A stretch of 64,000 nt of DNA, taken from contig NZ_JAPZSK010000004.1 in the NCBI RefSeq assembly GCF_027531815.1, positions 310,001 to 374,000 on the forward strand. The letters are read 5' to 3'. This DNA comes from Gemmatimonas sp. (GTDB lineage: Bacteria; Gemmatimonadota; Gemmatimonadetes; Gemmatimonadales; Gemmatimonadaceae). A program made the translations under genes and the position numbers. This document shows positions 1 to 64,000 of this stretch, one piece after another; within the stretch, counting starts at the first letter, position 1; each line of letters begins with the position of its first letter. Under the pieces are notes generated by a model that worked only from the letters and a program-made list of their open reading frames with translations, was not told where the DNA came from and did not search any database.

Positions 1-384
1 GTCGAGCGTGTCGAGGAAGTCAGTGACCTGTACGTTCGCGGAACGCTCGATGCCCGCGAGCGCCCAGAATTGATCGGGGGTCTCGAAAAACTGTACGAAC
101 GTGAGCGGTTCGCTCTCGGCGCGCCGGAGCGCGTCCTGCAAGGTGACCAGTGGGCATGGCTGCCCCCACAACAGCATGTGCGAGTGATCACGCACGAAGG
201 TGTCGCTGATCACTCCGGCAACGCGCCCTCCGAACGCATGGAAGATCCGTGGCGCGAAGAAGCGGAAGAGCCACCCCGGATACCCGATGAAGTAGACGTC
301 CCCGGGCCCGGCAGGCACCGCGACATGGCGGTACTCCTCCGTTCGTGCAACGAGATTTCTGGTCAGACTTCCTGTGGCGGACAT
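1..384 (-). CDS. Partial gene of the polysaccharide-modification cluster, C-terminus off the left edge
   Basis: The minus frame is open from an ATG at 384 to the window edge (128 codons). The visible N-terminus begins MSATGSLTRNLVART and continues with a Rossmann-like stretch (GDVYFIGYPGWLFRFF, then GGRVAGVISDTF) resembling the small nucleotide- or partner-binding leader found ahead of FkbM-type methyltransferase or NeuD/PglD-type domains in sugar clusters. The catalytic part is not in the window, so no reaction can be named. It lies 44 nt downstream of the NeuD-like gene on the same strand and is probably the last visible gene of that operon. The start is the first ATG in this open frame; no clear Shine-Dalgarno was seen. 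Confidence 0.6.
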   Translation of the reverse strand, partial: MSATGSLTRNLVARTEEYRHVAVPAGPGDVYFIGYPGWLFRFFAPRIFHAFGGRVAGVISDTFVRDHSHMLLWGQPCPLVTLQDALRRAESEPLTFVQFFETPDQFWALAGIERSANVQVTDFLDTLD

Positions 385-428
385 GCGGTGGGGGCTGAGG
401 ACGGACGAACGCGCGACCGGTGCACTGG

Positions 429-1049
429 CTATCCGCCGTACACGATCAGCGGCTCCTCGTAGCGCGGATCATAGACGGTCTTGGCTGCCACGTCGGTACG
501 GTACAGGCCCGGGACGCCGATATCGCAGAGACGACCGATCTTCACGGCGGGCGCCACGGCGACCCCCATTCTGAGGATGCAGTGGGCCCCGATCTCCGCC
601 CGGCGCCCGATCGTCACACCGGTATCGATCCAACAGGAGGCCTTGAGGCGTACGCCATGGTCGATCACGGCTCCGGCATGCACGACGCTGTTGAATTCGA
701 CGACGCTCCCGCTGCCCACCACGACACCTGAACCGATGAATACGTTGGGCCCAACCTTCGCATCCGGCGCAACGATTGCCCCCGGCGCGGCGATGGTGGC
801 GAGCTGGAAGCCACGGGCCATTGCATCGCGCATCAACTCGGCTCGCTTGAAGTTGCCGAATCGCTCATCAAAAGCAGCGAAGAGGACAGTCGTGGCCGGA
901 TCATGCGCGTCGAGGGGGCTGGTGTCGAAGGCATAATCGGCACGCTGAGGAATCTCGACGCCCATCACCGGCTCACCGGTGGCAGCAGCCCATGCACGGA
1001 CCACGAGATCGAGCATGTCACCCGCGCCGGCAACGACCTTAGACGTCAT
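429..1049 (-). CDS. NeuD-like left-handed beta-helix acyltransferase (206 aa)
   Basis: This is a sialic-acid O-acetyltransferase NeuD/PglD-type protein. It has a short N-terminal part (VVAGAGDMLDLVVRAW), then a run of hexapeptide repeats from about residue 85 (IAAPGAIVAPDAKVGPNVFI, later VVEFNSVVHAGAVIDHG) typical of trimeric left-handed beta-helix acyltransferases using acyl-CoA or acyl-ACP. The N-terminal Rossmann glycine motif is weaker than in its paralogue at 2213-2842. A longer open frame extends to 1184 but would run deep into the Rieske gene. The ATG at 1049 overlaps the 3' end of that gene by 11 nt, which fits translational coupling. The acyl donor and sugar acceptor cannot be read from sequence. 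Confidence 0.85.
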   Translation of the reverse strand: MTSKVVAGAGDMLDLVVRAWAAATGEPVMGVEIPQRADYAFDTSPLDAHDPATTVLFAAFDERFGNFKRAELMRDAMARGFQLATIAAPGAIVAPDAKVGPNVFIGSGVVVGSGSVVEFNSVVHAGAVIDHGVRLKASCWIDTGVTIGRRAEIGAHCILRMGVAVAPAVKIGRLCDIGVPGLYRTDVAAKTVYDPRYEEPLIVYGG

Positions 1050-2187
1050 GGTCGGTGTCGATGATATCGACATACCATCGCTCCACGAGTTTGTTGAACC
1101 CCTCGTAGTCACCCTGGTGGGCGACCGGTCCATCGGCATGCAATGCGGCTTGCACCTCTTCCATGATCTGGATGTCCTCGCCAACCACGAGCTTGCTGCC
1201 GTGCATCTTCGACGTCAGGACCGCGCTTGAATAGGCATACGGGGCCCGCTTCCTGGCGGTCATCCAGTAGATCTCCATGTCGGTGCGCCCGGGAGAGACG
1301 GGAACATGGTGCTCGATGCTGAATGAGTAGCCGCCATCGCCGGTGGAGATATGGAGATTGGGATACGCCAGCCAGTTGAAGTACGCGTCCTGATTCCCCC
1401 AGCGCTCGACATTGGCCTGCCAATCGTAGTGGACTTCCCCCTTGAAGGTCCCCTCAGGTCCACCGACGCTGAATTGCCGAAGCAGGGCACGGCGGGCCGC
1501 CCGATCCAAGTCCGGCGGCAGATCGCGACTCCCCTCGTGGTTCAGGCGTTCGTCGACCGCCGTACCGAATGACACGCTACGGGCCAGAGACTTCGCGTGC
1601 ACGAAACCCACATGATTGGGATCGCGCAGGTTCTCGTAGCCGATTTTCCAGTTGAAATTCGCACGGAACGTGGTCGTCATGACCTCGCTGTCGTATGCGT
1701 TCGAGCTTGAGGCAAGCAGCTCGAGAAAGGCGGCATCGAACTGTTCTTCGATGGGGAGCGGATCGTCCGCAAGGTTGATGAACAGGACGTTGCCGACCGG
1801 TCGAAGGGCAAACTGACGCAGTCGCATGCCCTGTCGCTCCTGCTCGGGGTAGCGATACAGCTCATCGTGGAGCGGAATCTTCGAGGGTGCGCCTGTCGAG
1901 TCGTACTTCCAGCAATGATAGGGGCACACCAGCGGACGGTTCCCCGTCGGATCACACTGCAGTCGCGCACCGCGATGCAGGCACACGTTCTCGAAGGCTC
2001 TCAGCGCGCCGTCGAAATTCTGGATGACGATCGGAATGCCGGCGATCTTCCTCGTGAGGAAATCATTGGGCTTCGACACCATCGTGCGCAGACCGGCAAA
2101 CACCCAGAGCGTCCGAAACAACTTGCGCTGCTCACGATCGAACACATCCTGCGACAGGTAGTGCCGAGGCACCATCCGAGATTTCAT
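1039..2187 (-). CDS. Rieske non-haem iron oxygenase, alpha-subunit type (382 aa)
   Basis: This is an aromatic-ring-hydroxylating-dioxygenase-type oxygenase. The [2Fe-2S] ligands are visible as Cys69-x-His71 (NVCLHRG) and Cys88-x2-His91 (CPYHCWKYD). The mononuclear iron site is Asp189-x2-His192-x4-His197 (RDPNHVGFVH). Family members use electrons from a ferredoxin/reductase pair to hydroxylate, demethylate or oxidise a substrate; no reductase gene is visible here. Sitting between two acyltransferases in an ACP/KAS III/SDR cassette, its substrate is more likely an acyl or sugar moiety than a xenobiotic. The ATG at 2187 has GAGG upstream and leaves 25 nt after the previous stop; the longer frame to 2253 would overlap that gene. 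Confidence 0.9.
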   Translation of the reverse strand: MKSRMVPRHYLSQDVFDREQRKLFRTLWVFAGLRTMVSKPNDFLTRKIAGIPIVIQNFDGALRAFENVCLHRGARLQCDPTGNRPLVCPYHCWKYDSTGAPSKIPLHDELYRYPEQERQGMRLRQFALRPVGNVLFINLADDPLPIEEQFDAAFLELLASSSNAYDSEVMTTTFRANFNWKIGYENLRDPNHVGFVHAKSLARSVSFGTAVDERLNHEGSRDLPPDLDRAARRALLRQFSVGGPEGTFKGEVHYDWQANVERWGNQDAYFNWLAYPNLHISTGDGGYSFSIEHHVPVSPGRTDMEIYWMTARKRAPYAYSSAVLTSKMHGSKLVVGEDIQIMEEVQAALHADGPVAHQGDYEGFNKLVERWYVDIIDTDHDV

Positions 2188-2212
2188 GTCCTGGTTCCCT
2201 CGCGATGTGCGA

Positions 2213-2842
2213 TCAGGAGATTCGCCTGGCGGGATTGCCGAACACCGTGGCACCGGGCGGCACGTCGTTCAGCACGACACTTCCCGCACCGATGGTTGCC
2301 CCATCACCGATCCTGCGCCCCGGGAGAATGGTCGCATGTGGAAACACCGTCACGCCCGTACCGATCTCCGCCCCCCCACCAACGAAGCAGAAGCAGCTGA
2401 TCTGCGAATAATCACCCACGACGACATCGTGGCCGAGTACGGACAGCGAGTGCAGCACCACGAAGTTGCCAAGGCGGCAATCGGGGCCGATGGTCACACG
2501 GCGTTCCATGAAGCATCCCTGCCCGATCGTGACGTTGCGGGCGATGTACGCTTCCGTCAGGATGTTGATGAAGTGTGCGCCTTTGGCCAGCAGGGGCAGC
2601 ACATAGGTCGGACGAAACGAGGGCTGGCCGATGGCGCACACGAAGACGTCCTGCCGCCGGGGCACATACGTCAGTGGATCGCCGATGATTTCGCATCCGG
2701 TGACATACCCGTCGAGCACATCGCGACGACTGTCCAGAAAGCCGGCGATCCGCCATTCCTTGCCGTAGGCAGCATCATCAAGCATCTGACTGAGCGCAAC
2801 ACGACCGTATCCACCGGCCCCAACGATGCAGACTTCGGTCAT
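2213..2842 (-). CDS. NeuD/PglD-family sugar acyltransferase (209 aa)
   Basis: The N-terminus TEVCIVGAGGYGRVALSQ is the Rossmann-like nucleotide-sugar binding subdomain of NeuD/PglD proteins. From about residue 100, hexapeptide repeats follow (NVTIGQGCFMERRVTIGPDC and on), ending in the typical GNPARRI tail. These enzymes acylate an amino or hydroxyl group of a nucleotide sugar from acetyl-CoA; relatives in ACP-containing clusters may use other acyl thioesters. The start at 2842 lies 19 nt after the SDR stop and begins exactly at the conserved glycine-loop strand. Together with 429-1049 it gives the cassette two such enzymes, possibly a transfer step and a second O-acetylation. Confidence 0.9.
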   Translation of the reverse strand: MTEVCIVGAGGYGRVALSQMLDDAAYGKEWRIAGFLDSRRDVLDGYVTGCEIIGDPLTYVPRRQDVFVCAIGQPSFRPTYVLPLLAKGAHFINILTEAYIARNVTIGQGCFMERRVTIGPDCRLGNFVVLHSLSVLGHDVVVGDYSQISCFCFVGGGAEIGTGVTVFPHATILPGRRIGDGATIGAGSVVLNDVPPGATVFGNPARRIS

Positions 2843-2861
2843 CACGAGATGTCGCTCCGGA

Positions 2862-3602
2862 TCATGAGACGGCGACCGCGCCGCCATCCATCACGAGCTC
2901 GGTGCCGGTGATCCAACGACTTGCGTCAGCCAGCAGGTAGATGGTGGCGTTGGCCACATCACCGGGTGTACCCACGCCAAGCGGATGACGCGCCGCCTGT
3001 GCAAGCAGGCGATCATCCCACAACGGGGTTTCCACGGCCGAGGGCACGAGGCAGTTTATGCGCATACGCCGCTTGGCTTGCTCAAGGGCGAGGCATCGCA
3101 TCATGCCATGCAGGGCCGCCTTGCTCGCGGCATACGGTCCGACGCCTGCGGTTCCGGCGATGGCCGAGATCGAGGTGATGAAGACGATCGAACTCCCCGC
3201 GACCAGCGTCGAACGATAGAGCAGCCGCTGCGTCAGCATCACCGGCGCAACAAAATTGATGTCGAGCACTTCGCGCAACAGCTTCTCCGAGAGCATCTTC
3301 ACCGGAGACAGCCGCTGCACCCCGGCCGCATGGACGACACCGTGAAGGGCCGGCATGCCCGCAACGAGCGCATCGAGTTCGGTCGCGACCGTCAGGTCGG
3401 CGCAGACCGGCAGATGCCCGGCACCGTCGAGTTCAGCGAAGGTCGCCTGCAGTCGGGCCTCGTTGCGACCGGTGATGACGAGCTGCGCGCCCATTCGCGA
3501 GCACGAGATGGCGATCTGCCGCCCGAGTCCCGAGGACGCCCCCGTGACCAAGACCGTCTTGCCTGCCAGCGAGAACGCGCGTGGTGATTCGAGTTCGGCC
3601 AT
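2862..3602 (-). CDS. Short-chain dehydrogenase/reductase, FabG-like (246 aa)
   Basis: This is a classical SDR with the NAD(P) loop TGASSGLG (20-27), Asn116, and a catalytic Ser144, Tyr157, Lys161 set (YAASK). In an operon with an ACP and a KAS III, the likely role is NADPH reduction of a beta-ketoacyl-ACP to the 3-hydroxyacyl form, as FabG does; this role is inferred from context. Its start overlaps the stop of the upstream SDR by one base (TGATG), so the two are translationally coupled and perhaps made in equal amounts. Compared with its neighbour at 3602-4354 it keeps the full catalytic set. Confidence 0.9.
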   Translation of the reverse strand: MAELESPRAFSLAGKTVLVTGASSGLGRQIAISCSRMGAQLVITGRNEARLQATFAELDGAGHLPVCADLTVATELDALVAGMPALHGVVHAAGVQRLSPVKMLSEKLLREVLDINFVAPVMLTQRLLYRSTLVAGSSIVFITSISAIAGTAGVGPYAASKAALHGMMRCLALEQAKRRMRINCLVPSAVETPLWDDRLLAQAARHPLGVGTPGDVANATIYLLADASRWITGTELVMDGGAVAVS

Positions 3603-4354
3603 CAGATGCTCATCCGTGAAGTCAGTCCCCCGTCGGCGATGAACAGCGAACGGGTCATCCAGCGACTGGCGTCCGAGAGCAGGAATACGGCCGCATGCGC
3701 CACATCGATCGGCTCACCCAAACCGAGAGGGGTGATATCGAGCAGCTCGTCGATCTTCGCGCCGTTTCTCCCGAGCGCGTCCAGAAGCGGTGTGCGCACG
3801 TAGCCGGGCGACAAGACGTTCGCCCGCATCTTGTGTTTGGCCACTTCGAGCGCAAGCGTGCGCGCCGCCCCGAGCAACGCGGCCTTGCTGGCGGAGTAGA
3901 CGGCGGTGGCCACGGGCCCAACCTCCGAGGCGACGGCCCCCACAAAGACGATGGACGCTCCCTGCTGCAGCGATCGCTTGGCCAGTAGCGCCTTGGTGAG
4001 CAGAAGCGGGGCGTGCACGTTCAGTCCGAGGACATCGTCGAGATGCGCATGGGAGATCATGCGGAACGGGACCATCCTTGCGATACCGGCGGCGTGCACC
4101 ACGCCATCCAGTGCCCCTGCTTCCGCGACCACACGATCGATGGCGCCGGTCTCGAGGAGATCGGCAGCAACAGCGCTGTGCCCCGATCCAGCGAGATGCC
4201 CCAGCGTGTCGTGGAGGCGCTCGCCATGACGGCCGGTGAGCACCACGGTGCCACCCATCTCGGCGCAACTGATCGCAATCTGACGGCCGATCCCCGACGA
4301 GGCGCCGGTAACGAGCAGGCGGCGCCCAGCCAGACTGAACGGGTTGAAGCTCAT
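3602..4354 (-). CDS. Short-chain dehydrogenase/reductase lacking the canonical Ser (250 aa)
   Basis: This is a second SDR of the cassette, a clear paralogue of 2862-3602. It keeps the cofactor loop TGASSGIG (16-23) and the Tyr153-x3-Lys157 pair (YSASK). The position 13 residues before the Tyr, which is the catalytic Ser in classical SDRs and Ser144 in the neighbour, is Ala140 here (FVGAVAS); a Ser lies three residues later. The enzyme may therefore use a different geometry, act on another substrate, or be a non-catalytic partner of the neighbouring SDR. The start overlaps the KAS III stop by 4 nt (ATGA), so it is tightly coupled to it. Confidence 0.88.
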   Translation of the reverse strand: MSFNPFSLAGRRLLVTGASSGIGRQIAISCAEMGGTVVLTGRHGERLHDTLGHLAGSGHSAVAADLLETGAIDRVVAEAGALDGVVHAAGIARMVPFRMISHAHLDDVLGLNVHAPLLLTKALLAKRSLQQGASIVFVGAVASEVGPVATAVYSASKAALLGAARTLALEVAKHKMRANVLSPGYVRTPLLDALGRNGAKIDELLDITPLGLGEPIDVAHAAVFLLSDASRWMTRSLFIADGGLTSRMSI

Positions 4355-5385
4355 GCTTCGATCAGCTCGGGAAAGACGGCCCCTTCGATGTCAACAAGCG
4401 CAGTCCCCCATGACAGGCCGATCCCGAACCCGGACAGCAGCACCCGATTCTTCCGGGACGCCAGCTCCCCGCGAATCCGGGCCGTCATCGTGACCGGAAT
4501 CGATGCGCCACTCGTATTGCCAAAGTCCTGCAGCGTGGACGGCACCTTCTCGGGCGGGAGGCCAAGCTTCTTCCGGATCGTCTCGTTGATCATCCGGTTG
4601 GCCTGGTGAAACACGAAGTAGTCGATCGAGTCGGGGCTCGTGCCCGCGTACTCCATCAGGCGCTTGACCGCCGGCGGTACGCGTTGGGTGGAGAAGCTCA
4701 GGACCGCGGCACCATCCAGCTGGAGATCATCAGGCCGACGCCACTCACCGTCTGCATCCTTGTACGGAATGAAGTGCTGGAGGCCGGCCGGCTCGCGGTG
4801 ACCGCCGACCGGCAACATGATGGCGCGAAAGCCACTACCGTCACTGTTGAGGTCAAAAAAGATCGGTGGCGCGGACACATCGTACTCGAGCGCCGTGGCC
4901 GTTGCTGCATCGGAGAACAATGGCTCGCGAACGGATCCGGATCGATCGCCCACCAGCACCAGCGCCTTCTTGACAGTACCGGCGGCGATCATCGAGCCGA
5001 CCAGATGCAGGGCGAACGGATAGGCCGAGCACCCGAGATTGACGTCGAAAGCGATAGTGGCATGAGACAAACCCAGCCGGTCCTGCAGGATGATCGCCGT
5101 GGACGGGATGAGATAATCGGGCGATTGCGTCACGACGATGAGGGCATCGATCTCGTCTCGCTGCCATTCCAGCGCCGCCAGAAGCCGCTCGGTCGCGTCG
5201 AAGGCGAGGTCGGAGAAGCACTGCCACTCGGGACACAACCGGCGCTCGTAGATCCCGATGTTTCGGGCGAGCCGCTCACGCTCCGCTTTCCTGGACGGCG
5301 GGCAATCGAGATTGCTGACCTTGTGCTTGGGTACACACGTGGCCATCCCGCGGTACCGGACGTTGCGCAGCGTCGAGAGGCCCAT
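4351..5385 (-). CDS. 3-oxoacyl-ACP synthase III (KAS III/FabH-like, 344 aa)
   Basis: This is a FabH-fold condensing enzyme with the catalytic triad Cys119 (LGCSAYP), His260 (FHQAN) and Asn290 (FGNTSGAS). Family members condense an acyl-CoA primer with malonyl-ACP to start a beta-ketoacyl chain. It follows its own ACP gene by 4 nt and overlaps an SDR by 4 nt, so it belongs to a dedicated acyl pathway, unlike housekeeping fabH, which normally sits with plsX or fabD. Similar ACP/KAS III/SDR sets build the 3-hydroxybutyryl group of modified viosamine in Pseudomonas flagellin glycosylation (known precedent). The substrate here is inferred, not shown. Confidence 0.92.
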   Translation of the reverse strand: MGLSTLRNVRYRGMATCVPKHKVSNLDCPPSRKAERERLARNIGIYERRLCPEWQCFSDLAFDATERLLAALEWQRDEIDALIVVTQSPDYLIPSTAIILQDRLGLSHATIAFDVNLGCSAYPFALHLVGSMIAAGTVKKALVLVGDRSGSVREPLFSDAATATALEYDVSAPPIFFDLNSDGSGFRAIMLPVGGHREPAGLQHFIPYKDADGEWRRPDDLQLDGAAVLSFSTQRVPPAVKRLMEYAGTSPDSIDYFVFHQANRMINETIRKKLGLPPEKVPSTLQDFGNTSGASIPVTMTARIRGELASRKNRVLLSGFGIGLSWGTALVDIEGAVFPELIEA

Positions 5386-5389
5386 GGCC

Positions 5390-5614
5390 CTACCCGATCA
5401 GCGCAAAAAGGTCATTGATGGTCTTGCAGGACATCAGCGTCTCGCCGGTGATCGTCTTGCCGTACTCCATGTCGAACATCACGATCACGCCGAGCGCGGC
5501 GAGAGAGTCCCACTGTGACAGGTCGGCAAAGACCGTGTCCGGCGCGATCTCCACGGGTTCCTGGAAGTCCACGGCCGTGGTGAACTTTTCAATGAAGTCA
5601 CCGATCGAAGCCAT
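5390..5614 (-). CDS. Acyl carrier protein (74 aa)
   Basis: This is a small acidic acyl carrier protein. The phosphopantetheine attachment serine is Ser37 in the motif QWDSLAAL, followed by the usual helix III region. It would carry the acyl intermediate for the adjacent KAS III and the SDRs. The ATG at 5614 has a good Shine-Dalgarno (GAGG, 5 nt spacing); an in-frame GTG two codons upstream (5620) is less likely. It is the promoter-proximal gene of the ACP-KAS III-SDR-SDR-NeuD-Rieske-NeuD run. No 4'-phosphopantetheinyl transferase is visible in the window. Confidence 0.92.
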   Translation of the reverse strand: MASIGDFIEKFTTAVDFQEPVEIAPDTVFADLSQWDSLAALGVIVMFDMEYGKTITGETLMSCKTINDLFALIG

Positions 5615-6143
5615 CACCACCTCACATCAGGGTAGAGCGTGCATCACCAAGGATCTGCGCAAGATACTACAGGGGGTATGGACCTGCCATGGAGCACGCC
5701 GCAGAGCGTCACCGGCCACTCGTTTCGACGTGCGCGCACCGGCGATGATGGACCAGGGCCTCCTTCGCCGCTGCCCCGAAACCGCCCCACGACCCCACGC
5801 CGAATACCTCCCGGCTGGAGACCGGCACCGCGATCCCGTTCTCGCGCAACACGTCGCGCCCACCCCGTGCACACGAGTCACCGCCCGTGATGCCGCAGAT
5901 GATGCCGCGCCCGCGCCGTGAAGCGATCGGACTCGACGATCGGGAAGCCGATGCACGCCGATGTCGAATCGCCGTTGGCCACCCGCACCAACAGCGCGCC
6001 AAGTCCGGGGGCTCCCGCCAGTCGCCCGGAATCGATCGCCCCCGACGGCAGGTCCGTGCTCGCCACCTGACCGAACGCTCCTTGCTCCCCACGATGACCC
6101 GCGGCAGCGGCGGGAGTTGCCGGGAAAGATCGTCCCTGCCGGA
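5615..6143. other. 529-nt spacer upstream of the ACP operon, possible gene relic
   Basis: No intact gene is convincing here. On the minus strand two adjacent frames look protein-like and can be joined by one frameshift near 5880-5900: an upstream piece (about 6110-5880) containing GALLVRVANGDSTSACIGFP and a downstream piece (about 5890-5710) containing GGRDVLRENGIAVPVSSREV. They may be a decayed gene, but no family was recognised with confidence. The spacer must also hold the promoter for the ACP operon; no clear -35/-10 pair was seen. Confidence 0.3.
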
Positions 6144-7241
6144 CTAGGCCGTGCGTTTGCGCATGAACAGGCTGTCGCTCCACGCGAACGCACAATCGAA
6201 GTGACCGGTCTCCAGCAGTTCATCGCCAACACGCGTGGGCCCGTCGCCGAAAGCCCACTGGTAATCGTCGAACACGATCCAGCCCCCCGGCATCACAAGC
6301 GGCTCCCACGCGTCCACATCGCGTCGCACCTGATCGTAGCGATGATTGGCATCCACGTGCAGCAGTGATACTGCACCCGTCAGTGACACTTCGCGCAGTT
6401 CGGGCACGGTGAGCAGGCCGCGTCGCCCAGCCGCTTGATATGAGCGCGCGGCATCGACGGCTTCCTCACGGATATAGCTCATGTTCGGCACTTCGCTCGC
6501 CAAGGCGAGAAACGCTTCGAACACGTGCTCCTGATCGTACGCGGACTGTGTCGCGTTCAACACGCCGGCGGCCGCCCCCTGATCCGTGATGCGCGCCCTC
6601 CCCCACGAATCCACACACACGGTGCTCCCCAGGCCATGCGCATGGGCCAGGCGCGCCAGCGCGTACGCGGAGCGCCCGTAGAACACGCCCAGCTCCACCA
6701 CGTCGCCAGGCGGCGTGACCCGAGCGAGCGCACAGAGCGCCTCGAGCTTGGTCACGTCGCACTGCCCGTACGTGCGGAGAAAGCCGCGATGCAGCGACGC
6801 GTATTCGGCGACCGACAACGGCGGCGCCACCTTGCCATCCGGGGCGGGAAGACTGCTGGCCACATGGTCCGCCCGCTGCCGGCGCGCCCACGACAGACTT
6901 GGCGCGAACACCTGCCACTGCTGTTGCACGGGGTGTGCGCCACGGAAGGCGGCGCGTATCATGGCATCCATTTCGGCGAGACGCGCCAAGTGCGCCCACA
7001 CCCCCACGTGCATCGTCACGAGGTGCGTCACGCCATGCGTGTGCATCGCCGCGCGCAGCGCGTCATCGAACCCGTCGTCCGACACGTACGGCAGGTGGAT
7101 GGAAGCGTCGCATCCGTCGACCGGCTGCAGTGGCATGACCGAACTTGCCGCGACCACACGCATGCCGAGCATGCGGGCCGTGCGGACGATCGGCATTACG
7201 CTGTCGACATCGACCGGGAATACCAGCAGCGTCTGAGACAT
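6144..7241 (-). CDS. Class I SAM-dependent methyltransferase with N-terminal extra domain (365 aa)
   Basis: The C-terminal half is a SAM methyltransferase of the macrocin O-methyltransferase/Methyltransf_24 type. It has the SAM-binding motif VVELGVFYGRSAYALARL, an acidic loop (VCVDSWG) and LLHVDANHRYDQVRRD, then IVFDDYQWAFGD. The first about 95 residues (TLLVFPVDVDSVMPIVRTAR and on) look like the Rossmann-type pre-domain that precedes ATP-grasp folds, and no ATP-grasp follows. It probably O-methylates a sugar or secondary metabolite and may belong functionally to the adjacent acyl-sugar cassette, though 530 nt separate them. The ATG at 7241 has no Shine-Dalgarno, but TAGTTT lies 5 nt upstream, so a leaderless mRNA is likely; the open frame further upstream looks non-coding. 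Confidence 0.85.
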   Translation of the reverse strand: MSQTLLVFPVDVDSVMPIVRTARMLGMRVVAASSVMPLQPVDGCDASIHLPYVSDDGFDDALRAAMHTHGVTHLVTMHVGVWAHLARLAEMDAMIRAAFRGAHPVQQQWQVFAPSLSWARRQRADHVASSLPAPDGKVAPPLSVAEYASLHRGFLRTYGQCDVTKLEALCALARVTPPGDVVELGVFYGRSAYALARLAHAHGLGSTVCVDSWGRARITDQGAAAGVLNATQSAYDQEHVFEAFLALASEVPNMSYIREEAVDAARSYQAAGRRGLLTVPELREVSLTGAVSLLHVDANHRYDQVRRDVDAWEPLVMPGGWIVFDDYQWAFGDGPTRVGDELLETGHFDCAFAWSDSLFMRKRTA

Positions 7242-7549
7242 CGTGCAAACTACCGCGATGCGCGGTGAATCTTCAGGTGCATCACACCGCGCACCACGAT
7301 CCGCACCGGCCACGTCAGGCCAATGGCTCGGCCTCGATCGGACAGGCAGGCAGGTCGACCACCTGCGACAAAGAGACGCTGGCCGACGCTGCGGAATCCT
7401 CCGGCGTGGTGGTGCGCGACGCGGGCACCGCCATGGGCGCGATCGCGAGGTCGGCCCGGGAGACGTGCGAGACATGCTGTTGTGTTCCGCTTGAACCGGC
7501 CCGACTACCGGGACCGGATCACGCGGCATCGGTGGGCAAGTGCCACCGA
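7242..7549. other. Divergent spacer without a recognised gene
   Basis: This spacer lies between the methyltransferase (minus) and the tetR-type gene (plus). No coding frame with family resemblance, no terminator and no repeat was recognised beyond the two promoter elements at its ends. Confidence 0.4.
7247..7252 (-). promoter_or_regulatory. -10-like element of the methyltransferase gene (leaderless)
   Basis: On the minus strand the sequence reads TAGTTT-GCACG-ATG. The hexamer keeps the T1, A2 and T6 positions of a sigma-70 -10 box and ends 5 nt before the start codon, so transcription would begin at or next to the ATG. Confidence 0.45.
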
Positions 7550-7578
7550 TTGACATATTGGAGCAAATGGTCTAATAT
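7550..7578 (+). promoter_or_regulatory. Sigma-70-type promoter of the TetR gene, start codon at the predicted TSS
   Basis: A perfect -35 TTGACA (7550-7555) and a -10 TAATAT (7573-7578) are separated by 17 nt. The GTG start codon begins at 7585, 6 nt after the -10 box, so the mRNA is predicted to be leaderless. This is the best consensus promoter in the window. Confidence 0.75.
7559..7574 (+). promoter_or_regulatory. Candidate NemR-type operator inside the promoter spacer
   Basis: TGGAGC-AAAT-GGTCTA resembles the known NemR box TAGACC-N4-GGTCTA: the right half is perfect and the left half matches at 4 of 6. It lies between the -35 and -10 boxes, where binding of the encoded regulator would block transcription (autorepression). 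This is inferred from the family box; no binding data. Confidence 0.5.
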
Positions 7579-7584
7579 ATTCCT

Positions 7585-8190
7585 GTGCGCCCCAAACTCT
7601 TCGATCCCGACGCCGTCATTGCCAGCGCGCTGCCCCTATTCTGGCGGCAGGGCTACGAGGGGACGCACATGCCCGAACTCCTGGACGCGATGGGGCTTGG
7701 CAAGGCGAGCTTCTATAACGCGTTCGCCTCCAAGCATGCGGTGTTCCTCACCGTCCTCGACCGCTATTTCCGCGCGGTCGATCTCGTACTCGCCAGAGCG
7801 CTCGAGGGCGTGAAGCATCGGGACGAAGCGGTTGCCCGCCTGCTGGACGCGATCTTGACCGTGGCACGCGATCCAGAAGGAAGGACAGTCGGCTGGCGCG
7901 GCTGCCTGATTGGCAACACGGCCCTCGAGATGGGGGCGCAAGACGAAACCGTGCGCGACCGCCTCAACCGGGGCGTGTGTCTCCTGCGACGCCATTTCGC
8001 CAAGGCGCTGAGCCTCGCCGATAGCGACGGACGCGTCCTGCCGGATAGCGCCGTATCCGCGCTCGCCTTGCACGCCGTTGCCGGCATCCAGGGCATCCTG
8101 GTGCTGGCAAAGGCCGGAATGCTCGAGGAGGAGATCAGGGCAGCGAGGCAGACGCTGTTGCTCACGCTTCACGCATCCCCACCGATCTGA
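7585..8190 (+). CDS. TetR/AcrR-family transcriptional regulator, NemR-like (201 aa)
   Basis: The N-terminal TetR helix-turn-helix spans about residues 26-46 (THMPELLDAMGLGKASFYNA, then FASKHAVF). The ligand domain carries GCLIGNTALEM with Cys107; the same GCL motif holds the redox-active Cys106 of E. coli NemR, which senses electrophiles and hypochlorite, so a reactive-electrophile sensor is a reasonable inference. The GTG start is chosen because translation begins there with the RPKLFDPD leader common in this subfamily and because it sits at the predicted transcription start. Its likely target besides itself is the membrane protein 76 nt downstream. Confidence 0.9.
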   Translation: MRPKLFDPDAVIASALPLFWRQGYEGTHMPELLDAMGLGKASFYNAFASKHAVFLTVLDRYFRAVDLVLARALEGVKHRDEAVARLLDAILTVARDPEGRTVGWRGCLIGNTALEMGAQDETVRDRLNRGVCLLRRHFAKALSLADSDGRVLPDSAVSALALHAVAGIQGILVLAKAGMLEEEIRAARQTLLLTLHASPPI

Positions 8191-8209
8191 ACACCGGGGA
8201 CGGCCTTAG

Positions 8210-8248
8210 GGAGCGTAGAGCCGTGCCCAGTACTGTACCAAACGCTCC
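8210..8248. repeat. 7-bp inverted repeat upstream of the membrane protein gene
   Basis: GGAGCGT (8210-8216) and ACGCTCC (8242-8248) are perfect inverted copies with a 25-nt loop, lying between the tetR-type stop and the ribosome site AAAGGA. It could be an operator or a weak RNA stem; there is no direct evidence for either. Confidence 0.3.
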
Positions 8249-8266
8249 ACAAAGGAACGACGACTT

Positions 8267-8623
8267 ATGAAGATCCTCAACGCCTCGATCCACGGCATTC
8301 TCGACTATGCCACGGTAATCGCCTTTGCTTCCGCACCGACCCTCCTCGGGTTCTCGGGCGCACCCACCATGCTGGCCTACCTGCTCGCAGCTGTTCACCT
8401 GGCCATGACCGTCCTCACCGACATGCCGCTTGGCCTCGTGAAGATCATCCCCATGCGCGTGCACGCCCTGGTCGAAATGCTTGTCGGCCCCACGCTGATT
8501 GCCGCAGCCTTGTTGGCCCCCTCGCTGGTCGTGGGAGCCCAGGGGTTCTTCGTCGCGAGCGGTATTGCGATTTGCGCCGTTTGGTTGCTCAGCGACTATG
8601 CGTCGGCGACACAGTCCGCCTGA
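8267..8623 (+). CDS. Small integral membrane protein, SPW-repeat-like (118 aa)
   Basis: This is a hydrophobic protein with about four predicted transmembrane helices (for example ATVIAFASAPTLLGFSG and LVGPTLIAAALLAP). The motifs HGILDYAT near the start and MRVHALVEMLVGP in the middle look like two related halves, as in SPW-repeat membrane proteins. The function of the family is unknown to me. A ribosome site AAAGGA precedes the ATG. It follows the TetR regulator on the same strand and may be part of the stress response it controls. Confidence 0.75.
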   Translation: MKILNASIHGILDYATVIAFASAPTLLGFSGAPTMLAYLLAAVHLAMTVLTDMPLGLVKIIPMRVHALVEMLVGPTLIAAALLAPSLVVGAQGFFVASGIAICAVWLLSDYASATQSA

Positions 8624-8659
8624 ATGCTGGCGCGGCGCGATTGTCCCGCCGGTGCGTGC

Positions 8660-8809
8660 AGCCAGATCATCGGCGTGATCGACGAGATCGCCTTCCAGCC
8701 CAACCTGCTGGCTCTCAGCGCCGGCCTCGAGGCGGCCCGCGCCGGCGAGGCCGGCTGCGGCTTCGTCGTGGTGGCCACCGAGGTGCGCGGCCTGGCCCAG
8801 CGCCGGGCG
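8660..8809 (+). pseudogene. Fragment of a methyl-accepting chemotaxis protein signalling hairpin
   Basis: About 50 codons in one plus frame read [20 protein letters not shown], then [26 protein letters not shown]. This is the strongly conserved hairpin tip of MCPs (compare [20 protein letters not shown] in the intact receptor at 49768-51483). There is no sensor, HAMP or adaptation region and no proper start, and several invariant positions are changed (Q-P-N for Q-T-N, C for R). It is a relic wedged between the membrane protein and the convergent DUF1501 gene. Confidence 0.7.
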
Positions 8810-8825
8810 ATAAGTCGGCGCCCCG

Positions 8826-10130
8826 TCAGCCCAGAACGCCCAACCAGCCGCTGCCGCCGCTGCCGCCGCTGCCGCCGCTGCCGCCCCGATAACCGGGGAA
8901 CACGGCGCTGGTGTCGGCCACCCCGAGATGCCGCGACGTGATCTCGGAAAAGACCGACCGGAAGTCGGTGGTGAGAGCCAGGTCGCGTCCTTCGTACAAC
9001 TGCTCACGCGCCAGTCCGGGCCAGCGTCCGTGCACCGTGCCGCTCCTCACGCGGCCGCCGATCACGAACATCGCGCCCGCGTGTCCATGATCGGTGCCTC
9101 CCGTGCCGTTCTGCCGCACCGTGCGGCCGAACTCCGAACAGGTGAGAATCACCACGTCGTCCATGCGGTCGCCCAGGTCGGTCACCAGCGCGCCCACCGC
9201 ATCGCTGAAGTCGCGCAGGCGATTCGCCAGCTGTCCCTGGGCGGCCCCCTGGTTCACGTGCGTATCCCATCCGCCCACATCGGCGAACGCCACTTCCAGC
9301 CCCACGCCGGCCTTGATCAGCTGCGCGATCTGCAGCAGACGCTGGCCGAACGGTGAGCGCGGATACACGGCGCCAGGCGCCGGACGGTACTGCTGGGGGT
9401 TCGCCGCGCGCAGCACCTTGAGCGCCTCGAACATGTCGCGCCCACTGCCGTGGACGACATCGCTGCGTCCGGTGCGGTAGAGCGCCTCGAGCCGCTGCTC
9501 GGCGTCACCCCCGTTGGCACGAATCGAGAACTCCTCGATCGCATTCATGGCCACCACCGCCGATGCCCCCTCGAGCATGCGGGGCGTCTGCGCCGACATC
9601 GCCACCGCGCGAAACGGCGACCCACCGGCAGGGGCGCCCGTCGGTGCACACGACTCGCAGGTGCCCTTCACCGCGAGATAGCGGTTCAGCCAGCCGTCGG
9701 GCGTCCCCTTGCGATCGGGGGTGCCGGTCTCCATGTAGTCCTGCGCGTCGAAGTGCGATCGGGTGGCACTGGGGCTGCCCACGGCGTGAATGGGCGCCAG
9801 CAGCCCGCGCTCCCAGAGCGGCTTGAAGCTGGCCATCGCCGGGTGTAACCCGAAGAAGCCGTCGAGATCGATGGCGCCCAGCGCGCCATTGCCGCGCGCC
9901 GGGGATCCGATCGCCAGCTGAGGCCGGGCGCTGTAGTAGCCCGGGTCTCCGAATGGGACGAGCACATTGAGGGCGTCGGCGGCCCCGCGCTGGAAGAGCA
10001 CGATCAAGGTCTTGCCCGTATCGCGAGCGGGCAGGGCCATGGCGGCCGCGGTGCGTCGCAGGAAGCTCGGCGACAGTCCCAGCGTCAGCAGCGAGAGCGC
10101 GCCACCCTTGAGAAATACGCGTCGGTTCAT
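8826..10130 (-). CDS. DUF1501 family secreted protein (434 aa)
   Basis: This is a DUF1501 (sulfatase-like fold) protein. The N-terminus [19 protein letters not shown] is a twin-arginine (Tat) signal, so export of the folded protein is likely. Typical family segments are visible: [29 protein letters not shown] and [12 protein letters not shown]. Function in the family is not established. It lies 20 nt downstream of the DUF1800 gene, the usual partner. The C-terminus carries a (GGS)4-type tail, [11 protein letters not shown], encoded by a 9-bp tandem repeat; this is unusual for the family and may be a recent expansion. Confidence 0.92.
8848..8886. repeat. 9-bp tandem repeat encoding a Gly-Gly-Ser tail
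   Basis: The unit CCGCTGCCG is repeated about four times on the plus strand inside the 3' end of the DUF1501 gene, coding (GGS)n on the minus strand. Such repeats are prone to length change by slippage. Confidence 0.7.
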
Positions 10131-10150
10131 CGACCGGTCTCGGGAGAAGG

Positions 10151-12040
10151 TCAGCGCCGCTGGAATTCCGGCGCGCCAAGGGCCAGCCCAACGATCTGGG
10201 CCAGTCCGGTGGGCGTGCTGGCGGAGCCGGCAAGGTTGCCGCGCCGCCGTGGGCGCATGGCGGGCGTCATGGGGTCTGGTGCGTCGGTGCTGTCGGCACC
10301 GTCGAGCGCCATCAGCGCGTCGGCGCCGCCGCGCGCGGCAAGAAACGGGTTGCGCCCCAAAATGAGGACCGCGCGCGTGTCGCTCGATACCGCTCCGCCG
10401 AGCAGGGCGCGAATGACGCCGTCCACCTGTGCGGGGCGATCGAGCGTGCGCAGCGAGTCATACAACGGCCACTGGGCGAGCCGCACGCCGGGCACCCGAT
10501 CGCCTGCCACCGTCAGGCCGAAGTTGATCCGGTTGAGGATGGCACCCGTGTTCATCCACGCCTCACCGGTCTCCGGATACCCATTCGGCGCCTGATGGCC
10601 GAACAAGGGCTGCCCCAGGCGACTCACCAGCTGCGCGGTGCGCGCCGTGACATCGGGCGCCGCGTCGAGGGCGCGCAGCGCACTGACCACCAGCTCGAAC
10701 GGCGACTTCACCTTGGCGCGATAGGCGTCGGCACTGAAGAACTCCGGGCTCGTGACGATCGTGCGCACCGTCTCCCGGATGTTTCCCCGCGACAGCCGAA
10801 AGCGCTCCGCCGCCCGGGCCACCAGGGCCGGCGGCGGCGAGTCGCTCACGAATCGCTGCACCAGCTTGCGCGCAATGAACTCGGCGGTGCGGGGGTGATA
10901 CGCCAGCAGATCCAGGACCGCTTCGCCCTCCTCCTGACCGCGGCCGGCCGGGAAGCGGACGCCCAGAATGGTCTTGGCGCCAGCATCATGCGCCTGCGGG
11001 CGAAAGACGAATCCTCCCCCCTGCGCCCCACGCTCGAGCGTCCACCCGGTCAGGGCGCGCGCCACCTCCACCACATCCTGCTGGGTATACCCGCCGTCCA
11101 CCCCCAGCGTATGCAGCTCCATCAACTCGCGCGCGTAGTTCTCGTTCAGTCCACGCCGCCGTCGCTGCAGCGCCTCCACCCGCGCCATCTGCTCGGATGT
11201 CGCCCCACGCGGCTGAACGGCGCGGCGCACGGCCTGCGCCCGGCGCGCCGCGCGCTGCGGGGGAATTGGCTGGAGCACCGGCCGGCCACTGTCGGCGACG
11301 CTCTGCCAGTTGTCCAGGTAGTACAGCATGGCCGGACTCTTCGCGACGGCCCCGAGCAGTGCCCGGAAATCCCCCATGGCATGCTGCCGAACCGTGCGGT
11401 CGAAATCGTTGAGGAAGTACCGCGTCCTATCCTTGCCGGCAAACACATTGAAATGGTTCTCCCAGAAGTCGACGAGCACCTCCTCCAGCTGCCGTTCGGT
11501 GAGCACGGCGCGCGCCACCCGGCTCGAAGCCAGTTCGCCGAGGGCCTGCCCCGACTGCCGCGCCTGCTGGCGCAACCGTTGCGAGTCGACGGCCGTCAGG
11601 GGGCCGTCACCCCGGCGCACCGCCGCGGCCAGGGCTACAGCCGGCGGCGGAAACTCAGCCAGCAGCCGATCCGCCGAATACGCCAGCGTGCGATACCGAC
11701 GCAGCAGCGAATCGGTGGCGTGATCGGCAAGGCGCTCCGGCTGCAGCTGCTGCGCGATCCAGCGGTCCACCCCCAGGCGGCGTACCGCGTCCACATCCTC
11801 CGGCCGTGCCCCGAACGCCAACCGGTTGAGTACGTGCTGGACCTGCTGGTCGACCGTCTGTTCCCGCAGGGCGCTGGGGGGTGGCGCGGTTTCGGCTGCC
11901 GGCCCGCTCGCACGGCGGTGGCCCATCCCGCCGGCACATGCCGCAAACGCGCATGCCGCAAACGCGCACGCCGTCACGGCGACGCCGGCGGCCCTTCGGC
12001 TGCCCCGCCAGCCTGTGCCTCTGGTGCGTCCCTGCCCCAT
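10151..12040 (-). CDS. DUF1800 family secreted protein (629 aa)
   Basis: This is a DUF1800 protein. Family signatures include HVLNRLAFGARPEDVDAV near residue 69, FWENHFNVFAGKDR, LNENYARELMELHTLGVDGG and EFIARKLVQRFVSD. The N-terminus has basic residues, then a short hydrophobic stretch with a repeated CAFAA pentad ending ACAGG, which may act as a lipoprotein-like signal. A GGGAG ribosome site precedes the ATG. DUF1800 and DUF1501 genes are regularly adjacent in many phyla, but their joint function is unknown; export to the periplasm or surface is likely. Confidence 0.92.
   Translation of the reverse strand: MGQGRTRGTGWRGSRRAAGVAVTACAFAACAFAACAGGMGHRRASGPAAETAPPPSALREQTVDQQVQHVLNRLAFGARPEDVDAVRRLGVDRWIAQQLQPERLADHATDSLLRRYRTLAYSADRLLAEFPPPAVALAAAVRRGDGPLTAVDSQRLRQQARQSGQALGELASSRVARAVLTERQLEEVLVDFWENHFNVFAGKDRTRYFLNDFDRTVRQHAMGDFRALLGAVAKSPAMLYYLDNWQSVADSGRPVLQPIPPQRAARRAQAVRRAVQPRGATSEQMARVEALQRRRRGLNENYARELMELHTLGVDGGYTQQDVVEVARALTGWTLERGAQGGGFVFRPQAHDAGAKTILGVRFPAGRGQEEGEAVLDLLAYHPRTAEFIARKLVQRFVSDSPPPALVARAAERFRLSRGNIRETVRTIVTSPEFFSADAYRAKVKSPFELVVSALRALDAAPDVTARTAQLVSRLGQPLFGHQAPNGYPETGEAWMNTGAILNRINFGLTVAGDRVPGVRLAQWPLYDSLRTLDRPAQVDGVIRALLGGAVSSDTRAVLILGRNPFLAARGGADALMALDGADSTDAPDPMTPAMRPRRRGNLAGSASTPTGLAQIVGLALGAPEFQRR
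11938..11967. repeat. 15-bp tandem duplication in the DUF1800 signal sequence
   Basis: The unit ATGCCGCAAACGCGC occurs twice in direct tandem, duplicating the CAFAA pentad and thereby a possible lipobox-like FAAC in the export signal. Confidence 0.7.
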
Positions 12041-12120
12041 GCGAACTCCCGGAAGTAGTCGTTCGTTTGGACGCTGCGCGGGCGTTCCCGTTAAGCAAAC
12101 GTCGACACCCTCCCGTGATG

Positions 12121-12128
12121 TATCTTTC
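12121..12128 (+). promoter_or_regulatory. TATCTTTC promoter element, leaderless
   Basis: TATCTT is a -10-like hexamer (TAnnnT), and the C-rich tract CCGC follows directly, then ATG at 12133. No Shine-Dalgarno is present. The same octamer precedes the gene at 16773. Confidence 0.45.
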
Positions 12129-12132
12129 CCGC

Positions 12133-12612
12133 ATGGCCTCCACCGCTACGTCGAGTCGTTTCGAGCGCTTGCTCGACGCGGCGTTCGCCACCGGCACCCT
12201 CACCGCAATCGCCACCGGCGGCGCCTTGCTGGGACTCGGCTGGCGTGAAGGCGAAGTGGGACGCGTCTTTCGACTGGCCGGACGCGGGCTGCTCGAGCGC
12301 CTGGGGGTCACGTCCTCGGCGGCGCCACTCACGTCGGTCGCGCTTGGCTACCTCCACCACCTGGTGATCGCCACGAGTTGGGGGGTCGCGCTGGCGCTGC
12401 TGGTCCTGCCGCTGCGCGGCATCGTACGCCCGCTGGCGGCACTTCTGGCCGCGGCGGTGTACGTCACCCTGGCAGCCGCCATGCTGCCGGCCCCACTGCG
12501 CATCGGGTATGCGGTGACGGCCAGCATACCGGGCGCTGTTCCCATTGGAGCGGCGTTGGCGTTGGCGCTGCTCGGGGGCTGTTGGCTCTACGCCACCGAC
12601 GAAGAGCGCTGA
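12133..12612 (+). CDS. Integral membrane protein of unknown function (159 aa)
   Basis: This is a hydrophobic protein with about four transmembrane helices (ATGTLTAIATGGALLGLG, HLVIATSWGVALALLVLP, LAALLAAAVYVTLAAAML, AVPIGAALALALLGG). No family was recognised. The start at 12133 (MASTATSSRFERLL) is preferred over an in-frame ATG at 12118 because the latter sits inside the promoter-like TATCTTTC. It is divergent from the DUF1800 gene, from which it is separated by 92 nt. Confidence 0.65.
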   Translation: MASTATSSRFERLLDAAFATGTLTAIATGGALLGLGWREGEVGRVFRLAGRGLLERLGVTSSAAPLTSVALGYLHHLVIATSWGVALALLVLPLRGIVRPLAALLAAAVYVTLAAAMLPAPLRIGYAVTASIPGAVPIGAALALALLGGCWLYATDEER

Positions 12613-12801
12613 CCGATCTCGGCCGCCGTGCGGCGGGATCGTGACGCAGTCGCGACGTGGGCGGTGGGCTGCTCGCCATGGGCACTTCGTACGCTTCCAC
12701 AACGTTGCACAGCATCGGGTGGGACGTCATTCCCACGTGGACGGCGCACGCCGGCGGCCGACCACCCGATCCTTCACTCACCCTTACTCAGGAGGCAACC
12801 C

Positions 12802-13356
12802 ATGGACGTCCTCGTTCGACTCGAGGCGCGTCCGAGCGATTCGCCGGTACTCGCGCACGTGAATTCGATTCCCGTGCTTCCGTTCGGAACTCGCTCGCGG
12901 CGTGAAGTCGTCACGCTGTACGGACAGGCCGATGCGCAGGCGCTGGCGCTGGCGCTGGCCGCGACATTTGAGAGCGAGCGCACGGAAGCGGCGGCGTCGG
13001 GTGTGGTGCGACACCTCGGTGTCTGGCCGGACCGCGGGGCAGTGGGCGACTCGGCGTGGCGCGATGGCGCGACGGGCCGCCTCATGACGCAGGATCACGA
13101 CATTCCGCTCCTTACCCTCGAAGCCCGTGCGTCCGAGCTGCTCGGGGCGTGTGGCACGACGTTGCGCCGGGTGGCTGCGGGGCTCGCCATGCCCGACTGG
13201 CCGGAAGGCACCGAACGGGCGCTCAGCTTCTCACTCGCCAGCGGGAATGCCGCCAGTGGGGGCGGCCCGCTCGACGATGAAGCCGGCGTGGAGAACTGGC
13301 TCGACTCGCTCCGGCAGGCGGACGCCTACTCGTACGATGAAACGGAGGTCGACTGA
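12802..13356 (+). CDS. Conserved-looking soluble protein of unknown function (184 aa)
   Basis: No family was recognised. The protein is soluble, with no signal peptide: DVLVRLEARPSDSPVLAHVN at the N-terminus, an Ala-Leu repeat (ALALALAATF) near residue 50, and an acidic C-terminus (DAYSYDETEVD). It has a very strong Shine-Dalgarno (AGGAGG, 8 nt from the ATG), in contrast to the leaderless genes around it, suggesting high translation. The 189-nt spacer upstream may hold its promoter, but none was clear. It appears monocistronic. Confidence 0.7.
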   Translation: MDVLVRLEARPSDSPVLAHVNSIPVLPFGTRSRREVVTLYGQADAQALALALAATFESERTEAAASGVVRHLGVWPDRGAVGDSAWRDGATGRLMTQDHDIPLLTLEARASELLGACGTTLRRVAAGLAMPDWPEGTERALSFSLASGNAASGGGPLDDEAGVENWLDSLRQADAYSYDETEVD

Positions 13357-13443
13357 ACCCTGTTCTGTCAGAATCGGTAGCAAGAGGCGGGCGGGTCACT
13401 GCGGTGATCCGCCCGCGCTGTTTCTCCGGAGCGCCCCAAGCGC

Positions 13444-13610
13444 ATGTTCCGCACCATCCCGCTGCACGCCACGGACGACGGGCCCTTCGCGGCGCTCGTC
13501 TTCAAGACGCTGGCGGAGCCGAGCGCACGATCATTCGGGCCGTCGTCCCGCAGTCGGAGCTGCATCTGTTCGCCACCCAGCTCTTCTCGCTGACGCACGG
13601 CTTCGGCTAA
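13444..13610 (+). pseudogene. Elongation factor G-like relic (two fused fragments, frameshifted)
   Basis: One frame starts MFRTIPLHATDDGPFAALVF and reads KTLAEP, matching the start of EF-G domain II (D-x-PF-x-AL-x-FK). About 80 nt on, the neighbouring frame reads RTIIRAVVPQSELHLFATQL, then FSLTHGFG and a stop, matching the end of EF-G domain V (VPLxELFGYATxLRSLTQGRG). Everything in between is missing and the frame changes, so this looks like the remains of a deleted EF-G paralogue (FusA2-like). The remainder of 13357-13701 holds nothing else recognisable. Confidence 0.5.
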
Positions 13611-13701
13611 TCGGGACCGAGCAACCGCCGCCGCCAACGGGTTCGCGAGGCGCTCAGCCACGGGGGCGCCAACACGCCCCCGACTCGATGGCGTCTGCGC
13701 C

Positions 13702-14469
13702 CTACACCTTGTGGTAGGTGATACGCGCAGCCTCGCGACGATCGCTGGCCGCGTAGATCTCGAAGTCGCTGAAGAAGGCCGGCGCCTCCTGCTGCAGCAC
13801 CCGCAGCGTCAGCACCGCCAGCCGGCGAATCTCGAGCTCGGCGGCTTCGCTCGAGCGCAACTCCAGCATCGTGCGCCACGCGCGGGCATTGCCCGTGACC
13901 ACGATCTTGGTTTCGGTGCTGTTGGGCAGCACGCCGCGCGCGGCCTCGCGCGCCATCTTGCGGCGATGGACCTTGTCGTCGACCCACGCGTAGCGCGACA
14001 TCAGCTGCTCCACGAGTCCCACGTAGCTGTCGAGCGCCGAGCCCACCTGCGCCGTCCACGCGTCCTCGAGCGGCGCGTCGCCGATGATGGCCGGCGGCAT
14101 CACGAACTGCGCATCGCTTTCGTCCACGTAGCGCTGCGACAGCTGCGAGTACGCAAAGCCGGCCCGATGCCGCACCAGCTCGTGCGTGAGTGACCGGCTG
14201 ATCCCCTCGAGCAGCAGCGAGTAGTTGGCGTGCTCCAGCACGCTCCCATGCCCCTGCTTCTTGATATTCTCGAGGTACTCGCGCGTGTCACGACCGGCCG
14301 GATTGCGCTGGCTCATGTAACACAGGCGCCCGGCGTATTCCGCCAGCCGTTCGCCATCGGTGGCCTCGCCGATCCACTGCACGGGCAGATGCCCCGGTTC
14401 GCTGAACTGGGGACGCGCGAGCACCGTGACGGTTGGCTCGCGGAGAATGGCGCGGTCGGAGAGCGGCAT
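13702..14469 (-). CDS. thyX: FAD-dependent thymidylate synthase ThyX (255 aa)
   Basis: ThyX methylates dUMP to dTMP using methylene-tetrahydrofolate, NADPH and FAD. The signature region is RHRAGFAYSQLSQRYVDES at residues 100-118, which holds the FAD/dUMP-binding motif. Here eight residues, not the textbook seven of RHRX7S, separate RHR from the Ser. Other conserved stretches are GHGSVLEHANYS and the C-terminal NSTETKIVVTGNARAWR. The ATG at 14469 begins at the usual N-terminus (MPLSDRAILREPTVTVL); the frame is open back to 14553 but that part lies in the divergent marR promoter. No Shine-Dalgarno. No thyA is seen nearby. Confidence 0.93.
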   Translation of the reverse strand: MPLSDRAILREPTVTVLARPQFSEPGHLPVQWIGEATDGERLAEYAGRLCYMSQRNPAGRDTREYLENIKKQGHGSVLEHANYSLLLEGISRSLTHELVRHRAGFAYSQLSQRYVDESDAQFVMPPAIIGDAPLEDAWTAQVGSALDSYVGLVEQLMSRYAWVDDKVHRRKMAREAARGVLPNSTETKIVVTGNARAWRTMLELRSSEAAELEIRRLAVLTLRVLQQEAPAFFSDFEIYAASDRREAARITYHKV

Positions 14470-14539
14470 CGGGAGGGGAGACGAAAGAAGGTCGGCAAAC
14501 GCGGCCGGGCGCACCCGTTCCAGCGGCGCGGCCCCGAGG

Positions 14540-14547
14540 TAGTTTAA
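14540..14547 (+). promoter_or_regulatory. TAGTTTAA element 4 nt before the MarR start
   Basis: TAGTTT is a -10-like hexamer followed by AACCGC and the ATG at 14552, with no Shine-Dalgarno; predicted leaderless start. It overlaps the 5' side of the divergent thyX region. Confidence 0.4.
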
Positions 14548-14551
14548 CCGC

Positions 14552-15040
14552 ATGCCTTCGGATCGCCCCAGCTCCCGCTCCGTTCAGCAGGAGATCCAGC
14601 AGACCCGCCCCTTCCGGTCACGGACCCAGGAAGCCACCATCGCCCTGCTGCGTACGGCCTCGGTGGTGTCGCGGCGCTACGCCCGCCTGGTGGAGCCGCA
14701 GGGGCTGAGTCTGGCGCAGTACAATGTGCTCCGCATTCTCCGGGGGGCGGGGAGCGAAGGGCTGCCCACGCTGGCCATTCGTGATCGCATGATCGACGAA
14801 GGCTCCACGGTCACTCGCCTTTTGGACAAGCTGGAGCAGGCGGCGCTGGTCACCCGCGACCGCAGCCGCCCCGATCGGCGGCAGGTGCTCTGCCGCATCA
14901 CCCCGCACGGCGAGGCGCTGCTGGCTCAGCTCGATCCGGCCATGGATGCCGCCGACACCGAGGTCATGTCGGTCCTTGCCCCGGAGCAGCTCGCCGACTT
15001 CATCGAGCTGTTGGCCTCGGTACGGACCGGGGGCGGCTAA
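14552..15040 (+). CDS. MarR-family transcriptional regulator (162 aa)
   Basis: This is a winged-helix MarR protein. The DNA-binding wing region reads GLPTLAIRDRMIDEGSTVTR, LLDKLEQAALVTRDRSRPDRRQ, with the recognition helix around residues 80-95. Members are dimeric repressors released by small phenolic or oxidant ligands. It is divergent from thyX and converges with the FAD-linked oxidase (the stops overlap by 4 nt). Its target may be its own promoter or the thyX side, but no palindromic operator was clear. Confidence 0.9.
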   Translation: MPSDRPSSRSVQQEIQQTRPFRSRTQEATIALLRTASVVSRRYARLVEPQGLSLAQYNVLRILRGAGSEGLPTLAIRDRMIDEGSTVTRLLDKLEQAALVTRDRSRPDRRQVLCRITPHGEALLAQLDPAMDAADTEVMSVLAPEQLADFIELLASVRTGGG

Positions 15041-16767
15041 CCGGCCGTTGGCGCGAGCGCCGTTCCCAACCGGAAACGGCTCCAGTCTCGCGTGCGCTCG
15101 ATGTCGGCCAGCGCCGCCGCCGCCTCGGCGGGCAGGGCAGGAGCGGCCGGGTCGTGGCGCAGCACCTCGAACGGTACCGCCCCCGGCGTGGCGACCTTGC
15201 ACCCGGGGTTCAGCACACCACTCGGGTCCGCCGCGTCCTTCACGTGGGCGAATGCGGCGCGCGCCTCCAGCCCCCACACCCGATCCAGCAAGGGCGCCCG
15301 CAGGCGGCCGTCGCCGTGCTCCCCGGCCAGCGTCCCGCCCAGCCGCGCCGTGAGATTGCACACGTCCAGCAGTACGGACTCCACCGTCTCCCGCCAGCCG
15401 GGACGGGTCGTGTCCACCAGCGGGTTCACATGGGCGTGGGCATCGCCGGCGTGGCCAAAGATCACCCCCATTACCCCGGCCCGATCCAGCAGGTCGCGCA
15501 CGCCGCGTACATAGGCCGGAAAGTGCGACGGGGGCACACAGCTGTCCTCAATGAACTGCATGCTGCGCAGCTGCGGAGCCAGCTGCGAGAGGATCGGGCT
15601 TGCCGCATGCCGCAGTGCCCACAGGCGCTGCTCCGCTTCTGGATCAAGTCCAGCGTGCAGCTCCATGGCGCCACTTGAGCGCCATGATTGCATGAGTGAT
15701 GACAAATAGCCTCGGCAAGAGTCGGTGGTGTCACCCTCGACCTCGGCAATCAGCACCGCCTCGGCGTTGGTTGGCACCCCGGTCGCGCGGCCGCGCGCCG
15801 CCACCGACAGAAAGGTACGGTCCAGTAGCTCACAGGCGGTTACCCCCAGGGCGGCGGCCCGTCCGGCGCACTCCGTGGCCGCTTCGAGCGAACCGAAGGT
15901 GGCCAGCACGGTGGCCGTGCTTGTCGCAACCGGCAGCAGCGCGACCTCCACTTCCGTGAAAAAAGCCAGCGTGCCCTCGCTCCCCACGAGCAGGTCCACG
16001 AGGTGCCCGCCGGGGGCCAGGGCCGCCGCGACCCCGTACCCCGACGACTCCTTCCGCACACCAGCGTGCACCAGCAGGTCGGCCGGCACGCGGCGGCCGA
16101 TTTCCTCGAGCGCCCGCACCAGTCGCCGCACCGCGGGCACATGCAGCGGGAGCAACCGATCCCGGTGCACCCACGCGTCCGAGCCATCATCGAACACGCA
16201 CCGTACCCCCACGATCCACGGACGGGTGGCGCCAAAGCGGAGCGTGCGGGCGCCGGCCGCATTGGTGGCCAGCATGCCCCCAATCGTGCAGAAGGCCCCG
16301 CTCGACGGGTCCACCGGAAAACGAAGGCGCTGGGTACGCGCCGCCCGATCGATGACGCCGCGCAAGGCCCCTGTTCCGGCGCGCACGCGTTCCAGCTCCG
16401 TATCGACGGTCCCGAGCCGGTCGAGACGTGACAGGTCCACCACCACGCCCGGCCCCACGGCGCCGGCGGCCATACCGCTCCCGGAGCCGCGCGGAATGAG
16501 CGCCGCCCCCGTGCGCTTGGCCCACGCCACCAGCCCGCCCACGTCATCGGCATCGGCCGGCACCGCCACCGCCGCCGGCAGGCAGCGCGCAATACCGGCT
16601 CCCTCGGCGTAGAGCGCCCGCGCCAGCAGGTCCGTGCGGAACTGCCCGCGAAATCCGGACGGTGCATCGGCAGCGGTGAGGTGGCTCAGGTCAGCGGGCA
16701 CGGGGCAGCAGGCGGGAAGGGTGCCGGAACGGCCGTGACTCGGCACGTCCGGACTCGTATCTTTCAC
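15037..16767 (-). CDS. FAD-linked oxidase / D-2-hydroxyacid dehydrogenase family (576 aa)
   Basis: This is a GlcD/D-lactate dehydrogenase-type flavoprotein. The FAD_binding_4 (PCMH) part is at about residues 60-240, with LIPRGSGSGMAAGAVGPGVV and TIGGMLATNAAGARTLRFGA. The C-terminal oxidase domain has VIFGHAGDAHAHVNPLVDT, LGGTLAGEHGDGRLRAPL and DPSGVLNPGCK. It oxidises a 2-hydroxyacid such as glycolate or D-lactate with an unknown acceptor; there is no fused iron-sulfur domain. The start is uncertain: GTG at 16767 is chosen, while GTG at 16746 or 16788 are alternatives, and the region overlaps the divergent squalene-synthase promoter. Confidence 0.85.
   Translation of the reverse strand: MKDTSPDVPSHGRSGTLPACCPVPADLSHLTAADAPSGFRGQFRTDLLARALYAEGAGIARCLPAAVAVPADADDVGGLVAWAKRTGAALIPRGSGSGMAAGAVGPGVVVDLSRLDRLGTVDTELERVRAGTGALRGVIDRAARTQRLRFPVDPSSGAFCTIGGMLATNAAGARTLRFGATRPWIVGVRCVFDDGSDAWVHRDRLLPLHVPAVRRLVRALEEIGRRVPADLLVHAGVRKESSGYGVAAALAPGGHLVDLLVGSEGTLAFFTEVEVALLPVATSTATVLATFGSLEAATECAGRAAALGVTACELLDRTFLSVAARGRATGVPTNAEAVLIAEVEGDTTDSCRGYLSSLMQSWRSSGAMELHAGLDPEAEQRLWALRHAASPILSQLAPQLRSMQFIEDSCVPPSHFPAYVRGVRDLLDRAGVMGVIFGHAGDAHAHVNPLVDTTRPGWRETVESVLLDVCNLTARLGGTLAGEHGDGRLRAPLLDRVWGLEARAAFAHVKDAADPSGVLNPGCKVATPGAVPFEVLRHDPAAPALPAEAAAALADIERTRDWSRFRLGTALAPTAG
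16758..16765 (+). promoter_or_regulatory. TATCTTTC promoter element of the squalene/phytoene synthase gene
   Basis: TATCTT is 7 nt (counting from the octamer end) before the ATG at 16773, with a -35-like GTGACT (16735-16740) 17 nt upstream of the hexamer. No Shine-Dalgarno. The octamer is identical to 12121-12128. Confidence 0.5.
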
Positions 16768-16772
16768 GGAAT

Positions 16773-17834
16773 ATGCCCCTTCCCGCACCGGTTTCCGAGG
16801 CGCTCGCGCGGCGCGATGCCGCGCGTTTCTGCGAGGCCATTCTGCCCGCGGTCTCGCGCACCTTCGCCCTGGGCATCAAGGCGCTGCCCGGGGATCTGGG
16901 ACAGGCCGTGCTCGATGCGTACCTGCTGTGCCGCATTGCCGACACCGTCGAAGACGCCCCCGGTATCGACCCGCAGGTCAAGGCGGCGCTGTTCGACGAC
17001 TTCCTGGCGGCCTTCGACGACGCTGCCGCGCTCGCGCGCTTCACCAATGGCGTGCAGGGGCTGACCGGTGATCTCGCGCACCTCACGCTCACCAGGAACA
17101 CGCCGCTGGTGTTCGCGCACTTCGCACAGCTCCCATCCAACACGCAGCAACTGGTGCGAAAGTGGGTGGCCGAGATGGCGGTCGGCATGCGGAAGTTCGT
17201 GCTGCTCTATCCCGACGGCATCCGCATCCAGACCATCGACGAGTACAAGGAGTACTGCTACTACGTCGCCGGCACCGTGGGGTACATGCTCACCGATCTC
17301 TGGCATGAGCACTCCCCCAGCATCGGTACCCAGCGCTACGCGATCCTGCGCGAGCGGTGCCGCGCCTTCGCCGAAGCACTGCAAACGGTGAACATCCTCA
17401 AGGACGTCGCCGTGGACGCGGAAAAGGAAAACTCGGTGTACGTCCCCGAGGAGCTGCTGCGGGCACATGGCAGCACCCAAAGCCGCATCCTCGCGCCGGA
17501 GCTCATCGCCAGCAACCGCGAGGCGCTCTCCCAGCTCATCAAGCTGGCGTGGCACGACCTCGAGGAAGCGCTCATCTACCTGCTCGACATTCCCCGTCGC
17601 GCCGTCCGCATCCGACTCTTCTGTATCCTGCCGCTGCTGCTCGCGTATGCGACGCTGCGCGATCTCGTGCAGAGCAACGCCATGCTCACTCCCGGCGGTA
17701 GCGTGAAGATCACGCGTCGCGAAGTGAAGAGCCTCCTCATGACCGGCAGCATGCTCGTCATGAGCAACGCCGGCGTACGCTGGCTCGTGGCCCGCGTACG
17801 CCGGCGCAGCTTCGAACTGGCCTTCGCCGGCTGA
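16773..17834 (+). CDS. Squalene/phytoene synthase family protein (353 aa)
   Basis: This is a head-to-head prenyl synthase. Both Asp-rich motifs are intact: Asp57-x3-Asp61 (RIADTVED) and Asp211-x3-Asp215 (NILKDVAVDAEKE, then NSVYVP). The GYMLTDLW segment and the C-terminal hydrophobic helix favour a farnesyl-diphosphate farnesyltransferase (squalene synthase) over phytoene synthase, because bacterial phytoene synthases are usually shorter and lack the C-terminal anchor. The product would feed hopanoids or sterols; no cyclase or hpn gene is nearby. It is divergent from the FAD oxidase, with a promoter at 16758. Confidence 0.88.
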   Translation: MPLPAPVSEALARRDAARFCEAILPAVSRTFALGIKALPGDLGQAVLDAYLLCRIADTVEDAPGIDPQVKAALFDDFLAAFDDAAALARFTNGVQGLTGDLAHLTLTRNTPLVFAHFAQLPSNTQQLVRKWVAEMAVGMRKFVLLYPDGIRIQTIDEYKEYCYYVAGTVGYMLTDLWHEHSPSIGTQRYAILRERCRAFAEALQTVNILKDVAVDAEKENSVYVPEELLRAHGSTQSRILAPELIASNREALSQLIKLAWHDLEEALIYLLDIPRRAVRIRLFCILPLLLAYATLRDLVQSNAMLTPGGSVKITRREVKSLLMTGSMLVMSNAGVRWLVARVRRRSFELAFAG

Positions 17835-17852
17835 CGCGCCGGCACCGATCCG

Positions 17853-19790
17853 CTAGCGTCCCGAGAACCAGCCGGACGGGGTGAAGCCCACGGGGTTGAC
17901 CTCGAAGATCTGGCTGCGCGACCACCGTCCCGTGGTCGGGAAGTACGGGGGCGGGAACGGCAGCGCGCACCGGTTGAACGACAGGTCCTCGTTCACCCCG
18001 TGCAGATTCGCCCCGCTCATGGTCCCGGTCTGGCCGATGAAGTTCGAGATCAGCCCGCCGATCACGCGCACCGTGCCGCGATTGACGTACTGCGCCGCCG
18101 GCAGGCCGGCGGGCGGGTTCGGACGCTCCGCCCCGTACGTGTGCAGCGCCATCATGGCGGCGTGGACCGCCATGTCGGGGCGACGCGGGGAGTGATCGAA
18201 GTCCTTGCGGGCCATCCAGGCTGCGCCGGTGTTGCTGTTGTCCCGGCGCCGCTGGGGAGCCTGCAGGGAGTTGTCCGCGTACAGGATGTACCGCCCCGCG
18301 AACAGCCCCACGATGTCGTCATCCGCCCGGCAGTTCCCGTTGGCCGTGGCCGGGCTGGTGGCCTGCACCAGATCGTGCGCAATGATGATGTTCGTCCGTG
18401 CCGAGATCGTCACCCGTCCGCGCACGACCCCGCTCACCGCCACGCGCCCCTCGGCGAAGATCACGCCGCGAAAGTTGGGGTTGAGCGCGGGACTCAGCGG
18501 CCAGAGATACGCCCCATCGGCGCGCGCCGCGACGGCGGCCGGCACCGTTCCTGACGTCCGCAGCATCCAGCCGCCCGCCGAGTCGGTTGGCTGGAACACG
18601 CCGGTGGGGGAGAGGCGGTCGTCACCCCCCAGGAAGCATCGCGCGTTGACGTTGTCGAAGGCCGTCTGCTTGTTGATCATGCGCCCGCGATAGTTGGCGC
18701 CGCTGGTGACCGCCGGAATGCTGCGGAAGGTCTGGGTAACGGCCTGCAGCGCGCCCACCGTGGTGACCACGCCGCAGTTCGGCGAGAACAGCAGACTGTC
18801 CACGACCGTTGTTGCCCCGCCGGGTATCAGTAGTGGATCGACCGGGGGTACCGGTACCGCCCCCATGGCGTAGCCGAGTCCGTACGGCGCCGTGCTCGTC
18901 TGCTGATACACGCGGAAATACCCTTCGTCGGCGCCCGTCGTGTTGCCGTCGCCGTTGACATCGATGGCCACGAACTCGATGCGCATCGTGGCGTTCGCGC
19001 TGTCGCCCACCGTGAGGGTTGGTGTGAACACGTACCCGGCCCGATTGGCGATCGACTTCACCCGATCCAACTCGGCCGTGGTCGGCAGCGGAATGATGGC
19101 CACCCGCTCGCGTGGCGGATCGCCGCGATACTCCGCGGAGGCCCGATTGCGGATGATCCGCGCGGTCGTGACCTGATCGTGGAACACCGCCTGTGGCCAT
19201 GGTGTGGCATTCCACACCCAGATCGTATCGTTCGAGTGCACCGGCCCCTGCGCCTGCGCGCCCAGCGCCCACCACAGTGTCGCCCCATTGGCGCCTCGGC
19301 CCACATTGGAGAAGCTGGCGTACCTGGCGAAGGACTCCTGAAATACCTCCGAGCGACGGATGGCGACGTTCCCGAAGCCATCCGAGACGCGCGTGACGAT
19401 CTCGGCCTGGACGCCGTACTCCCCGGCGCTCGCGAGGCTGTCGGTGTTGCCCAGGCGCGAGACCCACGTGCTGCGCTTCACGCCGGGCATGCCTGCGATC
19501 GCGAGTTCCGACTCGATGGCGCTGAAGCCTTCCGCCGGAACGCTGTCCTGGCGGGCGTTGAGGCGGTCGCGCGTCAACTCCAGCCCAGTCAGGGCAACGT
19601 CATCCAGTCTGGAGGTGCGTTCCGATCCGTTCTGGATGATGCGTCCGGTGGTGGCCTGGGTGGCCGAGGCGAGGGCCAGCGTGACGGCGACGACCGTCAC
19701 CAGCAGCACCAACAGCAGCGCATAGCCGCGACGGGATCGGGTCGACGCGGCGGCCCGGCGTCGACGGGTTGACCGAGGAAACAGCGTCAT
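17853..19790 (-). CDS. PilX-like pilus assembly/minor-pilin-associated protein (645 aa)
   Basis: This is the last gene of a four-gene minor-pilin operon. The N-terminus has a basic leader and one transmembrane helix (GYALLLVLLVTVVAVTLALA) of the PilX/DUF4900 type. The long extracytoplasmic part is rich in beta structure and includes a passage (LWPLSPALNPNFRGVIFAEG) like that in prepilin-associated proteins with a 'display' domain. It would sit at the pilus base or tip, or in a type II secretion pseudopilus. The ATG at 19790 overlaps the upstream stop by 4 nt (ATGA). At 645 residues it is far longer than Pseudomonas PilX. Confidence 0.75.
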   Translation of the reverse strand: MTLFPRSTRRRRAAASTRSRRGYALLLVLLVTVVAVTLALASATQATTGRIIQNGSERTSRLDDVALTGLELTRDRLNARQDSVPAEGFSAIESELAIAGMPGVKRSTWVSRLGNTDSLASAGEYGVQAEIVTRVSDGFGNVAIRRSEVFQESFARYASFSNVGRGANGATLWWALGAQAQGPVHSNDTIWVWNATPWPQAVFHDQVTTARIIRNRASAEYRGDPPRERVAIIPLPTTAELDRVKSIANRAGYVFTPTLTVGDSANATMRIEFVAIDVNGDGNTTGADEGYFRVYQQTSTAPYGLGYAMGAVPVPPVDPLLIPGGATTVVDSLLFSPNCGVVTTVGALQAVTQTFRSIPAVTSGANYRGRMINKQTAFDNVNARCFLGGDDRLSPTGVFQPTDSAGGWMLRTSGTVPAAVAARADGAYLWPLSPALNPNFRGVIFAEGRVAVSGVVRGRVTISARTNIIIAHDLVQATSPATANGNCRADDDIVGLFAGRYILYADNSLQAPQRRRDNSNTGAAWMARKDFDHSPRRPDMAVHAAMMALHTYGAERPNPPAGLPAAQYVNRGTVRVIGGLISNFIGQTGTMSGANLHGVNEDLSFNRCALPFPPPYFPTTGRWSRSQIFEVNPVGFTPSGWFSGR

Positions 19791-20980
19791 GGTACCACCA
19801 CCGTGGCAGATGTGGTCAAGGAAGACACGTTCGGCGTGCAGTCCTGCACGGCCAGCGCGTACCGGTAGGAGCGCCCGAGCCCCTCTTCCACGCCGCCGTC
19901 CCGGTAGTTGTATGTGGTGCTGCCGGCGACCGTGCTGATGCCGGCGAGCGATTCCCCCCAGCTGCCCGCCCCCACGATCTGTCGCCACAGGACATAGCGC
20001 ACCGCGTCCGACTCGCCGCCGCCGTCATCCGTCGCTTTCGGCCACGAGAGGAACACGGCACCGCTGTCCACGTTCCACGTGGCCGTAACGCTGGCGGGGG
20101 CGATTGGGGGGCGGCCACAGGCGCGTGACTGACGCGGGGCCGCCGTATTGGGCATGGCGACGAGATAGCGCACCGGCTCGGCTTGCGAGCCCGCGACGCG
20201 CCCGAGCTGGTAATTCACCTCCACCGCGCGCACCTGATCGATGCGTGCCGTGACGGCCACCCCCGTATCGGGAGCCACGCCCCGCGCCGCCACCGTCTTG
20301 GCCAGCGGCAGCCACGCCCGGGGCACGGTATCGAGGCCCACGGTTACGTTGGTGTACCGGTTCGGATCGTACCAGTAGCGCAAGAAGGGCGTGGTCCCCG
20401 ATCGCCGGAGCCCGGTGGCGATGATCTCCGGCGGGCGATTGTTCACCTGCCGGGTAATCATCACGTCGCTCGCGTTCGTCGACGTGGTATCGCGCACGAA
20501 CCGGAAGATCACCAGCTCCGCCGGCCCGAACGTCCCCTCGACCGCCGTGTAGTCCTGCAGCGGATACGTCACCCCGGGGCTGGTGCCGGGAATGGTGATG
20601 GCGGAGGAGGCGGGAAGGGCACCGACGTCGGCGGACGAGGCGTAGGTGTCCACGTACACGGCGCCTGTGAACGCGGAGGAGTCGAGGTCGTTGGTCAACA
20701 GGTCGGTGTTGAAGGCGATGACGCTGTCGTTCGCCGCCACCACAATGGGCTGCACTTCCGTCACGTTCGTGCCCGCAGTGCGCAGCTCCATGCGCAAGAG
20801 GTCCCGCGTGAAACGTCCGCTTTGGACTTCGGTCTGCTGGGCCGAAATCGCGCGATAGCCGCGCGTTTGGGCGAGCAGGAAGGCGACGGCAGCACCGCTG
20901 ACCACCCCGAACAGTACCAGGGCAATCATGACTTCGGCCAGCGTGAACCCACGGCGGCGCTGTACGGGGAGGGTGGTCAT
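19787..20980 (-). CDS. PilW-like prepilin with C-terminal Fn3-like domain (397 aa)
   Basis: The type IV prepilin N-terminus RRRGFTLAEVMIALVLFGVV has the G|FTLxE prepilin-peptidase site and the hydrophobic alpha1 helix. Its length and position after a PilV-like gene suggest PilW. The C-terminal about 100 residues (PPIAPASVTATWNVDSGAVF, then LSWPKATDDGG, ending TSSLTTSATVVVP-like strands) look like a fibronectin type III fold, an unusual fusion for a minor pilin that could mediate adhesion. It overlaps both neighbours by 4 nt (ATGA), so the operon is tightly coupled. Confidence 0.82.
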   Translation of the reverse strand: MTTLPVQRRRGFTLAEVMIALVLFGVVSGAAVAFLLAQTRGYRAISAQQTEVQSGRFTRDLLRMELRTAGTNVTEVQPIVVAANDSVIAFNTDLLTNDLDSSAFTGAVYVDTYASSADVGALPASSAITIPGTSPGVTYPLQDYTAVEGTFGPAELVIFRFVRDTTSTNASDVMITRQVNNRPPEIIATGLRRSGTTPFLRYWYDPNRYTNVTVGLDTVPRAWLPLAKTVAARGVAPDTGVAVTARIDQVRAVEVNYQLGRVAGSQAEPVRYLVAMPNTAAPRQSRACGRPPIAPASVTATWNVDSGAVFLSWPKATDDGGGESDAVRYVLWRQIVGAGSWGESLAGISTVAGSTTYNYRDGGVEEGLGRSYRYALAVQDCTPNVSSLTTSATVVVP

Positions 20981-21372
20981 GGGGCGGCAATGGTGATGGA
21001 CCGAACCACGGGCACGGGCAGCCGCCCGGGCACCGACGACGTCACGTTGACGACCACGGAGGTGCGATTGCGGCCGCTCAGGCTGTCAACACTGACCGTC
21101 GTGGTGAGCGCGTAGCCATCGATGGTGCCGTTGTAGCCGGCGCCAGCGAGCGAGGTGAGCGTTCCGTAACTGGGCCAGACGAGCGCCCGATTGATCTGCA
21201 TGTCGGCGATCGCCTGCGCACGGGCGCGGCCGCTGCTGTCTACGACGGCACGCGAGAACAGCACGGTGCTCATGGAGAGCCCGATGACGAGCGTCGCCAG
21301 CAGCGCCATCGCCACCAGCACCTCGACGAGCGTGAAGCCGCCACGGGGACGGCGGACCGTTGGGGGGGTCAT
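20977..21372 (-). CDS. PilV-like prepilin (131 aa)
   Basis: This is a small prepilin with the cleavage motif RRPRGGFTLVEVLVAMALLA (G|FTLVE) and a single N-terminal hydrophobic helix. PilV-type proteins prime or decorate type IV pili. The ATG at 21372 overlaps the upstream fimT/gspH-like stop by 4 nt; a longer open frame to 21411 would not fit the prepilin leader length. The globular domain is short (about 95 residues). Confidence 0.85.
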   Translation of the reverse strand: MTPPTVRRPRGGFTLVEVLVAMALLATLVIGLSMSTVLFSRAVVDSSGRARAQAIADMQINRALVWPSYGTLTSLAGAGYNGTIDGYALTTTVSVDSLSGRNRTSVVVNVTSSVPGRLPVPVVRSITIAAP

Positions 21373-21944
21373 GGGGCGCGCTTCCACTGACTGCCAGTCC
21401 ATGTGTACCACGCCGAGCGACCCGTCGCGCGCGACACCTGCACTGCGCGCACCTCCCGGACTGTTTCATCGGGCAGCATGCTGCGGGTGGTGGTGAGGTA
21501 GAACGTGGCGGCGCGGTCCGTCGATCCGGATCGTTGCACGAGCAGCATGGGGCCTCGATCATCCGGCACCCCCGCCAGCGCCGACGTGCTGTCGCCCGCC
21601 AGCGCACTCACCCCGGGGGGCCGCGCCACCTCGATCTGATCGGGCAGCGGGGAGACCCGTGTACGTTCGGAATCTTCCGCACGCTGATTCTGATTCGCGT
21701 CCCACACCGTCCGCAGTATTCCCCCGGCCGTATCGAACACCACCAAGACGTTGTGCTGACGGCTCACCGCATCGCGCTGAGCGGCCATGATGACCAGATC
21801 GATGGTGCGCGCGGCGGTATCCACGCGCGCATTGTCAAAGCGTACCCGTGGCAGCACGAGGGTTGCCGTGATGCCGATGATCGCGATCACGAGCAGGATC
21901 TCGATCATGCTGAAGCCAGGGCGGTGTGAACGGACATGGGGCAT
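21369..21944 (-). CDS. FimT/GspH-like pseudopilin (191 aa)
   Basis: The prepilin motif is RPGFSMIEILLVIAIIGITA (G|FSMIE with the conserved Glu5). The body resembles GspH/FimT (LVIMAAQRDAVSRQHNVLVV). It is the promoter-proximal gene of the minor-pilin operon, with a GGGAGAG ribosome site ahead of the ATG at 21944. FimT/PilV/PilW/PilX order is the standard minor-pilin arrangement of type IV pili; the motor and secretin genes must lie elsewhere. Confidence 0.85.
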   Translation of the reverse strand: MPHVRSHRPGFSMIEILLVIAIIGITATLVLPRVRFDNARVDTAARTIDLVIMAAQRDAVSRQHNVLVVFDTAGGILRTVWDANQNQRAEDSERTRVSPLPDQIEVARPPGVSALAGDSTSALAGVPDDRGPMLLVQRSGSTDRAATFYLTTTRSMLPDETVREVRAVQVSRATGRSAWYTWTGSQWKRAP

Positions 21945-22123
21945 GACGCAGTACTCTCCCGGTGGACGACACCGAAAGACGCGGGGCTCTGCGCCGCCGC
22001 AACACAATCGTCACGCGTGGCGACACCAGCATCACGACCTGACAACCGTGCCCGGACGGAGACGGCGCTGCGGTGCGGTCCGGGCAGGCAGGAGACCGCC
22101 CCACGCGGGACCGGCACCGACCG

Positions 22124-22945
22124 CTAGAACGGACTCGGCCCCTGCAGCATCTTCTCCAAGAGCGTGGGCGACGCCTGCAGGCGACCCTGCTGCGCCTCGT
22201 CGAGCAGCGACTCGATCCGCTGCTGCACCCGGCCCGCCATCGTACGGAACGTGCGGGCCATGGTGCGCCAGCACAGCCACGTCACGCCCCCGGCGATCGC
22301 CGCCAGCAGAGCCATGATGACCACCACCACCTGCGGCACGACCGTCAGGAAGAGCAGCGGCACGGCCGCGAAGCCCAGCACCAGCACCCCCGCCCCGGCC
22401 GCCCCCACCGTGGCCGTCCGTACCGACCGGCGCGCGCCATCCACCACGGCGTCGAACCGCAGTACCGAGCGCGTGTCGTCCACGCGGGTGGCACTCACCA
22501 CGAGTTGATCCACGCGCACCAGGTCGAAGCGTCGGCCACCCGAGCCCAGCGAGCGGAAGAAGTTCCCCAGCGGGTCCCGTCGCGGCTCCCAGATCACGCG
22601 ATCGGCGGTACGGCGTACCGCGACCATGTACTCGTTGCGCGGCAGAAAGGCATCGAGATCGCGCAGCAGCTGCTCGGGCGTCCCCGGGACCGTCCGCTGC
22701 GCACTCACGACGCCGGGGCCGATCCCCGCGAGCATGCCGCCACTCCCCGCGTCCGGCATCGTGATCTGGGCACGCTCCTCCGCAATGGCCTGTCGCACGT
22801 GCTGCACGTCCAGCCCCACTTCCTTGGCGATCTCCACCAGCCGCGCTTCGCTGATGGTGTCGCCAGGCTCACTGGGCTCGGTGTTCTGCAACTCAGAGGC
22901 GCGGGCGAGCACGCGCTCGAGCGCCGTACGCGGAAGGTCACTCAT
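22124..22945 (-). CDS. Two-TM membrane protein of unknown function (273 aa)
   Basis: The N-terminal about 60 residues are helical (LERVLARASELQ, then ISEARLVEIAKEVGLDVQHV) and look like a small regulatory helical motif seen ahead of membrane-anchored proteins. Two transmembrane helices follow near residues 175-225 (GAGVLVLGFAAVPLLFLTVV and VVVIMALLAAIAGGVTWL), and an amphipathic C-terminus ends LLEKMLQGPSPF. No family was named with confidence. Its ATG lies 1 nt after the stop of the upstream lipoprotein gene, so the two are co-translated. Confidence 0.7.
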   Translation of the reverse strand: MSDLPRTALERVLARASELQNTEPSEPGDTISEARLVEIAKEVGLDVQHVRQAIAEERAQITMPDAGSGGMLAGIGPGVVSAQRTVPGTPEQLLRDLDAFLPRNEYMVAVRRTADRVIWEPRRDPLGNFFRSLGSGGRRFDLVRVDQLVVSATRVDDTRSVLRFDAVVDGARRSVRTATVGAAGAGVLVLGFAAVPLLFLTVVPQVVVVIMALLAAIAGGVTWLCWRTMARTFRTMAGRVQQRIESLLDEAQQGRLQASPTLLEKMLQGPSPF

Positions 22946-22946
22946 G

Positions 22947-24074
22947 TCAGATGCCGCTGAGCACGATGTCGATCTGTCTTGCCAGCGCCTCGCGAATGAT
23001 GGCGGGCAACGTGAAGGTACTGTCGAAGAGGGCGCGCACGTCACCGGTCACGCGCTGTCCGCTCTGCGTCAAATAGTAGCGCTGGTAGCCGTCGAGCAAC
23101 TCGGGCGCGATGCGGGCCAGCAGCATGGCCCCTGCCTGAACCTGTCCCGACGAAATGAACTGTGCGGCCACGCCGGCGCGCTGCTGCGCCGGCGTGGTGT
23201 TGTCGCTTACGGCCGGACCCACGAGCGCGCCTGTGGCCTCGTGGGCAAATACGTACAGCACCTGTGCGGCATCGGCGGGGCGCGCGGGATAGGTGACCGC
23301 CACCATGACGCGTCCCGTGTACCCGGGGCCGGTACGCCCCTCGCCGCCAATCGGCAACGACAGCACGAGGTCGCCCTGCCGCTGCCCGGTGTTGTTCAGG
23401 AATCGCTCGAACTTGTCGCGATAGACCTGCTGCCATAGGCTGTCCACTGCCGTGATCGTGGGGGAACGCTCGCGCAGCTGTCGCTGATGTTCGACCAGCA
23501 GGAATCGCGCGCCCTCGTCGTCCACGCCGGTGAGGAACAGCCGCAGCCATTCCCGGTCACTGCTCCCCGGAAAGAGCGCCGCGAACGGCTGCAGGCGCAA
23601 CGCTACCTCGCGGCTTGGCGCGCGTCGTACGTCTCCACCCAATTGCAGAAACTGCTCGGCCGTGGCGCGCAGCTCGTCCCATGATCCGTAGGCAAACGGG
23701 AGAAACTGCGCATCCAGGTAGCTGCCGCGCTGCAGTCCGCGCCGCAGCACCTCGCGGTTGCCGTCGAGCGCGGTGAGCAGGTTACGCTGATTCTTGAGGA
23801 CCGTGATGGAGTCCCGATAGCCACGTCGGTAGAGTGGCACCGACGCGGTATCGTCGCTCAGCATAGCGAAGGCGTGCAGCCACAGGTCCACGTGCGGGAC
23901 AGTGCGAACGGGCCACCGCAGCGGCGGTGGAGCCACTGCCGCCGTTGCCGGACCGGCGCCGCTGGCGGGCAGGGGGGCAGGGGCCGCGTCGGTTGGTACC
24001 CCTGACCGGGCGGATGCCGACGCACAGCCCAGCAGCAGGGCCATGCCAAACGCGACGGAAACGCGGAGCATCAT
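22947..24074 (-). CDS. Lipoprotein of unknown function (375 aa)
   Basis: The N-terminus MMLRVSVAFGMALLLGCASA is a lipoprotein signal with lipobox LLGC (Cys17), followed by a Pro/Ala linker. The body (for example LPIGGEGRTGPGYTGRVMVA and YVFAHEATGALVGPAVSDNT) was not recognised as a known domain; HEATG is not a zinc-protease HExxH. Location is probably the outer membrane or periplasm. It is coupled to the two-TM protein gene downstream. The alternative start is the ATG one codon later (24071). Confidence 0.7.
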   Translation of the reverse strand: MMLRVSVAFGMALLLGCASASARSGVPTDAAPAPLPASGAGPATAAVAPPPLRWPVRTVPHVDLWLHAFAMLSDDTASVPLYRRGYRDSITVLKNQRNLLTALDGNREVLRRGLQRGSYLDAQFLPFAYGSWDELRATAEQFLQLGGDVRRAPSREVALRLQPFAALFPGSSDREWLRLFLTGVDDEGARFLLVEHQRQLRERSPTITAVDSLWQQVYRDKFERFLNNTGQRQGDLVLSLPIGGEGRTGPGYTGRVMVAVTYPARPADAAQVLYVFAHEATGALVGPAVSDNTTPAQQRAGVAAQFISSGQVQAGAMLLARIAPELLDGYQRYYLTQSGQRVTGDVRALFDSTFTLPAIIREALARQIDIVLSGI

Positions 24075-24167
24075 GCTCTCAATACACGCCGACCGGGTCA
24101 CGGGATTCAATCCCGTCCCCTGTCGTGCCGCCTCCGCCACGCGCCAGCGTGGCCTGATGGACGGCGG

Positions 24168-24878
24168 CTACCCCTGTCGACCGCAAGTCACGCAGTAGCG
24201 CCAGTGCACCGCCAGTTCCGTGCTGCACGCCGCACAGTGACGCTTGGTCAGGTCCATGCCACAGTACGGACAATAGGTCACGGGGCGCCCCTGGGGCAGC
24301 CTGTTGTCGCAGAAGCGACAGCACGGAGGGACGGCGTGCGCGGCACGCTCCGGCGTCCGGTCGCCTACGGTTGCCGCGAGGTGCCCGCGGCCGACAACAG
24401 CCGCGCCATCTCGGGGTGCTGGAAACAGCTCGTGCTCCGGGTCGTAGGCGGGCTGTGTCGGTACCGCTCCGGAGCTGCTGCGTCGGCCAACGGGGGGCTC
24501 GGTGCAGACGCCAGGGCCGCTGTCGGTCGCTGCGCGCGCCGACTGCTTGAGCTGCAGCGTACTCGTGGCCCAGGCCCGTACCATGGACAGGGTGGGCGAC
24601 GGAAACGTCAGCGCCAACCGGCAGGCGCTCTGTAGCGCCGGCTCCGCCATCACGTAACCGCGATCGCCGGCAACCAGACGCAGCAGCGCCGCTTCAAAGG
24701 CGTCGGTACCAGCGTCGGCCATTTCGCGGCGGACCTCGCGGAACGGCAGCAGCCGTTCCTCGAGATCACCCAGCGTGAACCCGAGCGCGAGCAGCTGCGG
24801 ATACTGGGTGCGGATGGTGCGGGACAGACGGAATGCCAGACGATCCAGATCGTCGAGCGAGCGGGCCACGACACTCAC
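24168..24878 (-). CDS. Double zinc-ribbon protein of unknown function (236 aa)
   Basis: The C-terminal 50 residues hold four CxxC knuckles: CRFC, CPYCG, CAAC and CVTCG, which form two zinc ribbons. The N-terminal about 100 residues are helical, and a low-complexity Ser/Ala/Pro linker joins the two parts. Such ribbons often mediate protein or nucleic-acid contacts. The GTG start at 24878 overlaps the upstream 59-aa gene by 4 nt (GTGA). Its partner is unknown; co-expression with the small membrane protein hints at an envelope-associated role. Confidence 0.72.
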   Translation of the reverse strand: MSVVARSLDDLDRLAFRLSRTIRTQYPQLLALGFTLGDLEERLLPFREVRREMADAGTDAFEAALLRLVAGDRGYVMAEPALQSACRLALTFPSPTLSMVRAWATSTLQLKQSARAATDSGPGVCTEPPVGRRSSSGAVPTQPAYDPEHELFPAPRDGAAVVGRGHLAATVGDRTPERAAHAVPPCCRFCDNRLPQGRPVTYCPYCGMDLTKRHCAACSTELAVHWRYCVTCGRQG

Positions 24879-25054
24879 TTGCCGCCGGTTCCGTGCCGGG
24901 TGTCCACCTGAGTGTCCATGCGCTCGCGCGTTTCCTCACTGATACGCGCGATCATGCGCTCGGCCACGTTCTTGTCGTGCTCCTGCGCATCGTTCCAGCC
25001 GTAGCGGTACCCAATGGCAATGCCAACGGCCAGGGCAAAGAGAAGCTTGTACAT
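24875..25054 (-). CDS. Small single-TM protein (59 aa)
   Basis: MYKLLFALAVGIAIGYRYGW is one hydrophobic helix with a Gly-x3-Gly-like face, followed by a charged tail (NDAQEHDKNVAERMIARISE). It is chosen as a real gene because it ends in a 4-nt overlap with the zinc-ribbon gene and starts cleanly at 25054, 49 nt after the RNase H-like stop. The longer frame upstream is out-of-frame shadow. Function unknown. Confidence 0.6.
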   Translation of the reverse strand: MYKLLFALAVGIAIGYRYGWNDAQEHDKNVAERMIARISEETRERMDTQVDTRHGTGGK

Positions 25055-25103
25055 GGGCACCCAGGGTGAGTCCCGGCGCCCCAGCGCCGGGATGCAAATC
25101 ACC

Positions 25104-25730
25104 CTATGGACGCACCGCGGAACGCGCTGGTAACGGCGGCGCTGGAACGAACCGTTCCGCCACCGGAAATGGCGACAACGCCTGTGCCCGCACCTTGGGC
25201 CCCTGCGCCTGCAGCCAGGCGTTGAACTGCGACGCCACGAGCCCGTCGGAGGCATCCTGCGCCGCTGCTGCCCGCGTCGCCAGATGGTTGGCGTATTCGT
25301 TCTGCGGATGCCCGGCATGTCCCTTCACCCAGCACCATTGCGTCTCGTGGAGGGCGATGGCGTCGACGGCCTCCTGCCACAACTCCACGTTCTCCACCGC
25401 GCCATCCTTGCGCTTCCAGCCGCGCGCCATCCAGCCGCGTACCCAACTGGTCATGCCATCCACGATGTAGCGGGAATCGGTCGTGAACTGCACGGAGAGG
25501 CGGTTCCCTTTCCTCGACATCGCGGCATAGCTGTCGATCACCGACCGCAGCGCCATGCGGTTGTTGGTGGTCGTGGGCTCCGACGCCCACAGGTCAAAGC
25601 GGGACACGGTGCCGTCGGCCTTGCGAAACTCCACGAGGGCGCCAAGACCGCCGGGGGTGGCACCGCTCTGGCCGTTTCCCAGGCATGATTCGTCGGCGTA
25701 GACCGCCACCAGCGGATAGCGCGCCGTCAT
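25104..25730 (-). CDS. RNase HI-fold protein with two catalytic acids replaced (208 aa)
   Basis: It aligns over its whole first 150 residues with E. coli RNase HI, for example YADESCLGN, TTNNRM, TTDSRY, NVELWQ and WCWVKGHAGHPQNE. Two metal ligands are kept: Asp13 (D10 in E. coli) and Asp85 (D70). The E48 equivalent is Ala60 (NNRMALRS) and the D134 equivalent is Asn148 (NEYANHL); the DGS loop is DES with Glu14. His138 is kept. It may have lost cleavage or use Glu14 as a substitute ligand. The C-terminal about 50-residue extension is of unknown role. It overlaps the 71-aa gene by 4 nt. Confidence 0.88.
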   Translation of the reverse strand: MTARYPLVAVYADESCLGNGQSGATPGGLGALVEFRKADGTVSRFDLWASEPTTTNNRMALRSVIDSYAAMSRKGNRLSVQFTTDSRYIVDGMTSWVRGWMARGWKRKDGAVENVELWQEAVDAIALHETQWCWVKGHAGHPQNEYANHLATRAAAAQDASDGLVASQFNAWLQAQGPKVRAQALSPFPVAERFVPAPPLPARSAVRP

Positions 25731-25942
25731 CGCACGGCCTCGAGCGAATCGATCTCGTCCACGATCAGCTCCAACCGATGCCCGGTGCTCGGGTGCCGTG
25801 CCATGATCACTTCGCGGCCACTCTCCACGCGCAGGCGCTCGGGAATCACGACGTACTCCGTCCCGCGCCGCATGATGGTGAGGCGCGACCCATCGATGAT
25901 GGCTCGCTCGAGCAGATCGTATTGTGCGGTAGTCGGTTGCAT
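25727..25942 (-). CDS. Small protein of unknown function (71 aa)
   Basis: It starts at ATG 25942 (MQPTTAQYDLLERAIIDGSR) and ends in a 4-nt overlap with the RNase H-like gene, which strongly suggests coupled translation. The predicted content is one helix followed by about five beta strands (RLTIMRRGTEYVVIPERLRV, then HRLELIVDEIDSLEAV), like a small barrel of the WYL C-terminal or SH3 type, but no family is certain. It could be a nucleic-acid-binding partner of the RNase H-like protein (inference from coupling only). Confidence 0.6.
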   Translation of the reverse strand: MQPTTAQYDLLERAIIDGSRLTIMRRGTEYVVIPERLRVESGREVIMARHPSTGHRLELIVDEIDSLEAVR

Positions 25943-26004
25943 GCGGAGGAACGTCGTGCGGCAGAAAGGAAGACGATGGGCAGCAAAGGCGGAAGGACGT
26001 CCGG

Positions 26005-27144
26005 TCAGGAGGTGATCACCCTTTGCAGGATGGCTGCCGCCTGCTCGAGCTGCTCGAGTTCCACCCATTCGGTGGACGAATGCGCCCGGGCAATATCGCC
26101 GGGGCCAAAGCAGAGCGCCGGGATGCCGGCCTCGGCGAAGAGCGCGGCGTCGGTCCAGCAGGACAGCCCGTCGATGGTGCCGGCAAGCCCGTGCGCGCGG
26201 CACGCCTGCACGACCGACGTGACGAGGGCATGCGACGCCGGCGTTTCGAGAGGCGGTTGGGCTCCACCCAGCGTGCAGGTGGCGCGGAATGCGGGGTCCG
26301 TCGCGTGCAACTGGTCGAGCAGCGCCTGCACTTCGCGCAGGACCGTGTCCGGCTGCTCACCCGGCAGCGTGCGTCGTTCCAGTTTCACGGTGCATTCGTC
26401 CGCATAGGTGCTCCACCCCGTACCGCCGGCAATCAGCGGCGCGTGCACCGAGGCGCGCCCCAGCAGCGGATGGGTGCGCCGGGTGAGCTCCTGTTGCTCG
26501 AAGGCCTCGAGGGCCATGAGAAAACGCGCGGCCAGCCGGTTGGCATCGATCCCCACATCGTAGCGGCTGCCGTGCGCCGCCCGCCCCTGCAGGTGCACCG
26601 TAATCCAGGCGAATCCCTTGTGGGCCGGGACCACGGCGAGGCGCGTGGGTTCCGTGATGATGGCGGCGGCAGCCGTCAGGCCGTCAGCCAGCAGGGCGCG
26701 CGTGCCAATACTGGCAAACTCCTCGTCGCACACGGCCGCGATCACGACTTCGCGCGACAACGGTCCGGCGGCCGCCGCGCGCGCCGCCGCTACACACATG
26801 GCGGCAATGCCGCCCTTCATGTCCGTTGCGCCGCGGGCATACAGATTGCCGTCGCGCATCTCGGGGACGAAGGGAGCGTGGCTCATACCGTCGGTGCCTA
26901 CGACATCGAGATGCCCGTTCAGCACCAACGGCGCCACCCCCGTTGGCCCAATGCGCGCCACCACGTTGCTGCGCCCCGGGGCGACATCCGCAACGTGCAC
27001 CGCGAAGCCCCACTCCTCGAGGACATTCGCCAGCAGCAGCGCCACCTCCCGCTCCCCAGGACCATCAGGTACCAGGCTCGGATTGCGGGAATCGACCGCG
27101 ACCAGCGCTCTGGTCAACGCGAGGGGAGAAAGCGGGAAGGGCAC
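26005..27144 (-). CDS. M20-family metallopeptidase, ArgE/DapE-like (379 aa)
   Basis: This is a di-zinc amidohydrolase. The metal and catalytic residues are visible: His78-x-Asp80 (LNGHLDVV), Asp108 (GATDMKGG), Glu141/Glu142 (CDEEFAS), Glu165 (ITEPT) and a C-terminal His (ARAHSSTEW). The dimerisation domain lies in the middle. Family members deacylate N-acetyl-ornithine or N-succinyl-diaminopimelate, or cleave dipeptides; no arginine or lysine pathway neighbours are present, so the substrate is open. The GTG start at 27144 has TAAACT 6 nt upstream and no Shine-Dalgarno, so it is probably leaderless. Confidence 0.9.
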
Positions 27145-27150
27145 CTTGGC

Positions 27151-27156
27151 AGTTTA
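27151..27156 (-). promoter_or_regulatory. -10-like TAAACT 6 nt before the M20 peptidase start
   Basis: The minus strand reads TAAACT-GCCAAG-GTG: hexamer, 6-nt spacer, start codon. This predicts an independent, leaderless transcript inside the gene run. Confidence 0.4.
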
Positions 27157-27176
27157 GCGATGCCGCCGCAGCGGGG

Positions 27177-28106
27177 TCAGTGCCGCGTGATAACCACGCC
27201 CTGCGTGGCCACGCGCCAAGGCAGCACTGCACCAAGCGGTGCTGCCGCCGCGCGCACCGCCTCCATCTGTCCGACGCGTGTGAGTGCCACGACACAGCCA
27301 CCGCCGCTCGCCCCCAGCGCCTTGAATCCTTCCGCTCCCGCCGCCCGCACGGCCGCTTCGATGGCGGCCATGCGAGGCGTCGTGATCGCCGGGTGCAACG
27401 ATTGCTGATGATGCCAGTGTTCGTCCACCAGGCCAGCCAACTCGCTCACGTTCCCTGCCTGCAACGCCTCGGCCATGCCACGCGCGAGGTCGCGCATACG
27501 CTCGAGCGCCGCCACGACGGTGGGAACACGCGTGCGGTAGGCATCGAGCACGGCGGTGATCGTTTCCGCCGAGATGCGGGATTCTCCGGTGTAGATGACG
27601 CATACCCGGGATTCCAGTGATGCCACAGCGCTGCTGGTGAGCGGCAACTGCTGCACATGTCGCCGGTGCGTCAACGTCAGGCCGAGCGCCCCGCCAAAGG
27701 CCGCCGCGTAGTGGTCCTGATATCCCCCGGCAATGGCGAGCCCGTCCACCTCGGTGGCGCGGCTTGCCTCGGCCAGCTGGCACGGGTCCATGGCGTCGCC
27801 ACGGGCCGCGGCGATGGCAGCCTGCAGCGCGACACCGGCAGCCGAGGAGCCACCGAGGCCGGCGCCGACCGGAAAGTCGCTGGTCAGTTGAACGCGGGCG
27901 TGCGGCAACCCGGCGCGGCGCAGTGCGATCGCCACGAGGGCATCGTCGGGGGAGGGGGCGTCTGCTCCCTCGGTCACGAGTCGAACGGTGGCGCGGCGTT
28001 CGATGGCCAGATTGCATACGAAACCGCCTCGCTCCTCGGGGAAGGGCGGGACATCTGTCCACCCTCCGCCGAAGTCGAGGCGGGTTGGCGCCGACGCGAC
28101 GATCAC
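27177..28106 (-). CDS. GHMP-family sugar kinase (309 aa)
   Basis: The N-terminus APTRLDFGGGWTDVPPF is typical of the fucokinase / D-glycero-D-manno-heptose 7-phosphate kinase (HddA) group. The ATP-binding motif PVGAGLGGSSA is at 79-89, and a third GHMP motif occurs near the C-terminus (LGASGGGCVVAL). It would phosphorylate a sugar, possibly heptose-7-phosphate, for cell-surface glycan precursors; no gmhA/gmhB or guanylyltransferase lies beside it, so the substrate is not fixed. The GTG start at 28106 is 6 nt after the phasin-like stop. Confidence 0.87.
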   Translation of the reverse strand: MIVASAPTRLDFGGGWTDVPPFPEERGGFVCNLAIERRATVRLVTEGADAPSPDDALVAIALRRAGLPHARVQLTSDFPVGAGLGGSSAAGVALQAAIAAARGDAMDPCQLAEASRATEVDGLAIAGGYQDHYAAAFGGALGLTLTHRRHVQQLPLTSSAVASLESRVCVIYTGESRISAETITAVLDAYRTRVPTVVAALERMRDLARGMAEALQAGNVSELAGLVDEHWHHQQSLHPAITTPRMAAIEAAVRAAGAEGFKALGASGGGCVVALTRVGQMEAVRAAAAPLGAVLPWRVATQGVVITRH

Positions 28107-28112
28107 GCGGCG

Positions 28113-28994
28113 TTACTTCTTCTTGCCTGCGGCCTTCTTTGCGGGAGCCTTGGCCGGGGCCTTCGCGGGAGCCTTTGCCGGAGCCTTGGCGGGAGCCTTT
28201 GCCGGCTTGGCCGGAGCCTTGGGGGCCGGCTTGGCCGGGGCCTTGGCCGCCGGCTTTGCGGGCGCCTTGGCGGCGGGCTTCGCGGCCGGTGCCGGCTTGG
28301 CGGGCGCCTTGGCGGCGGGCTTGGCCGGTGTCTTGGCGGCGGGCTTGGCCGGAGCCGCTTCCTTCTTGGTGGCCGGCTTGGCTTCGCTCTTGGGCTCCGC
28401 CTTGGCCGGCTTCGCTTCGGGCTTCGGTTCCACCTTGGCTTCGGGCTTGGCTTCGGCCTTGGGCTTGGGGGCCGGCTTGGGCGGCAGCGGGGCGAACGTC
28501 ACCTTGTCGGACGGCTTCTGCGGCTCAATCCGCATGGCCGCGCGCGCCTCGAGGGCGGCCTCGGCGGCAGCCGCCGGCGCTTGCACGGCCTTGGGCATCT
28601 GTCCGAGCGGCACCGGTTTGGGCGGGGCGGCCTTGGGCTGCGGCGCGGGAAGCGCCCCATGCTTGGCAATGTACGCCGCTTCGGCCTGACCAATGAGCGA
28701 GTCGGCCTCGTCCTGATTCATCTGGCCGCGCCGGACCATGTAGTGAATGAGGTCACGCGCGCTCTCGATGACAAAACCGCTCAGCCCGGCGGCCGCTCCA
28801 ACCACGTCCCGCATGGCGCCCGCCATCCGGCTTCCGGCCTCGAGGCTGATCTCGTGCGCCCGGGCCGCCATTTCAGCGGCTGTGTCGCGCGCATCGGCAG
28901 CCCGGTGTCCCGGACCTCGGCGTGGCGCGGGAGCGGTTGGAGGCGCATCGCCTTCCGTGAGCGTATCGTCGTCAGCCTGCGGCAAATCGGCCAT
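28113..28994 (-). CDS. Phasin-like protein with histone H1-like AKPA tail (293 aa)
   Basis: The N-terminal about 110 residues contain a helical phasin-like stretch (AHEISLEAGSRMAGAMRDVV, then FVIESARDLIHYMVRRGQMN). The C-terminal half is an Ala/Lys/Pro repeat tail (AKAPAKPAAKAPAKP and similar) ending KKAAGKKK, like the DNA-binding tail of PhaF or bacterial histone H1-like proteins. PhaF-type proteins coat polyhydroxyalkanoate granules and tether them to the nucleoid. That role is inferred; the tail alone is found in other nucleoid proteins. The ATG at 28994 begins the acidic leader. Confidence 0.7.
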   Translation of the reverse strand: MADLPQADDDTLTEGDAPPTAPAPRRGPGHRAADARDTAAEMAARAHEISLEAGSRMAGAMRDVVGAAAGLSGFVIESARDLIHYMVRRGQMNQDEADSLIGQAEAAYIAKHGALPAPQPKAAPPKPVPLGQMPKAVQAPAAAAEAALEARAAMRIEPQKPSDKVTFAPLPPKPAPKPKAEAKPEAKVEPKPEAKPAKAEPKSEAKPATKKEAAPAKPAAKTPAKPAAKAPAKPAPAAKPAAKAPAKPAAKAPAKPAPKAPAKPAKAPAKAPAKAPAKAPAKAPAKKAAGKKK

Positions 28995-29277
28995 AGGTGG
29001 AGCGCACTCCTTCCGCCATGCATGAAAAAAGGGTGGTCGAGTCACTCGGCGGTGATGATGCCGTTCCCGCCGAGGGGCCTACGTCCACCGGAACGCGGGT
29101 AACTATATGATTTCCAGTGATCTATGCAAGGTATCCGCACGTGCTTTCGGGCGTCGGGGCGCATATTATTGGCGTCAGTCCGGCACCGCTCCTGGGCGCG
29201 CGCAATCACGAAACCTGCCAGAATACGTCAGAAAAGCACAAAGAGTAGTTGCCTAATAACGCCATTAACGGATCATT
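28995..29277. other. 283-nt divergent spacer
   Basis: This spacer separates the phasin-like gene (minus) and the CoA-transferase (plus). It is locally AT-richer (around 29100-29125 and 29250-29277), so both promoters probably lie here, but no -35/-10 pair was convincing. No gene or repeat was recognised. Confidence 0.4.
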
Positions 29278-30423
29278 ATGGAGCCACTTCCGCTCTCGGG
29301 TATTCGTGTGCTCGATCTCTCGCGTGTCCTCGCCGGTCCGCTCTGCACCATGATGCTCGGCGATCTCGGGGCGTCCGTGCTCAAGGTCGAGCGACCCGGA
29401 CTGGGCGATGACACGCGTGGCTGGGGGCCGCCTTTCGCCGACGACGGCCAATCGGCCTACTTCCGCAGCGTCAATCGCAACAAGCTGTCGCTGACGGCCG
29501 ACTTTGCGCTCCACGACGACCGCGACCTCGTGCTGGCGCTCATTGCCGAGGCCGATATCGTGGTGGACAACTTTCTGCCCGGTTCGCTCGCTCGAAGCGG
29601 TATCGATGCTGACGCCTTGCTGGCTGCATGTCCGCGGCTCATCTGGTGCACCATTGCCGGATTCGGGGTCGACAGCCTGCGCCCAGGATACGACTTCGTG
29701 GTCCAGGCGGAGTCGGGCTGGATGGCCATTGCCGGCGAACCCTTGGGGGATCCCATCAAATCCGGGGTGGCCATGGTCGATGTGACCACCGGCAAGGACG
29801 CGGCGATCGGCATTCTGGCCGCCTTGGTGGCGCGCGAGCGAGCTGGGGGGGTGGCGCTGCCGCCCGAGCGCAGGCGTGTGCAGGTGACCCTGCAGTCGAG
29901 CGCCGTGGCGGCGCTGGCCAACGTGGCGCAGAACACGCTGGTGAGCGGTCGTGAGGCCGAGCGGTGGGGAAACGCCCACGCGAACCTCGTGCCGTATCAG
30001 CTGTTCCGCGCGGCCGATCGCCCCTTCGTGCTGGCCGTCGGGAGCGATGCGCAATGGGTGGCCGCGATGCGGGCGGTGGGGCGCTCGGAGTTGGCGGATG
30101 ACCCGACGCTGCGTACCAACGCCGGGCGCCTGCAGCAGCGCACCGCTGTGGTGACCCGGCTCGCGGAGCTCTTCGCGACCCGGCCTGCCGATCATTGGAT
30201 CGCCGCGCTGACCGCGGCCGGCGTGCCGTGCGGCGTCGTGCGATCGGCGCGGGAGGCGGTGCTGGAGCAGCTCCGGGCACACGACCTCGGCATCACCGAG
30301 GCGGCCCGCACGGGCTTGCCACCATTGTGGAATGGCCGAGTTCGCTTCGCGCCACCGCAGCATGGCGAACACAGCGTTACCGTGCGGGAAAACGGGTGGC
30401 ACGCCTTCGCGCGCGCCGAGTGA
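29278..30423 (+). CDS. CaiB/BaiF (family III) CoA-transferase (381 aa)
   Basis: This is a family III CoA-transferase. The N-terminus LSGIRVLDLSRVLAGPLCTM and the RSVNRNKLSLTADF block are typical. The catalytic Asp is Asp168 in AMVDVTTGKDA, which forms the acyl-enzyme anhydride. Such enzymes move CoA between carboxylic acids (formyl-, succinyl-, carnitinyl- and others); the acid pair cannot be told from sequence and no catabolic genes are adjacent. The ATG at 29278 gives the usual family N-terminus. Confidence 0.92.
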   Translation: MEPLPLSGIRVLDLSRVLAGPLCTMMLGDLGASVLKVERPGLGDDTRGWGPPFADDGQSAYFRSVNRNKLSLTADFALHDDRDLVLALIAEADIVVDNFLPGSLARSGIDADALLAACPRLIWCTIAGFGVDSLRPGYDFVVQAESGWMAIAGEPLGDPIKSGVAMVDVTTGKDAAIGILAALVARERAGGVALPPERRRVQVTLQSSAVAALANVAQNTLVSGREAERWGNAHANLVPYQLFRAADRPFVLAVGSDAQWVAAMRAVGRSELADDPTLRTNAGRLQQRTAVVTRLAELFATRPADHWIAALTAAGVPCGVVRSAREAVLEQLRAHDLGITEAARTGLPPLWNGRVRFAPPQHGEHSVTVRENGWHAFARAE

Positions 30424-30572
30424 TACGGCACACCATTTTCGTGATCCTATCGTGACCTCCGCGTGCGCGCTTCGTCTTTCTGGCGAGACGAACAGCAGAC
30501 GTGGTGGTCGTCCGGGGGATGGTTCCCGGCGGCGGTTGTGCGGCAGGGGTGTCAAACCCGTCACCGCGGCGT

Positions 30573-30578
30573 TATCCT
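30573..30578 (+). promoter_or_regulatory. -10-like TATCCT 6 nt before the ECF sigma start
   Basis: TATCCT-AGCGCC-GTG: predicted leaderless start of the sigma-factor gene. TGTCAAAC lies about 17-20 nt further upstream (30550-30557); as ECF factors often transcribe themselves, this pair could instead be its own recognition sequence. Confidence 0.4.
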
Positions 30579-30584
30579 AGCGCC

Positions 30585-31151
30585 GTGACCACGACGGAAT
30601 CCGAAATCCCACCACACGACGTCGACAACGATCAGGACGTCATTTCCCGGGTGCTCGCGGGAGAGCGCGACGCGTTCGCGTTGCTGATCGGTCGCTACAG
30701 TGATCCGCTGTATCGACATGCGCTCGGCATGACGGGCAGTCCCGACGTCGCCGAGGACATTCTTCAGACATCGTTCATCAAGGCCTATCACCATCTCGGT
30801 GAAGTCCGCGGACGATTCGATGCCTGGCTGTTCCGGATCGTTGCGAACGGGTGCAAGGACTGGCTGAAGAACATTCGGCGCGCGCACCTCAGCTACGACG
30901 AAGACGATCAGCCCTCCGGCTACGCGAGCCCCGATGAGGACCTCGACCGCACTGAACTGCGGCAGGATCTCGATGCAGCTCTCGCGCAGCTGGCGCCAAG
31001 CCTTCGGGAAGCCTTCATCATGAAGCACGTGGAAGGGCGCTCCTACGAAGAAATGGCGGACCTCCTGGGTACCACAGTCGGCGCTCTGAAGATGCGCGTG
31101 CATCGGGCACGTGAAGCACTTCAGGCCCTGCTCGAGGAGAAATACGCGTGA
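30585..31151 (+). CDS. ECF RNA polymerase sigma factor (188 aa)
   Basis: Region sigma2 spans about 26-95 (FALLIGRYSDPLYRHALGMT, then AEDILQTSFIKAYHHL and the DxWLFRIV core). Region sigma4 spans about 130-183, with the helix-turn-helix SYEEMADLLGTTVGALKMRV. The GTG at 30585 is chosen because the longer frame upstream is outside the conserved family length and a -10-like box sits just before it. The stop overlaps the ATG of the next gene (TGATG), the usual sigma/anti-sigma arrangement. Confidence 0.92.
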   Translation: MTTTESEIPPHDVDNDQDVISRVLAGERDAFALLIGRYSDPLYRHALGMTGSPDVAEDILQTSFIKAYHHLGEVRGRFDAWLFRIVANGCKDWLKNIRRAHLSYDEDDQPSGYASPDEDLDRTELRQDLDAALAQLAPSLREAFIMKHVEGRSYEEMADLLGTTVGALKMRVHRAREALQALLEEKYA

Positions 31152-31492
31152 TGCTCGATCGACACGAAGCGCACGACAACCTGAATCAGCAGGTTCGCGA
31201 CCCGCGTGATGCGACGGCCCCGGCCGAGCGCCCCGTGCCAGATCGCGAGGTGCCGCTCCCCGGCGTTTCGGCGGCGGATCAGACCACCGATGCGGTGCAG
31301 CGGTGGCTCGATGGTGACGCCACGGAGGCCGAGGCACGCGCCGAGAACGAGCAGGCGGTGGCCTTCTGGATGCGAGTCAACACCGACGCCGGCGTGATGC
31401 GTCAGGCCAAGGCCCCGGCCCACCTGACGGCCAACATCATGGCGGCGCTCCCCGCCACGGCGCCGGTAGTCAACGCCCCGCTGGCAGACTGA
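31151..31492 (+). CDS. Small soluble partner of the ECF sigma factor (113 aa)
   Basis: Translation is coupled to the sigma gene by a one-base TGATG overlap (a GTG at 31148 is the alternative start). Position and coupling suggest an anti-sigma or regulatory partner, but the protein has no transmembrane helix and no CxxC-His zinc anti-sigma motif. It is acidic and Ala-rich, with a helical middle (TDAVQRWLDGDATEAEARAE) and APAHLTANIMAALP, a passage like the end of the N-terminal domain of FecR/RskA-type anti-sigmas. It is probably a soluble anti-sigma lacking the membrane anchor. Confidence 0.6.
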   Translation: MLDRHEAHDNLNQQVRDPRDATAPAERPVPDREVPLPGVSAADQTTDAVQRWLDGDATEAEARAENEQAVAFWMRVNTDAGVMRQAKAPAHLTANIMAALPATAPVVNAPLAD

Positions 31493-31642
31493 TTGACCAG
31501 CCGGACCATGGCCGGTTGACTAACCGCACGCCATGCTGAACACGCCGCTCGGCTCTGCCGGGCGGCATGTCTCTGTGCCGCCCGCCATGCGCGGCGTACG
31601 GTGGGACTGGTCGACACGCGGACCCCGACGCACCTTGCTCGC

Positions 31643-32428
31643 ATGTCCCGCCCGATGACTGTGCTCCGCTCGTCGCTGGTGCTGCTGCTGGGCGCCGCCG
31701 TGGCACAGGCCCAGCCCCGTCCCCAAGTCGTCACCCCCGACGCCCGCCCCGACATGCTCGTGGGGACCGTGGTCAATGCCATCGGTCGTCCCATGGCCGA
31801 TGTCGAGGTCTATCTTGCGCGCACCGAGCGAAGTACCCGGACCGACGCCCGTGGCGTCTGGCGCGTACTCAACCCGCCGGTTGGCGCCCATGTCGTGGTG
31901 GCGCGCCAGTTCGGCTATGTGCCCTACATGCGCGAAGTGATCATCGGCAGCGGGACCCCGGATAGCGTGGACCTGTTGTTGCGGCGGTATCCCACGACGC
32001 TCTCCCCGGTGGAGGTGCGCGCGCGATCCAATCGGTCGGCCGCCGAAGCGGACGTGGTGGCAGACCGGCTCACCCAGCTCAAGGCCAACGCCGGACGCCT
32101 CTTCACGCGGGCGCAGATTCTGGAGCAGAAGCCGTATTCGCTCGCCGAGCTGATTCAGGGGGTGCCCGGCATCCTCGTGCGCCGGGGGCAAGGGGAGATC
32201 GTGGCGACATCATTGCGTGGTGGAGCGGCGATCGGTGGCGGGGGCGGCTCCCAGTGCGAGCTGCAGTTCTTCCTCGACATCACGCCGCTGGACAATGCCG
32301 GCGCCGCGTCCATCGACCCGCTCAGCGTGCGCAGTGTCGAAGTGTATCCGCAGAACGTACTGCTCCCGGGACTGCCGCAACGCGCCGACAAGTGCGGCTT
32401 CATTGTGGTGAATTCGCTGCGCCGCTGA
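31643..32428 (+). CDS. Stand-alone CarboxypepD_reg / TonB-plug protein (261 aa)
   Basis: The signal peptide MSRPMTVLRSSLVLLLGAAV ends at AQAQ. Residues about 38-110 form a carboxypeptidase-regulatory-like beta-sandwich (LVGTVVNAIGRPMADVEVYL). Residues about 150-261 resemble a TonB-receptor plug (LAELIQGVPGILVRRGQGEI, then SLRGG, ending GFIVVNSLRR). No beta-barrel follows. It lies just upstream of the complete SusC-like receptor and could act as an accessory surface or periplasmic adaptor. The first ATG at 31643 is chosen; 31655 is also possible. Confidence 0.75.
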   Translation: MSRPMTVLRSSLVLLLGAAVAQAQPRPQVVTPDARPDMLVGTVVNAIGRPMADVEVYLARTERSTRTDARGVWRVLNPPVGAHVVVARQFGYVPYMREVIIGSGTPDSVDLLLRRYPTTLSPVEVRARSNRSAAEADVVADRLTQLKANAGRLFTRAQILEQKPYSLAELIQGVPGILVRRGQGEIVATSLRGGAAIGGGGGSQCELQFFLDITPLDNAGAASIDPLSVRSVEVYPQNVLLPGLPQRADKCGFIVVNSLRR

Positions 32429-32528
32429 TCGCGCGCCACCCTCGCGCTTTTGGGTACGGGCGCTACATTCGCCCGGTCGCTGTGCGTTCCGCGCTTGCGG
32501 GCGTCGTTCAATACTCACCCCCTCCGCA

Positions 32529-35500
32529 ATGCCCCACTCCCCCAGTGCATCGCCGCGCTGGCGGTCCATGCTGGTCGCGACCCTATCCGTGGTAGGGTTC
32601 GTTGGCTCACCGCAGTCCGCCAGTGCGCAGGGCGCCCAACCGCCCGCCACCACTCCCTCCCGCCGTGCGCGCATCGCGGGCGTCGTGACCGATGTGGCGA
32701 CGAAGCAGCCGGTCGCCGGTGTCAACATCTTTCTCGTCGGAACGCCCATCACGGCGACGACCGGCGCCGACGGGCGCTATGTCATCGCGAGTGCTCCCAC
32801 GGGCATCTTCAACATCGAAGCCAAGCGGCTGGGGTTCGGCGCCCAGCGCGCGGACAACGTGCGTCTCATCGCCGACAACGTCACGACGATCAACTTCAGC
32901 ATGTCGGCCGCTGCCACCCGACTGAATGAAGTGACCGTGGCCGGCACGATGGACCCGGTGTCGGTGGCCAAGTCCACGATTTCGGTGGACAAGATCACGG
33001 CGGATAACATTCCCGTGCCGCCGACCACGTCGGCGGCGGGCGCCCTCGTGGGCAAGGTGGCCGGTGTGGCCATCACCCGCGCCAGTGGCGCGCCGGGATC
33101 AGGCGTGAACATCGTCGTGCGCACCCCCATTTCCGGCATCACGCAGGACGGCGTGTCGCCATCTCCGCTGTTCGTGGTGGACGGCATCTTCCTCAATCAG
33201 GGGCAGAGCGTCACCACGCAGGACATCGAGGCGATGGACATCGAGTCCATCGAAGTCATCAAGGGGGCCGCCGCCGCGTCGCTGTACGGGTCGCGAGCCG
33301 CCGCCGGCGTCATTGCCATCACCACGCGACGCGGCCGCGGACTCGCGCTGGGCACCAACCAGTTTCAGGTGCGCGCGGAACAGGGTACCGACCAGTTTCA
33401 GGACCGGCTCGACAAGAACCAGTACCACCCCTTCCGGCAGGATGCCCAGGGGAACTGGCTCGACGCCAACAACGCGGTCGTGCCCCGCGCGCAGCGCGCG
33501 CTCACGCCCACCGGCTTCATGGACCAGCCGTTCCGCGGGCAGACGTACAATCACGCGGCGCTCTTCTTCCGCCCCGGCCAGTTCAACACCCAGCAGATCC
33601 AGGTGCAGGGCAATAGCGCGGCGTCGAACTACAACATTGCGTACACGCGGAATGCCAACCCGGGCATCCTCGAGAACAACGAAGGCTACCTGCGTCACAC
33701 GCTGCGCCTCAACGTGGATTCCCGCGTGAGCGAAAAGCTCAACGTGGGCGTGTCCATGAATCACACGCGCGGCGTGCAGGATGTCTCGGCCCCCTCCTTC
33801 GGCAACTTCTATCGCATCGATACCGATGTGAACCTGAAGGAGCGGTCGCCGTTTCCCTCGACGAACGGGTTCCCGTACGTCATCGTCCCCGACTCGGTGA
33901 CGCTGTTCGAGAACCCGCTGTACACGCAGTTCCGGGCGGACAACGTGGTCACCCGCTCCCGCACGCTGCTCAACGCGAACGGCGTCTACCGCCCCACGTC
34001 GTGGTTCTCGCTGTCGGCCGATGCCAACTACGATCGCGGCGACAACAACCAGACCACCTACACGCCGCGTGGGACCCCACTGGTAACCTCCAGCGGCGGC
34101 CTGTCCCCCAGCCTCGGCAGCCTGGTGGAGAACAACGCCGGCAACGGTGGCTGGATCTTCACCGGCACCGGCTCGCTCACCAAGGGGATCGGCGACCTCA
34201 CGGTGCGTCTGTCACAGCGCGGCGAAGCGCGCCGGGAAGCGAACGTCAGCCTCACCACCACCGGCACGCAGTTCTCCACGGAAGGACTCAAGGCCATGTC
34301 GCAGGCCACGGTGCGCACCACCACCAACAGCCGCACCGACTACCGCGTGATCGGTTCCATCACGAGCCTTGGCCTCAGCTTCAAGGAACGGTATATCGGC
34401 GACTTCCTTGTGCGCCGCGAAGGCAACTCGCTCTTCGGACGGGCCAACCGCTGGAACACCTTCGGCCGCGCCTCTGCCGCCTGGCTGCTGAGTGAGGAAG
34501 GCTGGTTCCCGTTCCAGAACTTCAACAGCTTCAAGCTGCGCTACAGCTACGGCGTCACGGGACTCAATCCCGGCTTCTCGAACCAGTACGAGTCGATGAG
34601 CTCCGACGGCACCGGCGCCATTCGCCGCGGTACGCTGGGGAACGTGAACATCTCGCCCACGTACACCAAGGAAGAGGAGATCGGGCTCGACGTGGCGTAC
34701 AAGTCGCGCCTCTCTGGCACGCTCACATACGTGCGCAACACCAGCCGCGATGTGTTCGTGAATGTGCCGGCGCCCGCCGTCACCGGCTATGAGGTCCAGG
34801 TCACCAACCCGGCGGTGCTCGGCGGACGCATCATCGAGGCCACCATTCAGGGGGCGATCCTCACCAACCCGAAGAAGCTGCGCTGGGATGTGCTCCTCAC
34901 CGCCGACCGGGCGTCGCTGAGCACGGGGCGCTTCGGCCGCACCTGCTTCCAGGACGACATCCAGAACAAGTGCGACGGCATCCCCGTGAGCCAGATGTGG
35001 GGAATGATGAACGTCGAGAACCTGTCGCAGCTTCCGGCCATCCACCGCAACTCGCAGGCCCAGTTCGACGTCAACGACGAGGGCTATGTGGTGGCCGTGG
35101 GCGCCGGCAACACGTGGCGCGACGGGGTGGCCCGGAATCTCTGGGGCACCAACGTGGTGATCGACGGCACCACCTATCGCTGGGGGCACCCGATTCTGCG
35201 CCGCGCGGAGGATGGGACCAACTTCTACGGCAAGATCGGGGACTCCAACCCCGGTCTCAAGTTCGGCTTCCAGAACAACTTCCGGTACAAGGACTTCCGG
35301 CTCTTCGTGCAGACCAACGGTCAGATCGGTGGCAACGTGTACGCCGGCAGCAACCAGCTGCTGTATGCGTCGGGCGACCACCCGGACGTGGTGCAGGCCG
35401 GCAAGCCAGACGAGTTGAAGAAGCCGATCACGTACTACAATGCGGTCGCGGCGAACAACACCCTCTGGATGAGTCGTTTCGTCCAGAGCGGCACGCACAT

Positions 35501-35729
35501 CAACATCGCCGAAGTCATGTTCGGGTATACGCTGGACGCCACCAGGTGGCGCACCATCGAACGGCTCGGTTTCAGCCGCATGAATCTCGACCTCATCGGG
35601 CGCAACATGCGCACGTTCACCGGCTATACGGGGCTCAACGTGATGAACGGCTCCCCCACGGTTCGCGTCGATGACACCCAATACCCGATGACCCGCACCC
35701 TCACGGGTGTGGTCACGCTCACGTTCTGA
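32529..35729 (+). CDS. SusC/RagA-family TonB-dependent outer-membrane transporter (1066 aa)
   Basis: The signal peptide is at 1-36. The CarboxypepD_reg-like domain is at about 45-130 (ARIAGVVTDVATKQPVAGVN), then the plug with the SusC signature region (SPLFVVDGIFLNQGQSVTTQ, DIESIEVIKGAAAASLYGSR, AAAGVIAITTRRG), then a long beta-barrel ending in RTLTGVVTLTF with the C-terminal aromatic. SusC proteins import oligosaccharides or peptides energised by TonB, with the SusD lipoprotein as lid. SusD follows 4 nt later. Substrate is unknown: no glycoside hydrolases or sensors are adjacent. Confidence 0.95.
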   Translation: MPHSPSASPRWRSMLVATLSVVGFVGSPQSASAQGAQPPATTPSRRARIAGVVTDVATKQPVAGVNIFLVGTPITATTGADGRYVIASAPTGIFNIEAKRLGFGAQRADNVRLIADNVTTINFSMSAAATRLNEVTVAGTMDPVSVAKSTISVDKITADNIPVPPTTSAAGALVGKVAGVAITRASGAPGSGVNIVVRTPISGITQDGVSPSPLFVVDGIFLNQGQSVTTQDIEAMDIESIEVIKGAAAASLYGSRAAAGVIAITTRRGRGLALGTNQFQVRAEQGTDQFQDRLDKNQYHPFRQDAQGNWLDANNAVVPRAQRALTPTGFMDQPFRGQTYNHAALFFRPGQFNTQQIQVQGNSAASNYNIAYTRNANPGILENNEGYLRHTLRLNVDSRVSEKLNVGVSMNHTRGVQDVSAPSFGNFYRIDTDVNLKERSPFPSTNGFPYVIVPDSVTLFENPLYTQFRADNVVTRSRTLLNANGVYRPTSWFSLSADANYDRGDNNQTTYTPRGTPLVTSSGGLSPSLGSLVENNAGNGGWIFTGTGSLTKGIGDLTVRLSQRGEARREANVSLTTTGTQFSTEGLKAMSQATVRTTTNSRTDYRVIGSITSLGLSFKERYIGDFLVRREGNSLFGRANRWNTFGRASAAWLLSEEGWFPFQNFNSFKLRYSYGVTGLNPGFSNQYESMSSDGTGAIRRGTLGNVNISPTYTKEEEIGLDVAYKSRLSGTLTYVRNTSRDVFVNVPAPAVTGYEVQVTNPAVLGGRIIEATIQGAILTNPKKLRWDVLLTADRASLSTGRFGRTCFQDDIQNKCDGIPVSQMWGMMNVENLSQLPAIHRNSQAQFDVNDEGYVVAVGAGNTWRDGVARNLWGTNVVIDGTTYRWGHPILRRAEDGTNFYGKIGDSNPGLKFGFQNNFRYKDFRLFVQTNGQIGGNVYAGSNQLLYASGDHPDVVQAGKPDELKKPITYYNAVAANNTLWMSRFVQSGTHINIAEVMFGYTLDATRWRTIERLGFSRMNLDLIGRNMRTFTGYTGLNVMNGSPTVRVDDTQYPMTRTLTGVVTLTF

Positions 35730-35733
35730 TCCC

Positions 35734-37371
35734 ATGTCGCCCAACAGACTCCGCGCAGTGACCGCCACCGGTCCTGCCACGCGCGTGCGTCGCGGACTCG
35801 CTGCCTGCGCGGCCCTTGCCGCGCTTGGCGGTTGCATGAGCCTCGATGTCACCGACCCGAACAATCTGAGCATCGAGACGGTGTTCACGAACCCGTCCAA
35901 TGCAGAAGCGGCGCTCGTGGGCTCGTTCAAGGCCTATACCGAGCTCGCTCGGAGCAGTTGCCCCACCATCCCGCTCGAGATCTACGGCAACATCCAGTCG
36001 TCGACGAGCACCACGTACCTCGAGTACTCGACGGAACCACGGCAGCCCATCAACAACCGCGACAACCTCAACTGCCTCTCGCGCTACATCTTCAACACCA
36101 GCTACGAAGCGGCGGCGGGGGCCCGCGAGGCGTTCATCGGCATCAAGCAGAACAACCTCAAGTACGGCACCATCTCCACGCAGTTCCCCGACGGACGCGA
36201 CACGCCGTCGCGCAAGATCTTTGCGCGCTTCGTCATCGGCATCTCGCAGCTCAAGCTGGCGCTGCTCATGGACCAGGCGTACCTCACGGACACCATCACG
36301 CCGGGATACAACCAGATCGTCCAGGAGCTCACGCCCTGGCCGGCGGTTCTCGACAACGCCAGGCAGCAGCTGCGCGCCGCCATCACCGAAGCGCGCAACA
36401 CCCCCGATTTCACGTTGCCGCTGCTGTTCGTGAACAACGCCGCCAATCGGGCCATCAATCGCGACGAGCTGGTGCGGGTGATGCAATCGTTCCTCGTGCG
36501 CGCCGACGTCTATTCGGCGCGCACGCCGCAGCAGCGGGCCGCGGTCAACTGGGCCGCCGTGCTGGCCCGGCTCGACAGCACGATCACCCGGGACTTCGGC
36601 TACGTGGCCGACCCGGCGGTGGCCGGGACCGGGTCCACGTACATCACGAACTCGTTCGCCCAGAATACGCTTCGTCTATCCAATCGCTTCATTGGCCCGG
36701 CAGATACGTCCGGCCAGTATCAGGCGTGGCTGGCGCGGCCTGTCGCCCAGCGCAATGCGTTCGTGATGGCCACCCCCGACCTGCGCATCCGCAACGCCAC
36801 GACCCCGGCGCCCACGGTTCCTACGCCGGCCCCCGTCCGCATCCAGCGGGTGACGACGACCATGGGCAGCGCCGCCAACGCGCCGTACATCACGTCGTTC
36901 TACCGCCACGTGCGCTTTCTCAACGTGGCCGCCGACTCGGGGAGCCGCACCTTCGTACCGGTGATCACGGTGCAGGAGATGCAGTTCATCCGCGCCGAAG
37001 CGCTCTTCCGCCTGGGCCGGTTCGCCGATGCGGCCGCCATCATCAATCCCTCCCGCGTCGCCGCCGGTCTCCGCCCGGTGGGTCCCACCGGGCCGCCGGC
37101 CGGACGCGACTGCGTGCCGCGCAAGGATGACGGCAGCTGCGGTGATCTCTTCGATGCCATCATGTACGAGAAGCGCATGGAGCTCTTCCCGCTCGAAGGT
37201 GACATCAACTACCTCGATCAGCGCGGCTGGGGGCGTCTGTTGCCGGGCACCCCGCTGCACATCCCCGTCAACGGGCGTGAGCTCATCACGCGGGGGTTCC
37301 CGTTCTACACCTTCGGCGGAACCGACGACCGGCAGAACTCGGCGCAGCTGCCCAACGCGCAGCAGCCGTAG
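35734..37371 (+). CDS. SusD/RagB-family outer-membrane lipoprotein (545 aa)
   Basis: The lipoprotein signal ends at LGGC (Cys34), then SLDVTDPNNLSIETVFTNPS, the typical SusD N-terminus, and TPR-like helices through the body. The C-terminal SusD part has RRKDDGSC-like loops and AIMYEKRMELFPLEGDINYL, the conserved YEKR/E(L)F motif. It forms the substrate-binding lid of the SusC transporter encoded 4 nt upstream. The ATG at 35734 is chosen because it leads straight into the signal peptide; the open frame starts earlier, inside susC. Confidence 0.94.
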   Translation: MSPNRLRAVTATGPATRVRRGLAACAALAALGGCMSLDVTDPNNLSIETVFTNPSNAEAALVGSFKAYTELARSSCPTIPLEIYGNIQSSTSTTYLEYSTEPRQPINNRDNLNCLSRYIFNTSYEAAAGAREAFIGIKQNNLKYGTISTQFPDGRDTPSRKIFARFVIGISQLKLALLMDQAYLTDTITPGYNQIVQELTPWPAVLDNARQQLRAAITEARNTPDFTLPLLFVNNAANRAINRDELVRVMQSFLVRADVYSARTPQQRAAVNWAAVLARLDSTITRDFGYVADPAVAGTGSTYITNSFAQNTLRLSNRFIGPADTSGQYQAWLARPVAQRNAFVMATPDLRIRNATTPAPTVPTPAPVRIQRVTTTMGSAANAPYITSFYRHVRFLNVAADSGSRTFVPVITVQEMQFIRAEALFRLGRFADAAAIINPSRVAAGLRPVGPTGPPAGRDCVPRKDDGSCGDLFDAIMYEKRMELFPLEGDINYLDQRGWGRLLPGTPLHIPVNGRELITRGFPFYTFGGTDDRQNSAQLPNAQQP

Positions 37372-37395
37372 GCCGCGCGCGGCATGCCCGCCTGC

Positions 37396-37437
37396 ACGAC
37401 GCCCCCCGCATCGCGTGATCGATGCGGGGGGCGTCGT
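37396..37437. terminator. Perfect 18-bp GC-rich hairpin between convergent genes
   Basis: Left arm 37396-37413 and right arm 37420-37437 are perfect reverse complements (core GCCCCCCGCATCG / CGATGCGGGGGGC), with a 6-nt loop CGTGAT. It lies 25 nt after the susD stop and 19 nt beyond the convergent gene's stop, so it can end transcription in both directions, although neither side has a clear T-run. Confidence 0.75.
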
Positions 37438-37455
37438 GTCAGAGCGCCGCTCGAT

Positions 37456-37905
37456 TTACGGCTTTTCGGAGATATTCGCGCATCCCCACACGTTCTCGTC
37501 GGTGGGCGAGACCTGCGGATCGAAGATGCGTACGTAGTAGCGCTTCCCCGAGACCAGCTTCGGCACGTTGGCCGTCGCGGTGCCGCCACCGTCCATCTGG
37601 CTCTGGATCTGCGTGAAGGCCGCCTGCGGCGCGATGGGGGCCCCGTTGTCGCGACACTGCCCCTCCACGATGTCCCAGGCCATGCGCATGTCGCGGTTCA
37701 CGTTGCGCACCGACACCTTCACGCGCGACTGCTTGTCGTTGCGCGGATCGATGGTGAAATCGGCCGACCCGCCGGCACTGCGGATCTGGTTCACGGTACC
37801 CACCCACTTGCCGCTCTGCGCCTCTGCCATGACGGGCGACAGCAAGGCGACGGCGCCCACGGCGACCATCAGCGTGCGGGAGAAGCGGAACGCAGGGTGC
37901 GGCAT
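37456..37905 (-). CDS. Secreted protein of unknown function (149 aa)
   Basis: A signal peptide (MPHPAFRFSRTLMVAVGAVA, cleavage near AEAQ) is followed by an about 120-residue beta-rich domain (GKWVGTVNQIRSAGGSADFT, RVKVSVRNVNRDMRMAWDIV, KRYYVRIFDPQV) with two cysteines (EGQCRDNG, WGCANIS) that may form a disulfide. No family was recognised. A GGAG ribosome site precedes the ATG at 37905. It lies downstream of lpd on the same strand, with a gap of 62 nt. Confidence 0.7.
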   Translation of the reverse strand: MPHPAFRFSRTLMVAVGAVALLSPVMAEAQSGKWVGTVNQIRSAGGSADFTIDPRNDKQSRVKVSVRNVNRDMRMAWDIVEGQCRDNGAPIAPQAAFTQIQSQMDGGGTATANVPKLVSGKRYYVRIFDPQVSPTDENVWGCANISEKP

Positions 37906-37967
37906 CGGCAGAGCTCCAAAGAGAAAGGGGGAAGGCGCGCCCGACACGGGCATGCGCCGTGACGGCA

Positions 37968-39380
37968 TCACATGTGAATGGCGCGCCCCAACGCACTCAA
38001 CGCCGCTTCCTTCACGGTCTCGCTGAGCGTCGGGTGCGAGTGCACGGTGATCGCGATATCCTCGGCGCTACCGCGATACTCCATGGCCAGGACCACCTGG
38101 GCCAGGTTGTCGGCCACGTGCGGCCCGATCATGTGGCAGCCGAGAATCTCGTCGGTGGCGGCATCCACGACGAACTTCACGAAGCCCTGCGTCTCGCCCA
38201 TCGTGCGCGCGCGCCCGTTGGCGCTGAAGGGAAACTTGCCCACGCGATAGGCGCGGCCGCTGGCCTTGACCTCCTGCTCGGTGAGTCCCACCGTGGCGAT
38301 CTCCGGCCACGTGTACACCACGCCCGGCATCGTGCGGTAGTGCATGTGCACCGGCTTGCCGGCAATCACCTCCGCCGCGATCACGCCTTCGTCTTCGGCC
38401 TTGTGCGCGAGCAGCTTGCCGCCCACCACGTCACCGATGGCGAAGACATTGGGGAGATTGGTGCGCATCTGATCGTTCACCATGATCTCGCCGCGCTGGC
38501 CGAGCTGCAGCCCCAGTGCCGCCGCGTCCACACCGCTCAGCGACGGGCGGCGTCCGACACTCACGAGCACGTAGTCGCCATAGATGCTCGAGGCCGCGCC
38601 GTCCTTCTCCACGTGAATGGTCACGCCATCCTCGCGCACGTCTCCGCCGGTAACTTTGGTGCCCGTGTGAATCTCGAGCCCCTGCTTCCGGAAGATGCGG
38701 TCGGCCTCCTTCACCACATCGTCGTCGTTGCCGGGGAGGATGGTGGGGGCGTACTCCACCACCGTCACCTTCGCCCCCAGCCGGCGCCACACCGACCCCA
38801 GTTCGAGGCCGATCACGCCGCCGCCGATCACGATGAGGTGCTTCGGCACGTCGGGGATCTGCAGCGCGCCCACGTTGGAGAGCACGCGCTTCTCGTCGAA
38901 CGGCAGGAAGGGCAGCTGCACCGGGACGGAGCCGGTGGCGATGATCACGTGCTTGCCCTGCCAGCTCGTGACCGTGCCGTCGGCACCCTGCACGTCGATC
39001 ACGTTGTTTGGCTTGAGCGCCCCGAAGCCCTTGGCCCACGTGACCTTGTTCTTGCGGAAGAGGAACTCGATCCCCTTGGTGTTCTGTGCGACCACGTCGG
39101 TCTTGCGCGCCATCATGGCGGGGAGGTCCACCGCTGCCCCGTCCACCTTCACGCCATGTTCCGCGGCGTGGAGGCGCAGCCACTCGTAGTGCTCGCTCGA
39201 CTGGAGCAGTGCCTTGGAGGGAATGCAGCCGACGGTGACGCAGGTACCGCCCAACGTCGTGTCAGCCTCGATGCAGGCCACGGAAAACCCGAGCTGTGCG
39301 GCGCGGATGGCGGCCACATAGCCGCCCGGGCCCCCGCCGAGCACCAGGACATCGGCGGATTGGATGGATGGGGAGGTCAT
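37968..39380 (-). CDS. lpdA: Dihydrolipoyl dehydrogenase (E3 of 2-oxoacid dehydrogenase complexes, 470 aa)
   Basis: E3 reoxidises dihydrolipoyl groups with NAD+. The FAD GxGxxG is LVLGGGPGGYVAAI. The redox disulfide is Cys47/Cys52 (GGTCVTVGCIPSK), the NAD motif is VIGGGVIGLELG, and the C-terminal His449-x4-Glu454 (HSHPTLSE) is the catalytic base pair. It is cytoplasmic. The E2 gene lies 380 nt upstream on the same strand, in its own unit: a terminator separates the two. The ATG at 39380 has no Shine-Dalgarno but TAGCTTTC ends 5 nt before it. Confidence 0.96.
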   Translation of the reverse strand: MTSPSIQSADVLVLGGGPGGYVAAIRAAQLGFSVACIEADTTLGGTCVTVGCIPSKALLQSSEHYEWLRLHAAEHGVKVDGAAVDLPAMMARKTDVVAQNTKGIEFLFRKNKVTWAKGFGALKPNNVIDVQGADGTVTSWQGKHVIIATGSVPVQLPFLPFDEKRVLSNVGALQIPDVPKHLIVIGGGVIGLELGSVWRRLGAKVTVVEYAPTILPGNDDDVVKEADRIFRKQGLEIHTGTKVTGGDVREDGVTIHVEKDGAASSIYGDYVLVSVGRRPSLSGVDAAALGLQLGQRGEIMVNDQMRTNLPNVFAIGDVVGGKLLAHKAEDEGVIAAEVIAGKPVHMHYRTMPGVVYTWPEIATVGLTEQEVKASGRAYRVGKFPFSANGRARTMGETQGFVKFVVDAATDEILGCHMIGPHVADNLAQVVLAMEYRGSAEDIAITVHSHPTLSETVKEAALSALGRAIHM

Positions 39381-39385
39381 GGCGG

Positions 39386-39393
39386 GAAAGCTA
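39386..39393 (-). promoter_or_regulatory. TAGCTTTC promoter element of lpdA, leaderless
   Basis: The minus strand reads TAGCTTTC-CCGCC-ATG. It belongs to the same TAnnTTTC family found before the genes at 12133, 16773 and 57570. Confidence 0.5.
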
Positions 39394-39490
39394 ATCCCGG
39401 CGTAGCGGGAGGCGGCTGGGCAGGTAACCGGCTAACCTGTGAATGCCGCGGCGCCCGTTGCCAGGATGAGTTTGTTACCGCTTCCCGCTT

Positions 39491-39514
39491 GTGCCGTCCA
39501 TAACACGACGGCAC
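39491..39514. repeat. 8-bp perfect inverted repeat upstream of lpdA
   Basis: GTGCCGTC (39491-39498) and GACGGCAC (39507-39514) flank an 8-nt loop, about 110-135 nt upstream of the lpdA start. It could be an operator for a dimeric regulator. The rest of the 39381-39760 spacer holds the lpdA promoter element, a run of nine G (39640-39648) and the E2 terminator; no gene was seen. Confidence 0.35.
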
Positions 39515-39685
39515 GTTATTCGCAGTAACGCAGCCATTGCCCACATGATCGTCAGCGGCGGCCCCAACCCTCGCGTTGAAAACGTTTGCTGACGAAGCCC
39601 GACGTCCCAGCGGAAACGCCAGGGGCGTCGTGGTGCTTTGGGGGGGGGAGTTCTTGGACTGATGACTGACCACTACTACTAAAGA

Positions 39686-39715
39686 CCAAAAACTCCCCGC
39701 GGTCGGCGAGGAGTT
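39686..39715 (-). terminator. Rho-independent terminator of the E2 gene
   Basis: On the minus strand AACTCCTCGC-CGACC-GCGGGGAGTT is followed by T-run TTT and GG. The stem is 10 bp with one G.U pair. It is nearly identical to the terminator at 43671-43698. GGAGTTCTTGG, a copy of the 3' edge, is repeated directly at 39646-39656 and 39710-39720. Confidence 0.8.
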
Positions 39716-39760
39716 CTTGGTGGTTAGTGATAGTCCATAGTCGTTAGCCAACTACTCTCC

Positions 39761-41002
39761 TCAGTACACCAGCATCGCCGCGGGATCTTCCATGAGTTCC
39801 TTCACCCGCACCAGGAAGAGGACGGCCTGCTGGCCGTCGATGATGCGGTGATCGTAGCTGAGCGCCACGTACATCATGGGCCGGATCACCACCTGGCCGT
39901 CGATCGCGACCGGGCGATCCTGGGTCTTGTGGAGGCCGAGGATACCCACCTGCGGGTAGTTGATGATCGGCGTGGAGATGAGCGAGCCGAAGACGCCCCC
40001 GTTGGTGATGGTGAAGGTGCCGCCGGTGAGGTCGTCCATGCTGAGCTTGCCATCGCGCGCGCGCTTGGCCACGGCGCCGATGTCCTTGCCGATCTGCACG
40101 ACGCTCTTCTGGTCACAGTCCTTCACGTTGGGCACCACGAGCCCGGCGTCGCTGGCCACGGCGATGCCCATGTTCACGTAGTGCTTGTACACGATGGTGT
40201 CGCCGTCGATCTGGGCGTTCACCACCGGGTACGCCTTGAGCGCCAGCGCGGCGGCCTTCGCAAAGAACGGCATGAAGGAGAGCTTCACCCCCTGCTCCTT
40301 CTCCACGCGCTCCTTGAGGCGTTCACGGAGGGCCGTGATCGCCGTCATGTCGATCTCGTTGAACGTCGTCAGGTGTGCCGTGGCATGCTGCGACTGCAGC
40401 AGGTTGTCGGCGATGCGCTTGCGACGCGTGGTCATCTTTTCCCGCGTTTCGCGTCCGGATGCGGCGGCGGGGGCCGGCGCGGCCTGCGGGGAGACGGGGG
40501 CTGCAGCCGACGCGGGAACCGGCGCTGCCGCCGGCGCTGCCGCCGGCGCTGCCGCCACGGCACCCATCACATCGGCCTTGCTCACCACCCCACCGCGGCC
40601 GCTTCCCGGTACCGCGGCGGGATCGATTCCCGTCTCGGTTGCGAGCCGTGCCGCCGCGGGCGACACCTTGGGGTCGGCAACCACCGGTTGTCCGGCGCCG
40701 GCGGATGCCGCCGCGGGGGCTGCGGTAACGCCCGCCACGGGTGTCGCTGCGGCGGTTCCCGCCCCGACTCCTGCGACGATCTCGCCCAGTACTTCCCCGA
40801 CCGCGACCACGTCCCCTTCGCCCTTGGCGCGCGACGTGAGGGTGCCCGCCTCCAGCGCCGGCACCTCCACCGTGATCTTGTCCGTCTCGAGTTCGACGAG
40901 CGAATCACCAACGGCGACCGCGTCGCCTTCCTTCTTCAACCAGCGGGAGACCGTCGCTTCGACGATCGACTCGCCGAGGGGGGGAACCTTGATGGACGAC
41001 AT
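39761..41002 (-). CDS. sucB: 2-oxoglutarate dehydrogenase E2, dihydrolipoyl succinyltransferase (413 aa)
   Basis: The E2 domain order is complete. The lipoyl domain is at 1-80 with Lys42 in ETDKITVE. A long Ala/Pro linker follows, then the E3-binding domain at about 112-148 ([20 protein letters not shown]) and the catalytic domain with the SYDHRIIDG motif (His385, Asp389). The lipoyl motif ETDK and the catalytic sequence ([12 protein letters not shown] type) favour the succinyl-transferring E2 over the pyruvate E2. No E1 gene is adjacent. It is divergent from the MDR oxidoreductase; TATATT about 38 nt upstream may be its -10 box. Confidence 0.93.
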
Positions 41003-41101
41003 ATAGGCTTGGTGTTGGGGCTTGGGAGCGAACCCGCAATATATGGGGTGACACGGGGCGGGTGGGGATGGGGCTGATATCGCGCCGCGCCGGTGGGAAA
41101 A

Positions 41102-41239
41102 GCAGACGGCAGACGGCAGGAATCACAGTCAGCAGTGCGCAGAAATTCGGAATCGGGGGCGGCGCGAAGCGCCCGCCCCCGTTTGTTTTACCACATTCCT
41201 CCCGTCTGCTTACTGTAGTTCCTGCCGTCTGCCGTCTGC
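41102..41239. repeat. 138-nt nested inverted repeat around a terminator
   Basis: The outer arms, 41102-41122 and 41219-41239, are perfect 21-nt reverse complements, built on the word GCAGACG-GCAGACG-GCAG. Inner arms 41123-41135 and 41206-41218 pair at 10 of 13. The centre holds a GC hairpin with a T-run (41155-41188). It lies between divergent genes, about 60 nt upstream of the oxidoreductase start. Confidence 0.85.
41155..41188 (+). terminator. Terminator-like hairpin at the centre of the inverted repeat
   Basis: GGGGGCGG-CGC-GAA-GCG-C-CCGCCCCC with one bulged C, then GTTTGTTTT. It points in the plus direction, though no plus-strand gene lies upstream; it could be a leader attenuator for the oxidoreductase. 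Confidence 0.7.
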
Positions 41240-41298
41240 ATTCAAGCCGTCGTCCCGCTTCCGCTGTTCAAGCTTCCGCCGTCCGAGCGTCCGCCGTC

Positions 41299-42369
41299 AT
41301 GAGCCTCTTCCACACCATGCGCGCCCTCACCTTCACCGCCCATGGCGGCCCCGACCAGCTCGTCGTGCGCGACGACCTGCCGGTGCCCAGCGTGCATGCG
41401 ACGGACGGCGTGCGGGTGCGCATTCACGCCGCCGCGCTCAACCGCCTCGACCTGTGGGTCCTTCAGGGCATCCCCGGGTCCAAGGTCAAGCCGGGTTGGG
41501 CGCTGGGCTCCGACGGCGCCGGCATCGTGGAGGCGGTGGGCAGCAAGGTCACCTCGGTGCAGGTGGGTGACCGGGTGATCATCAATCCCGGCGTGGTCGA
41601 CCGCAGCTGCCGCTGCGAATACTGCCGCGATGGCGACCAGCCGCTCTGTCTCAGCTACGGCGTGCTGGGCGAGCACTACCCGGGTACCTTGGCCGACTAC
41701 GTCGTGGTGCCGGAGGCCAATGTGCGCACCATCCCCGACTGGGTGCCGTGGGACGTGGCGGCCGCCTTCCCGCTGGCCACGCTCACGGCATGGCGCATGA
41801 TCGTGACCCGTGCCAGAGTTCGCGCCGGTGAGCAGGTGCTCATCTGGGGCATCGGTGGGGGCGTGGCGCTCGCGGCACTGCAGATCTGCAAGCACATCGG
41901 CGCCACCTGTTGGGTCACCTCCGGCACCCCCGACAAGCTCGAACGCGCCTCCCTCCTGGGCGCCGACCAGCGGCTCGATCATCGGCAACCGGATCTCGGC
42001 AAGACCATCCGCGCCATGACCGACAAGCGCGGGGTCGACGTGGTCATCGACAGTGTCGGTGAGGCCACCTGGCCGCAGTCGCTGGTGGCCCTCGGGCGTC
42101 GTGGTCGACTGGTCAGCTGCGGAGGAACGAGCGGCCCCATGGTGCAGGTCGATCTCCGGCGCATGTTCTGGAACCAGTGGACCCTCATGGGCAGTACCAT
42201 GGGCAACGACGCCGAATTCGATGCCATTACCGAGTTCTTCCGTCATGGGTCGCTACAACCGCCGGTGGACAGCGTCTGGCCCCTGGCGCAGGCGCCCGAA
42301 GCCTACGCGCGCCTCCAGAGCGGGCAGCAGTTCGGCAAGGTCGTGGTGCAACTCGTGCCGTGGAGCTGA
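41299..42369 (+). CDS. Zinc-dependent MDR oxidoreductase (alcohol dehydrogenase / quinone oxidoreductase superfamily, 356 aa)
   Basis: This is a medium-chain dehydrogenase. The GroES-like N-terminal domain has MRALTFTAHGGPDQL and LGSDGAGIVEAVG. The structural-zinc loop is SCRCEYCRDGDQPLC, with Cys residues spaced as in zinc ADHs. The NAD(P) fold begins VLIWGIGGGVALAALQI. The C-terminal part (FGKVVVQLVP) is typical. Substrate unknown. No Shine-Dalgarno is visible for the ATG at 41299; the ATG at 41317 (MRALTF) would match family N-termini equally well. The leader contains the 41102-41239 palindrome if transcription starts upstream of it. Confidence 0.88.
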   Translation: MSLFHTMRALTFTAHGGPDQLVVRDDLPVPSVHATDGVRVRIHAAALNRLDLWVLQGIPGSKVKPGWALGSDGAGIVEAVGSKVTSVQVGDRVIINPGVVDRSCRCEYCRDGDQPLCLSYGVLGEHYPGTLADYVVVPEANVRTIPDWVPWDVAAAFPLATLTAWRMIVTRARVRAGEQVLIWGIGGGVALAALQICKHIGATCWVTSGTPDKLERASLLGADQRLDHRQPDLGKTIRAMTDKRGVDVVIDSVGEATWPQSLVALGRRGRLVSCGGTSGPMVQVDLRRMFWNQWTLMGSTMGNDAEFDAITEFFRHGSLQPPVDSVWPLAQAPEAYARLQSGQQFGKVVVQLVPWS

Positions 42370-42373
42370 GGCA

Positions 42374-42670
42374 ATGGCTGACGCCGGACCGCCCGATGAG
42401 ACGACGCCCCCAGCCGCCGACAGGCGCGCGGCGCCGCCGAAACCTGCCGGTGACGGGGCACGTTTTACGCCAGAGGAAGAGCAGCAGCTGCGCGCCGCGG
42501 TGCGCGACGGGACGCTGCCGTGCTGTCCTCGCTGCGAGGTGCGCATGACCCGTCGCCCCATTGGTGGCGGGTCGTTCGGCCTGGGCTACCATCGGCAGCG
42601 CGAATGGCTGCTCTGTCCTTCGTGTCGGCGCAGCGCCATCTTCGACGTACGGCGCGGGACACGGTTGTAG
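42374..42670 (+). CDS. Small zinc-ribbon protein (98 aa)
   Basis: It begins 4 nt after the oxidoreductase stop (MADAGPPDETTPPAADRRAA). The disordered N-terminus is followed by a single zinc ribbon: Cys51-x2-Cys54 (CPRC) and Cys81-x2-Cys84 (CPSC), separated by GGGSFGLGYHRQREWLL. No catalytic domain. Close spacing suggests co-transcription with the oxidoreductase, but a functional link is not known. It is in a frame different from the large shadow frames around it, and the four ordered cysteines support it being real. Confidence 0.7.
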   Translation: MADAGPPDETTPPAADRRAAPPKPAGDGARFTPEEEQQLRAAVRDGTLPCCPRCEVRMTRRPIGGGSFGLGYHRQREWLLCPSCRRSAIFDVRRGTRL

Positions 42671-42760
42671 GTCGCCATGTTACCGTTGTACCACCACATC
42701 TCTCTCAACTCCGTGTCTGTGCAGCTTTCGCAGGATTCGCCGTCGTTCCCCGATTCCCTC

Positions 42761-43591
42761 ATGATTGCCAGCGCCGCGCAGGACGCGGGCGCCGCCGGCA
42801 CGGCGACCAGCACGTTTCAGGAGCGCCTCGAACAGAGCTTCGCCCTCCTGGGGGAGTTCGTGCCGGCGCTGTTCGGTGCGCTGGTCATCCTCTTCGCCGG
42901 CTATCTGGTGGCGAAGGTGGTCGAGAAGGGAACGGCACGCCTGCTGCGCCGCTTGCGCTTCAACCAGCTCCTCGAGCGCGGTGGGGTGCTGCAGGCCGTG
43001 GAGCGTTCGGGGTCCCATCTCAACCCGGCCAAGGTCATCGCCAACCTGCTTTTCTGGGTGGTGATGTTCGCGGTGCTGCTCATTGCCGCCAGTGCCATCG
43101 GCCTCGACTCGCTGGCCAATGTGTTTACCGAACTGATGAGCTACATCCCCAGCGTCATCGCGGCCATCGTGATCATCATCCTGGGTATCGTGCTGGGTGG
43201 CTTCGTGGGCGGCCTCATCATGGCCTCGGCGGGCGGATTGCACGGCGGTCCCTGGCTGGCGCGCATCGGGCGTGGTGGGGTGATCGTGCTGGCGGTGTTC
43301 ATGGCCCTGCAGGAGCTCGGCATCGCCACCGACATCGTGACGACGGCCTTTGCCATCCTGTTCGGCGCCGTGGCGCTGGCGCTGGCGCTCTCGTTCGGCT
43401 TGGGGAACCGCGATTTGGCCGGCGAGATCACGCGGCAGTGGTACGACCGCTATCGCGCGGAACAGCGTGCCATCGACGCCGAGGCCGCAGCCGAGGAGGC
43501 CGAGGAGATGGCGGAGGAGCGGTCTGACGATGCCGCCGAAGACGCCGCCATCGCGGCCCAGCAGCGGGTCGAAGGGCGGGTGACGGCGTAG
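42761..43591 (+). CDS. CmpX-like membrane protein with conserved TM-helix repeats (276 aa)
   Basis: Four to five transmembrane helices: an N-terminal LFGALVILFAGYLVAKVVEK, the 'conserved TM helix' type of the CmpX/MscS-related family, then LLFWVVMFAVLLIAASAIGL, SVIAAIVIIILGIVLGGFVG and FAILFGAVALALALSFGLGN. The C-terminus is a charged helical tail (RAIDAEAAAEEAEEMAEERS). A small-conductance or osmoprotective channel role is likely by family; there is no beta-domain pore region of MscS. The ATG at 42761 is chosen, with ATG at 42677 as an alternative. Confidence 0.75.
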   Translation: MIASAAQDAGAAGTATSTFQERLEQSFALLGEFVPALFGALVILFAGYLVAKVVEKGTARLLRRLRFNQLLERGGVLQAVERSGSHLNPAKVIANLLFWVVMFAVLLIAASAIGLDSLANVFTELMSYIPSVIAAIVIIILGIVLGGFVGGLIMASAGGLHGGPWLARIGRGGVIVLAVFMALQELGIATDIVTTAFAILFGAVALALALSFGLGNRDLAGEITRQWYDRYRAEQRAIDAEAAAEEAEEMAEERSDDAAEDAAIAAQQRVEGRVTA

Positions 43592-43670
43592 GGGCGAGGG
43601 CAGTTCAACCAGACACTCCAACTACCCACTGACAACTGCCCGCCCATCTGCGATTGCTGGTCGCGAACCG

Positions 43671-43698
43671 AACTCCCCGCCCACCGCGGGGAGTTTTT
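43671..43698 (+). terminator. Rho-independent terminator after the CmpX-like gene
   Basis: AACTCCCCGC-CCACC-GCGGGGAGTT followed by TTT: a perfect 10-bp stem, 5-nt loop and T-run. Its core differs from the minus-strand terminator at 39686-39715 by only about three bases. Further imperfect complementary words (AACTGCC ... GGCAGTT) lie outside it. Confidence 0.85.
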
Positions 43699-43802
43699 GG
43701 TTGTGGGTGGCAGTTCTTGGTCGTTGGTCAACCATCCAAAATCAAGGCCCACAAACGATTTAGGGCCGTTCCCCGCCCCTGTGATTAGGGGTGGGACCCG
43801 GG

Positions 43803-43810
43803 TAGATTTC
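43803..43810 (+). promoter_or_regulatory. TAGATTTC promoter element upstream of gyrA
   Basis: TAGATTTC-GCG is identical in form to the element at 57558-57565, but here it lies about 68 nt before the start codon, so gyrA would have an about 60-nt leader. Confidence 0.4.
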
Positions 43811-43878
43811 GCGGGTTGGCGCCCAGTCGCGCCGAGCCCCGTGTCGGACGTCGTGTCGGACCCATTCCCCGCCGCCTC

Positions 43879-46464
43879 ATGACCGTACCAAACGCCCGCG
43901 AACGCATCCTGCCGCGTCTCATCGACGAGGAGATCAAGGAATCGTTCATCAACTATTCCATGAGCGTCATCGTGTCGCGCGCCCTGCCGGACGTGCGAGA
44001 CGGGCTCAAGCCCGTGCATCGCCGCGTCCTGTACGCGATGAACGAGCTCGGACTGTTGCCGGGGCGCCCCTACAAGAAGTCGGCAACGGTGGTGGGTGAC
44101 GTGCTGGGCAAGTACCACCCGCACGGCGACAGCAGCGTCTACGACGCGCTCGTGCGCATGGTGCAGGACTTCTCGCTCCGCTATCCGTTGGTGGATGGCC
44201 AGGGGAACTTCGGGTCGGTCGACGGCGACAGCGCGGCCGCCTATCGCTACACCGAAGCGCGTCTCACCCGCATGGCGGTCGAGATGCTCACCGACATCGA
44301 CAAGAACACCGTCGATTTCGCCCCCAATTTCGACGACCGGCTCGAAGAGCCGCGTGTGCTGCCGAGCGGCTTCCCCAACCTGCTGGTGAACGGGTCCTCG
44401 GGCATTGCCGTGGGCATGGCCACGAATATCCCGCCGCACAACCTGCGCGAGATCATTACCGCGGTGGTGGCCTTGGTCGACAATCCCGACCTCGAGGTGG
44501 CCGACCTGCGCCGCATTGTGAAGGGACCGGACTTCCCCACCGGCGGGTTCATCTACGGCCGCTCCGGCATTACCGACTATCAGGATACCGGGCGCGGCCG
44601 CATCGTCATGCGCGCCCGGGCGGCCATCGAAGAGAACGAGAAGGGGAGCAAGTCGCAGATCGTCATCACCGAGCTGCCCTATCAGGTCAACAAGGCGCGG
44701 CTGGTGCAGGACATCGCGGAGCTCGTGCGTGAGCAGAAGCTCACCGGCATCAGCGCCCTGCGCGACGAGTCCGACCGCGACGGGATGCGCGTGGTGATCG
44801 AGCTCAAGCGCGATGCGATTCCGCGCGTGGTGCTCAACCAGCTGTACAAGCACACGGCCATGCAGAGCACGTTCGGCGTGATCATGCTGGCGCTGGTGCC
44901 CGACCCCAATACCCGTCAGCTCGTGCCGCGGGTGCTTACGCTCAAGGAGTGCCTCACGCACTACATCGAGCACCGGCACGAAGTCATCGTACGGCGGACG
45001 CAGTTCGACCTCGATAAGGCGCTGGAGCGCGAGCACATCCTCGAGGGGCTCAAGATCGCCGTCGACAACATCGATGAGGTCATTGCGCTCATTCGCGCCG
45101 CCGAGGACACGCCCACCGCCAGTACGCAGCTGCAGGCCCGCTTCGGGCTGTCGGAGCGGCAGGCCGAAGCCATTCTCAACCTGCGCCTGGCCAAGCTCAC
45201 CGGCCTCGAACGGGACAAGCTGGAAGCCGAGCTGACGGAGGTGCGCCTCACCATTGCCGACCTGCGGGGCATTCTCGAGTCGAAGCCGCGCCGCATGGAC
45301 ATCCTCAAGGGTGAGCTGCTCAAGCTGGCCGAGAGCTACGGCGACGAGCGGCGCACCGAGATCATGTTCGACGACGGGGAGTTCTCCATCGAGGACCTGA
45401 TCGCCGAGGAAGAAATGGTGGTCACCGTCACGCACGGTGGCTACGTCAAGCGCACGCCACTCTCCGAATACAAGCAGCAGGGGCGTGGCGGCCGCGGCAA
45501 GGCGGCTGCCGATCTCAAGGAAGACGACTTCATCGAGCGGTTCTACGTGGCGAGTACGCACACGTACATGCTCATCTTCACCGACGACGGTCGCTGTTTC
45601 TGGCTCAAGGTGCACGAGTTGCCGCAGGGAGCACGCAACACGCGCGGCAAGCCCATCGTGAATCTCATCAACGTGGCGCCCAACACCCGGGTCCGCGCCA
45701 TCGTGCTCACCAAGGAGTTCCGCGACGACGAGTCGCTGCTCTTCTGCACCAGGAACGGCACCGTCAAGAAGACGGCGCTGTCGCAGTACTCCAATCCGCG
45801 CACCAACGGCATCAAGGCCATCAAGATCGAGGATGGCGACGAGTTGATGGACGTGCAGGTCACCGCCACCGGGAACGACGTGGTGCTCGCCACCCGTAAC
45901 GGGATGTCCATCCGCTTCCCCGAGGCCGATGTGCGCTCCATGGGGCGAGATACCACGGGAGTAAAGGGCATCGAGCTGCGGCCGGATGACCATGTCGTGG
46001 GCATGGTGGTCATCTGTCGCGAAGCCACGCTGCTGGTGGTGACCGAGCGCGGGCTCGGCAAGTGCTCCGACATCGGGCAGTATCGGGTGCAGGGGCGCGG
46101 CGGCAAGGGGATCAAGACGCTCGACCTCACGCAGCGAACCGGTCACGTCGTGGCCCTCATGGAGGTCATCGCCGACGACGAGCTCATGATCATGACCAAG
46201 GGGGGCATTGCCCTGCGGCTCAAGGTCAGCGACATTCGCGTCGTGGGACGCGTCTCGCAGGGGGTGCGCCTGGTGGCCCTCGACGATCAGGATCTCGTGT
46301 CGGCGGTGGCTCGGGTCATCCCCGATGACAAGGACGCCGCCGCCGCCGAGACCGGTCCGGTCGCGCTGGCAGCGACCGATGCCCTTACGGCGGTGGCCAA
46401 CGGCGACGTCGAGGGCGCCGAGCACGACGCCGAGGCCGACGGCGGCGCTGGTGACGGTCCGTAG
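43879..46464 (+). CDS. gyrA: DNA gyrase subunit A (861 aa)
   Basis: The GyrA subunit cuts and rejoins DNA in the supercoiling reaction. Catalytic Tyr124 lies in [11 protein letters not shown]. The quinolone-resistance region ([20 protein letters not shown]) has Ser85 and Asp89, the residues of a drug-sensitive type. The C-terminal beta-pinwheel has a GyrA-box-like QGRGGRGK followed by repeated blades, which favours gyrase over topoisomerase IV ParC. The acidic C-terminal tail ends [12 protein letters not shown]. The ATG at 43879 matches the family N-terminus ([20 protein letters not shown]). gyrB is not in the window. Confidence 0.97.
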
Positions 46465-46539
46465 GACGCACTCGTCCATGCGTAGCAGGGAGGTGGCGGC
46501 CATGCGGCTGCCGCGCTCCGGGGTGGAACCTGTGGGCGA

Positions 46540-46556
46540 GTGCGCGCAAAGCGCAC
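46540..46556. terminator. Weak 6-bp hairpin between gyrA and the GGDEF gene
   Basis: GTGCGC-GCAAA-GCGCAC, a perfect 6-bp stem 75 nt after the gyrA stop and without a T-run. It could be a weak terminator or a leader stem. Confidence 0.3.
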
Positions 46557-46578
46557 GCGCTGACCTTCGAGAGGGGTA

Positions 46579-48054
46579 ATGGCGACGTCGCGCATCCTGG
46601 TGGCTGATGACGACGAGGCAGTACTCGAGTCCGTGGCCTGGTTGCTCCAGGAGAACGGATACGATGTCGTGCCCGCCAATGGCGGTGTGTGCTGCATCGA
46701 ACAGCTGGAGCGGCGCGCCCCCGACCTGATCCTGCTCGACATCCTCATGCCCGATGCGGATGGCTGTCAGCTGCTCGAGCGCATCAAGGGTGACGAACGG
46801 TGGCGTGACCTGCCGGTGCTCATGCTCTCGGCGCAGCCACCCGAAGAAGCCTCCGTGAAGTCGTTGGGGCTGGGCGCGGCGGATTTCATCCGGAAACCGT
46901 ATCGCCCCAAGGAATTGCTGGCGCGGGTTCAGGCCCAGCTGCGCATGGGGGCGCTGCTGCGCTCCACGCGGGCGGCGCTGCTGCGTACCGAGGAGCAGCT
47001 GGTACGGGCCCAGCAGGATGCGGATAGCCGACGCAAGCTCGTGGACATCCTCCACGAAGTCACCGGCGACCTGTCGGTCTCCGAGCTCTTCCACCTGCTG
47101 GTGCGGCGCGCGGCTCGAGCCCTGGGGGTCTCCCATTGCTCCGTGGTGCTCGCCCGGCCGGGCGATACCCTGGCCACCGTGGTGGCGGCCTTCGAGAACC
47201 CCGGGTTGCAGCATCTCACGGTGCAGCTCGATCGCTACCCCGAGCTCAAGGCAGCCTTCGACAGCGGGCAGCCCGTCCTCGTGGAAGACCTCGATACGCA
47301 TCTCCTCTACGAGGGCGTGCGGAACGTGTGGGGCATCGAGGGGATCGAGGTGCCGATTCGCTCCGTCATCGCCCTGCCGTTCTCCATCGACCGGGGACAG
47401 TACGGCGTGTTTCTGGTACGCCGGACGCGCGATCAGGAACGCTTCGGCCCGGCTGACCTCGAGTTCGCCCAGGCGGTGATCACGGCGGCGGTCGCGGTGA
47501 TCCAGCGCGCGCAGATGGTCGAGAGCACCATGGCCGACAACGCCCGCCTCGAGCAGCTGGCACAAACCGATCCGCTCACGCAATTGCTCAATCGCCGGGC
47601 GCTCACCGAGCGCATCACGGCGGAGATGGAGCGCGCCCTGCGCTACGACAGCACCATGGCGCTGCTCATGATCGATCTCGACCATTTCAAGCGCGTCAAC
47701 GACACCTACGGCCACCTCGTGGGAGACGACGTGCTGCGCGACGTGGCGCAGCTGCTGAGCGACACCATCCGCTCGGCCGATATCGTGGCGCGCTACGGCG
47801 GGGAGGAGTTCCTAGTACTCCTTCCCGAAACCGATGACGCGGGCGCCGAATCGTTCGCGGATCGCCTCCGCTGTGCCATCGAGACCCACCCCTTCGCCAG
47901 CGACTCCCTCGCCGAACCCCTGCGCCTCACGGCCTCGATCGGGGTGGCGGTGTATCCGGCCACTCGTATCGAAAGCGTCGAAGACCTGTTCGCGCGGGCG
48001 GACGCGGCGCTCTACCGCGCCAAGGCCGACGGACGCAACCGGGTACACCTGTAG
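46579..48054 (+). CDS. REC-GAF-GGDEF response regulator / diguanylate cyclase (491 aa)
   Basis: The N-terminal receiver has phosphoacceptor Asp54 (LILLDILMPDADG) and KPYRPKE. The GAF domain spans about 150-300 (LVDILHEVTGDLSVSELFHL). The C-terminal GGDEF domain has an intact active-site GGEEF (407-411) and an RxxD inhibitory site, RSAD (398-401), so it should make c-di-GMP with product inhibition. A cognate histidine kinase is not adjacent. A ribosome site GAGAGGGG precedes the ATG. c-di-GMP would fit control of the type IV pili encoded at 17853-21944 (inference). Confidence 0.93.
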   Translation: MATSRILVADDDEAVLESVAWLLQENGYDVVPANGGVCCIEQLERRAPDLILLDILMPDADGCQLLERIKGDERWRDLPVLMLSAQPPEEASVKSLGLGAADFIRKPYRPKELLARVQAQLRMGALLRSTRAALLRTEEQLVRAQQDADSRRKLVDILHEVTGDLSVSELFHLLVRRAARALGVSHCSVVLARPGDTLATVVAAFENPGLQHLTVQLDRYPELKAAFDSGQPVLVEDLDTHLLYEGVRNVWGIEGIEVPIRSVIALPFSIDRGQYGVFLVRRTRDQERFGPADLEFAQAVITAAVAVIQRAQMVESTMADNARLEQLAQTDPLTQLLNRRALTERITAEMERALRYDSTMALLMIDLDHFKRVNDTYGHLVGDDVLRDVAQLLSDTIRSADIVARYGGEEFLVLLPETDDAGAESFADRLRCAIETHPFASDSLAEPLRLTASIGVAVYPATRIESVEDLFARADAALYRAKADGRNRVHL

Positions 48055-48519
48055 TTACGGCCGCATGCGGTCCAGCTCCACCTGTACGCAGCGATCCTGA
48101 ATGACGTCGATCCCGGCCCGCGCCAGCGCTTCGGCCACGGCGTCATGTCGAATGCCGAGCTGCATCCAGACCACGCGCGGACGGTGCGCCAGGATCTCCT
48201 CCAGATGGCGCGGCACGTCGGTCGGTCGGCGGAACAGCTGGACCATGTCCACCGGCGGAGTGACCGTGGCCAGTGACCGGTGCACCGGGACCCCCAGGAT
48301 CTCCTGAACCTCCGGGTAGTAGACTGGCACCGGCACGATCTCGTATCCCGCCCGCTGCATGCGGTCGGGCACGTAGAACGCCGGCCCCCCCACCGCCTCG
48401 GGCTTGATCCCGATCACCGCGACCCGCCGCACCTTGTCCAGGGTCCGCAGCACGTCGGCCTGGCGTTCGAGCAGATGCGCCCGCCATGCCGGGACGGCCG
48501 TCGTTAGCTTGTCTGTCAC
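48055..48519 (-). CDS. CoA-binding domain protein, YccU-like (154 aa)
   Basis: This is a single Rossmann CoA-binding domain (PF13380 type): VRRVAVIGIKPEAVGGPAFY, VPDRMQRAGYEIVPV, YYPEVQEILGVPVHRSL, then MQLGIRHDAVAEALARAGID. Such proteins are widespread and poorly understood; they bind CoA or acyl-CoA. The start is the GTG at 48519, with GGGGAGGG 5 nt upstream. It converges with the GGDEF gene (adjacent stops) and is divergent from the saccharopine-dehydrogenase-like gene 39 nt away. Longer open frame upstream to 49617 is shadow. Confidence 0.85.
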   Translation of the reverse strand: MTDKLTTAVPAWRAHLLERQADVLRTLDKVRRVAVIGIKPEAVGGPAFYVPDRMQRAGYEIVPVPVYYPEVQEILGVPVHRSLATVTPPVDMVQLFRRPTDVPRHLEEILAHRPRVVWMQLGIRHDAVAEALARAGIDVIQDRCVQVELDRMRP

Positions 48520-48558
48520 CAAAACCCTCCCCGGAAAATCACCCCTGGAGTAATCCCG

Positions 48559-49713
48559 ATGCGTATGCTCGTGCTCGGCGCCGGGCTGCAAGGCTCCGCC
48601 TGTGCCTTTGATCTGCTGCGTGAACCCACCGTCACCGCGGTGCAACTCGCCGATCTGCAGGTTGTCGCCCTGCCGCGCTTTCTGCAACGGCAGGCTGACT
48701 CGCGACTGATGCCGGCCGTGCTGGACGTGCGTGATGAGGTGGCCGTACGGGAGGCGTTCAGCCGCTGCGACGCGGTCCTGAGCGCCATCCCGTACTACTT
48801 CAACGCCGCACTCGCCCGCCTTGCCGTCGAGGCCGGCGTGCATTTCACCGATCTCGGGGGCAACACCCAGATCGTGCAGGAGCAGCGCCAACTGCACGCG
48901 GCCGCCGTCGCCCGCGGCGTCAGCGTGGTCCCCGACACCGGGCTGGCCCCCGGCATGGTGAACGTGATCGCGCAGCATGCGATCGATCAGTTCGAGACGG
49001 TGGAATCGGTCAAGATGTTCGTGGGCGGGCTGCCGCAGCAGCCCGAGCCCCCATTGGGATACCAGATCGCCTACTCGATCGAGGGCATGGTGGACTACTA
49101 CACCACCCCCTCGCTGGTCGTCCGCGACGGGCAGCCCACCACCGTCACGGCGCTCTCCGAGTTGGAGTCGGTGGATTTCGCCGGCGACATCGGGACGCTC
49201 GAAGCGTTCCATACCGCCGGCGGGCTCTCCACCATGGTCTATCGCTACGCCGGCCGCATTCCCGTGATGGAGTACAAGACGCTGCGCTACCCCGGGCACG
49301 CGGCCATCATGGCCGCCATTCGCGATCTCGGATTGCTCGGCACCACCCCGGTGACCGTGAAAGGCACGACCGTGGCACCTCGCGACGTGTTCGTGAAGGT
49401 GGCCGGCGACCAGCTGCGACGCGGCAAACCCGATCTCGTCGCGCTGCGGGTGGTGGCCACCGGGACGTCGCAGGGGCGGCGCCTGAGCCGTGCCTGGGAG
49501 GTGGTCGACCGCTACGACGCCGAGCACGGGATTTCCGCCATGATGCGGACGACGGGCTACACCCTGTCCGTGACGGGGCAGCTGCAGGCCGGCGGGGCAA
49601 TTGCAGCCGGCGTGCACACGCCGGACGAGTGTATCCCGGCGGCACGGTACTTCGACATGCTCGCGGCTCGAGGGATCGTCGTGCGCGAGGTACCGGTTCC
49701 GCGCGGCGCGTGA
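48559..49713 (+). CDS. Saccharopine dehydrogenase-like NAD(P) oxidoreductase (384 aa)
   Basis: This is an LYS9/saccharopine-dehydrogenase-like protein. The N-terminal Rossmann motif is MRMLVLGAGLQGSACAFDLL. The conserved SAIPYYFNAALARLAVEAGV, TDLGGNTQIV and VPDTGLAPGMVNVIAQHAID follow. The C-terminal catalytic-like domain lies at about 130-350. Enzymes of this family act in lysine degradation/biosynthesis or as lysine-6- or homospermidine-type dehydrogenases; the precise substrate is not known. A GGAG ribosome site is 10 nt upstream of the ATG. Confidence 0.87.
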   Translation: MRMLVLGAGLQGSACAFDLLREPTVTAVQLADLQVVALPRFLQRQADSRLMPAVLDVRDEVAVREAFSRCDAVLSAIPYYFNAALARLAVEAGVHFTDLGGNTQIVQEQRQLHAAAVARGVSVVPDTGLAPGMVNVIAQHAIDQFETVESVKMFVGGLPQQPEPPLGYQIAYSIEGMVDYYTTPSLVVRDGQPTTVTALSELESVDFAGDIGTLEAFHTAGGLSTMVYRYAGRIPVMEYKTLRYPGHAAIMAAIRDLGLLGTTPVTVKGTTVAPRDVFVKVAGDQLRRGKPDLVALRVVATGTSQGRRLSRAWEVVDRYDAEHGISAMMRTTGYTLSVTGQLQAGGAIAAGVHTPDECIPAARYFDMLAARGIVVREVPVPRGA

Positions 49714-49767
49714 GCGTTCCGGGGCTCCCCCCTCACGCTCGCTGCTCCCGTGCCCCTGTCGGGCAGT

Positions 49768-51483
49768 TCACACGCGGAACTCGGTGGTGAGTCCGCGCAC
49801 TCGCAAGGACGCCGTCTGCAACAGCTCGGCGGTCGCACTGACTTGCTGCGCCGACGCCGAGGTCTGCTCGGTGCTGGCGGCTACTTGCTCGGCCGCGGCC
49901 GCGTGCCCTTCGGCGGTATCGCGTGCCGACGTGAGTGATCGTTGAACCTGTCCGAGTGACTGCCGGTTGGTCTCCACGGCGTGCACCACGCGCGCCGTGG
50001 CACCATCCACCTGCGCCACCGCGTGCTCGATGCGCGCCAGGGCGCTGCCCACGGCTTCGGCGACGGTCTCCACGTCCTTGAGCCGTGTCGCGCCCGACTC
50101 GACGGCGCTCGACGCACTCGTAATGCGGGCCCGGAAGCGCTTCACGTTCTCGGTGACTTCGTTCGCCGCGTTGGCGCTCTGTTCCGCGAGGGCGCGCACC
50201 TCCTGCGCCACCACCGCAAAGCCGCGTCCCGCGCTGCCGGCGCGTGCCGCTTCGATGGCGGCGTTGAGCGCCAGCAGGTTGGTCTGCGTCGCGATCTCGG
50301 AAATGACGCTGACGAAATCATCGATGACGCCCGTGGCATCGCGCAGTGATGTCATTTCCTGACGCGAGGCCGCCACGACTTCACGCGCGTTGAACAACGT
50401 ATCCACGGCCACCTGCACCTGGTCGCGGGCGCTGTTGGTGGTGGTCCGGATCTCGCGCCCCACCCGATTGGTTTCGTCCGCTGCCTCGCCGATCGTGGCC
50501 CCGGCCTCCGCCAGCTCCTTCACCGTTTCGCCGGCGTGCTTGAGCGCCGACAGCTGCACGCCGGCGCCGTGCGAAATGTCCATGACCGCCGTGGTGACAT
50601 GCTGCGACGACGCGGCCGCCGAGGAGGCCGACGCGGAGAGCTCACCGGCGGCGAGGGTGACCTGATCTGCCTCCTCCTGCACGCGCGAGAGCAGCAGGCG
50701 CAGCCGCTCACGCGCCTGCTGCATGGCGTCGATGAGTTCGGCGTACTCCTGCGCCACGCCGCCAAACCGCAGGTCGATGGTGGGTTCGCGCAGGTCGCCA
50801 GCGCCGATGGCCATCATCTCGTCGCGCAGCTGGACGAGCGGATCGGCGACGGCCCGGGCCGTGGATAGGCCGAAGAACGCTGCCACCCCGAAGGCCAGGG
50901 CGACCACCACCACGAGGCTGGCCTCTGCCTTGAACAGTACGCCGCGCATGCGCTCCATGTTGGCCTCGGCGCTCTGGCGTGCGCCGTTGCGCAGCGACTG
51001 CAGTTCATTTTCGATGAGCTCAATGTCGCGTGTCGTTTGCGCCAGGACGCGCTCGGCGCCCGCCGCGTTGCCGGCGACCTGCCACGCGCGCGTGACGGCG
51101 ATGCGCACTTCGAGGGTGGCCTGCAGCTGACCGATGCGCTCGAGGTGACGGCGTTCGGCGGCGGCGAGCGCGCCGCGCCTCAGAATGTCCGTGCGCAGCG
51201 TCTCGGCCTGGGCGACGAGACTGCGGTATCTCCGCTCGTCGTCGCTGCGGCCGGTGCTGAGATAGCGCAGCCCTGCCACCAGTTCGCGCAGGACGGTGTT
51301 CGTGGTGCGTTCGATGAACTCGGAGCGTTCGGCGAGCGCGCGCACCGTCTGCTCGGCGTCCCGGTTGCTGCGCGACAGTCCGTACCACCCCAGCAAGCCG
51401 GCGGCGAGCAGCAGCGTGATCGAGGTCCCGAACCCGGCCACGAGTCGCGCGCGAATGGTGGTGAGACGCCACACCGCGTTCAT
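49768..51483 (-). CDS. Methyl-accepting chemotaxis protein (571 aa)
   Basis: Membrane receptor: TM1 (residues about 15-35, [20 protein letters not shown]), a periplasmic helical sensor (about 36-190, four-helix-bundle type), TM2 ([20 protein letters not shown]), HAMP, and the signalling hairpin with [20 protein letters not shown], then [20 protein letters not shown]. The C-terminus lacks a CheR-docking pentapeptide. It is translated in coupling with the periplasmic binding protein gene upstream (4-nt overlap), so the binding protein is its likely ligand partner. No che genes are adjacent. Confidence 0.93.
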
Positions 51484-52682
51484 CGACGACCTCGCGTGGC
51501 CCGTGAGGTGGCCGGAACGGGCGCGGTCGCCTCGTCGTCACGGGGGGTGACACCGGGAATGCGCGTGATGACCACCGCGCGGCCCTTGATGTCGTGGTCC
51601 TCCTCGAAGGCGATGCGCCCGGCGACCCCGTCCACCGAGGGGGCGCCGTTTCCGACGCGGGCAAGGGCGAGGCGCAGCGCCGCGCGTGTGCGCGCGCCGG
51701 CGGCGACGGTGCGGCCAATGACGATCGCCGCGTCATAGGACAGGGCGGCGAACACGTCGGGGGCCCGCCCGTATCGTCCGCGGTAGGCAGGCACGAACGA
51801 CTGCGCCTCCGCACTCGAGGCGCGGGTCTCGTCGAAGAAGGCGACGTAGTAGGCACCCGACGCATCCGGATGTGCCTTCATCCCCTCGGTCCCATCGCCG
51901 CCCACGAAGGGAAGGCGTACCCCCCGGGCTCGCAACGCCTGCAGCAGCGCCAGGGCATCGGCTCCATCCCCGGGGAAGAGCAGTACCTCGGGACGTTCGG
52001 CGGCCAGCAACGCCGCGTAGGCGTCCCACTCCACGATGCTGGTGAGATAGGGATTGCGCGATAGCACTTGACCGCCCCCCTGCACGAAGCCGGCGGCGAA
52101 CGTGTCCGCCCAGTCGCGGCCGTACGAGTCGTTGCGGTACACGATGGCGGCGCGTCGCGCGCGCAACGAGTCGAGGACCCAGCGTGCGGTAAAGTGGGCG
52201 GCGTCCGCGTCCGACGGCGCGACCCGGAAGAACCACGGGCTGATGCCGCTCAGCTGCGGCGAGGAGGATGTCGGCGAAACGGCCACCACGCCGTTGGCGC
52301 CGCCATGCTCCGCGTCGGCATAGATGGGGATGGCCTCGAGCGTCTTGCCGCTCTCCGGGTGTCCCACGACGGCAATGACGGCAGGGTCGTTGCGGAGCTG
52401 CTGGGCGACCTGCACGGCGCTGCTGGCACGGCTGTCGGGGAGGCGCACACGGAAGCGGGGCCCGCCGGCGGTCTCGTTGAGCCGCGCCACGGCAAGTTCG
52501 ACCCCCTGCGCGACCTGCGCGTAGTTGGGCGCACCCGGGATGGCGCCGACGCCGATCGCTACGGTAGATGACGTGGTGGCCCGCTCGTCGTGTCGGCATC
52601 CGGCCAGCGCCGTCAGGAGCAGCGGCCCGCCGCATCGCCACGCGGCCAGCTGTCGAGCTCGGCTGCATTGGCGCGGACGCAC
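51480..52682 (-). CDS. ABC-type branched-chain amino acid-like substrate-binding lipoprotein (400 aa)
   Basis: This is a Peripla_BP_6-type (LivJ-like) ligand-binding protein: [20 protein letters not shown] at the start of lobe 1, then [60 protein letters not shown] and [20 protein letters not shown]. The signal has lipobox LAGC (basic start [14 protein letters not shown]). It is co-translated with the MCP and no permease or ATPase follows, so it is probably a sensor subunit and not a transporter part. The start is uncertain: GTG at 52682 is chosen for signal-peptide length; GTG 52709 and ATG 52811 are in frame. Confidence 0.87.
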
Positions 52683-52852
52683 GGGAGGGGGGGTGATCGC
52701 CGGAGTGACGGCGGCAGAAGCAGCAGTGTTGCTCACGAGGGAAAGACGACTGGCCGACCACCACGAAACGTCACCCCGCGCGGCGGATTCGCGGTGTTTC
52801 TGACCGGGCAATTAGGACCGCTTTCGGACTGAAAAACCTATGAAAAGTGCAT

Positions 52853-52871
52853 TTGATGGTTACCACATCAA
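52853..52871. repeat. 6-bp inverted repeat in the ctaC promoter region
   Basis: TTGATG-GTTACCA-CATCAA, a perfect dyad in the locally AT-rich 352-nt spacer (52683-53034) between the binding-protein gene and ctaC. It could be the operator of a redox or respiratory regulator. Otherwise the spacer shows only AT-richness around 52800-52930 and no gene. Confidence 0.4.
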
Positions 52872-53034
52872 GAAATGTCGGCAAAACTCCGAAAACAGGA
52901 AGGGACTTGCTTGCGGGGTTTTGAAACGCCGGTTTAGCTTCGCACAGCAGTCCCACCACCCCACCTTCTGCCTTGTGCTCGGTATTCAGCCCGTGCACGG
53001 GGCAGAGGGATCCCACACTCCCTCAGGAACAGGC

Positions 53035-54360
53035 ATGGTTGGCACGTTCCGCCCGCGGCGGCTGGCTTCCGCTGCGCTGCTGGGCGCTCTGGCCCTCGGG
53101 CTCGCAGCCTGCGGCGGCGAGTATCCGAACTCGACGTTCAATCACAACACCGACTTCAACGCGGACATCGACGCGTTGTGGGACAAGCTCCTGTTCTGGG
53201 GCACGATTGTCTTCGTCGGCGTTGAGGCTGCCCTCGTCTACACCATCTTCCGCTTCCGTCGCCGCCCAGGCGGCGCGACGCCGAAGCAGGTGCACGGCAA
53301 CACCGCGCTGGAGATCACCTGGACAGCCATCCCGGCCGTCATTCTGATCTTCATCGCCATCCCCACGGTCCGCACGATCTTCAAGACGCAGGCGAAGGCG
53401 GCGCCCGATGCCCTGCAGGTCGAAGTGATCGGCCATCAGTGGTGGTGGGAGTTCAAGTATCCGCAACTCGGCATCACGACAGCCAACGAGCTGTACTTGC
53501 CGAACGGGCGCACGGTCAATTTCCAGCTCAAGACGGTCGATGTGCTGCATTCCTTCTGGATTCCCCAGATGGGCGGCAAGCGCGACCTGATCTCGAACCG
53601 GACCAATTACCTCTGGTTCACGCCCAACAAGGACCTGCCCACGTCGGCGTGGAACGGGTTCTGCGCGGAGTTCTGCGGGCCGTCGCACGCGAACATGAAG
53701 TTCCGCCTGTACACGGTCACCCCGGCGGAATTCGACCAGTGGGCCGCGCACCAGAAGCAGCCGGCCATCTTCCCGGCCGTCGCGGCGGTGCCGGTGCTGC
53801 CGGCGCCGTCGGGAGTGGCCCCTGTGCCTTCGGGCACCGGTGCGGCGCCCGTCTTGCTCGCGTCGACGCAGAGCACGATGCCGGCCGATACCGGCACGGC
53901 GGCCCCGGCCCCCGCTGCGGTGCCGGTGTGGACCTTCCCGCGCGAAAAGCTCGAGAAGGAGTTCGCGTACACGATCCCCACGGCGAAGATCCCGGTCAGT
54001 GTGAGCTTCGACGAGTCGCTGCTGGCCAAGGGGGACCCCGCGCGGGGCAAGGATCTGTACAGCAAGTCGAGCTGCATCGGCTGTCACGCGATCGCGGGCA
54101 CGCCGTTCAACATGGCGGCCGTGGGCCCGAACCTGACGCACGTCGGGACGCGCTACACGATCGCCGGTGGTCTCTATCCGAACGACGCGAAGCATCTCGC
54201 CTACTGGATCAAGAACGCGCCGGCGCTGAAGCCCGGCAGTCTCATGCCGACGCTCGGCAAGGGACTCACCGATCCGAAGACGAAGATGGTCGTGAACGTT
54301 GGCGGGCTGACCGACGCCGACATCGCGGATATCGTGGCGTACCTGCAGGCGCTCAAGTAG
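53035..54360 (+). CDS. ctaC: Cytochrome c oxidase subunit II with fused cytochrome c (caa3 type, 441 aa)
   Basis: A lipoprotein signal (LAAC, Cys26) is followed by two TM helices and the CuA domain with ligands His172, Cys210, Glu212, Cys214, His218 and Met221 (LHSFW; FCAEFCGPSHANM). A Pro/Ala linker (about 245-300) leads to a cytochrome c domain with Cys347-x2-Cys350-His351 (SCIGCHAI) and axial Met404 (SLMPT). It accepts electrons from a cytochrome c and feeds subunit I. The ATG at 53035 has AGGA 6 nt upstream and begins the signal; an in-frame ATG at 52840 is not supported. Confidence 0.96.
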   Translation: MVGTFRPRRLASAALLGALALGLAACGGEYPNSTFNHNTDFNADIDALWDKLLFWGTIVFVGVEAALVYTIFRFRRRPGGATPKQVHGNTALEITWTAIPAVILIFIAIPTVRTIFKTQAKAAPDALQVEVIGHQWWWEFKYPQLGITTANELYLPNGRTVNFQLKTVDVLHSFWIPQMGGKRDLISNRTNYLWFTPNKDLPTSAWNGFCAEFCGPSHANMKFRLYTVTPAEFDQWAAHQKQPAIFPAVAAVPVLPAPSGVAPVPSGTGAAPVLLASTQSTMPADTGTAAPAPAAVPVWTFPREKLEKEFAYTIPTAKIPVSVSFDESLLAKGDPARGKDLYSKSSCIGCHAIAGTPFNMAAVGPNLTHVGTRYTIAGGLYPNDAKHLAYWIKNAPALKPGSLMPTLGKGLTDPKTKMVVNVGGLTDADIADIVAYLQALK

Positions 54361-54398
54361 ACGCCGTCACCGACTCACGCTGACTGACTTTCGACACG

Positions 54399-56282
54399 AT
54401 GGCTACCATCGCTGCCGCGCCCCCGTACACCGAAGCCAAGGCCGCACCCGCTGACACCGGGCTGTGGTCGTGGCTCACCACGGTGGACCACAAGCGCATC
54501 GGGGCGCTCTATCTCATCACGGGGCTGTTCTTCTTCGTCGTCGGCGGTCTCGAGGCCGCCGTCATCCGTGCCCAGCTGGCGGTCCCCAACGGCACGCTCG
54601 TGTCGGCGGACATGTACAACCAGCTGTTCACGATGCACGGCACGACGATGATCTTCCTCGCCGTCATGCCGCTCTCGGCGGCCTTCTTCAATTTCCTCAT
54701 TCCGCTGCAGGTCGGGGCGCGTGACGTGGCGTTCCCACGCCTCAATGCATTCTCGTACTGGATCTACCTGCTCGGCGGCATCTTCATCACGGTGCCGATC
54801 TTCTTCTCGGTCGCACCGGATGGCGGTTGGTTCGGCTACGCGCCGCTGAGCACGAAGGCGTACTCGCCGCAGATCAACATGGACTTCTGGGTGCTGGGGT
54901 TGCAGATCCTCGGCATCTCGTCGCTCGCCGCCGGCTTCAACTTCATCACCACGATCATCAACATGCGGGCGCCCGGCATGACGCTCATGCGCATGCCGAT
55001 CTTCACGTGGATGTCGTTCGTGGTGCAGTTCCTGGTGGTGCTGGCGTTCCCGGTGATCACCGTCGCGCTCGTCTTCCTGCAGTTCGACCGCTTCTTCGGC
55101 ACGAACTTCTACACGATCGCGAAGGGGGCCGACCCGCTCCTCTGGCAGCACCTGTTCTGGGTGTTCGGGCACCCTGAGGTCTACATCCTCATTCTGCCCG
55201 CCTTCGGCCTCGTGTCGGAGGTGCTGCCGACGTTCTCGCGCAAGCCGCTCTTCGGCTACCCGGTCATGGTGTACTCGGGGATCCTCATCGGCTTCCTCGG
55301 CTTCGGCGTGTGGGCCCACCACATGTTCTCCGTGGGCATGGGTCCGATCGCCGACTCGGTGTTCTCACTGGCGACGATGCTCATCGCCATCCCCACCGGC
55401 GTGAAGATCTTCAACTGGATGGCCACCATGTGGGGCGGTCAGATCCGCTTCACCGTGGCCATGAAGTTCGCCGTCGCACTCGTGGGGCTCTTCACCATCG
55501 GCGGCATCTCCGGTGTCATGCACTCGTCGCCCCCGGCCGACCTGCAGCAGACCGACACCTATTTCATCGTGGCGCACTTCCATTACGTGCTCTACGGCGG
55601 GTCGATCTTCGGCATCTTCGCCGGCACGTACTACTACTTCCCGAAGATCACGGGCCGCTTCCTCTCGGAGAAGCTCGGCAACTGGCACTTCTGGATCTCG
55701 CTCATCGGCATGAACCTCACGTTCTTCCCGATGCACTTCAGCGGGCTCCTGGGCATGCCGCGTCGCTACTACCAGTACGATGCCGGGCAGGGCTTCGAGC
55801 TCTTCAACATGATGTCCACGATCGGCACGCTGATCCTCATGATCGGCACGCTCTTCGGGCTCATCAACATCTGGAAGAGCTGGACAGGGGGCGCGATGGC
55901 CTCGAGCAACCCGTGGGGGGCTGCCACCATCGAGTGGTCCATCCCGTCGCCGCCGCCCGACTACAACTTCGCCGAGCTGCCCCAGATCAAGTCGCGCTAT
56001 CCGATGTGGAACCCGAAGGAGGGCGCGGAGCTGGTGCACGAGACGACCTACGAAGAAGAACAGGGGCGTCGCATTCCCACGTCGCAGGAGCTGGGCATTA
56101 CCATGCCCAACCCGTCGATCTGGCCGCTCATCACCGCGGCCGGCATCATCGTGATGTTCTGCGGCCTCATGTTCCTGGAAAAGAGTACGGCCACCGGCGT
56201 CGGCATCATGCTGCTCGGCACCGTCTGGTGGGTCGGCTCGCTCTACAAGTGGCTGCTGACGCCGCTCGAGGATCACCACTGA
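54399..56282 (+). CDS. ctaD: Cytochrome c oxidase subunit I (627 aa)
   Basis: This haem-copper oxidase catalytic subunit has the cross-linked His258-Tyr262 pair (GHPEVY), CuB ligands His307/His308 (WAHHMFSV), and the haem ligand region HFHYV (His393, His395). The PEVYI motif and the K-pathway residues place it with A-type (caa3/aa3) oxidases. About 12 core helices are followed by two extra C-terminal helices (WPLITAAGIIVMFCGLMFLE and IMLLGTVWWVGSLYKWLL). It pumps protons while reducing O2. The start ATG 54399 is 38 nt after ctaC. Confidence 0.97.
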   Translation: MATIAAAPPYTEAKAAPADTGLWSWLTTVDHKRIGALYLITGLFFFVVGGLEAAVIRAQLAVPNGTLVSADMYNQLFTMHGTTMIFLAVMPLSAAFFNFLIPLQVGARDVAFPRLNAFSYWIYLLGGIFITVPIFFSVAPDGGWFGYAPLSTKAYSPQINMDFWVLGLQILGISSLAAGFNFITTIINMRAPGMTLMRMPIFTWMSFVVQFLVVLAFPVITVALVFLQFDRFFGTNFYTIAKGADPLLWQHLFWVFGHPEVYILILPAFGLVSEVLPTFSRKPLFGYPVMVYSGILIGFLGFGVWAHHMFSVGMGPIADSVFSLATMLIAIPTGVKIFNWMATMWGGQIRFTVAMKFAVALVGLFTIGGISGVMHSSPPADLQQTDTYFIVAHFHYVLYGGSIFGIFAGTYYYFPKITGRFLSEKLGNWHFWISLIGMNLTFFPMHFSGLLGMPRRYYQYDAGQGFELFNMMSTIGTLILMIGTLFGLINIWKSWTGGAMASSNPWGAATIEWSIPSPPPDYNFAELPQIKSRYPMWNPKEGAELVHETTYEEEQGRRIPTSQELGITMPNPSIWPLITAAGIIVMFCGLMFLEKSTATGVGIMLLGTVWWVGSLYKWLLTPLEDHH

Positions 56283-56283
56283 G

Positions 56284-56976
56284 ATGACTGCGACTACTGC
56301 TCCCCTCGCCCATGGTGATGGCCACGCCCATGGCGGCGGTCACCACCACACCTCGCTGGGCCTCGACAACCGCAAGATCGCCATTTGGACCTTCATCGGG
56401 TCCGAATGCATGCTCTTCGCTTCGCTGATCTCCACCTATCTCGTGTACAAGGGACGCAGCCCGCAGGGGCCGTATCCGCACGAGGCGTGGACGAATCCGT
56501 CGACGGGCGAAGTCATGAAGCCCATCCTCGACATCCCGGTCACGAGCGCCTCCACCTTCGTGCTCCTCATGTCGTCGGTGGCCATGGTGATGGCGCTCAA
56601 CGCCGTGCAGACCAAGTATCAGCCCAAGATCACCACGTGGGACAAGATCAAGGGCTCGTCGAAGCTGTGGCTGTGGGCCACGGCGCTGCTGGGCACGATC
56701 TTCCTCATGTTCCAGGCGTACGAGTTCACCTCGTTCGTGCACGAAGGGCTCACCATTCGCACCAACCTGTTCGGCTCGAGCTTCTTCACACTCACCGGGT
56801 TCCACGGTGCGCACGTGACCGTGGGGGTGCTCTGGCTGTTCACGCTGCTCGCGATCGACTACAAGCGAGGCCTCGAGCCCAAGGATGCCCTGCTGGTGGA
56901 CATCTCCGCGCTCTACTGGCACTTCGTCGACGTGGTGTGGATCGTGATCTTCCCGCTCATCTACCTGATCAAGTGA
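56284..56976 (+). CDS. ctaE: Cytochrome c oxidase subunit III (230 aa)
   Basis: The His-rich N-terminal tail (HGDGHAHGGGHHH) precedes seven-helix-type subunit III features: FIGSECMLFASLISTYLVY, FVLLMSSVAMVMALNAV, LGTIFLMFQAYEFTSFVHEG, and the conserved GFHGAHVTVGVLWLFTLLAI and LYWHFVDVVWIVIFPLIYLI. It stabilises the catalytic subunit and proton pumping. It begins 1 nt after ctaD. Confidence 0.95.
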   Translation: MTATTAPLAHGDGHAHGGGHHHTSLGLDNRKIAIWTFIGSECMLFASLISTYLVYKGRSPQGPYPHEAWTNPSTGEVMKPILDIPVTSASTFVLLMSSVAMVMALNAVQTKYQPKITTWDKIKGSSKLWLWATALLGTIFLMFQAYEFTSFVHEGLTIRTNLFGSSFFTLTGFHGAHVTVGVLWLFTLLAIDYKRGLEPKDALLVDISALYWHFVDVVWIVIFPLIYLIK

Positions 56977-56980
56977 GGCG

Positions 56981-57313
56981 ATGATGGCCAGTCACTCCGA
57001 CGCACACGCGCACGAGCATCCGGGGCCCGGCACCTACGGCATCATCGCGCTGATCCTCACGGTCATCACGATCGCCGAGGTGTCGGCCTACTACTACAAG
57101 CCGTGGGAAGAGAGCGCGATCTACGTGCCGAGCATGCTGACCATGTCGGCGGTCAAGTTCTTTCTCGTGGTCGCGTACTACATGCACCTCAAGTACGACC
57201 ACAAGCTGTTCAAGGCGCTCTTTTCGGGCCCGCTCATGGTAGCGGGGCTGACGCTGATCGGCCTGCTGTTCCTGTTCAGCAAGCTGGTGATCCGGCTCGG
57301 ACTGCTGACGTGA
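56981..57313 (+). CDS. ctaF: Cytochrome c oxidase subunit IV, prokaryotic type (110 aa)
   Basis: This is a three-helix membrane protein of the COX4_pro family: TYGIIALILTVITIAEVSAY, MLTMSAVKFFLVVAYYMHLK and MVAGLTLIGLLFLFSKLVIR. It is part of the caa3 oxidase complex; position and length fit CtaF. The ATG at 56981 (or 56984) follows ctaE by 4 nt. Confidence 0.92.
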   Translation: MMASHSDAHAHEHPGPGTYGIIALILTVITIAEVSAYYYKPWEESAIYVPSMLTMSAVKFFLVVAYYMHLKYDHKLFKALFSGPLMVAGLTLIGLLFLFSKLVIRLGLLT

Positions 57314-57358
57314 GTCTCGGACCCCAGCGCTGAGCCTCGAAAATGGCGAGGCTGAGAG

Positions 57359-57492
57359 TTCAGCCTGGATCGCGGTGAGCACGAGGGTTCTCGCAGCGAG
57401 AATTGAGAGGGGCGCCCTTCAGGGTGCCCCTTTCCATTTCCTCTCAACTCCCACCGCGAGAACCCTCAACGCTCACTGCTATCCCGGCTCAA
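57359..57492. repeat. 134-nt nested inverted repeat around the cta operon terminator
   Basis: Perfect paired arms from outside in: GTGAGC (57375-57380) with GCTCAC (57471-57476); GAGGGTTCTCGC (57383-57394) with GCGAGAACCCTC (57456-57467); TTGAGAGG (57403-57410) with CCTCTCAA (57440-57447). Outermost flanks (57359-57374 and 57477-57492) pair at 12 of 16. The centre is a terminator hairpin. It lies between ctaF and ctaG and has the same architecture as 41102-41239 but unrelated sequence. Confidence 0.8.
57409..57433 (+). terminator. Rho-independent terminator of the cta operon
   Basis: GGGGCGCCC-TTCA-GGGTGCCCC followed by TTT: a 9-bp stem with one G.U pair, 4-nt loop and short T-run, 96 nt after the ctaF stop. 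Confidence 0.85.
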
Positions 57493-57557
57493 TTCTTCGC
57501 CCCACCGCCTCACCTCTGATTCTCACCGCTCGGGTCTCCCCGCTCGCGGTACCCCGC

Positions 57558-57565
57558 TAGATTTC
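57558..57565 (+). promoter_or_regulatory. TAGATTTC promoter element of ctaG, leaderless
   Basis: TAGATTTC-GCGT-ATG, with no Shine-Dalgarno; only 4 nt separate the octamer and the start codon. It shows that ctaG has its own promoter after the terminator. Confidence 0.5.
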
Positions 57566-57569
57566 GCGT

Positions 57570-58475
57570 ATGTCGCTGCTGCATCCCGTCGCCCGCCTTT
57601 CGCTCTCCGAGTTCTCGGTTCACCCGAGCACCACCATCGGCATCGCGATCTTCGCGGCCGCCTACATCTGGCGCGCGAAGCAGGGGCCCACGGCGGCGGA
57701 TCGGCTGCCCGTCACGGTGACGGCACACACGGCCAATGCCACGCAGCTGGACATGGCCGCGGCGCCACAGGGCCCCACGCCGGCGCAGCGACTGGCGTAC
57801 TTCACGTCGCTGGCGCTGCTCTTCCTCACGCTGAACGGGCCGCTGCACGACGTGAGCGACTTCTACCTGTTCAGCGGCCACATGGTGCAGCACCTCCTGC
57901 TGACCCTGATCGTGCCCCCGCTCATGATTGCGGGCACACCGGGGTGGATGCTGCGACCGTTGCTGCGCCGCCCCGGGCTCTTTGGGGCCGCGCGCACGCT
58001 CACGAGCATCACCTGGTGCTTCGTGTCCTTCAATGTGGTGCTCGCGTTCTGGCATCTGCCGCCGCTGTACAACCTCGCGCTGGCCAATCACGGCGTGCAC
58101 ATCGCGCAGCACCTCATGTTCATCGCCGCGTCGGTGCTCATGTGGTGGCCGCTCATGTCGCCGCTGCCGGAGCTCCCCCGCGCGGCGTATCCGGCGCAAA
58201 TGCTGTACTGCTTCCTCATGGTCATCCCCATGTCGATCATCTCGATCTACATCGCCATGGCCGACACCCTGCTGTATCCCGCCTACGCGGCGGCACCGCG
58301 CATCCTGGGGATCACGCCCATGCAGGACCAGCAGTATGGGGGGCTCATCATGTGGATCCCCGGCGGCGTCTTCTTCTATGCCGTCATGACCGTGGTCTTC
58401 TTCAAGTGGTCCAATCGCGGCGAGGACACGGAAGAGAGCGCGCAGGTGGGGTGGGTGCCCACCACCACGCCATGA
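57570..58475 (+). CDS. ctaG: Cytochrome c oxidase assembly factor CtaG, caa3 type (301 aa)
   Basis: This is an integral membrane assembly factor of the caa3_CtaG family. Several helices are visible, including YFTSLALLFLTLNGPLHDVS, MVQHLLLTLIVPPLMIAGTP, HIAQHLMFIAASVLMWWPLM and MLYCFLMVIPMSIISIYIAM. The paired His in GHMVQHL and VHIAQHLM are conserved and may bind copper. It is required for maturation of caa3 oxidases in Bacillus (known for the family). The stop overlaps the next gene's ATG (ATGA). Confidence 0.92.
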   Translation: MSLLHPVARLSLSEFSVHPSTTIGIAIFAAAYIWRAKQGPTAADRLPVTVTAHTANATQLDMAAAPQGPTPAQRLAYFTSLALLFLTLNGPLHDVSDFYLFSGHMVQHLLLTLIVPPLMIAGTPGWMLRPLLRRPGLFGAARTLTSITWCFVSFNVVLAFWHLPPLYNLALANHGVHIAQHLMFIAASVLMWWPLMSPLPELPRAAYPAQMLYCFLMVIPMSIISIYIAMADTLLYPAYAAAPRILGITPMQDQQYGGLIMWIPGGVFFYAVMTVVFFKWSNRGEDTEESAQVGWVPTTTP

Positions 58476-59056
58476 AGGGTGGCAAGCAGGGCGGCGGCGG
58501 ACGCAGTGGTGGGCGCAGCGGCGGACGCAGCGGCGGGCGCGCCGGTGGGCGCAGCGGTACGCCGGCACGTGGCGGAAAGCCCACCGGCGGCATTGCACGT
58601 GGCGACGGGCAGGCGACCGGTGCACGACCGCCACGCGGGGCCCCCAAGCAACAGTTCGGCGGCAGCTCCAGCCGGGACACGCTCCCGCCCGCTCGGGGCG
58701 CAGCCCCCCCCGCGGCAGCCCCCCAGACGGCCGCGCGCAGCGCGGTGACCGTGCAACGCACGCTCAATGTACCCGCCAGCGCCGTCATCCGGGCCATCAA
58801 CGACCCCGATCGTCGCGGGTGGGCGCCGCAGCAGCTGTATCGCGTCGTCAGCTTGCTGGCCCCACGCTTCATCCGTCTTGCCTTTCCCGACGGGACGCTG
58901 GTGGCGATCACGGTGACGCGACAGGGCAATGCCCGCTGCACCGTGAGTGTGGAACTCACCAACCTGCCGGCCAGCACCGACGAACGCGCCCTGCACGAAC
59001 GGTGGGCGTACGCCCTGGCGGCGCTGCAGGATCAACTGGACAGCAGCTGGGATTGA
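58472..59056 (+). CDS. RGG-rich protein with SRPBCC-like C-terminal domain (194 aa)
   Basis: The start overlaps the ctaG stop by 4 nt. The first about 75 residues are low-complexity Gly/Arg/Ser repeats (GGRSGGRSGGRAGGR) like RNA-binding RGG boxes. The C-terminal about 115 residues look like a START/SRPBCC (polyketide cyclase/AHSA1) fold: VQRTLNVPASAVIRAINDPD, RLAFPDGTLVAITVTR, CTVSVELTNLP, ERWAYALAALQDQL. This combination is not one I know. Translational coupling to an oxidase assembly gene is notable. The function is open. Confidence 0.75.
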   Translation: MKGGKQGGGGRSGGRSGGRSGGRAGGRSGTPARGGKPTGGIARGDGQATGARPPRGAPKQQFGGSSSRDTLPPARGAAPPAAAPQTAARSAVTVQRTLNVPASAVIRAINDPDRRGWAPQQLYRVVSLLAPRFIRLAFPDGTLVAITVTRQGNARCTVSVELTNLPASTDERALHERWAYALAALQDQLDSSWD

Positions 59057-59144
59057 CGCGCTCCCACGGGCCGCGCGGCACCGCGCGGGACGGGATTCCC
59101 GCTGGCGCCCTCGACAACGTGGCTCACCTGCGCGACACTCCGGC

Positions 59145-59735
59145 ATGACTTCCTGTCGTCCCTTTTTCCTCCGAGTGCTCGCGCAGAGCCGGCCACTCGC
59201 CGTGCTGCTGCTGGGCGCCTGCACCGATGGCGGGGCGAAAGCCAGGGCCACGGGCACCAGGCGCGCCGATGCGTCCCAGGCGAGCCCATCGCAGTGTGCT
59301 GGCCGCGATACCACCGCGCTGCGCGTGGCCGTGCTCGACTACATCACCACCGCCAATCCGCGTCCGCAGCGCTTTCTGAGTGCATTCGGAACGGACTCCG
59401 CGTTGCCGGAAGACGGCTTCACGTCGCTCCAGGACAAGGGACCGACGTACTACTACAACGACAATCCGAAGAACCAGGCGCAGGTGCGCGCCAAGCTGCA
59501 AGAGGCCGGCCCGTACACGACCATGCTGGTGGTGTACAAGGGCAACAAGGAAGCCGACAACGGCAATACGGTGACCGTCACCCTCGGTGGTCACTACGTG
59601 GGTGGTGAGTTCGAGGGCAGGGTGGCACCGGTTCGCAACATCACCGTCCGTTGCGATTCCACGGGTTGGCGACTGCCCTCCTCGGTCACGAGGCCGGCGG
59701 GGGCCGCCGCACCGGCCGCCGCACCCGGCTCGTGA
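59145..59735 (+). CDS. Lipoprotein of unknown function (196 aa)
   Basis: The lipoprotein signal ends at LLLGAC (Cys26) and is followed by a Ser/Ala/Thr linker. A compact domain follows (FLSAFGTDSALPEDGFTSLQ, YYYNDNPKNQAQVRAKLQEA, YTTMLVVYKGNKEADNGNTV, TVTLGGHYVGGEFEGRVAPV) and an Ala/Pro tail. No family was recognised. The stop overlaps the next gene's GTG start (GTGA), so it is coupled to the membrane acyltransferase and may act with it at the cell surface. Confidence 0.72.
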   Translation: MTSCRPFFLRVLAQSRPLAVLLLGACTDGGAKARATGTRRADASQASPSQCAGRDTTALRVAVLDYITTANPRPQRFLSAFGTDSALPEDGFTSLQDKGPTYYYNDNPKNQAQVRAKLQEAGPYTTMLVVYKGNKEADNGNTVTVTLGGHYVGGEFEGRVAPVRNITVRCDSTGWRLPSSVTRPAGAAAPAAAPGS

Positions 59736-60928
59736 GCCTCACCTTGAAGACCGAGCGCCTCCCGTCGCTGGATGTCTTTCGCGGCATGACCGTCGCCGGC
59801 ATGCTGCTCGTGAACAATCCGGGAACGTGGTCGGCCATCTACCCGCCGTTGCAGCACGCGCCGTGGCACGGCTGGACCCCCACCGACCTCATTTTTCCAT
59901 TCTTCCTCTTCATCGTCGGCATCACCACGGAGCTCTCGCTGCGCGCGCGGCGTGCCCGCGGTGACGATGAGCGTGCCATCCTCCGCCAGCTGTTCCGGCG
60001 CGGTGCCCTGATCTTTCTCTTCGGCTTCCTGCTCTCGGGCTTCCCGTTCTTCACGTGGCCGCCCGCTCTCGAGGGGGCAACCGTCCTCGACCGGATCGTG
60101 CACCGCGTGGAGCATTGGCGGGTGATGGGCGTGCTGCAGCGTATCGGCATAGCATACCTGCTGGCCGGGCTGCTCACCTGGCGCACGACGCTGCGACAGC
60201 AGCTCGTCGTGCTCGGCGCCATTCTTCTCGGATACTGGGCGCTGATGACGCTCGTTCCCGTGCCGGATACCGGCGTGCCGGGCCGCTACGTGCTCGACCA
60301 ACCCGACCAGCTGCTGAGCGCGTGGCTCGATCGCCAACTGCTGGGCACCGCGCATCTCTGGAGCGGTGGCAAGACCTGGGATCCCGAGGGCATCCTCAGC
60401 ACGCTGCCCGCGGTTGGCACCGTCATCTGTGGCACCTTCGCCGGCAAATGGATCGGCTTGAGCGCGCGTGCATTGACCGAGCGCCTCGCGGGGTTGTTCG
60501 CCGTGGGGGCACTCGCCATGATGATCGGCGCGATGTGGCACTGGGTGTTCCCCATCAACAAGAACATCTGGAGCAGCTCGTACGTGGTGTTCACCGCCGG
60601 CATGGCATCGGTCACGCTCGCCACCTGCATGTGGCTCATCGAGGTGCGGCAGTGGCGACAATGGACATCGCCCTTCCTCGTCTATGGCATCAACCCGATG
60701 CTGGCCTTCCTCGGCTCCGGGCTGATGGCACGCGGGCTGGCCTCCATCTGGACGTGGGACGCCGGCGACGGAACGCGCGTGTCAGCTCAGGGGTTTATCT
60801 TCAACACGGCGTTCGCCTCATGGCTTCCGCTGCGGGAAGCGTCGTTTGCCTACGCCGTCGCCTTCGTGACGTTCTGGTATCTCGTCCTGCGAGCTGCGGC
60901 GAAGCGCGGTTTCGTCCTCAAGGTGTGA
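59732..60928 (+). CDS. DUF5009 / heparan-alpha-glucosaminide N-acetyltransferase-like membrane protein (398 aa)
   Basis: It opens with the family signature RLPSLDVFRGMTVAGMLLVN, NPGTW, and then about ten transmembrane helices (DLIFPFFLFIVGITTELSLR, FLLSGFPFFTW, LLTWRTTLRQQLVVLGAILL and so on). Relatives move acetyl groups across membranes onto sugars (HGSNAT in animals) or are uncharacterised (DUF5009 in bacteria). The GTG start at 59732 overlaps the lipoprotein stop. It ends 4 nt before the PBP4-like gene; surface-glycan modification is a reasonable inference. Confidence 0.87.
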   Translation: MSLTLKTERLPSLDVFRGMTVAGMLLVNNPGTWSAIYPPLQHAPWHGWTPTDLIFPFFLFIVGITTELSLRARRARGDDERAILRQLFRRGALIFLFGFLLSGFPFFTWPPALEGATVLDRIVHRVEHWRVMGVLQRIGIAYLLAGLLTWRTTLRQQLVVLGAILLGYWALMTLVPVPDTGVPGRYVLDQPDQLLSAWLDRQLLGTAHLWSGGKTWDPEGILSTLPAVGTVICGTFAGKWIGLSARALTERLAGLFAVGALAMMIGAMWHWVFPINKNIWSSSYVVFTAGMASVTLATCMWLIEVRQWRQWTSPFLVYGINPMLAFLGSGLMARGLASIWTWDAGDGTRVSAQGFIFNTAFASWLPLREASFAYAVAFVTFWYLVLRAAAKRGFVLKV

Positions 60929-60932
60929 TGTC

Positions 60933-62618
60933 ATGATCCGTTGTGTACGCTCGCTCGTCCGTCGTTCGCGACGTACGACCGGCGGACTGCTGCTGGCGAT
61001 GCTGCTGGTGGAGCTGCTGGTGGTGCCCACCGTATCCGGACGGACGCTTCAGGCGATGCCCTCGGCGCTGGCGGTCTCGGCGCTGGCGGCACCGGCCTCG
61101 CCTGCCCAGGCACGAAAACGCCAGCCCCCGCGCAAGGCGAGCAAGAAGAAGCCCGCCGGCCGGTCCACGCGGGCCACCGGTAAATCGGCGCGACGCGCCC
61201 GGGTCCCCGTGGTACCGGTCCTGCGCCACACGACGCCGCGCGGTGCGGGTGCCCTCACCGCCGATCTGGCCACCTTGCTCGGCAGTCGCACCCGCAATGG
61301 CGATTGGGGCGCCATGGTGGTGAGCCTCACGCGCGGTGACACGCTGTTCGCCCACGGCGCGGGCACGCGGCTTGTTCCGGCGAGCACGATGAAGCTGTTC
61401 ACCGCGGCCATCGCGCTCGACCGGCTCGGCGCCGAGCACACGTTCAGCACCGATGTGCTGCGTGATGGGACCGTCGCTGCCGACGGGACGCTGCGGGGGA
61501 ATCTCGTGCTGCGTGGTGACGGCGATCCGTCGCTGTCGCCGCGCTTCGTGCGCGGTGGGCCGGGGGGCTCCATGACGCTGCTGGCCCAACTGGTGGCCGG
61601 TGCCGGCATCAAGCACGTCACGGGAGATGTGGTCGCCGACGCCAGTGGACTCGAAAGCCGCCGGATCCCGGAAGGCTGGTTGTCGCGATACGCCGGTGCC
61701 GGCTATGCCGCGCCGTTTTCCGCACTGTCGCTCAACGAGAATATCGTCATCGTGGGGGTGACGCCCGGCAAGGCAGGCGGGGTGGCCTCCGTGTTTCTCG
61801 AGCCGGAGACGCACGGTCTGATGATCACCAACACCGTGCGTACGGTGCCCGGCAGCGGAACCCGCATCAGCGCCCGCCGCGTGGGCGACGACCGCGTGGT
61901 GGTCAGCGGTACCGTGGGAGCGCGGGCGGGCACGGCGCGCTATCAGCTGGTCGTGGGCGACCCGGTGACCTTCACGGCCGGCGCGTTCAAGGCCGCCCTC
62001 GTGGCGCAGGGCGTGCGCGTCGATGGGGAACTGCGGACCGGGCGTACGCCGGAGCAGGCAGCGCTCATCACCAGTCTTCCCTCACCGCCCCTGGCGCGGC
62101 TGGTGAGCGTGATGAACCGCGAGAGCATCAACATCTTCGCGGAGCTTCTGTATCGCAATGCCGCTCGCGGCCCGGAACGGCGTGCGGTGGGCTCCGCCGA
62201 GACTGCCGGGTTCACCTTGCGCGACTTTCTCACGCGCCAGGTGGGTGCCGCGTCGGATGCCGTGACGGCGACCGACGGCAGTGGCCTCTCGGTTCTCGAC
62301 CGGGTCACCCCGCGCGCCCTGGTGCAGCTGCTCGACCATGCGCATCGCGCCCCGTGGGGCAGCGCCTTCCACGCCTCGCTGCCGGTGGCGGGTGAGTCGG
62401 AGTTGCTGCGCCATCGCATGCGTGCCACGCCGGCGCAGGGCAACCTGCACGCCAAAACCGGCACCACCAACGAGGTCATCGGCCTCTCCGGCTACGTCAC
62501 TGCCGAGAACGGGGAGATCCTTGCCTTTGCGTTCCTCTACAACGGCAAGGACCGGTGGCATGCCCGCGAGACCATCGACGCGATGGGCCCAACGCTGGCC
62601 GCCTTCGCCCGCGACTGA
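60933..62618 (+). CDS. dacB: D-alanyl-D-alanine carboxypeptidase/endopeptidase, PBP4 (DacB) family (561 aa)
   Basis: This is a penicillin-binding low-molecular-mass peptidase. The serine-lysine motif is Ser151-x2-Lys154 (PASTMKLF), the Ser398-x-Asn400 motif lies in NRESINIFAE, and Lys508-Thr-Gly is in HAKTGTTNEV. An N-terminal hydrophobic anchor or signal (LLLAMLLVELLVVPTVSG) and a Lys/Arg-rich linker (RKRQPPRKASKKKPAG) precede it. The insertion between motif 1 and motif 2 is typical of PBP4. It trims peptidoglycan cross-links in the periplasm. It begins 4 nt after the DUF5009 gene. Confidence 0.93.
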   Translation: MIRCVRSLVRRSRRTTGGLLLAMLLVELLVVPTVSGRTLQAMPSALAVSALAAPASPAQARKRQPPRKASKKKPAGRSTRATGKSARRARVPVVPVLRHTTPRGAGALTADLATLLGSRTRNGDWGAMVVSLTRGDTLFAHGAGTRLVPASTMKLFTAAIALDRLGAEHTFSTDVLRDGTVAADGTLRGNLVLRGDGDPSLSPRFVRGGPGGSMTLLAQLVAGAGIKHVTGDVVADASGLESRRIPEGWLSRYAGAGYAAPFSALSLNENIVIVGVTPGKAGGVASVFLEPETHGLMITNTVRTVPGSGTRISARRVGDDRVVVSGTVGARAGTARYQLVVGDPVTFTAGAFKAALVAQGVRVDGELRTGRTPEQAALITSLPSPPLARLVSVMNRESINIFAELLYRNAARGPERRAVGSAETAGFTLRDFLTRQVGAASDAVTATDGSGLSVLDRVTPRALVQLLDHAHRAPWGSAFHASLPVAGESELLRHRMRATPAQGNLHAKTGTTNEVIGLSGYVTAENGEILAFAFLYNGKDRWHARETIDAMGPTLAAFARD

Positions 62619-62627
62619 CAGCGCGCA

Positions 62628-64000
62628 CTAGCGCCGTTGACGTCGCGCCACGCCGACCGGGAGCGGCCCGCGAACGAGCGTGGCCCCGGCGCGCGGCGCG
62701 AGTGAGGCGGTGCGTGCCCCCGTAGCGACCCGTACGCCGGCCCGCAGCATGGCACCCGCGCTGCTCCCTGCGACCACCGTGCTGTTGTACCCCACCGCAA
62801 ACGCGCCGCCGGCGCCGTTCGGGGAGCCACTCACCGACCACAGCTGGTCGGTGATGCCGCTGTTCATGGTGCTCCAGCCACTGCCGTTCCAGCGCAGGAT
62901 CACGCCGCCTTCACCGGTGGCGTACACGTCATTGGGGGCAGGGCCCCACACCGACGTCAGTACCGATGATGTCGGCAGGGGGACGCTGTTCCACGTGTTG
63001 CCGGCCGTGCGGAAGGAGACCCCGGTGAGTCCCGAGTTGCCGGACCCCACGGCCAGCACGTTGGCCCCTCCGCCAGTCCACACGCCGGCCACGGTGCCCG
63101 TTGTGGGGAGTCGGAAGTCGGTCCACGCCGAGCCGTTGAAGCGCATCGCCGTGCCGTTCTCGCCCGCCACAAGAATGTCGTTGGCTGATGCCCCATGCAC
63201 GATCCAGAGCGGACTCGCCGTGGTCACGACGAGCGACCAGCTGCTGCCGTTGAAGCGCAGGACTTCCCCGTTCGAGGTCACCGCGTAGACGTTGCTCGCG
63301 TCGGTGCCCCACAGGCCGTACACATGTCCCGTGGACGGGAAGCTCATGGCGTTCCACGACGAGCCGTTCCAGCGCAGCAGCGTGCCCTCATCGCCACCCG
63401 CGAAGGCGTCGGACGCGCTCACACCCCAGACGGAATTGAGGGTGGCCGTGGTGGGCGTTGTCTGACGCGTCCACACGGAGCCATTCCATCCGTACACGAA
63501 GCCGAACTCGCCCACCGCCCACGCGTTGGACGGCGAGGTGGTCCACACGTCGATCAGGTCGGGTGCCAGGCTCACCGTTTCCCAGGTGGAGCCACTCAAG
63601 CGCATGACGCTCCCACGCTGACCGCTCGTCCACACGTTGCCGGCCGGATCGATGGATGCCCCGAAGAGGCGGGGGGCATACGGCGTGCCGACCAGCGACA
63701 GCGTACTGCCGTTCAGGGCATAGAGCCCGTCGTCGCTCGTGATGTAGAAGCGGCCGTTGTTGGCGGCACTCCCGGCCACGCTGTACAGGTCGGAGGTCAC
63801 GCCACTGATCACGCGAACCCACGACACCCCGTTCCAACGCAGCACCACGCCCGAGGCGCCCACGGCCACCGCATTGTTGGCGTTGGCCCCGTGCACCCCG
63901 TAGAGCGTTTCCGTGACGCCGGAGCTCTGCCGGCTCCACGTCGTCCCGTTCCACCGCAGCAGCTCCCCGTTGGTGCCGGCAACGAAGCCGGTGTTCCCCA
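62628..64000 (-). CDS. Partial beta-propeller-like repeat protein (C-terminal part, 5' end off the right edge)
   Basis: The minus frame is open from the right edge to the stop at 62628 (457 codons visible). It consists of about nine repeats of roughly 40-50 residues with a shared pattern LRWNGSSW...(x)n...VWG.SA.D.(Y/F)AVG..G, as in BNR/WD-like or YCF48-type seven-bladed propellers. No catalytic motif is seen; the C-terminus is basic (RGPLPVGVARRQRR). Exported or surface-attached ligand binding is likely by analogy, but the signal peptide is outside the window. It converges with the PBP4-like gene. Confidence 0.7.
   Translation of the reverse strand, partial: GNTGFVAGTNGELLRWNGTTWSRQSSGVTETLYGVHGANANNAVAVGASGVVLRWNGVSWVRVISGVTSDLYSVAGSAANNGRFYITSDDGLYALNGSTLSLVGTPYAPRLFGASIDPAGNVWTSGQRGSVMRLSGSTWETVSLAPDLIDVWTTSPSNAWAVGEFGFVYGWNGSVWTRQTTPTTATLNSVWGVSASDAFAGGDEGTLLRWNGSSWNAMSFPSTGHVYGLWGTDASNVYAVTSNGEVLRFNGSSWSLVVTTASPLWIVHGASANDILVAGENGTAMRFNGSAWTDFRLPTTGTVAGVWTGGGANVLAVGSGNSGLTGVSFRTAGNTWNSVPLPTSSVLTSVWGPAPNDVYATGEGGVILRWNGSGWSTMNSGITDQLWSVSGSPNGAGGAFAVGYNSTVVAGSSAGAMLRAGVRVATGARTASLAPRAGATLVRGPLPVGVARRQRR

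Follow-up and report, generated by a model that had tools for sequence, protein, structure and literature searches.

The gene at positions 25104 to 25730 on the minus strand of the window (the whole 64,000-nt stretch of Gemmatimonas DNA that was analysed) in all likelihood encodes the active, metal-dependent, hybrid-cleaving housekeeping RNase H1 of this organism, with its second carboxylate on β-strand 1 instead of helix A. This relocated-glutamate design is a known oddity, published in 2013, and is not new; it proves to be the norm throughout a bacterial class. New here are the class-wide pairing of Glu14 with Ala60, the drifting fourth residue and a conserved, translation-coupled partner. 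The gene and the codons at issue, the latter assigned by alignment to E. coli RNase HI, are:

25104 to 25730, minus strand: RNase H1 (rnhA-like), 208 aa, with an LC9-type active site (ORF with ATG start, Pfam, alignment, structure match)
25692 to 25694, minus strand: Asp13 codon (E. coli Asp10), first catalytic carboxylate
25689 to 25691, minus strand: Glu14 codon (E. coli Gly11), relocated glutamate, in the place of the RNase HII Glu (T. maritima E19)
25551 to 25553, minus strand: Ala60 codon (E. coli Glu48), vacated position on helix A
25476 to 25478, minus strand: Asp85 codon (E. coli Asp70), third catalytic carboxylate
25317 to 25319, minus strand: His138 codon (E. coli His124), invariant
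25287 to 25289, minus strand: Asn148 codon (E. coli Asp134), with Asn, Asp or His in relatives

The 208-aa protein matches the Pfam family RNase_H (PF00075; E=1.9e-27, 96.6 bits, cut-off 25.8) and that family alone; RNase HII (PF01351) gave no match, and the segment ADESCLGN is without the GRG motif. Against the NCBIfam RNase HI equivalog the protein scores 131 bits, under the 160-bit cut-off. Alignment to E. coli RNase HI pairs D10 with D13, G11 with E14, E48 with A60, D70 with D85, H124 with H138 and D134 with N148. The initial annotation had described Ala60 and Asn148 in place of Glu48 and Asp134, an extra glutamate in a DES loop and retained nucleic-acid-contact motifs, and all of this, coordinates included, was confirmed. 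The protein lacks two of the four DEDD carboxylates, having TNNRMA (A60) instead of the canonical TNNRME and N148 instead of the fourth Asp on the last helix, and the extra Glu directly follows the first Asp. Asp13, Asp85 and His138 are invariant among homologues, as are the substrate-contact motifs GN18-19, TNN55-57, GH137-138 and W96/W100/W105. In an AlphaFold model (pLDDT 93; 26 homologues as input) the D13-E14 pair lies on strand E7-16 and A60 on helix H56-72. Sequencing error or chance was ruled out as the source of these residues by a 97%-identical gene in another Gemmatimonas MAG and by the recurrence of Glu14/Ala60 in 170 distinct homologues.

The best solved match by sequence was PDB 4ibn (E=2e-75), followed by E. 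coli mutants (7e-33). The model likewise had 4ibn as its top fold match (58% identity over 203 residues, Z 30.2, rmsd 2.2 Å), the runner-up reaching Z 19.8, and Foldseek agreed on 4ibn as the nearest structure. The entry is titled 'Crystal structure of LC9-RNase H1, a type 1 RNase H with the type 2 active-site motif'. Like 4ibn, the Gemmatimonas protein has the type 1 fold over its full length, Asp-Glu on strand 1 with no helix A Glu, and Asn at position 148. The abstract on LC9-RNase H1 reportedly concludes from mutational analysis that the second Glu has left helix A for strand 1, beside the first Asp, as in RNase H2, and the enzymatic properties are said to resemble those of RNase H1. As cited in PMC4423430, LC9-RNase H1 has an 'atypical DEDN active site motif' (Nguyen et al. 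2013, FEBS Lett 587:1418).

Co-variation at the site was followed in homologues from a phylum sample picked by Pfam match, not by motif (about 110 of the 286 matching genomes of this phylum were read), together with 80 genome-collection loci (the best 80 of 345) and ten viral loci. This gave 181 distinct complete sequences, with Glu14 accompanied by Ala60 in all 170 of the shifted type and Gly accompanied by Glu in all 11 canonical ones. No mixed Glu14/Glu48 or Gly11/Ala48 intermediates, which the initial annotation held would contradict it, were found among the 181. That annotation had also suggested that Ala60, Asn148 and Glu14 vary together; the Glu14-Ala60 link held throughout, and position 148 did not follow it, carrying Asn in 139 of the 170 shifted sequences (which thus have all three residues), Asp in 29 and His in 2, in otherwise identical sites. 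The two loci with His at this catalytic position, rather than Asn or Asp, are L206 and L210. In a quick tree, whose alignment retained the trait columns, the Glu-shift group formed one side of a single branch (support 99), with long branches leaving the outgroup join uncertain. The Asn and Asp labels at 148 each require 12–13 changes on this tree, of which at least 5 are forced by well-supported branches. Because position 148 drifts among Asn, Asp and His, switching five times or more, these enzymes are not defined by 'DEDN'.

Almost all of the 170 shifted homologues are from Gemmatimonadota, and within the class the type spans eight family-level groups. By title, the best 80 of 345 loci comprise 76 Gemmatimonadota, 3 unplaced and 1 Candidatus Kuenenia, the last probably a mislabelled bin because its sequence is 74% identical to the Gemmatimonas RNase H1. 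The Glu shift was not found in the ten viral-contig relatives, those scoreable at the site being canonical. Viral contigs L114 and L115 encode an RNase H1 with canonical Gly/Glu, yet with Asn at the fourth position (NERANDLA). Phage and plasmid records yielded no match at or above 60% identity, and the active site as read in two of the phage records was canonical in both.

With non-acidic residues at two of the four classical DEDD positions, the protein could be taken for a pseudoenzyme that binds RNA/DNA hybrids without cutting them, for instance as a protective or regulatory R-loop binder. The initial annotation had weighed such a protein against a re-wired metal site, and the former is now highly improbable. 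Every member has the compensating Glu, always together with Ala60; Asp13, Asp85 and His138 are invariant, the type is conserved across the eight family-level groups, and the closest solved homologue is described as bearing the type 2 active-site motif rather than a dead site. The search for other rnhA or rnhB genes that had been proposed was also run. The 208-aa RNase H1 is the one PF00075 protein of the host genome, and no second, canonical RNase H1 was found there by PF00075 search. A single RNase HII, canonical and with a DE-VGRG motif, is encoded by rnhB at G000:C2:355880-356425; RNase HII is also present in 24 of 26 relatives, the two without it being genomes below 90% completeness. Three genomes of one family in the same class (L003-L005) have a canonical RNase H1 only, in the place of the shifted one, which suggests that the two types are interchangeable. 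Very probably, therefore, the 208-aa protein is no pseudoenzyme, and the perfect pairing of Glu14 with Ala60 and the title of 4ibn favor the re-wired site. The canonical enzymes of L003-L005 (DGSS/TNNRME) have CxxC and CxxH-like motifs in an extension at their N terminus.

The predicted fold, the residue at each position, the strict Glu14/Ala60 pairing and the gene complement come directly from this analysis; we infer the activity and metal geometry of the 208-aa enzyme from published homologues. The second catalytic carboxylate would lie on β-strand 1 beside the first Asp (Asp13-Glu14), not on helix A (Glu48 in E. coli, Ala60 in this protein). We expect Glu14 to ligate metal ion B and to contact the 2′-OH of the nucleotide before the cut, like Glu19 of T. 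maritima RNase HII; Asp13 would bridge both metals, Asp85 would hold metal B, and Asn148 would take a weaker fourth place near metal A that tolerates Asn, Asp or His. The T. maritima RNase H2 complex has metal B held by D18, E19 and D107; there, E19 has a position similar to that of B. halodurans E109, and the backbone carbonyl of E19 additionally ligates metal A (PMC3025331). For the E. coli enzyme, RNase HI, carbonyl groups of three residues (Asp10, Gly11 and Asp134) ligate metal A, and carbonyls of Asp10 and Glu48 ligate metal B (PMC8900815). Because Gly11 ligates metal A and Glu48 metal B, a Gly11 to Glu change can keep the contact to metal A and also replace Glu48, and Glu14 may do both in the Gemmatimonas protein. 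Asn148 counts against the relocated site, being a loss relative to RNase HII, which retains the fourth Asp.

Alternatively, the protein might be a weak, Mn2+-dependent, one-metal RNase H resembling the E. coli E48A/D134N mutant, with Glu14 a mere space filler. That double mutant, for which there is a crystal structure with Mn2+ (1wsg), ranks second among the sequence matches; no account of its activity was found in the open-access literature. There is little chance that this is so, as Glu14 is invariant in the 170 sequences and tied to Ala60, and a space filler need not be acidic; moreover, RNase HII uses exactly the position of Glu14 for metal B. An active RNase H1 with its glutamate on strand 1 is thus the preferred reading. 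An automatic residue check would label such an enzyme dead on its two non-canonical catalytic positions. It offers a clean case of a catalytic carboxylate shifting within a fold to the solution of a sister enzyme class, both positions changing together. The wide sample separates the fixed part of the site (Glu14/Ala60) from the drifting part (position 148), and the natural variants are a ready set for probing what the second and fourth carboxylates do.

Immediately upstream of the RNase H1 gene lies the partner gene:

25727 to 25942, minus strand: 71-aa conserved upstream partner, predicted WYL/Sm-like small β-barrel (overlap, homologue loci, model)
25727 to 25730, minus strand: ATGA stop/start overlap from the 71-aa ORF to the RNase H1

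The overlap, from which translational coupling was proposed, is conserved in relatives: a homologue of the 71-aa protein occurs in 119 fetched loci, with an overlap of -4 in 87 and of -1 in 7 of them. Across a 121-genome sample the protein was present in all listed genomes of its own family, Gemmatimonadaceae, and in most of the sister family; two f6 genomes were the only carriers among the more distant families. It has no match in Pfam or NCBIfam; of 22 members, 5 match WYL weakly (best E 0.0056) and 2 match Phd/YefM antitoxins (best E 0.004). Its model (pLDDT 94) matches the WYL domains of CapW, BrxR, DriD and PafBC, and also Hfq, at Z 9–11, and from these fold matches the protein is probably a stand-alone WYL/Sm-like barrel. 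Its role is the least explained part of the locus. It could conceivably, though this is rather doubtful, be an accessory subunit, a separate nucleic-acid-binding module that replaces the hybrid-binding domain of other RNases H1 and delivers the enzyme to hybrids or ssDNA. If so, this subunit and the relocated Glu would together make a two-component RNase H1 that has so far been seen in Gemmatimonadota alone. Downstream of the RNase H1 gene on the same strand, a 236-aa ORF (24168-24878, minus strand) has several CxxC pairs at its C terminus and is zinc-ribbon-like there.

Compared with known systems, the protein shares with E. coli RNase HI (rnhA) the fold (Z about 19), the substrate-contact motifs and the equivalents of Asp10, Asp70 and His124, but differs in having Ala for Glu48, Glu for Gly11 and Asn for Asp134. 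The same substitutions of Glu48 and Asp134 were made in the E48A/D134N laboratory mutant (1wsg), which, unlike the Gemmatimonas enzyme, has no compensating Glu at position 11. As in RNase HII/H2 (that of T. maritima and the organism's own rnhB product), an Asp-Glu pair ends strand 1, with the Glu expected on metal B, and in published structures the RNase HII Glu occupies nearly the same spatial point as the helix A Glu (PMC3025331). Unlike in RNase HII, no GRG junction-recognition motif follows the pair, and both sequence and fold are type 1. The same arrangement is found in LC9-RNase H1, to which the protein is 58–59% identical over its full length, C-terminal tail included, with the segments ADESCLGN, TNNRMALRS, TTDSRY and NEYANHLA in common. 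LC9-RNase H1 is metagenome-derived; the Gemmatimonas gene, by contrast, has a place in a genome and in a phylum, is accompanied by a conserved partner gene, and comes with a measured range of residue combinations.
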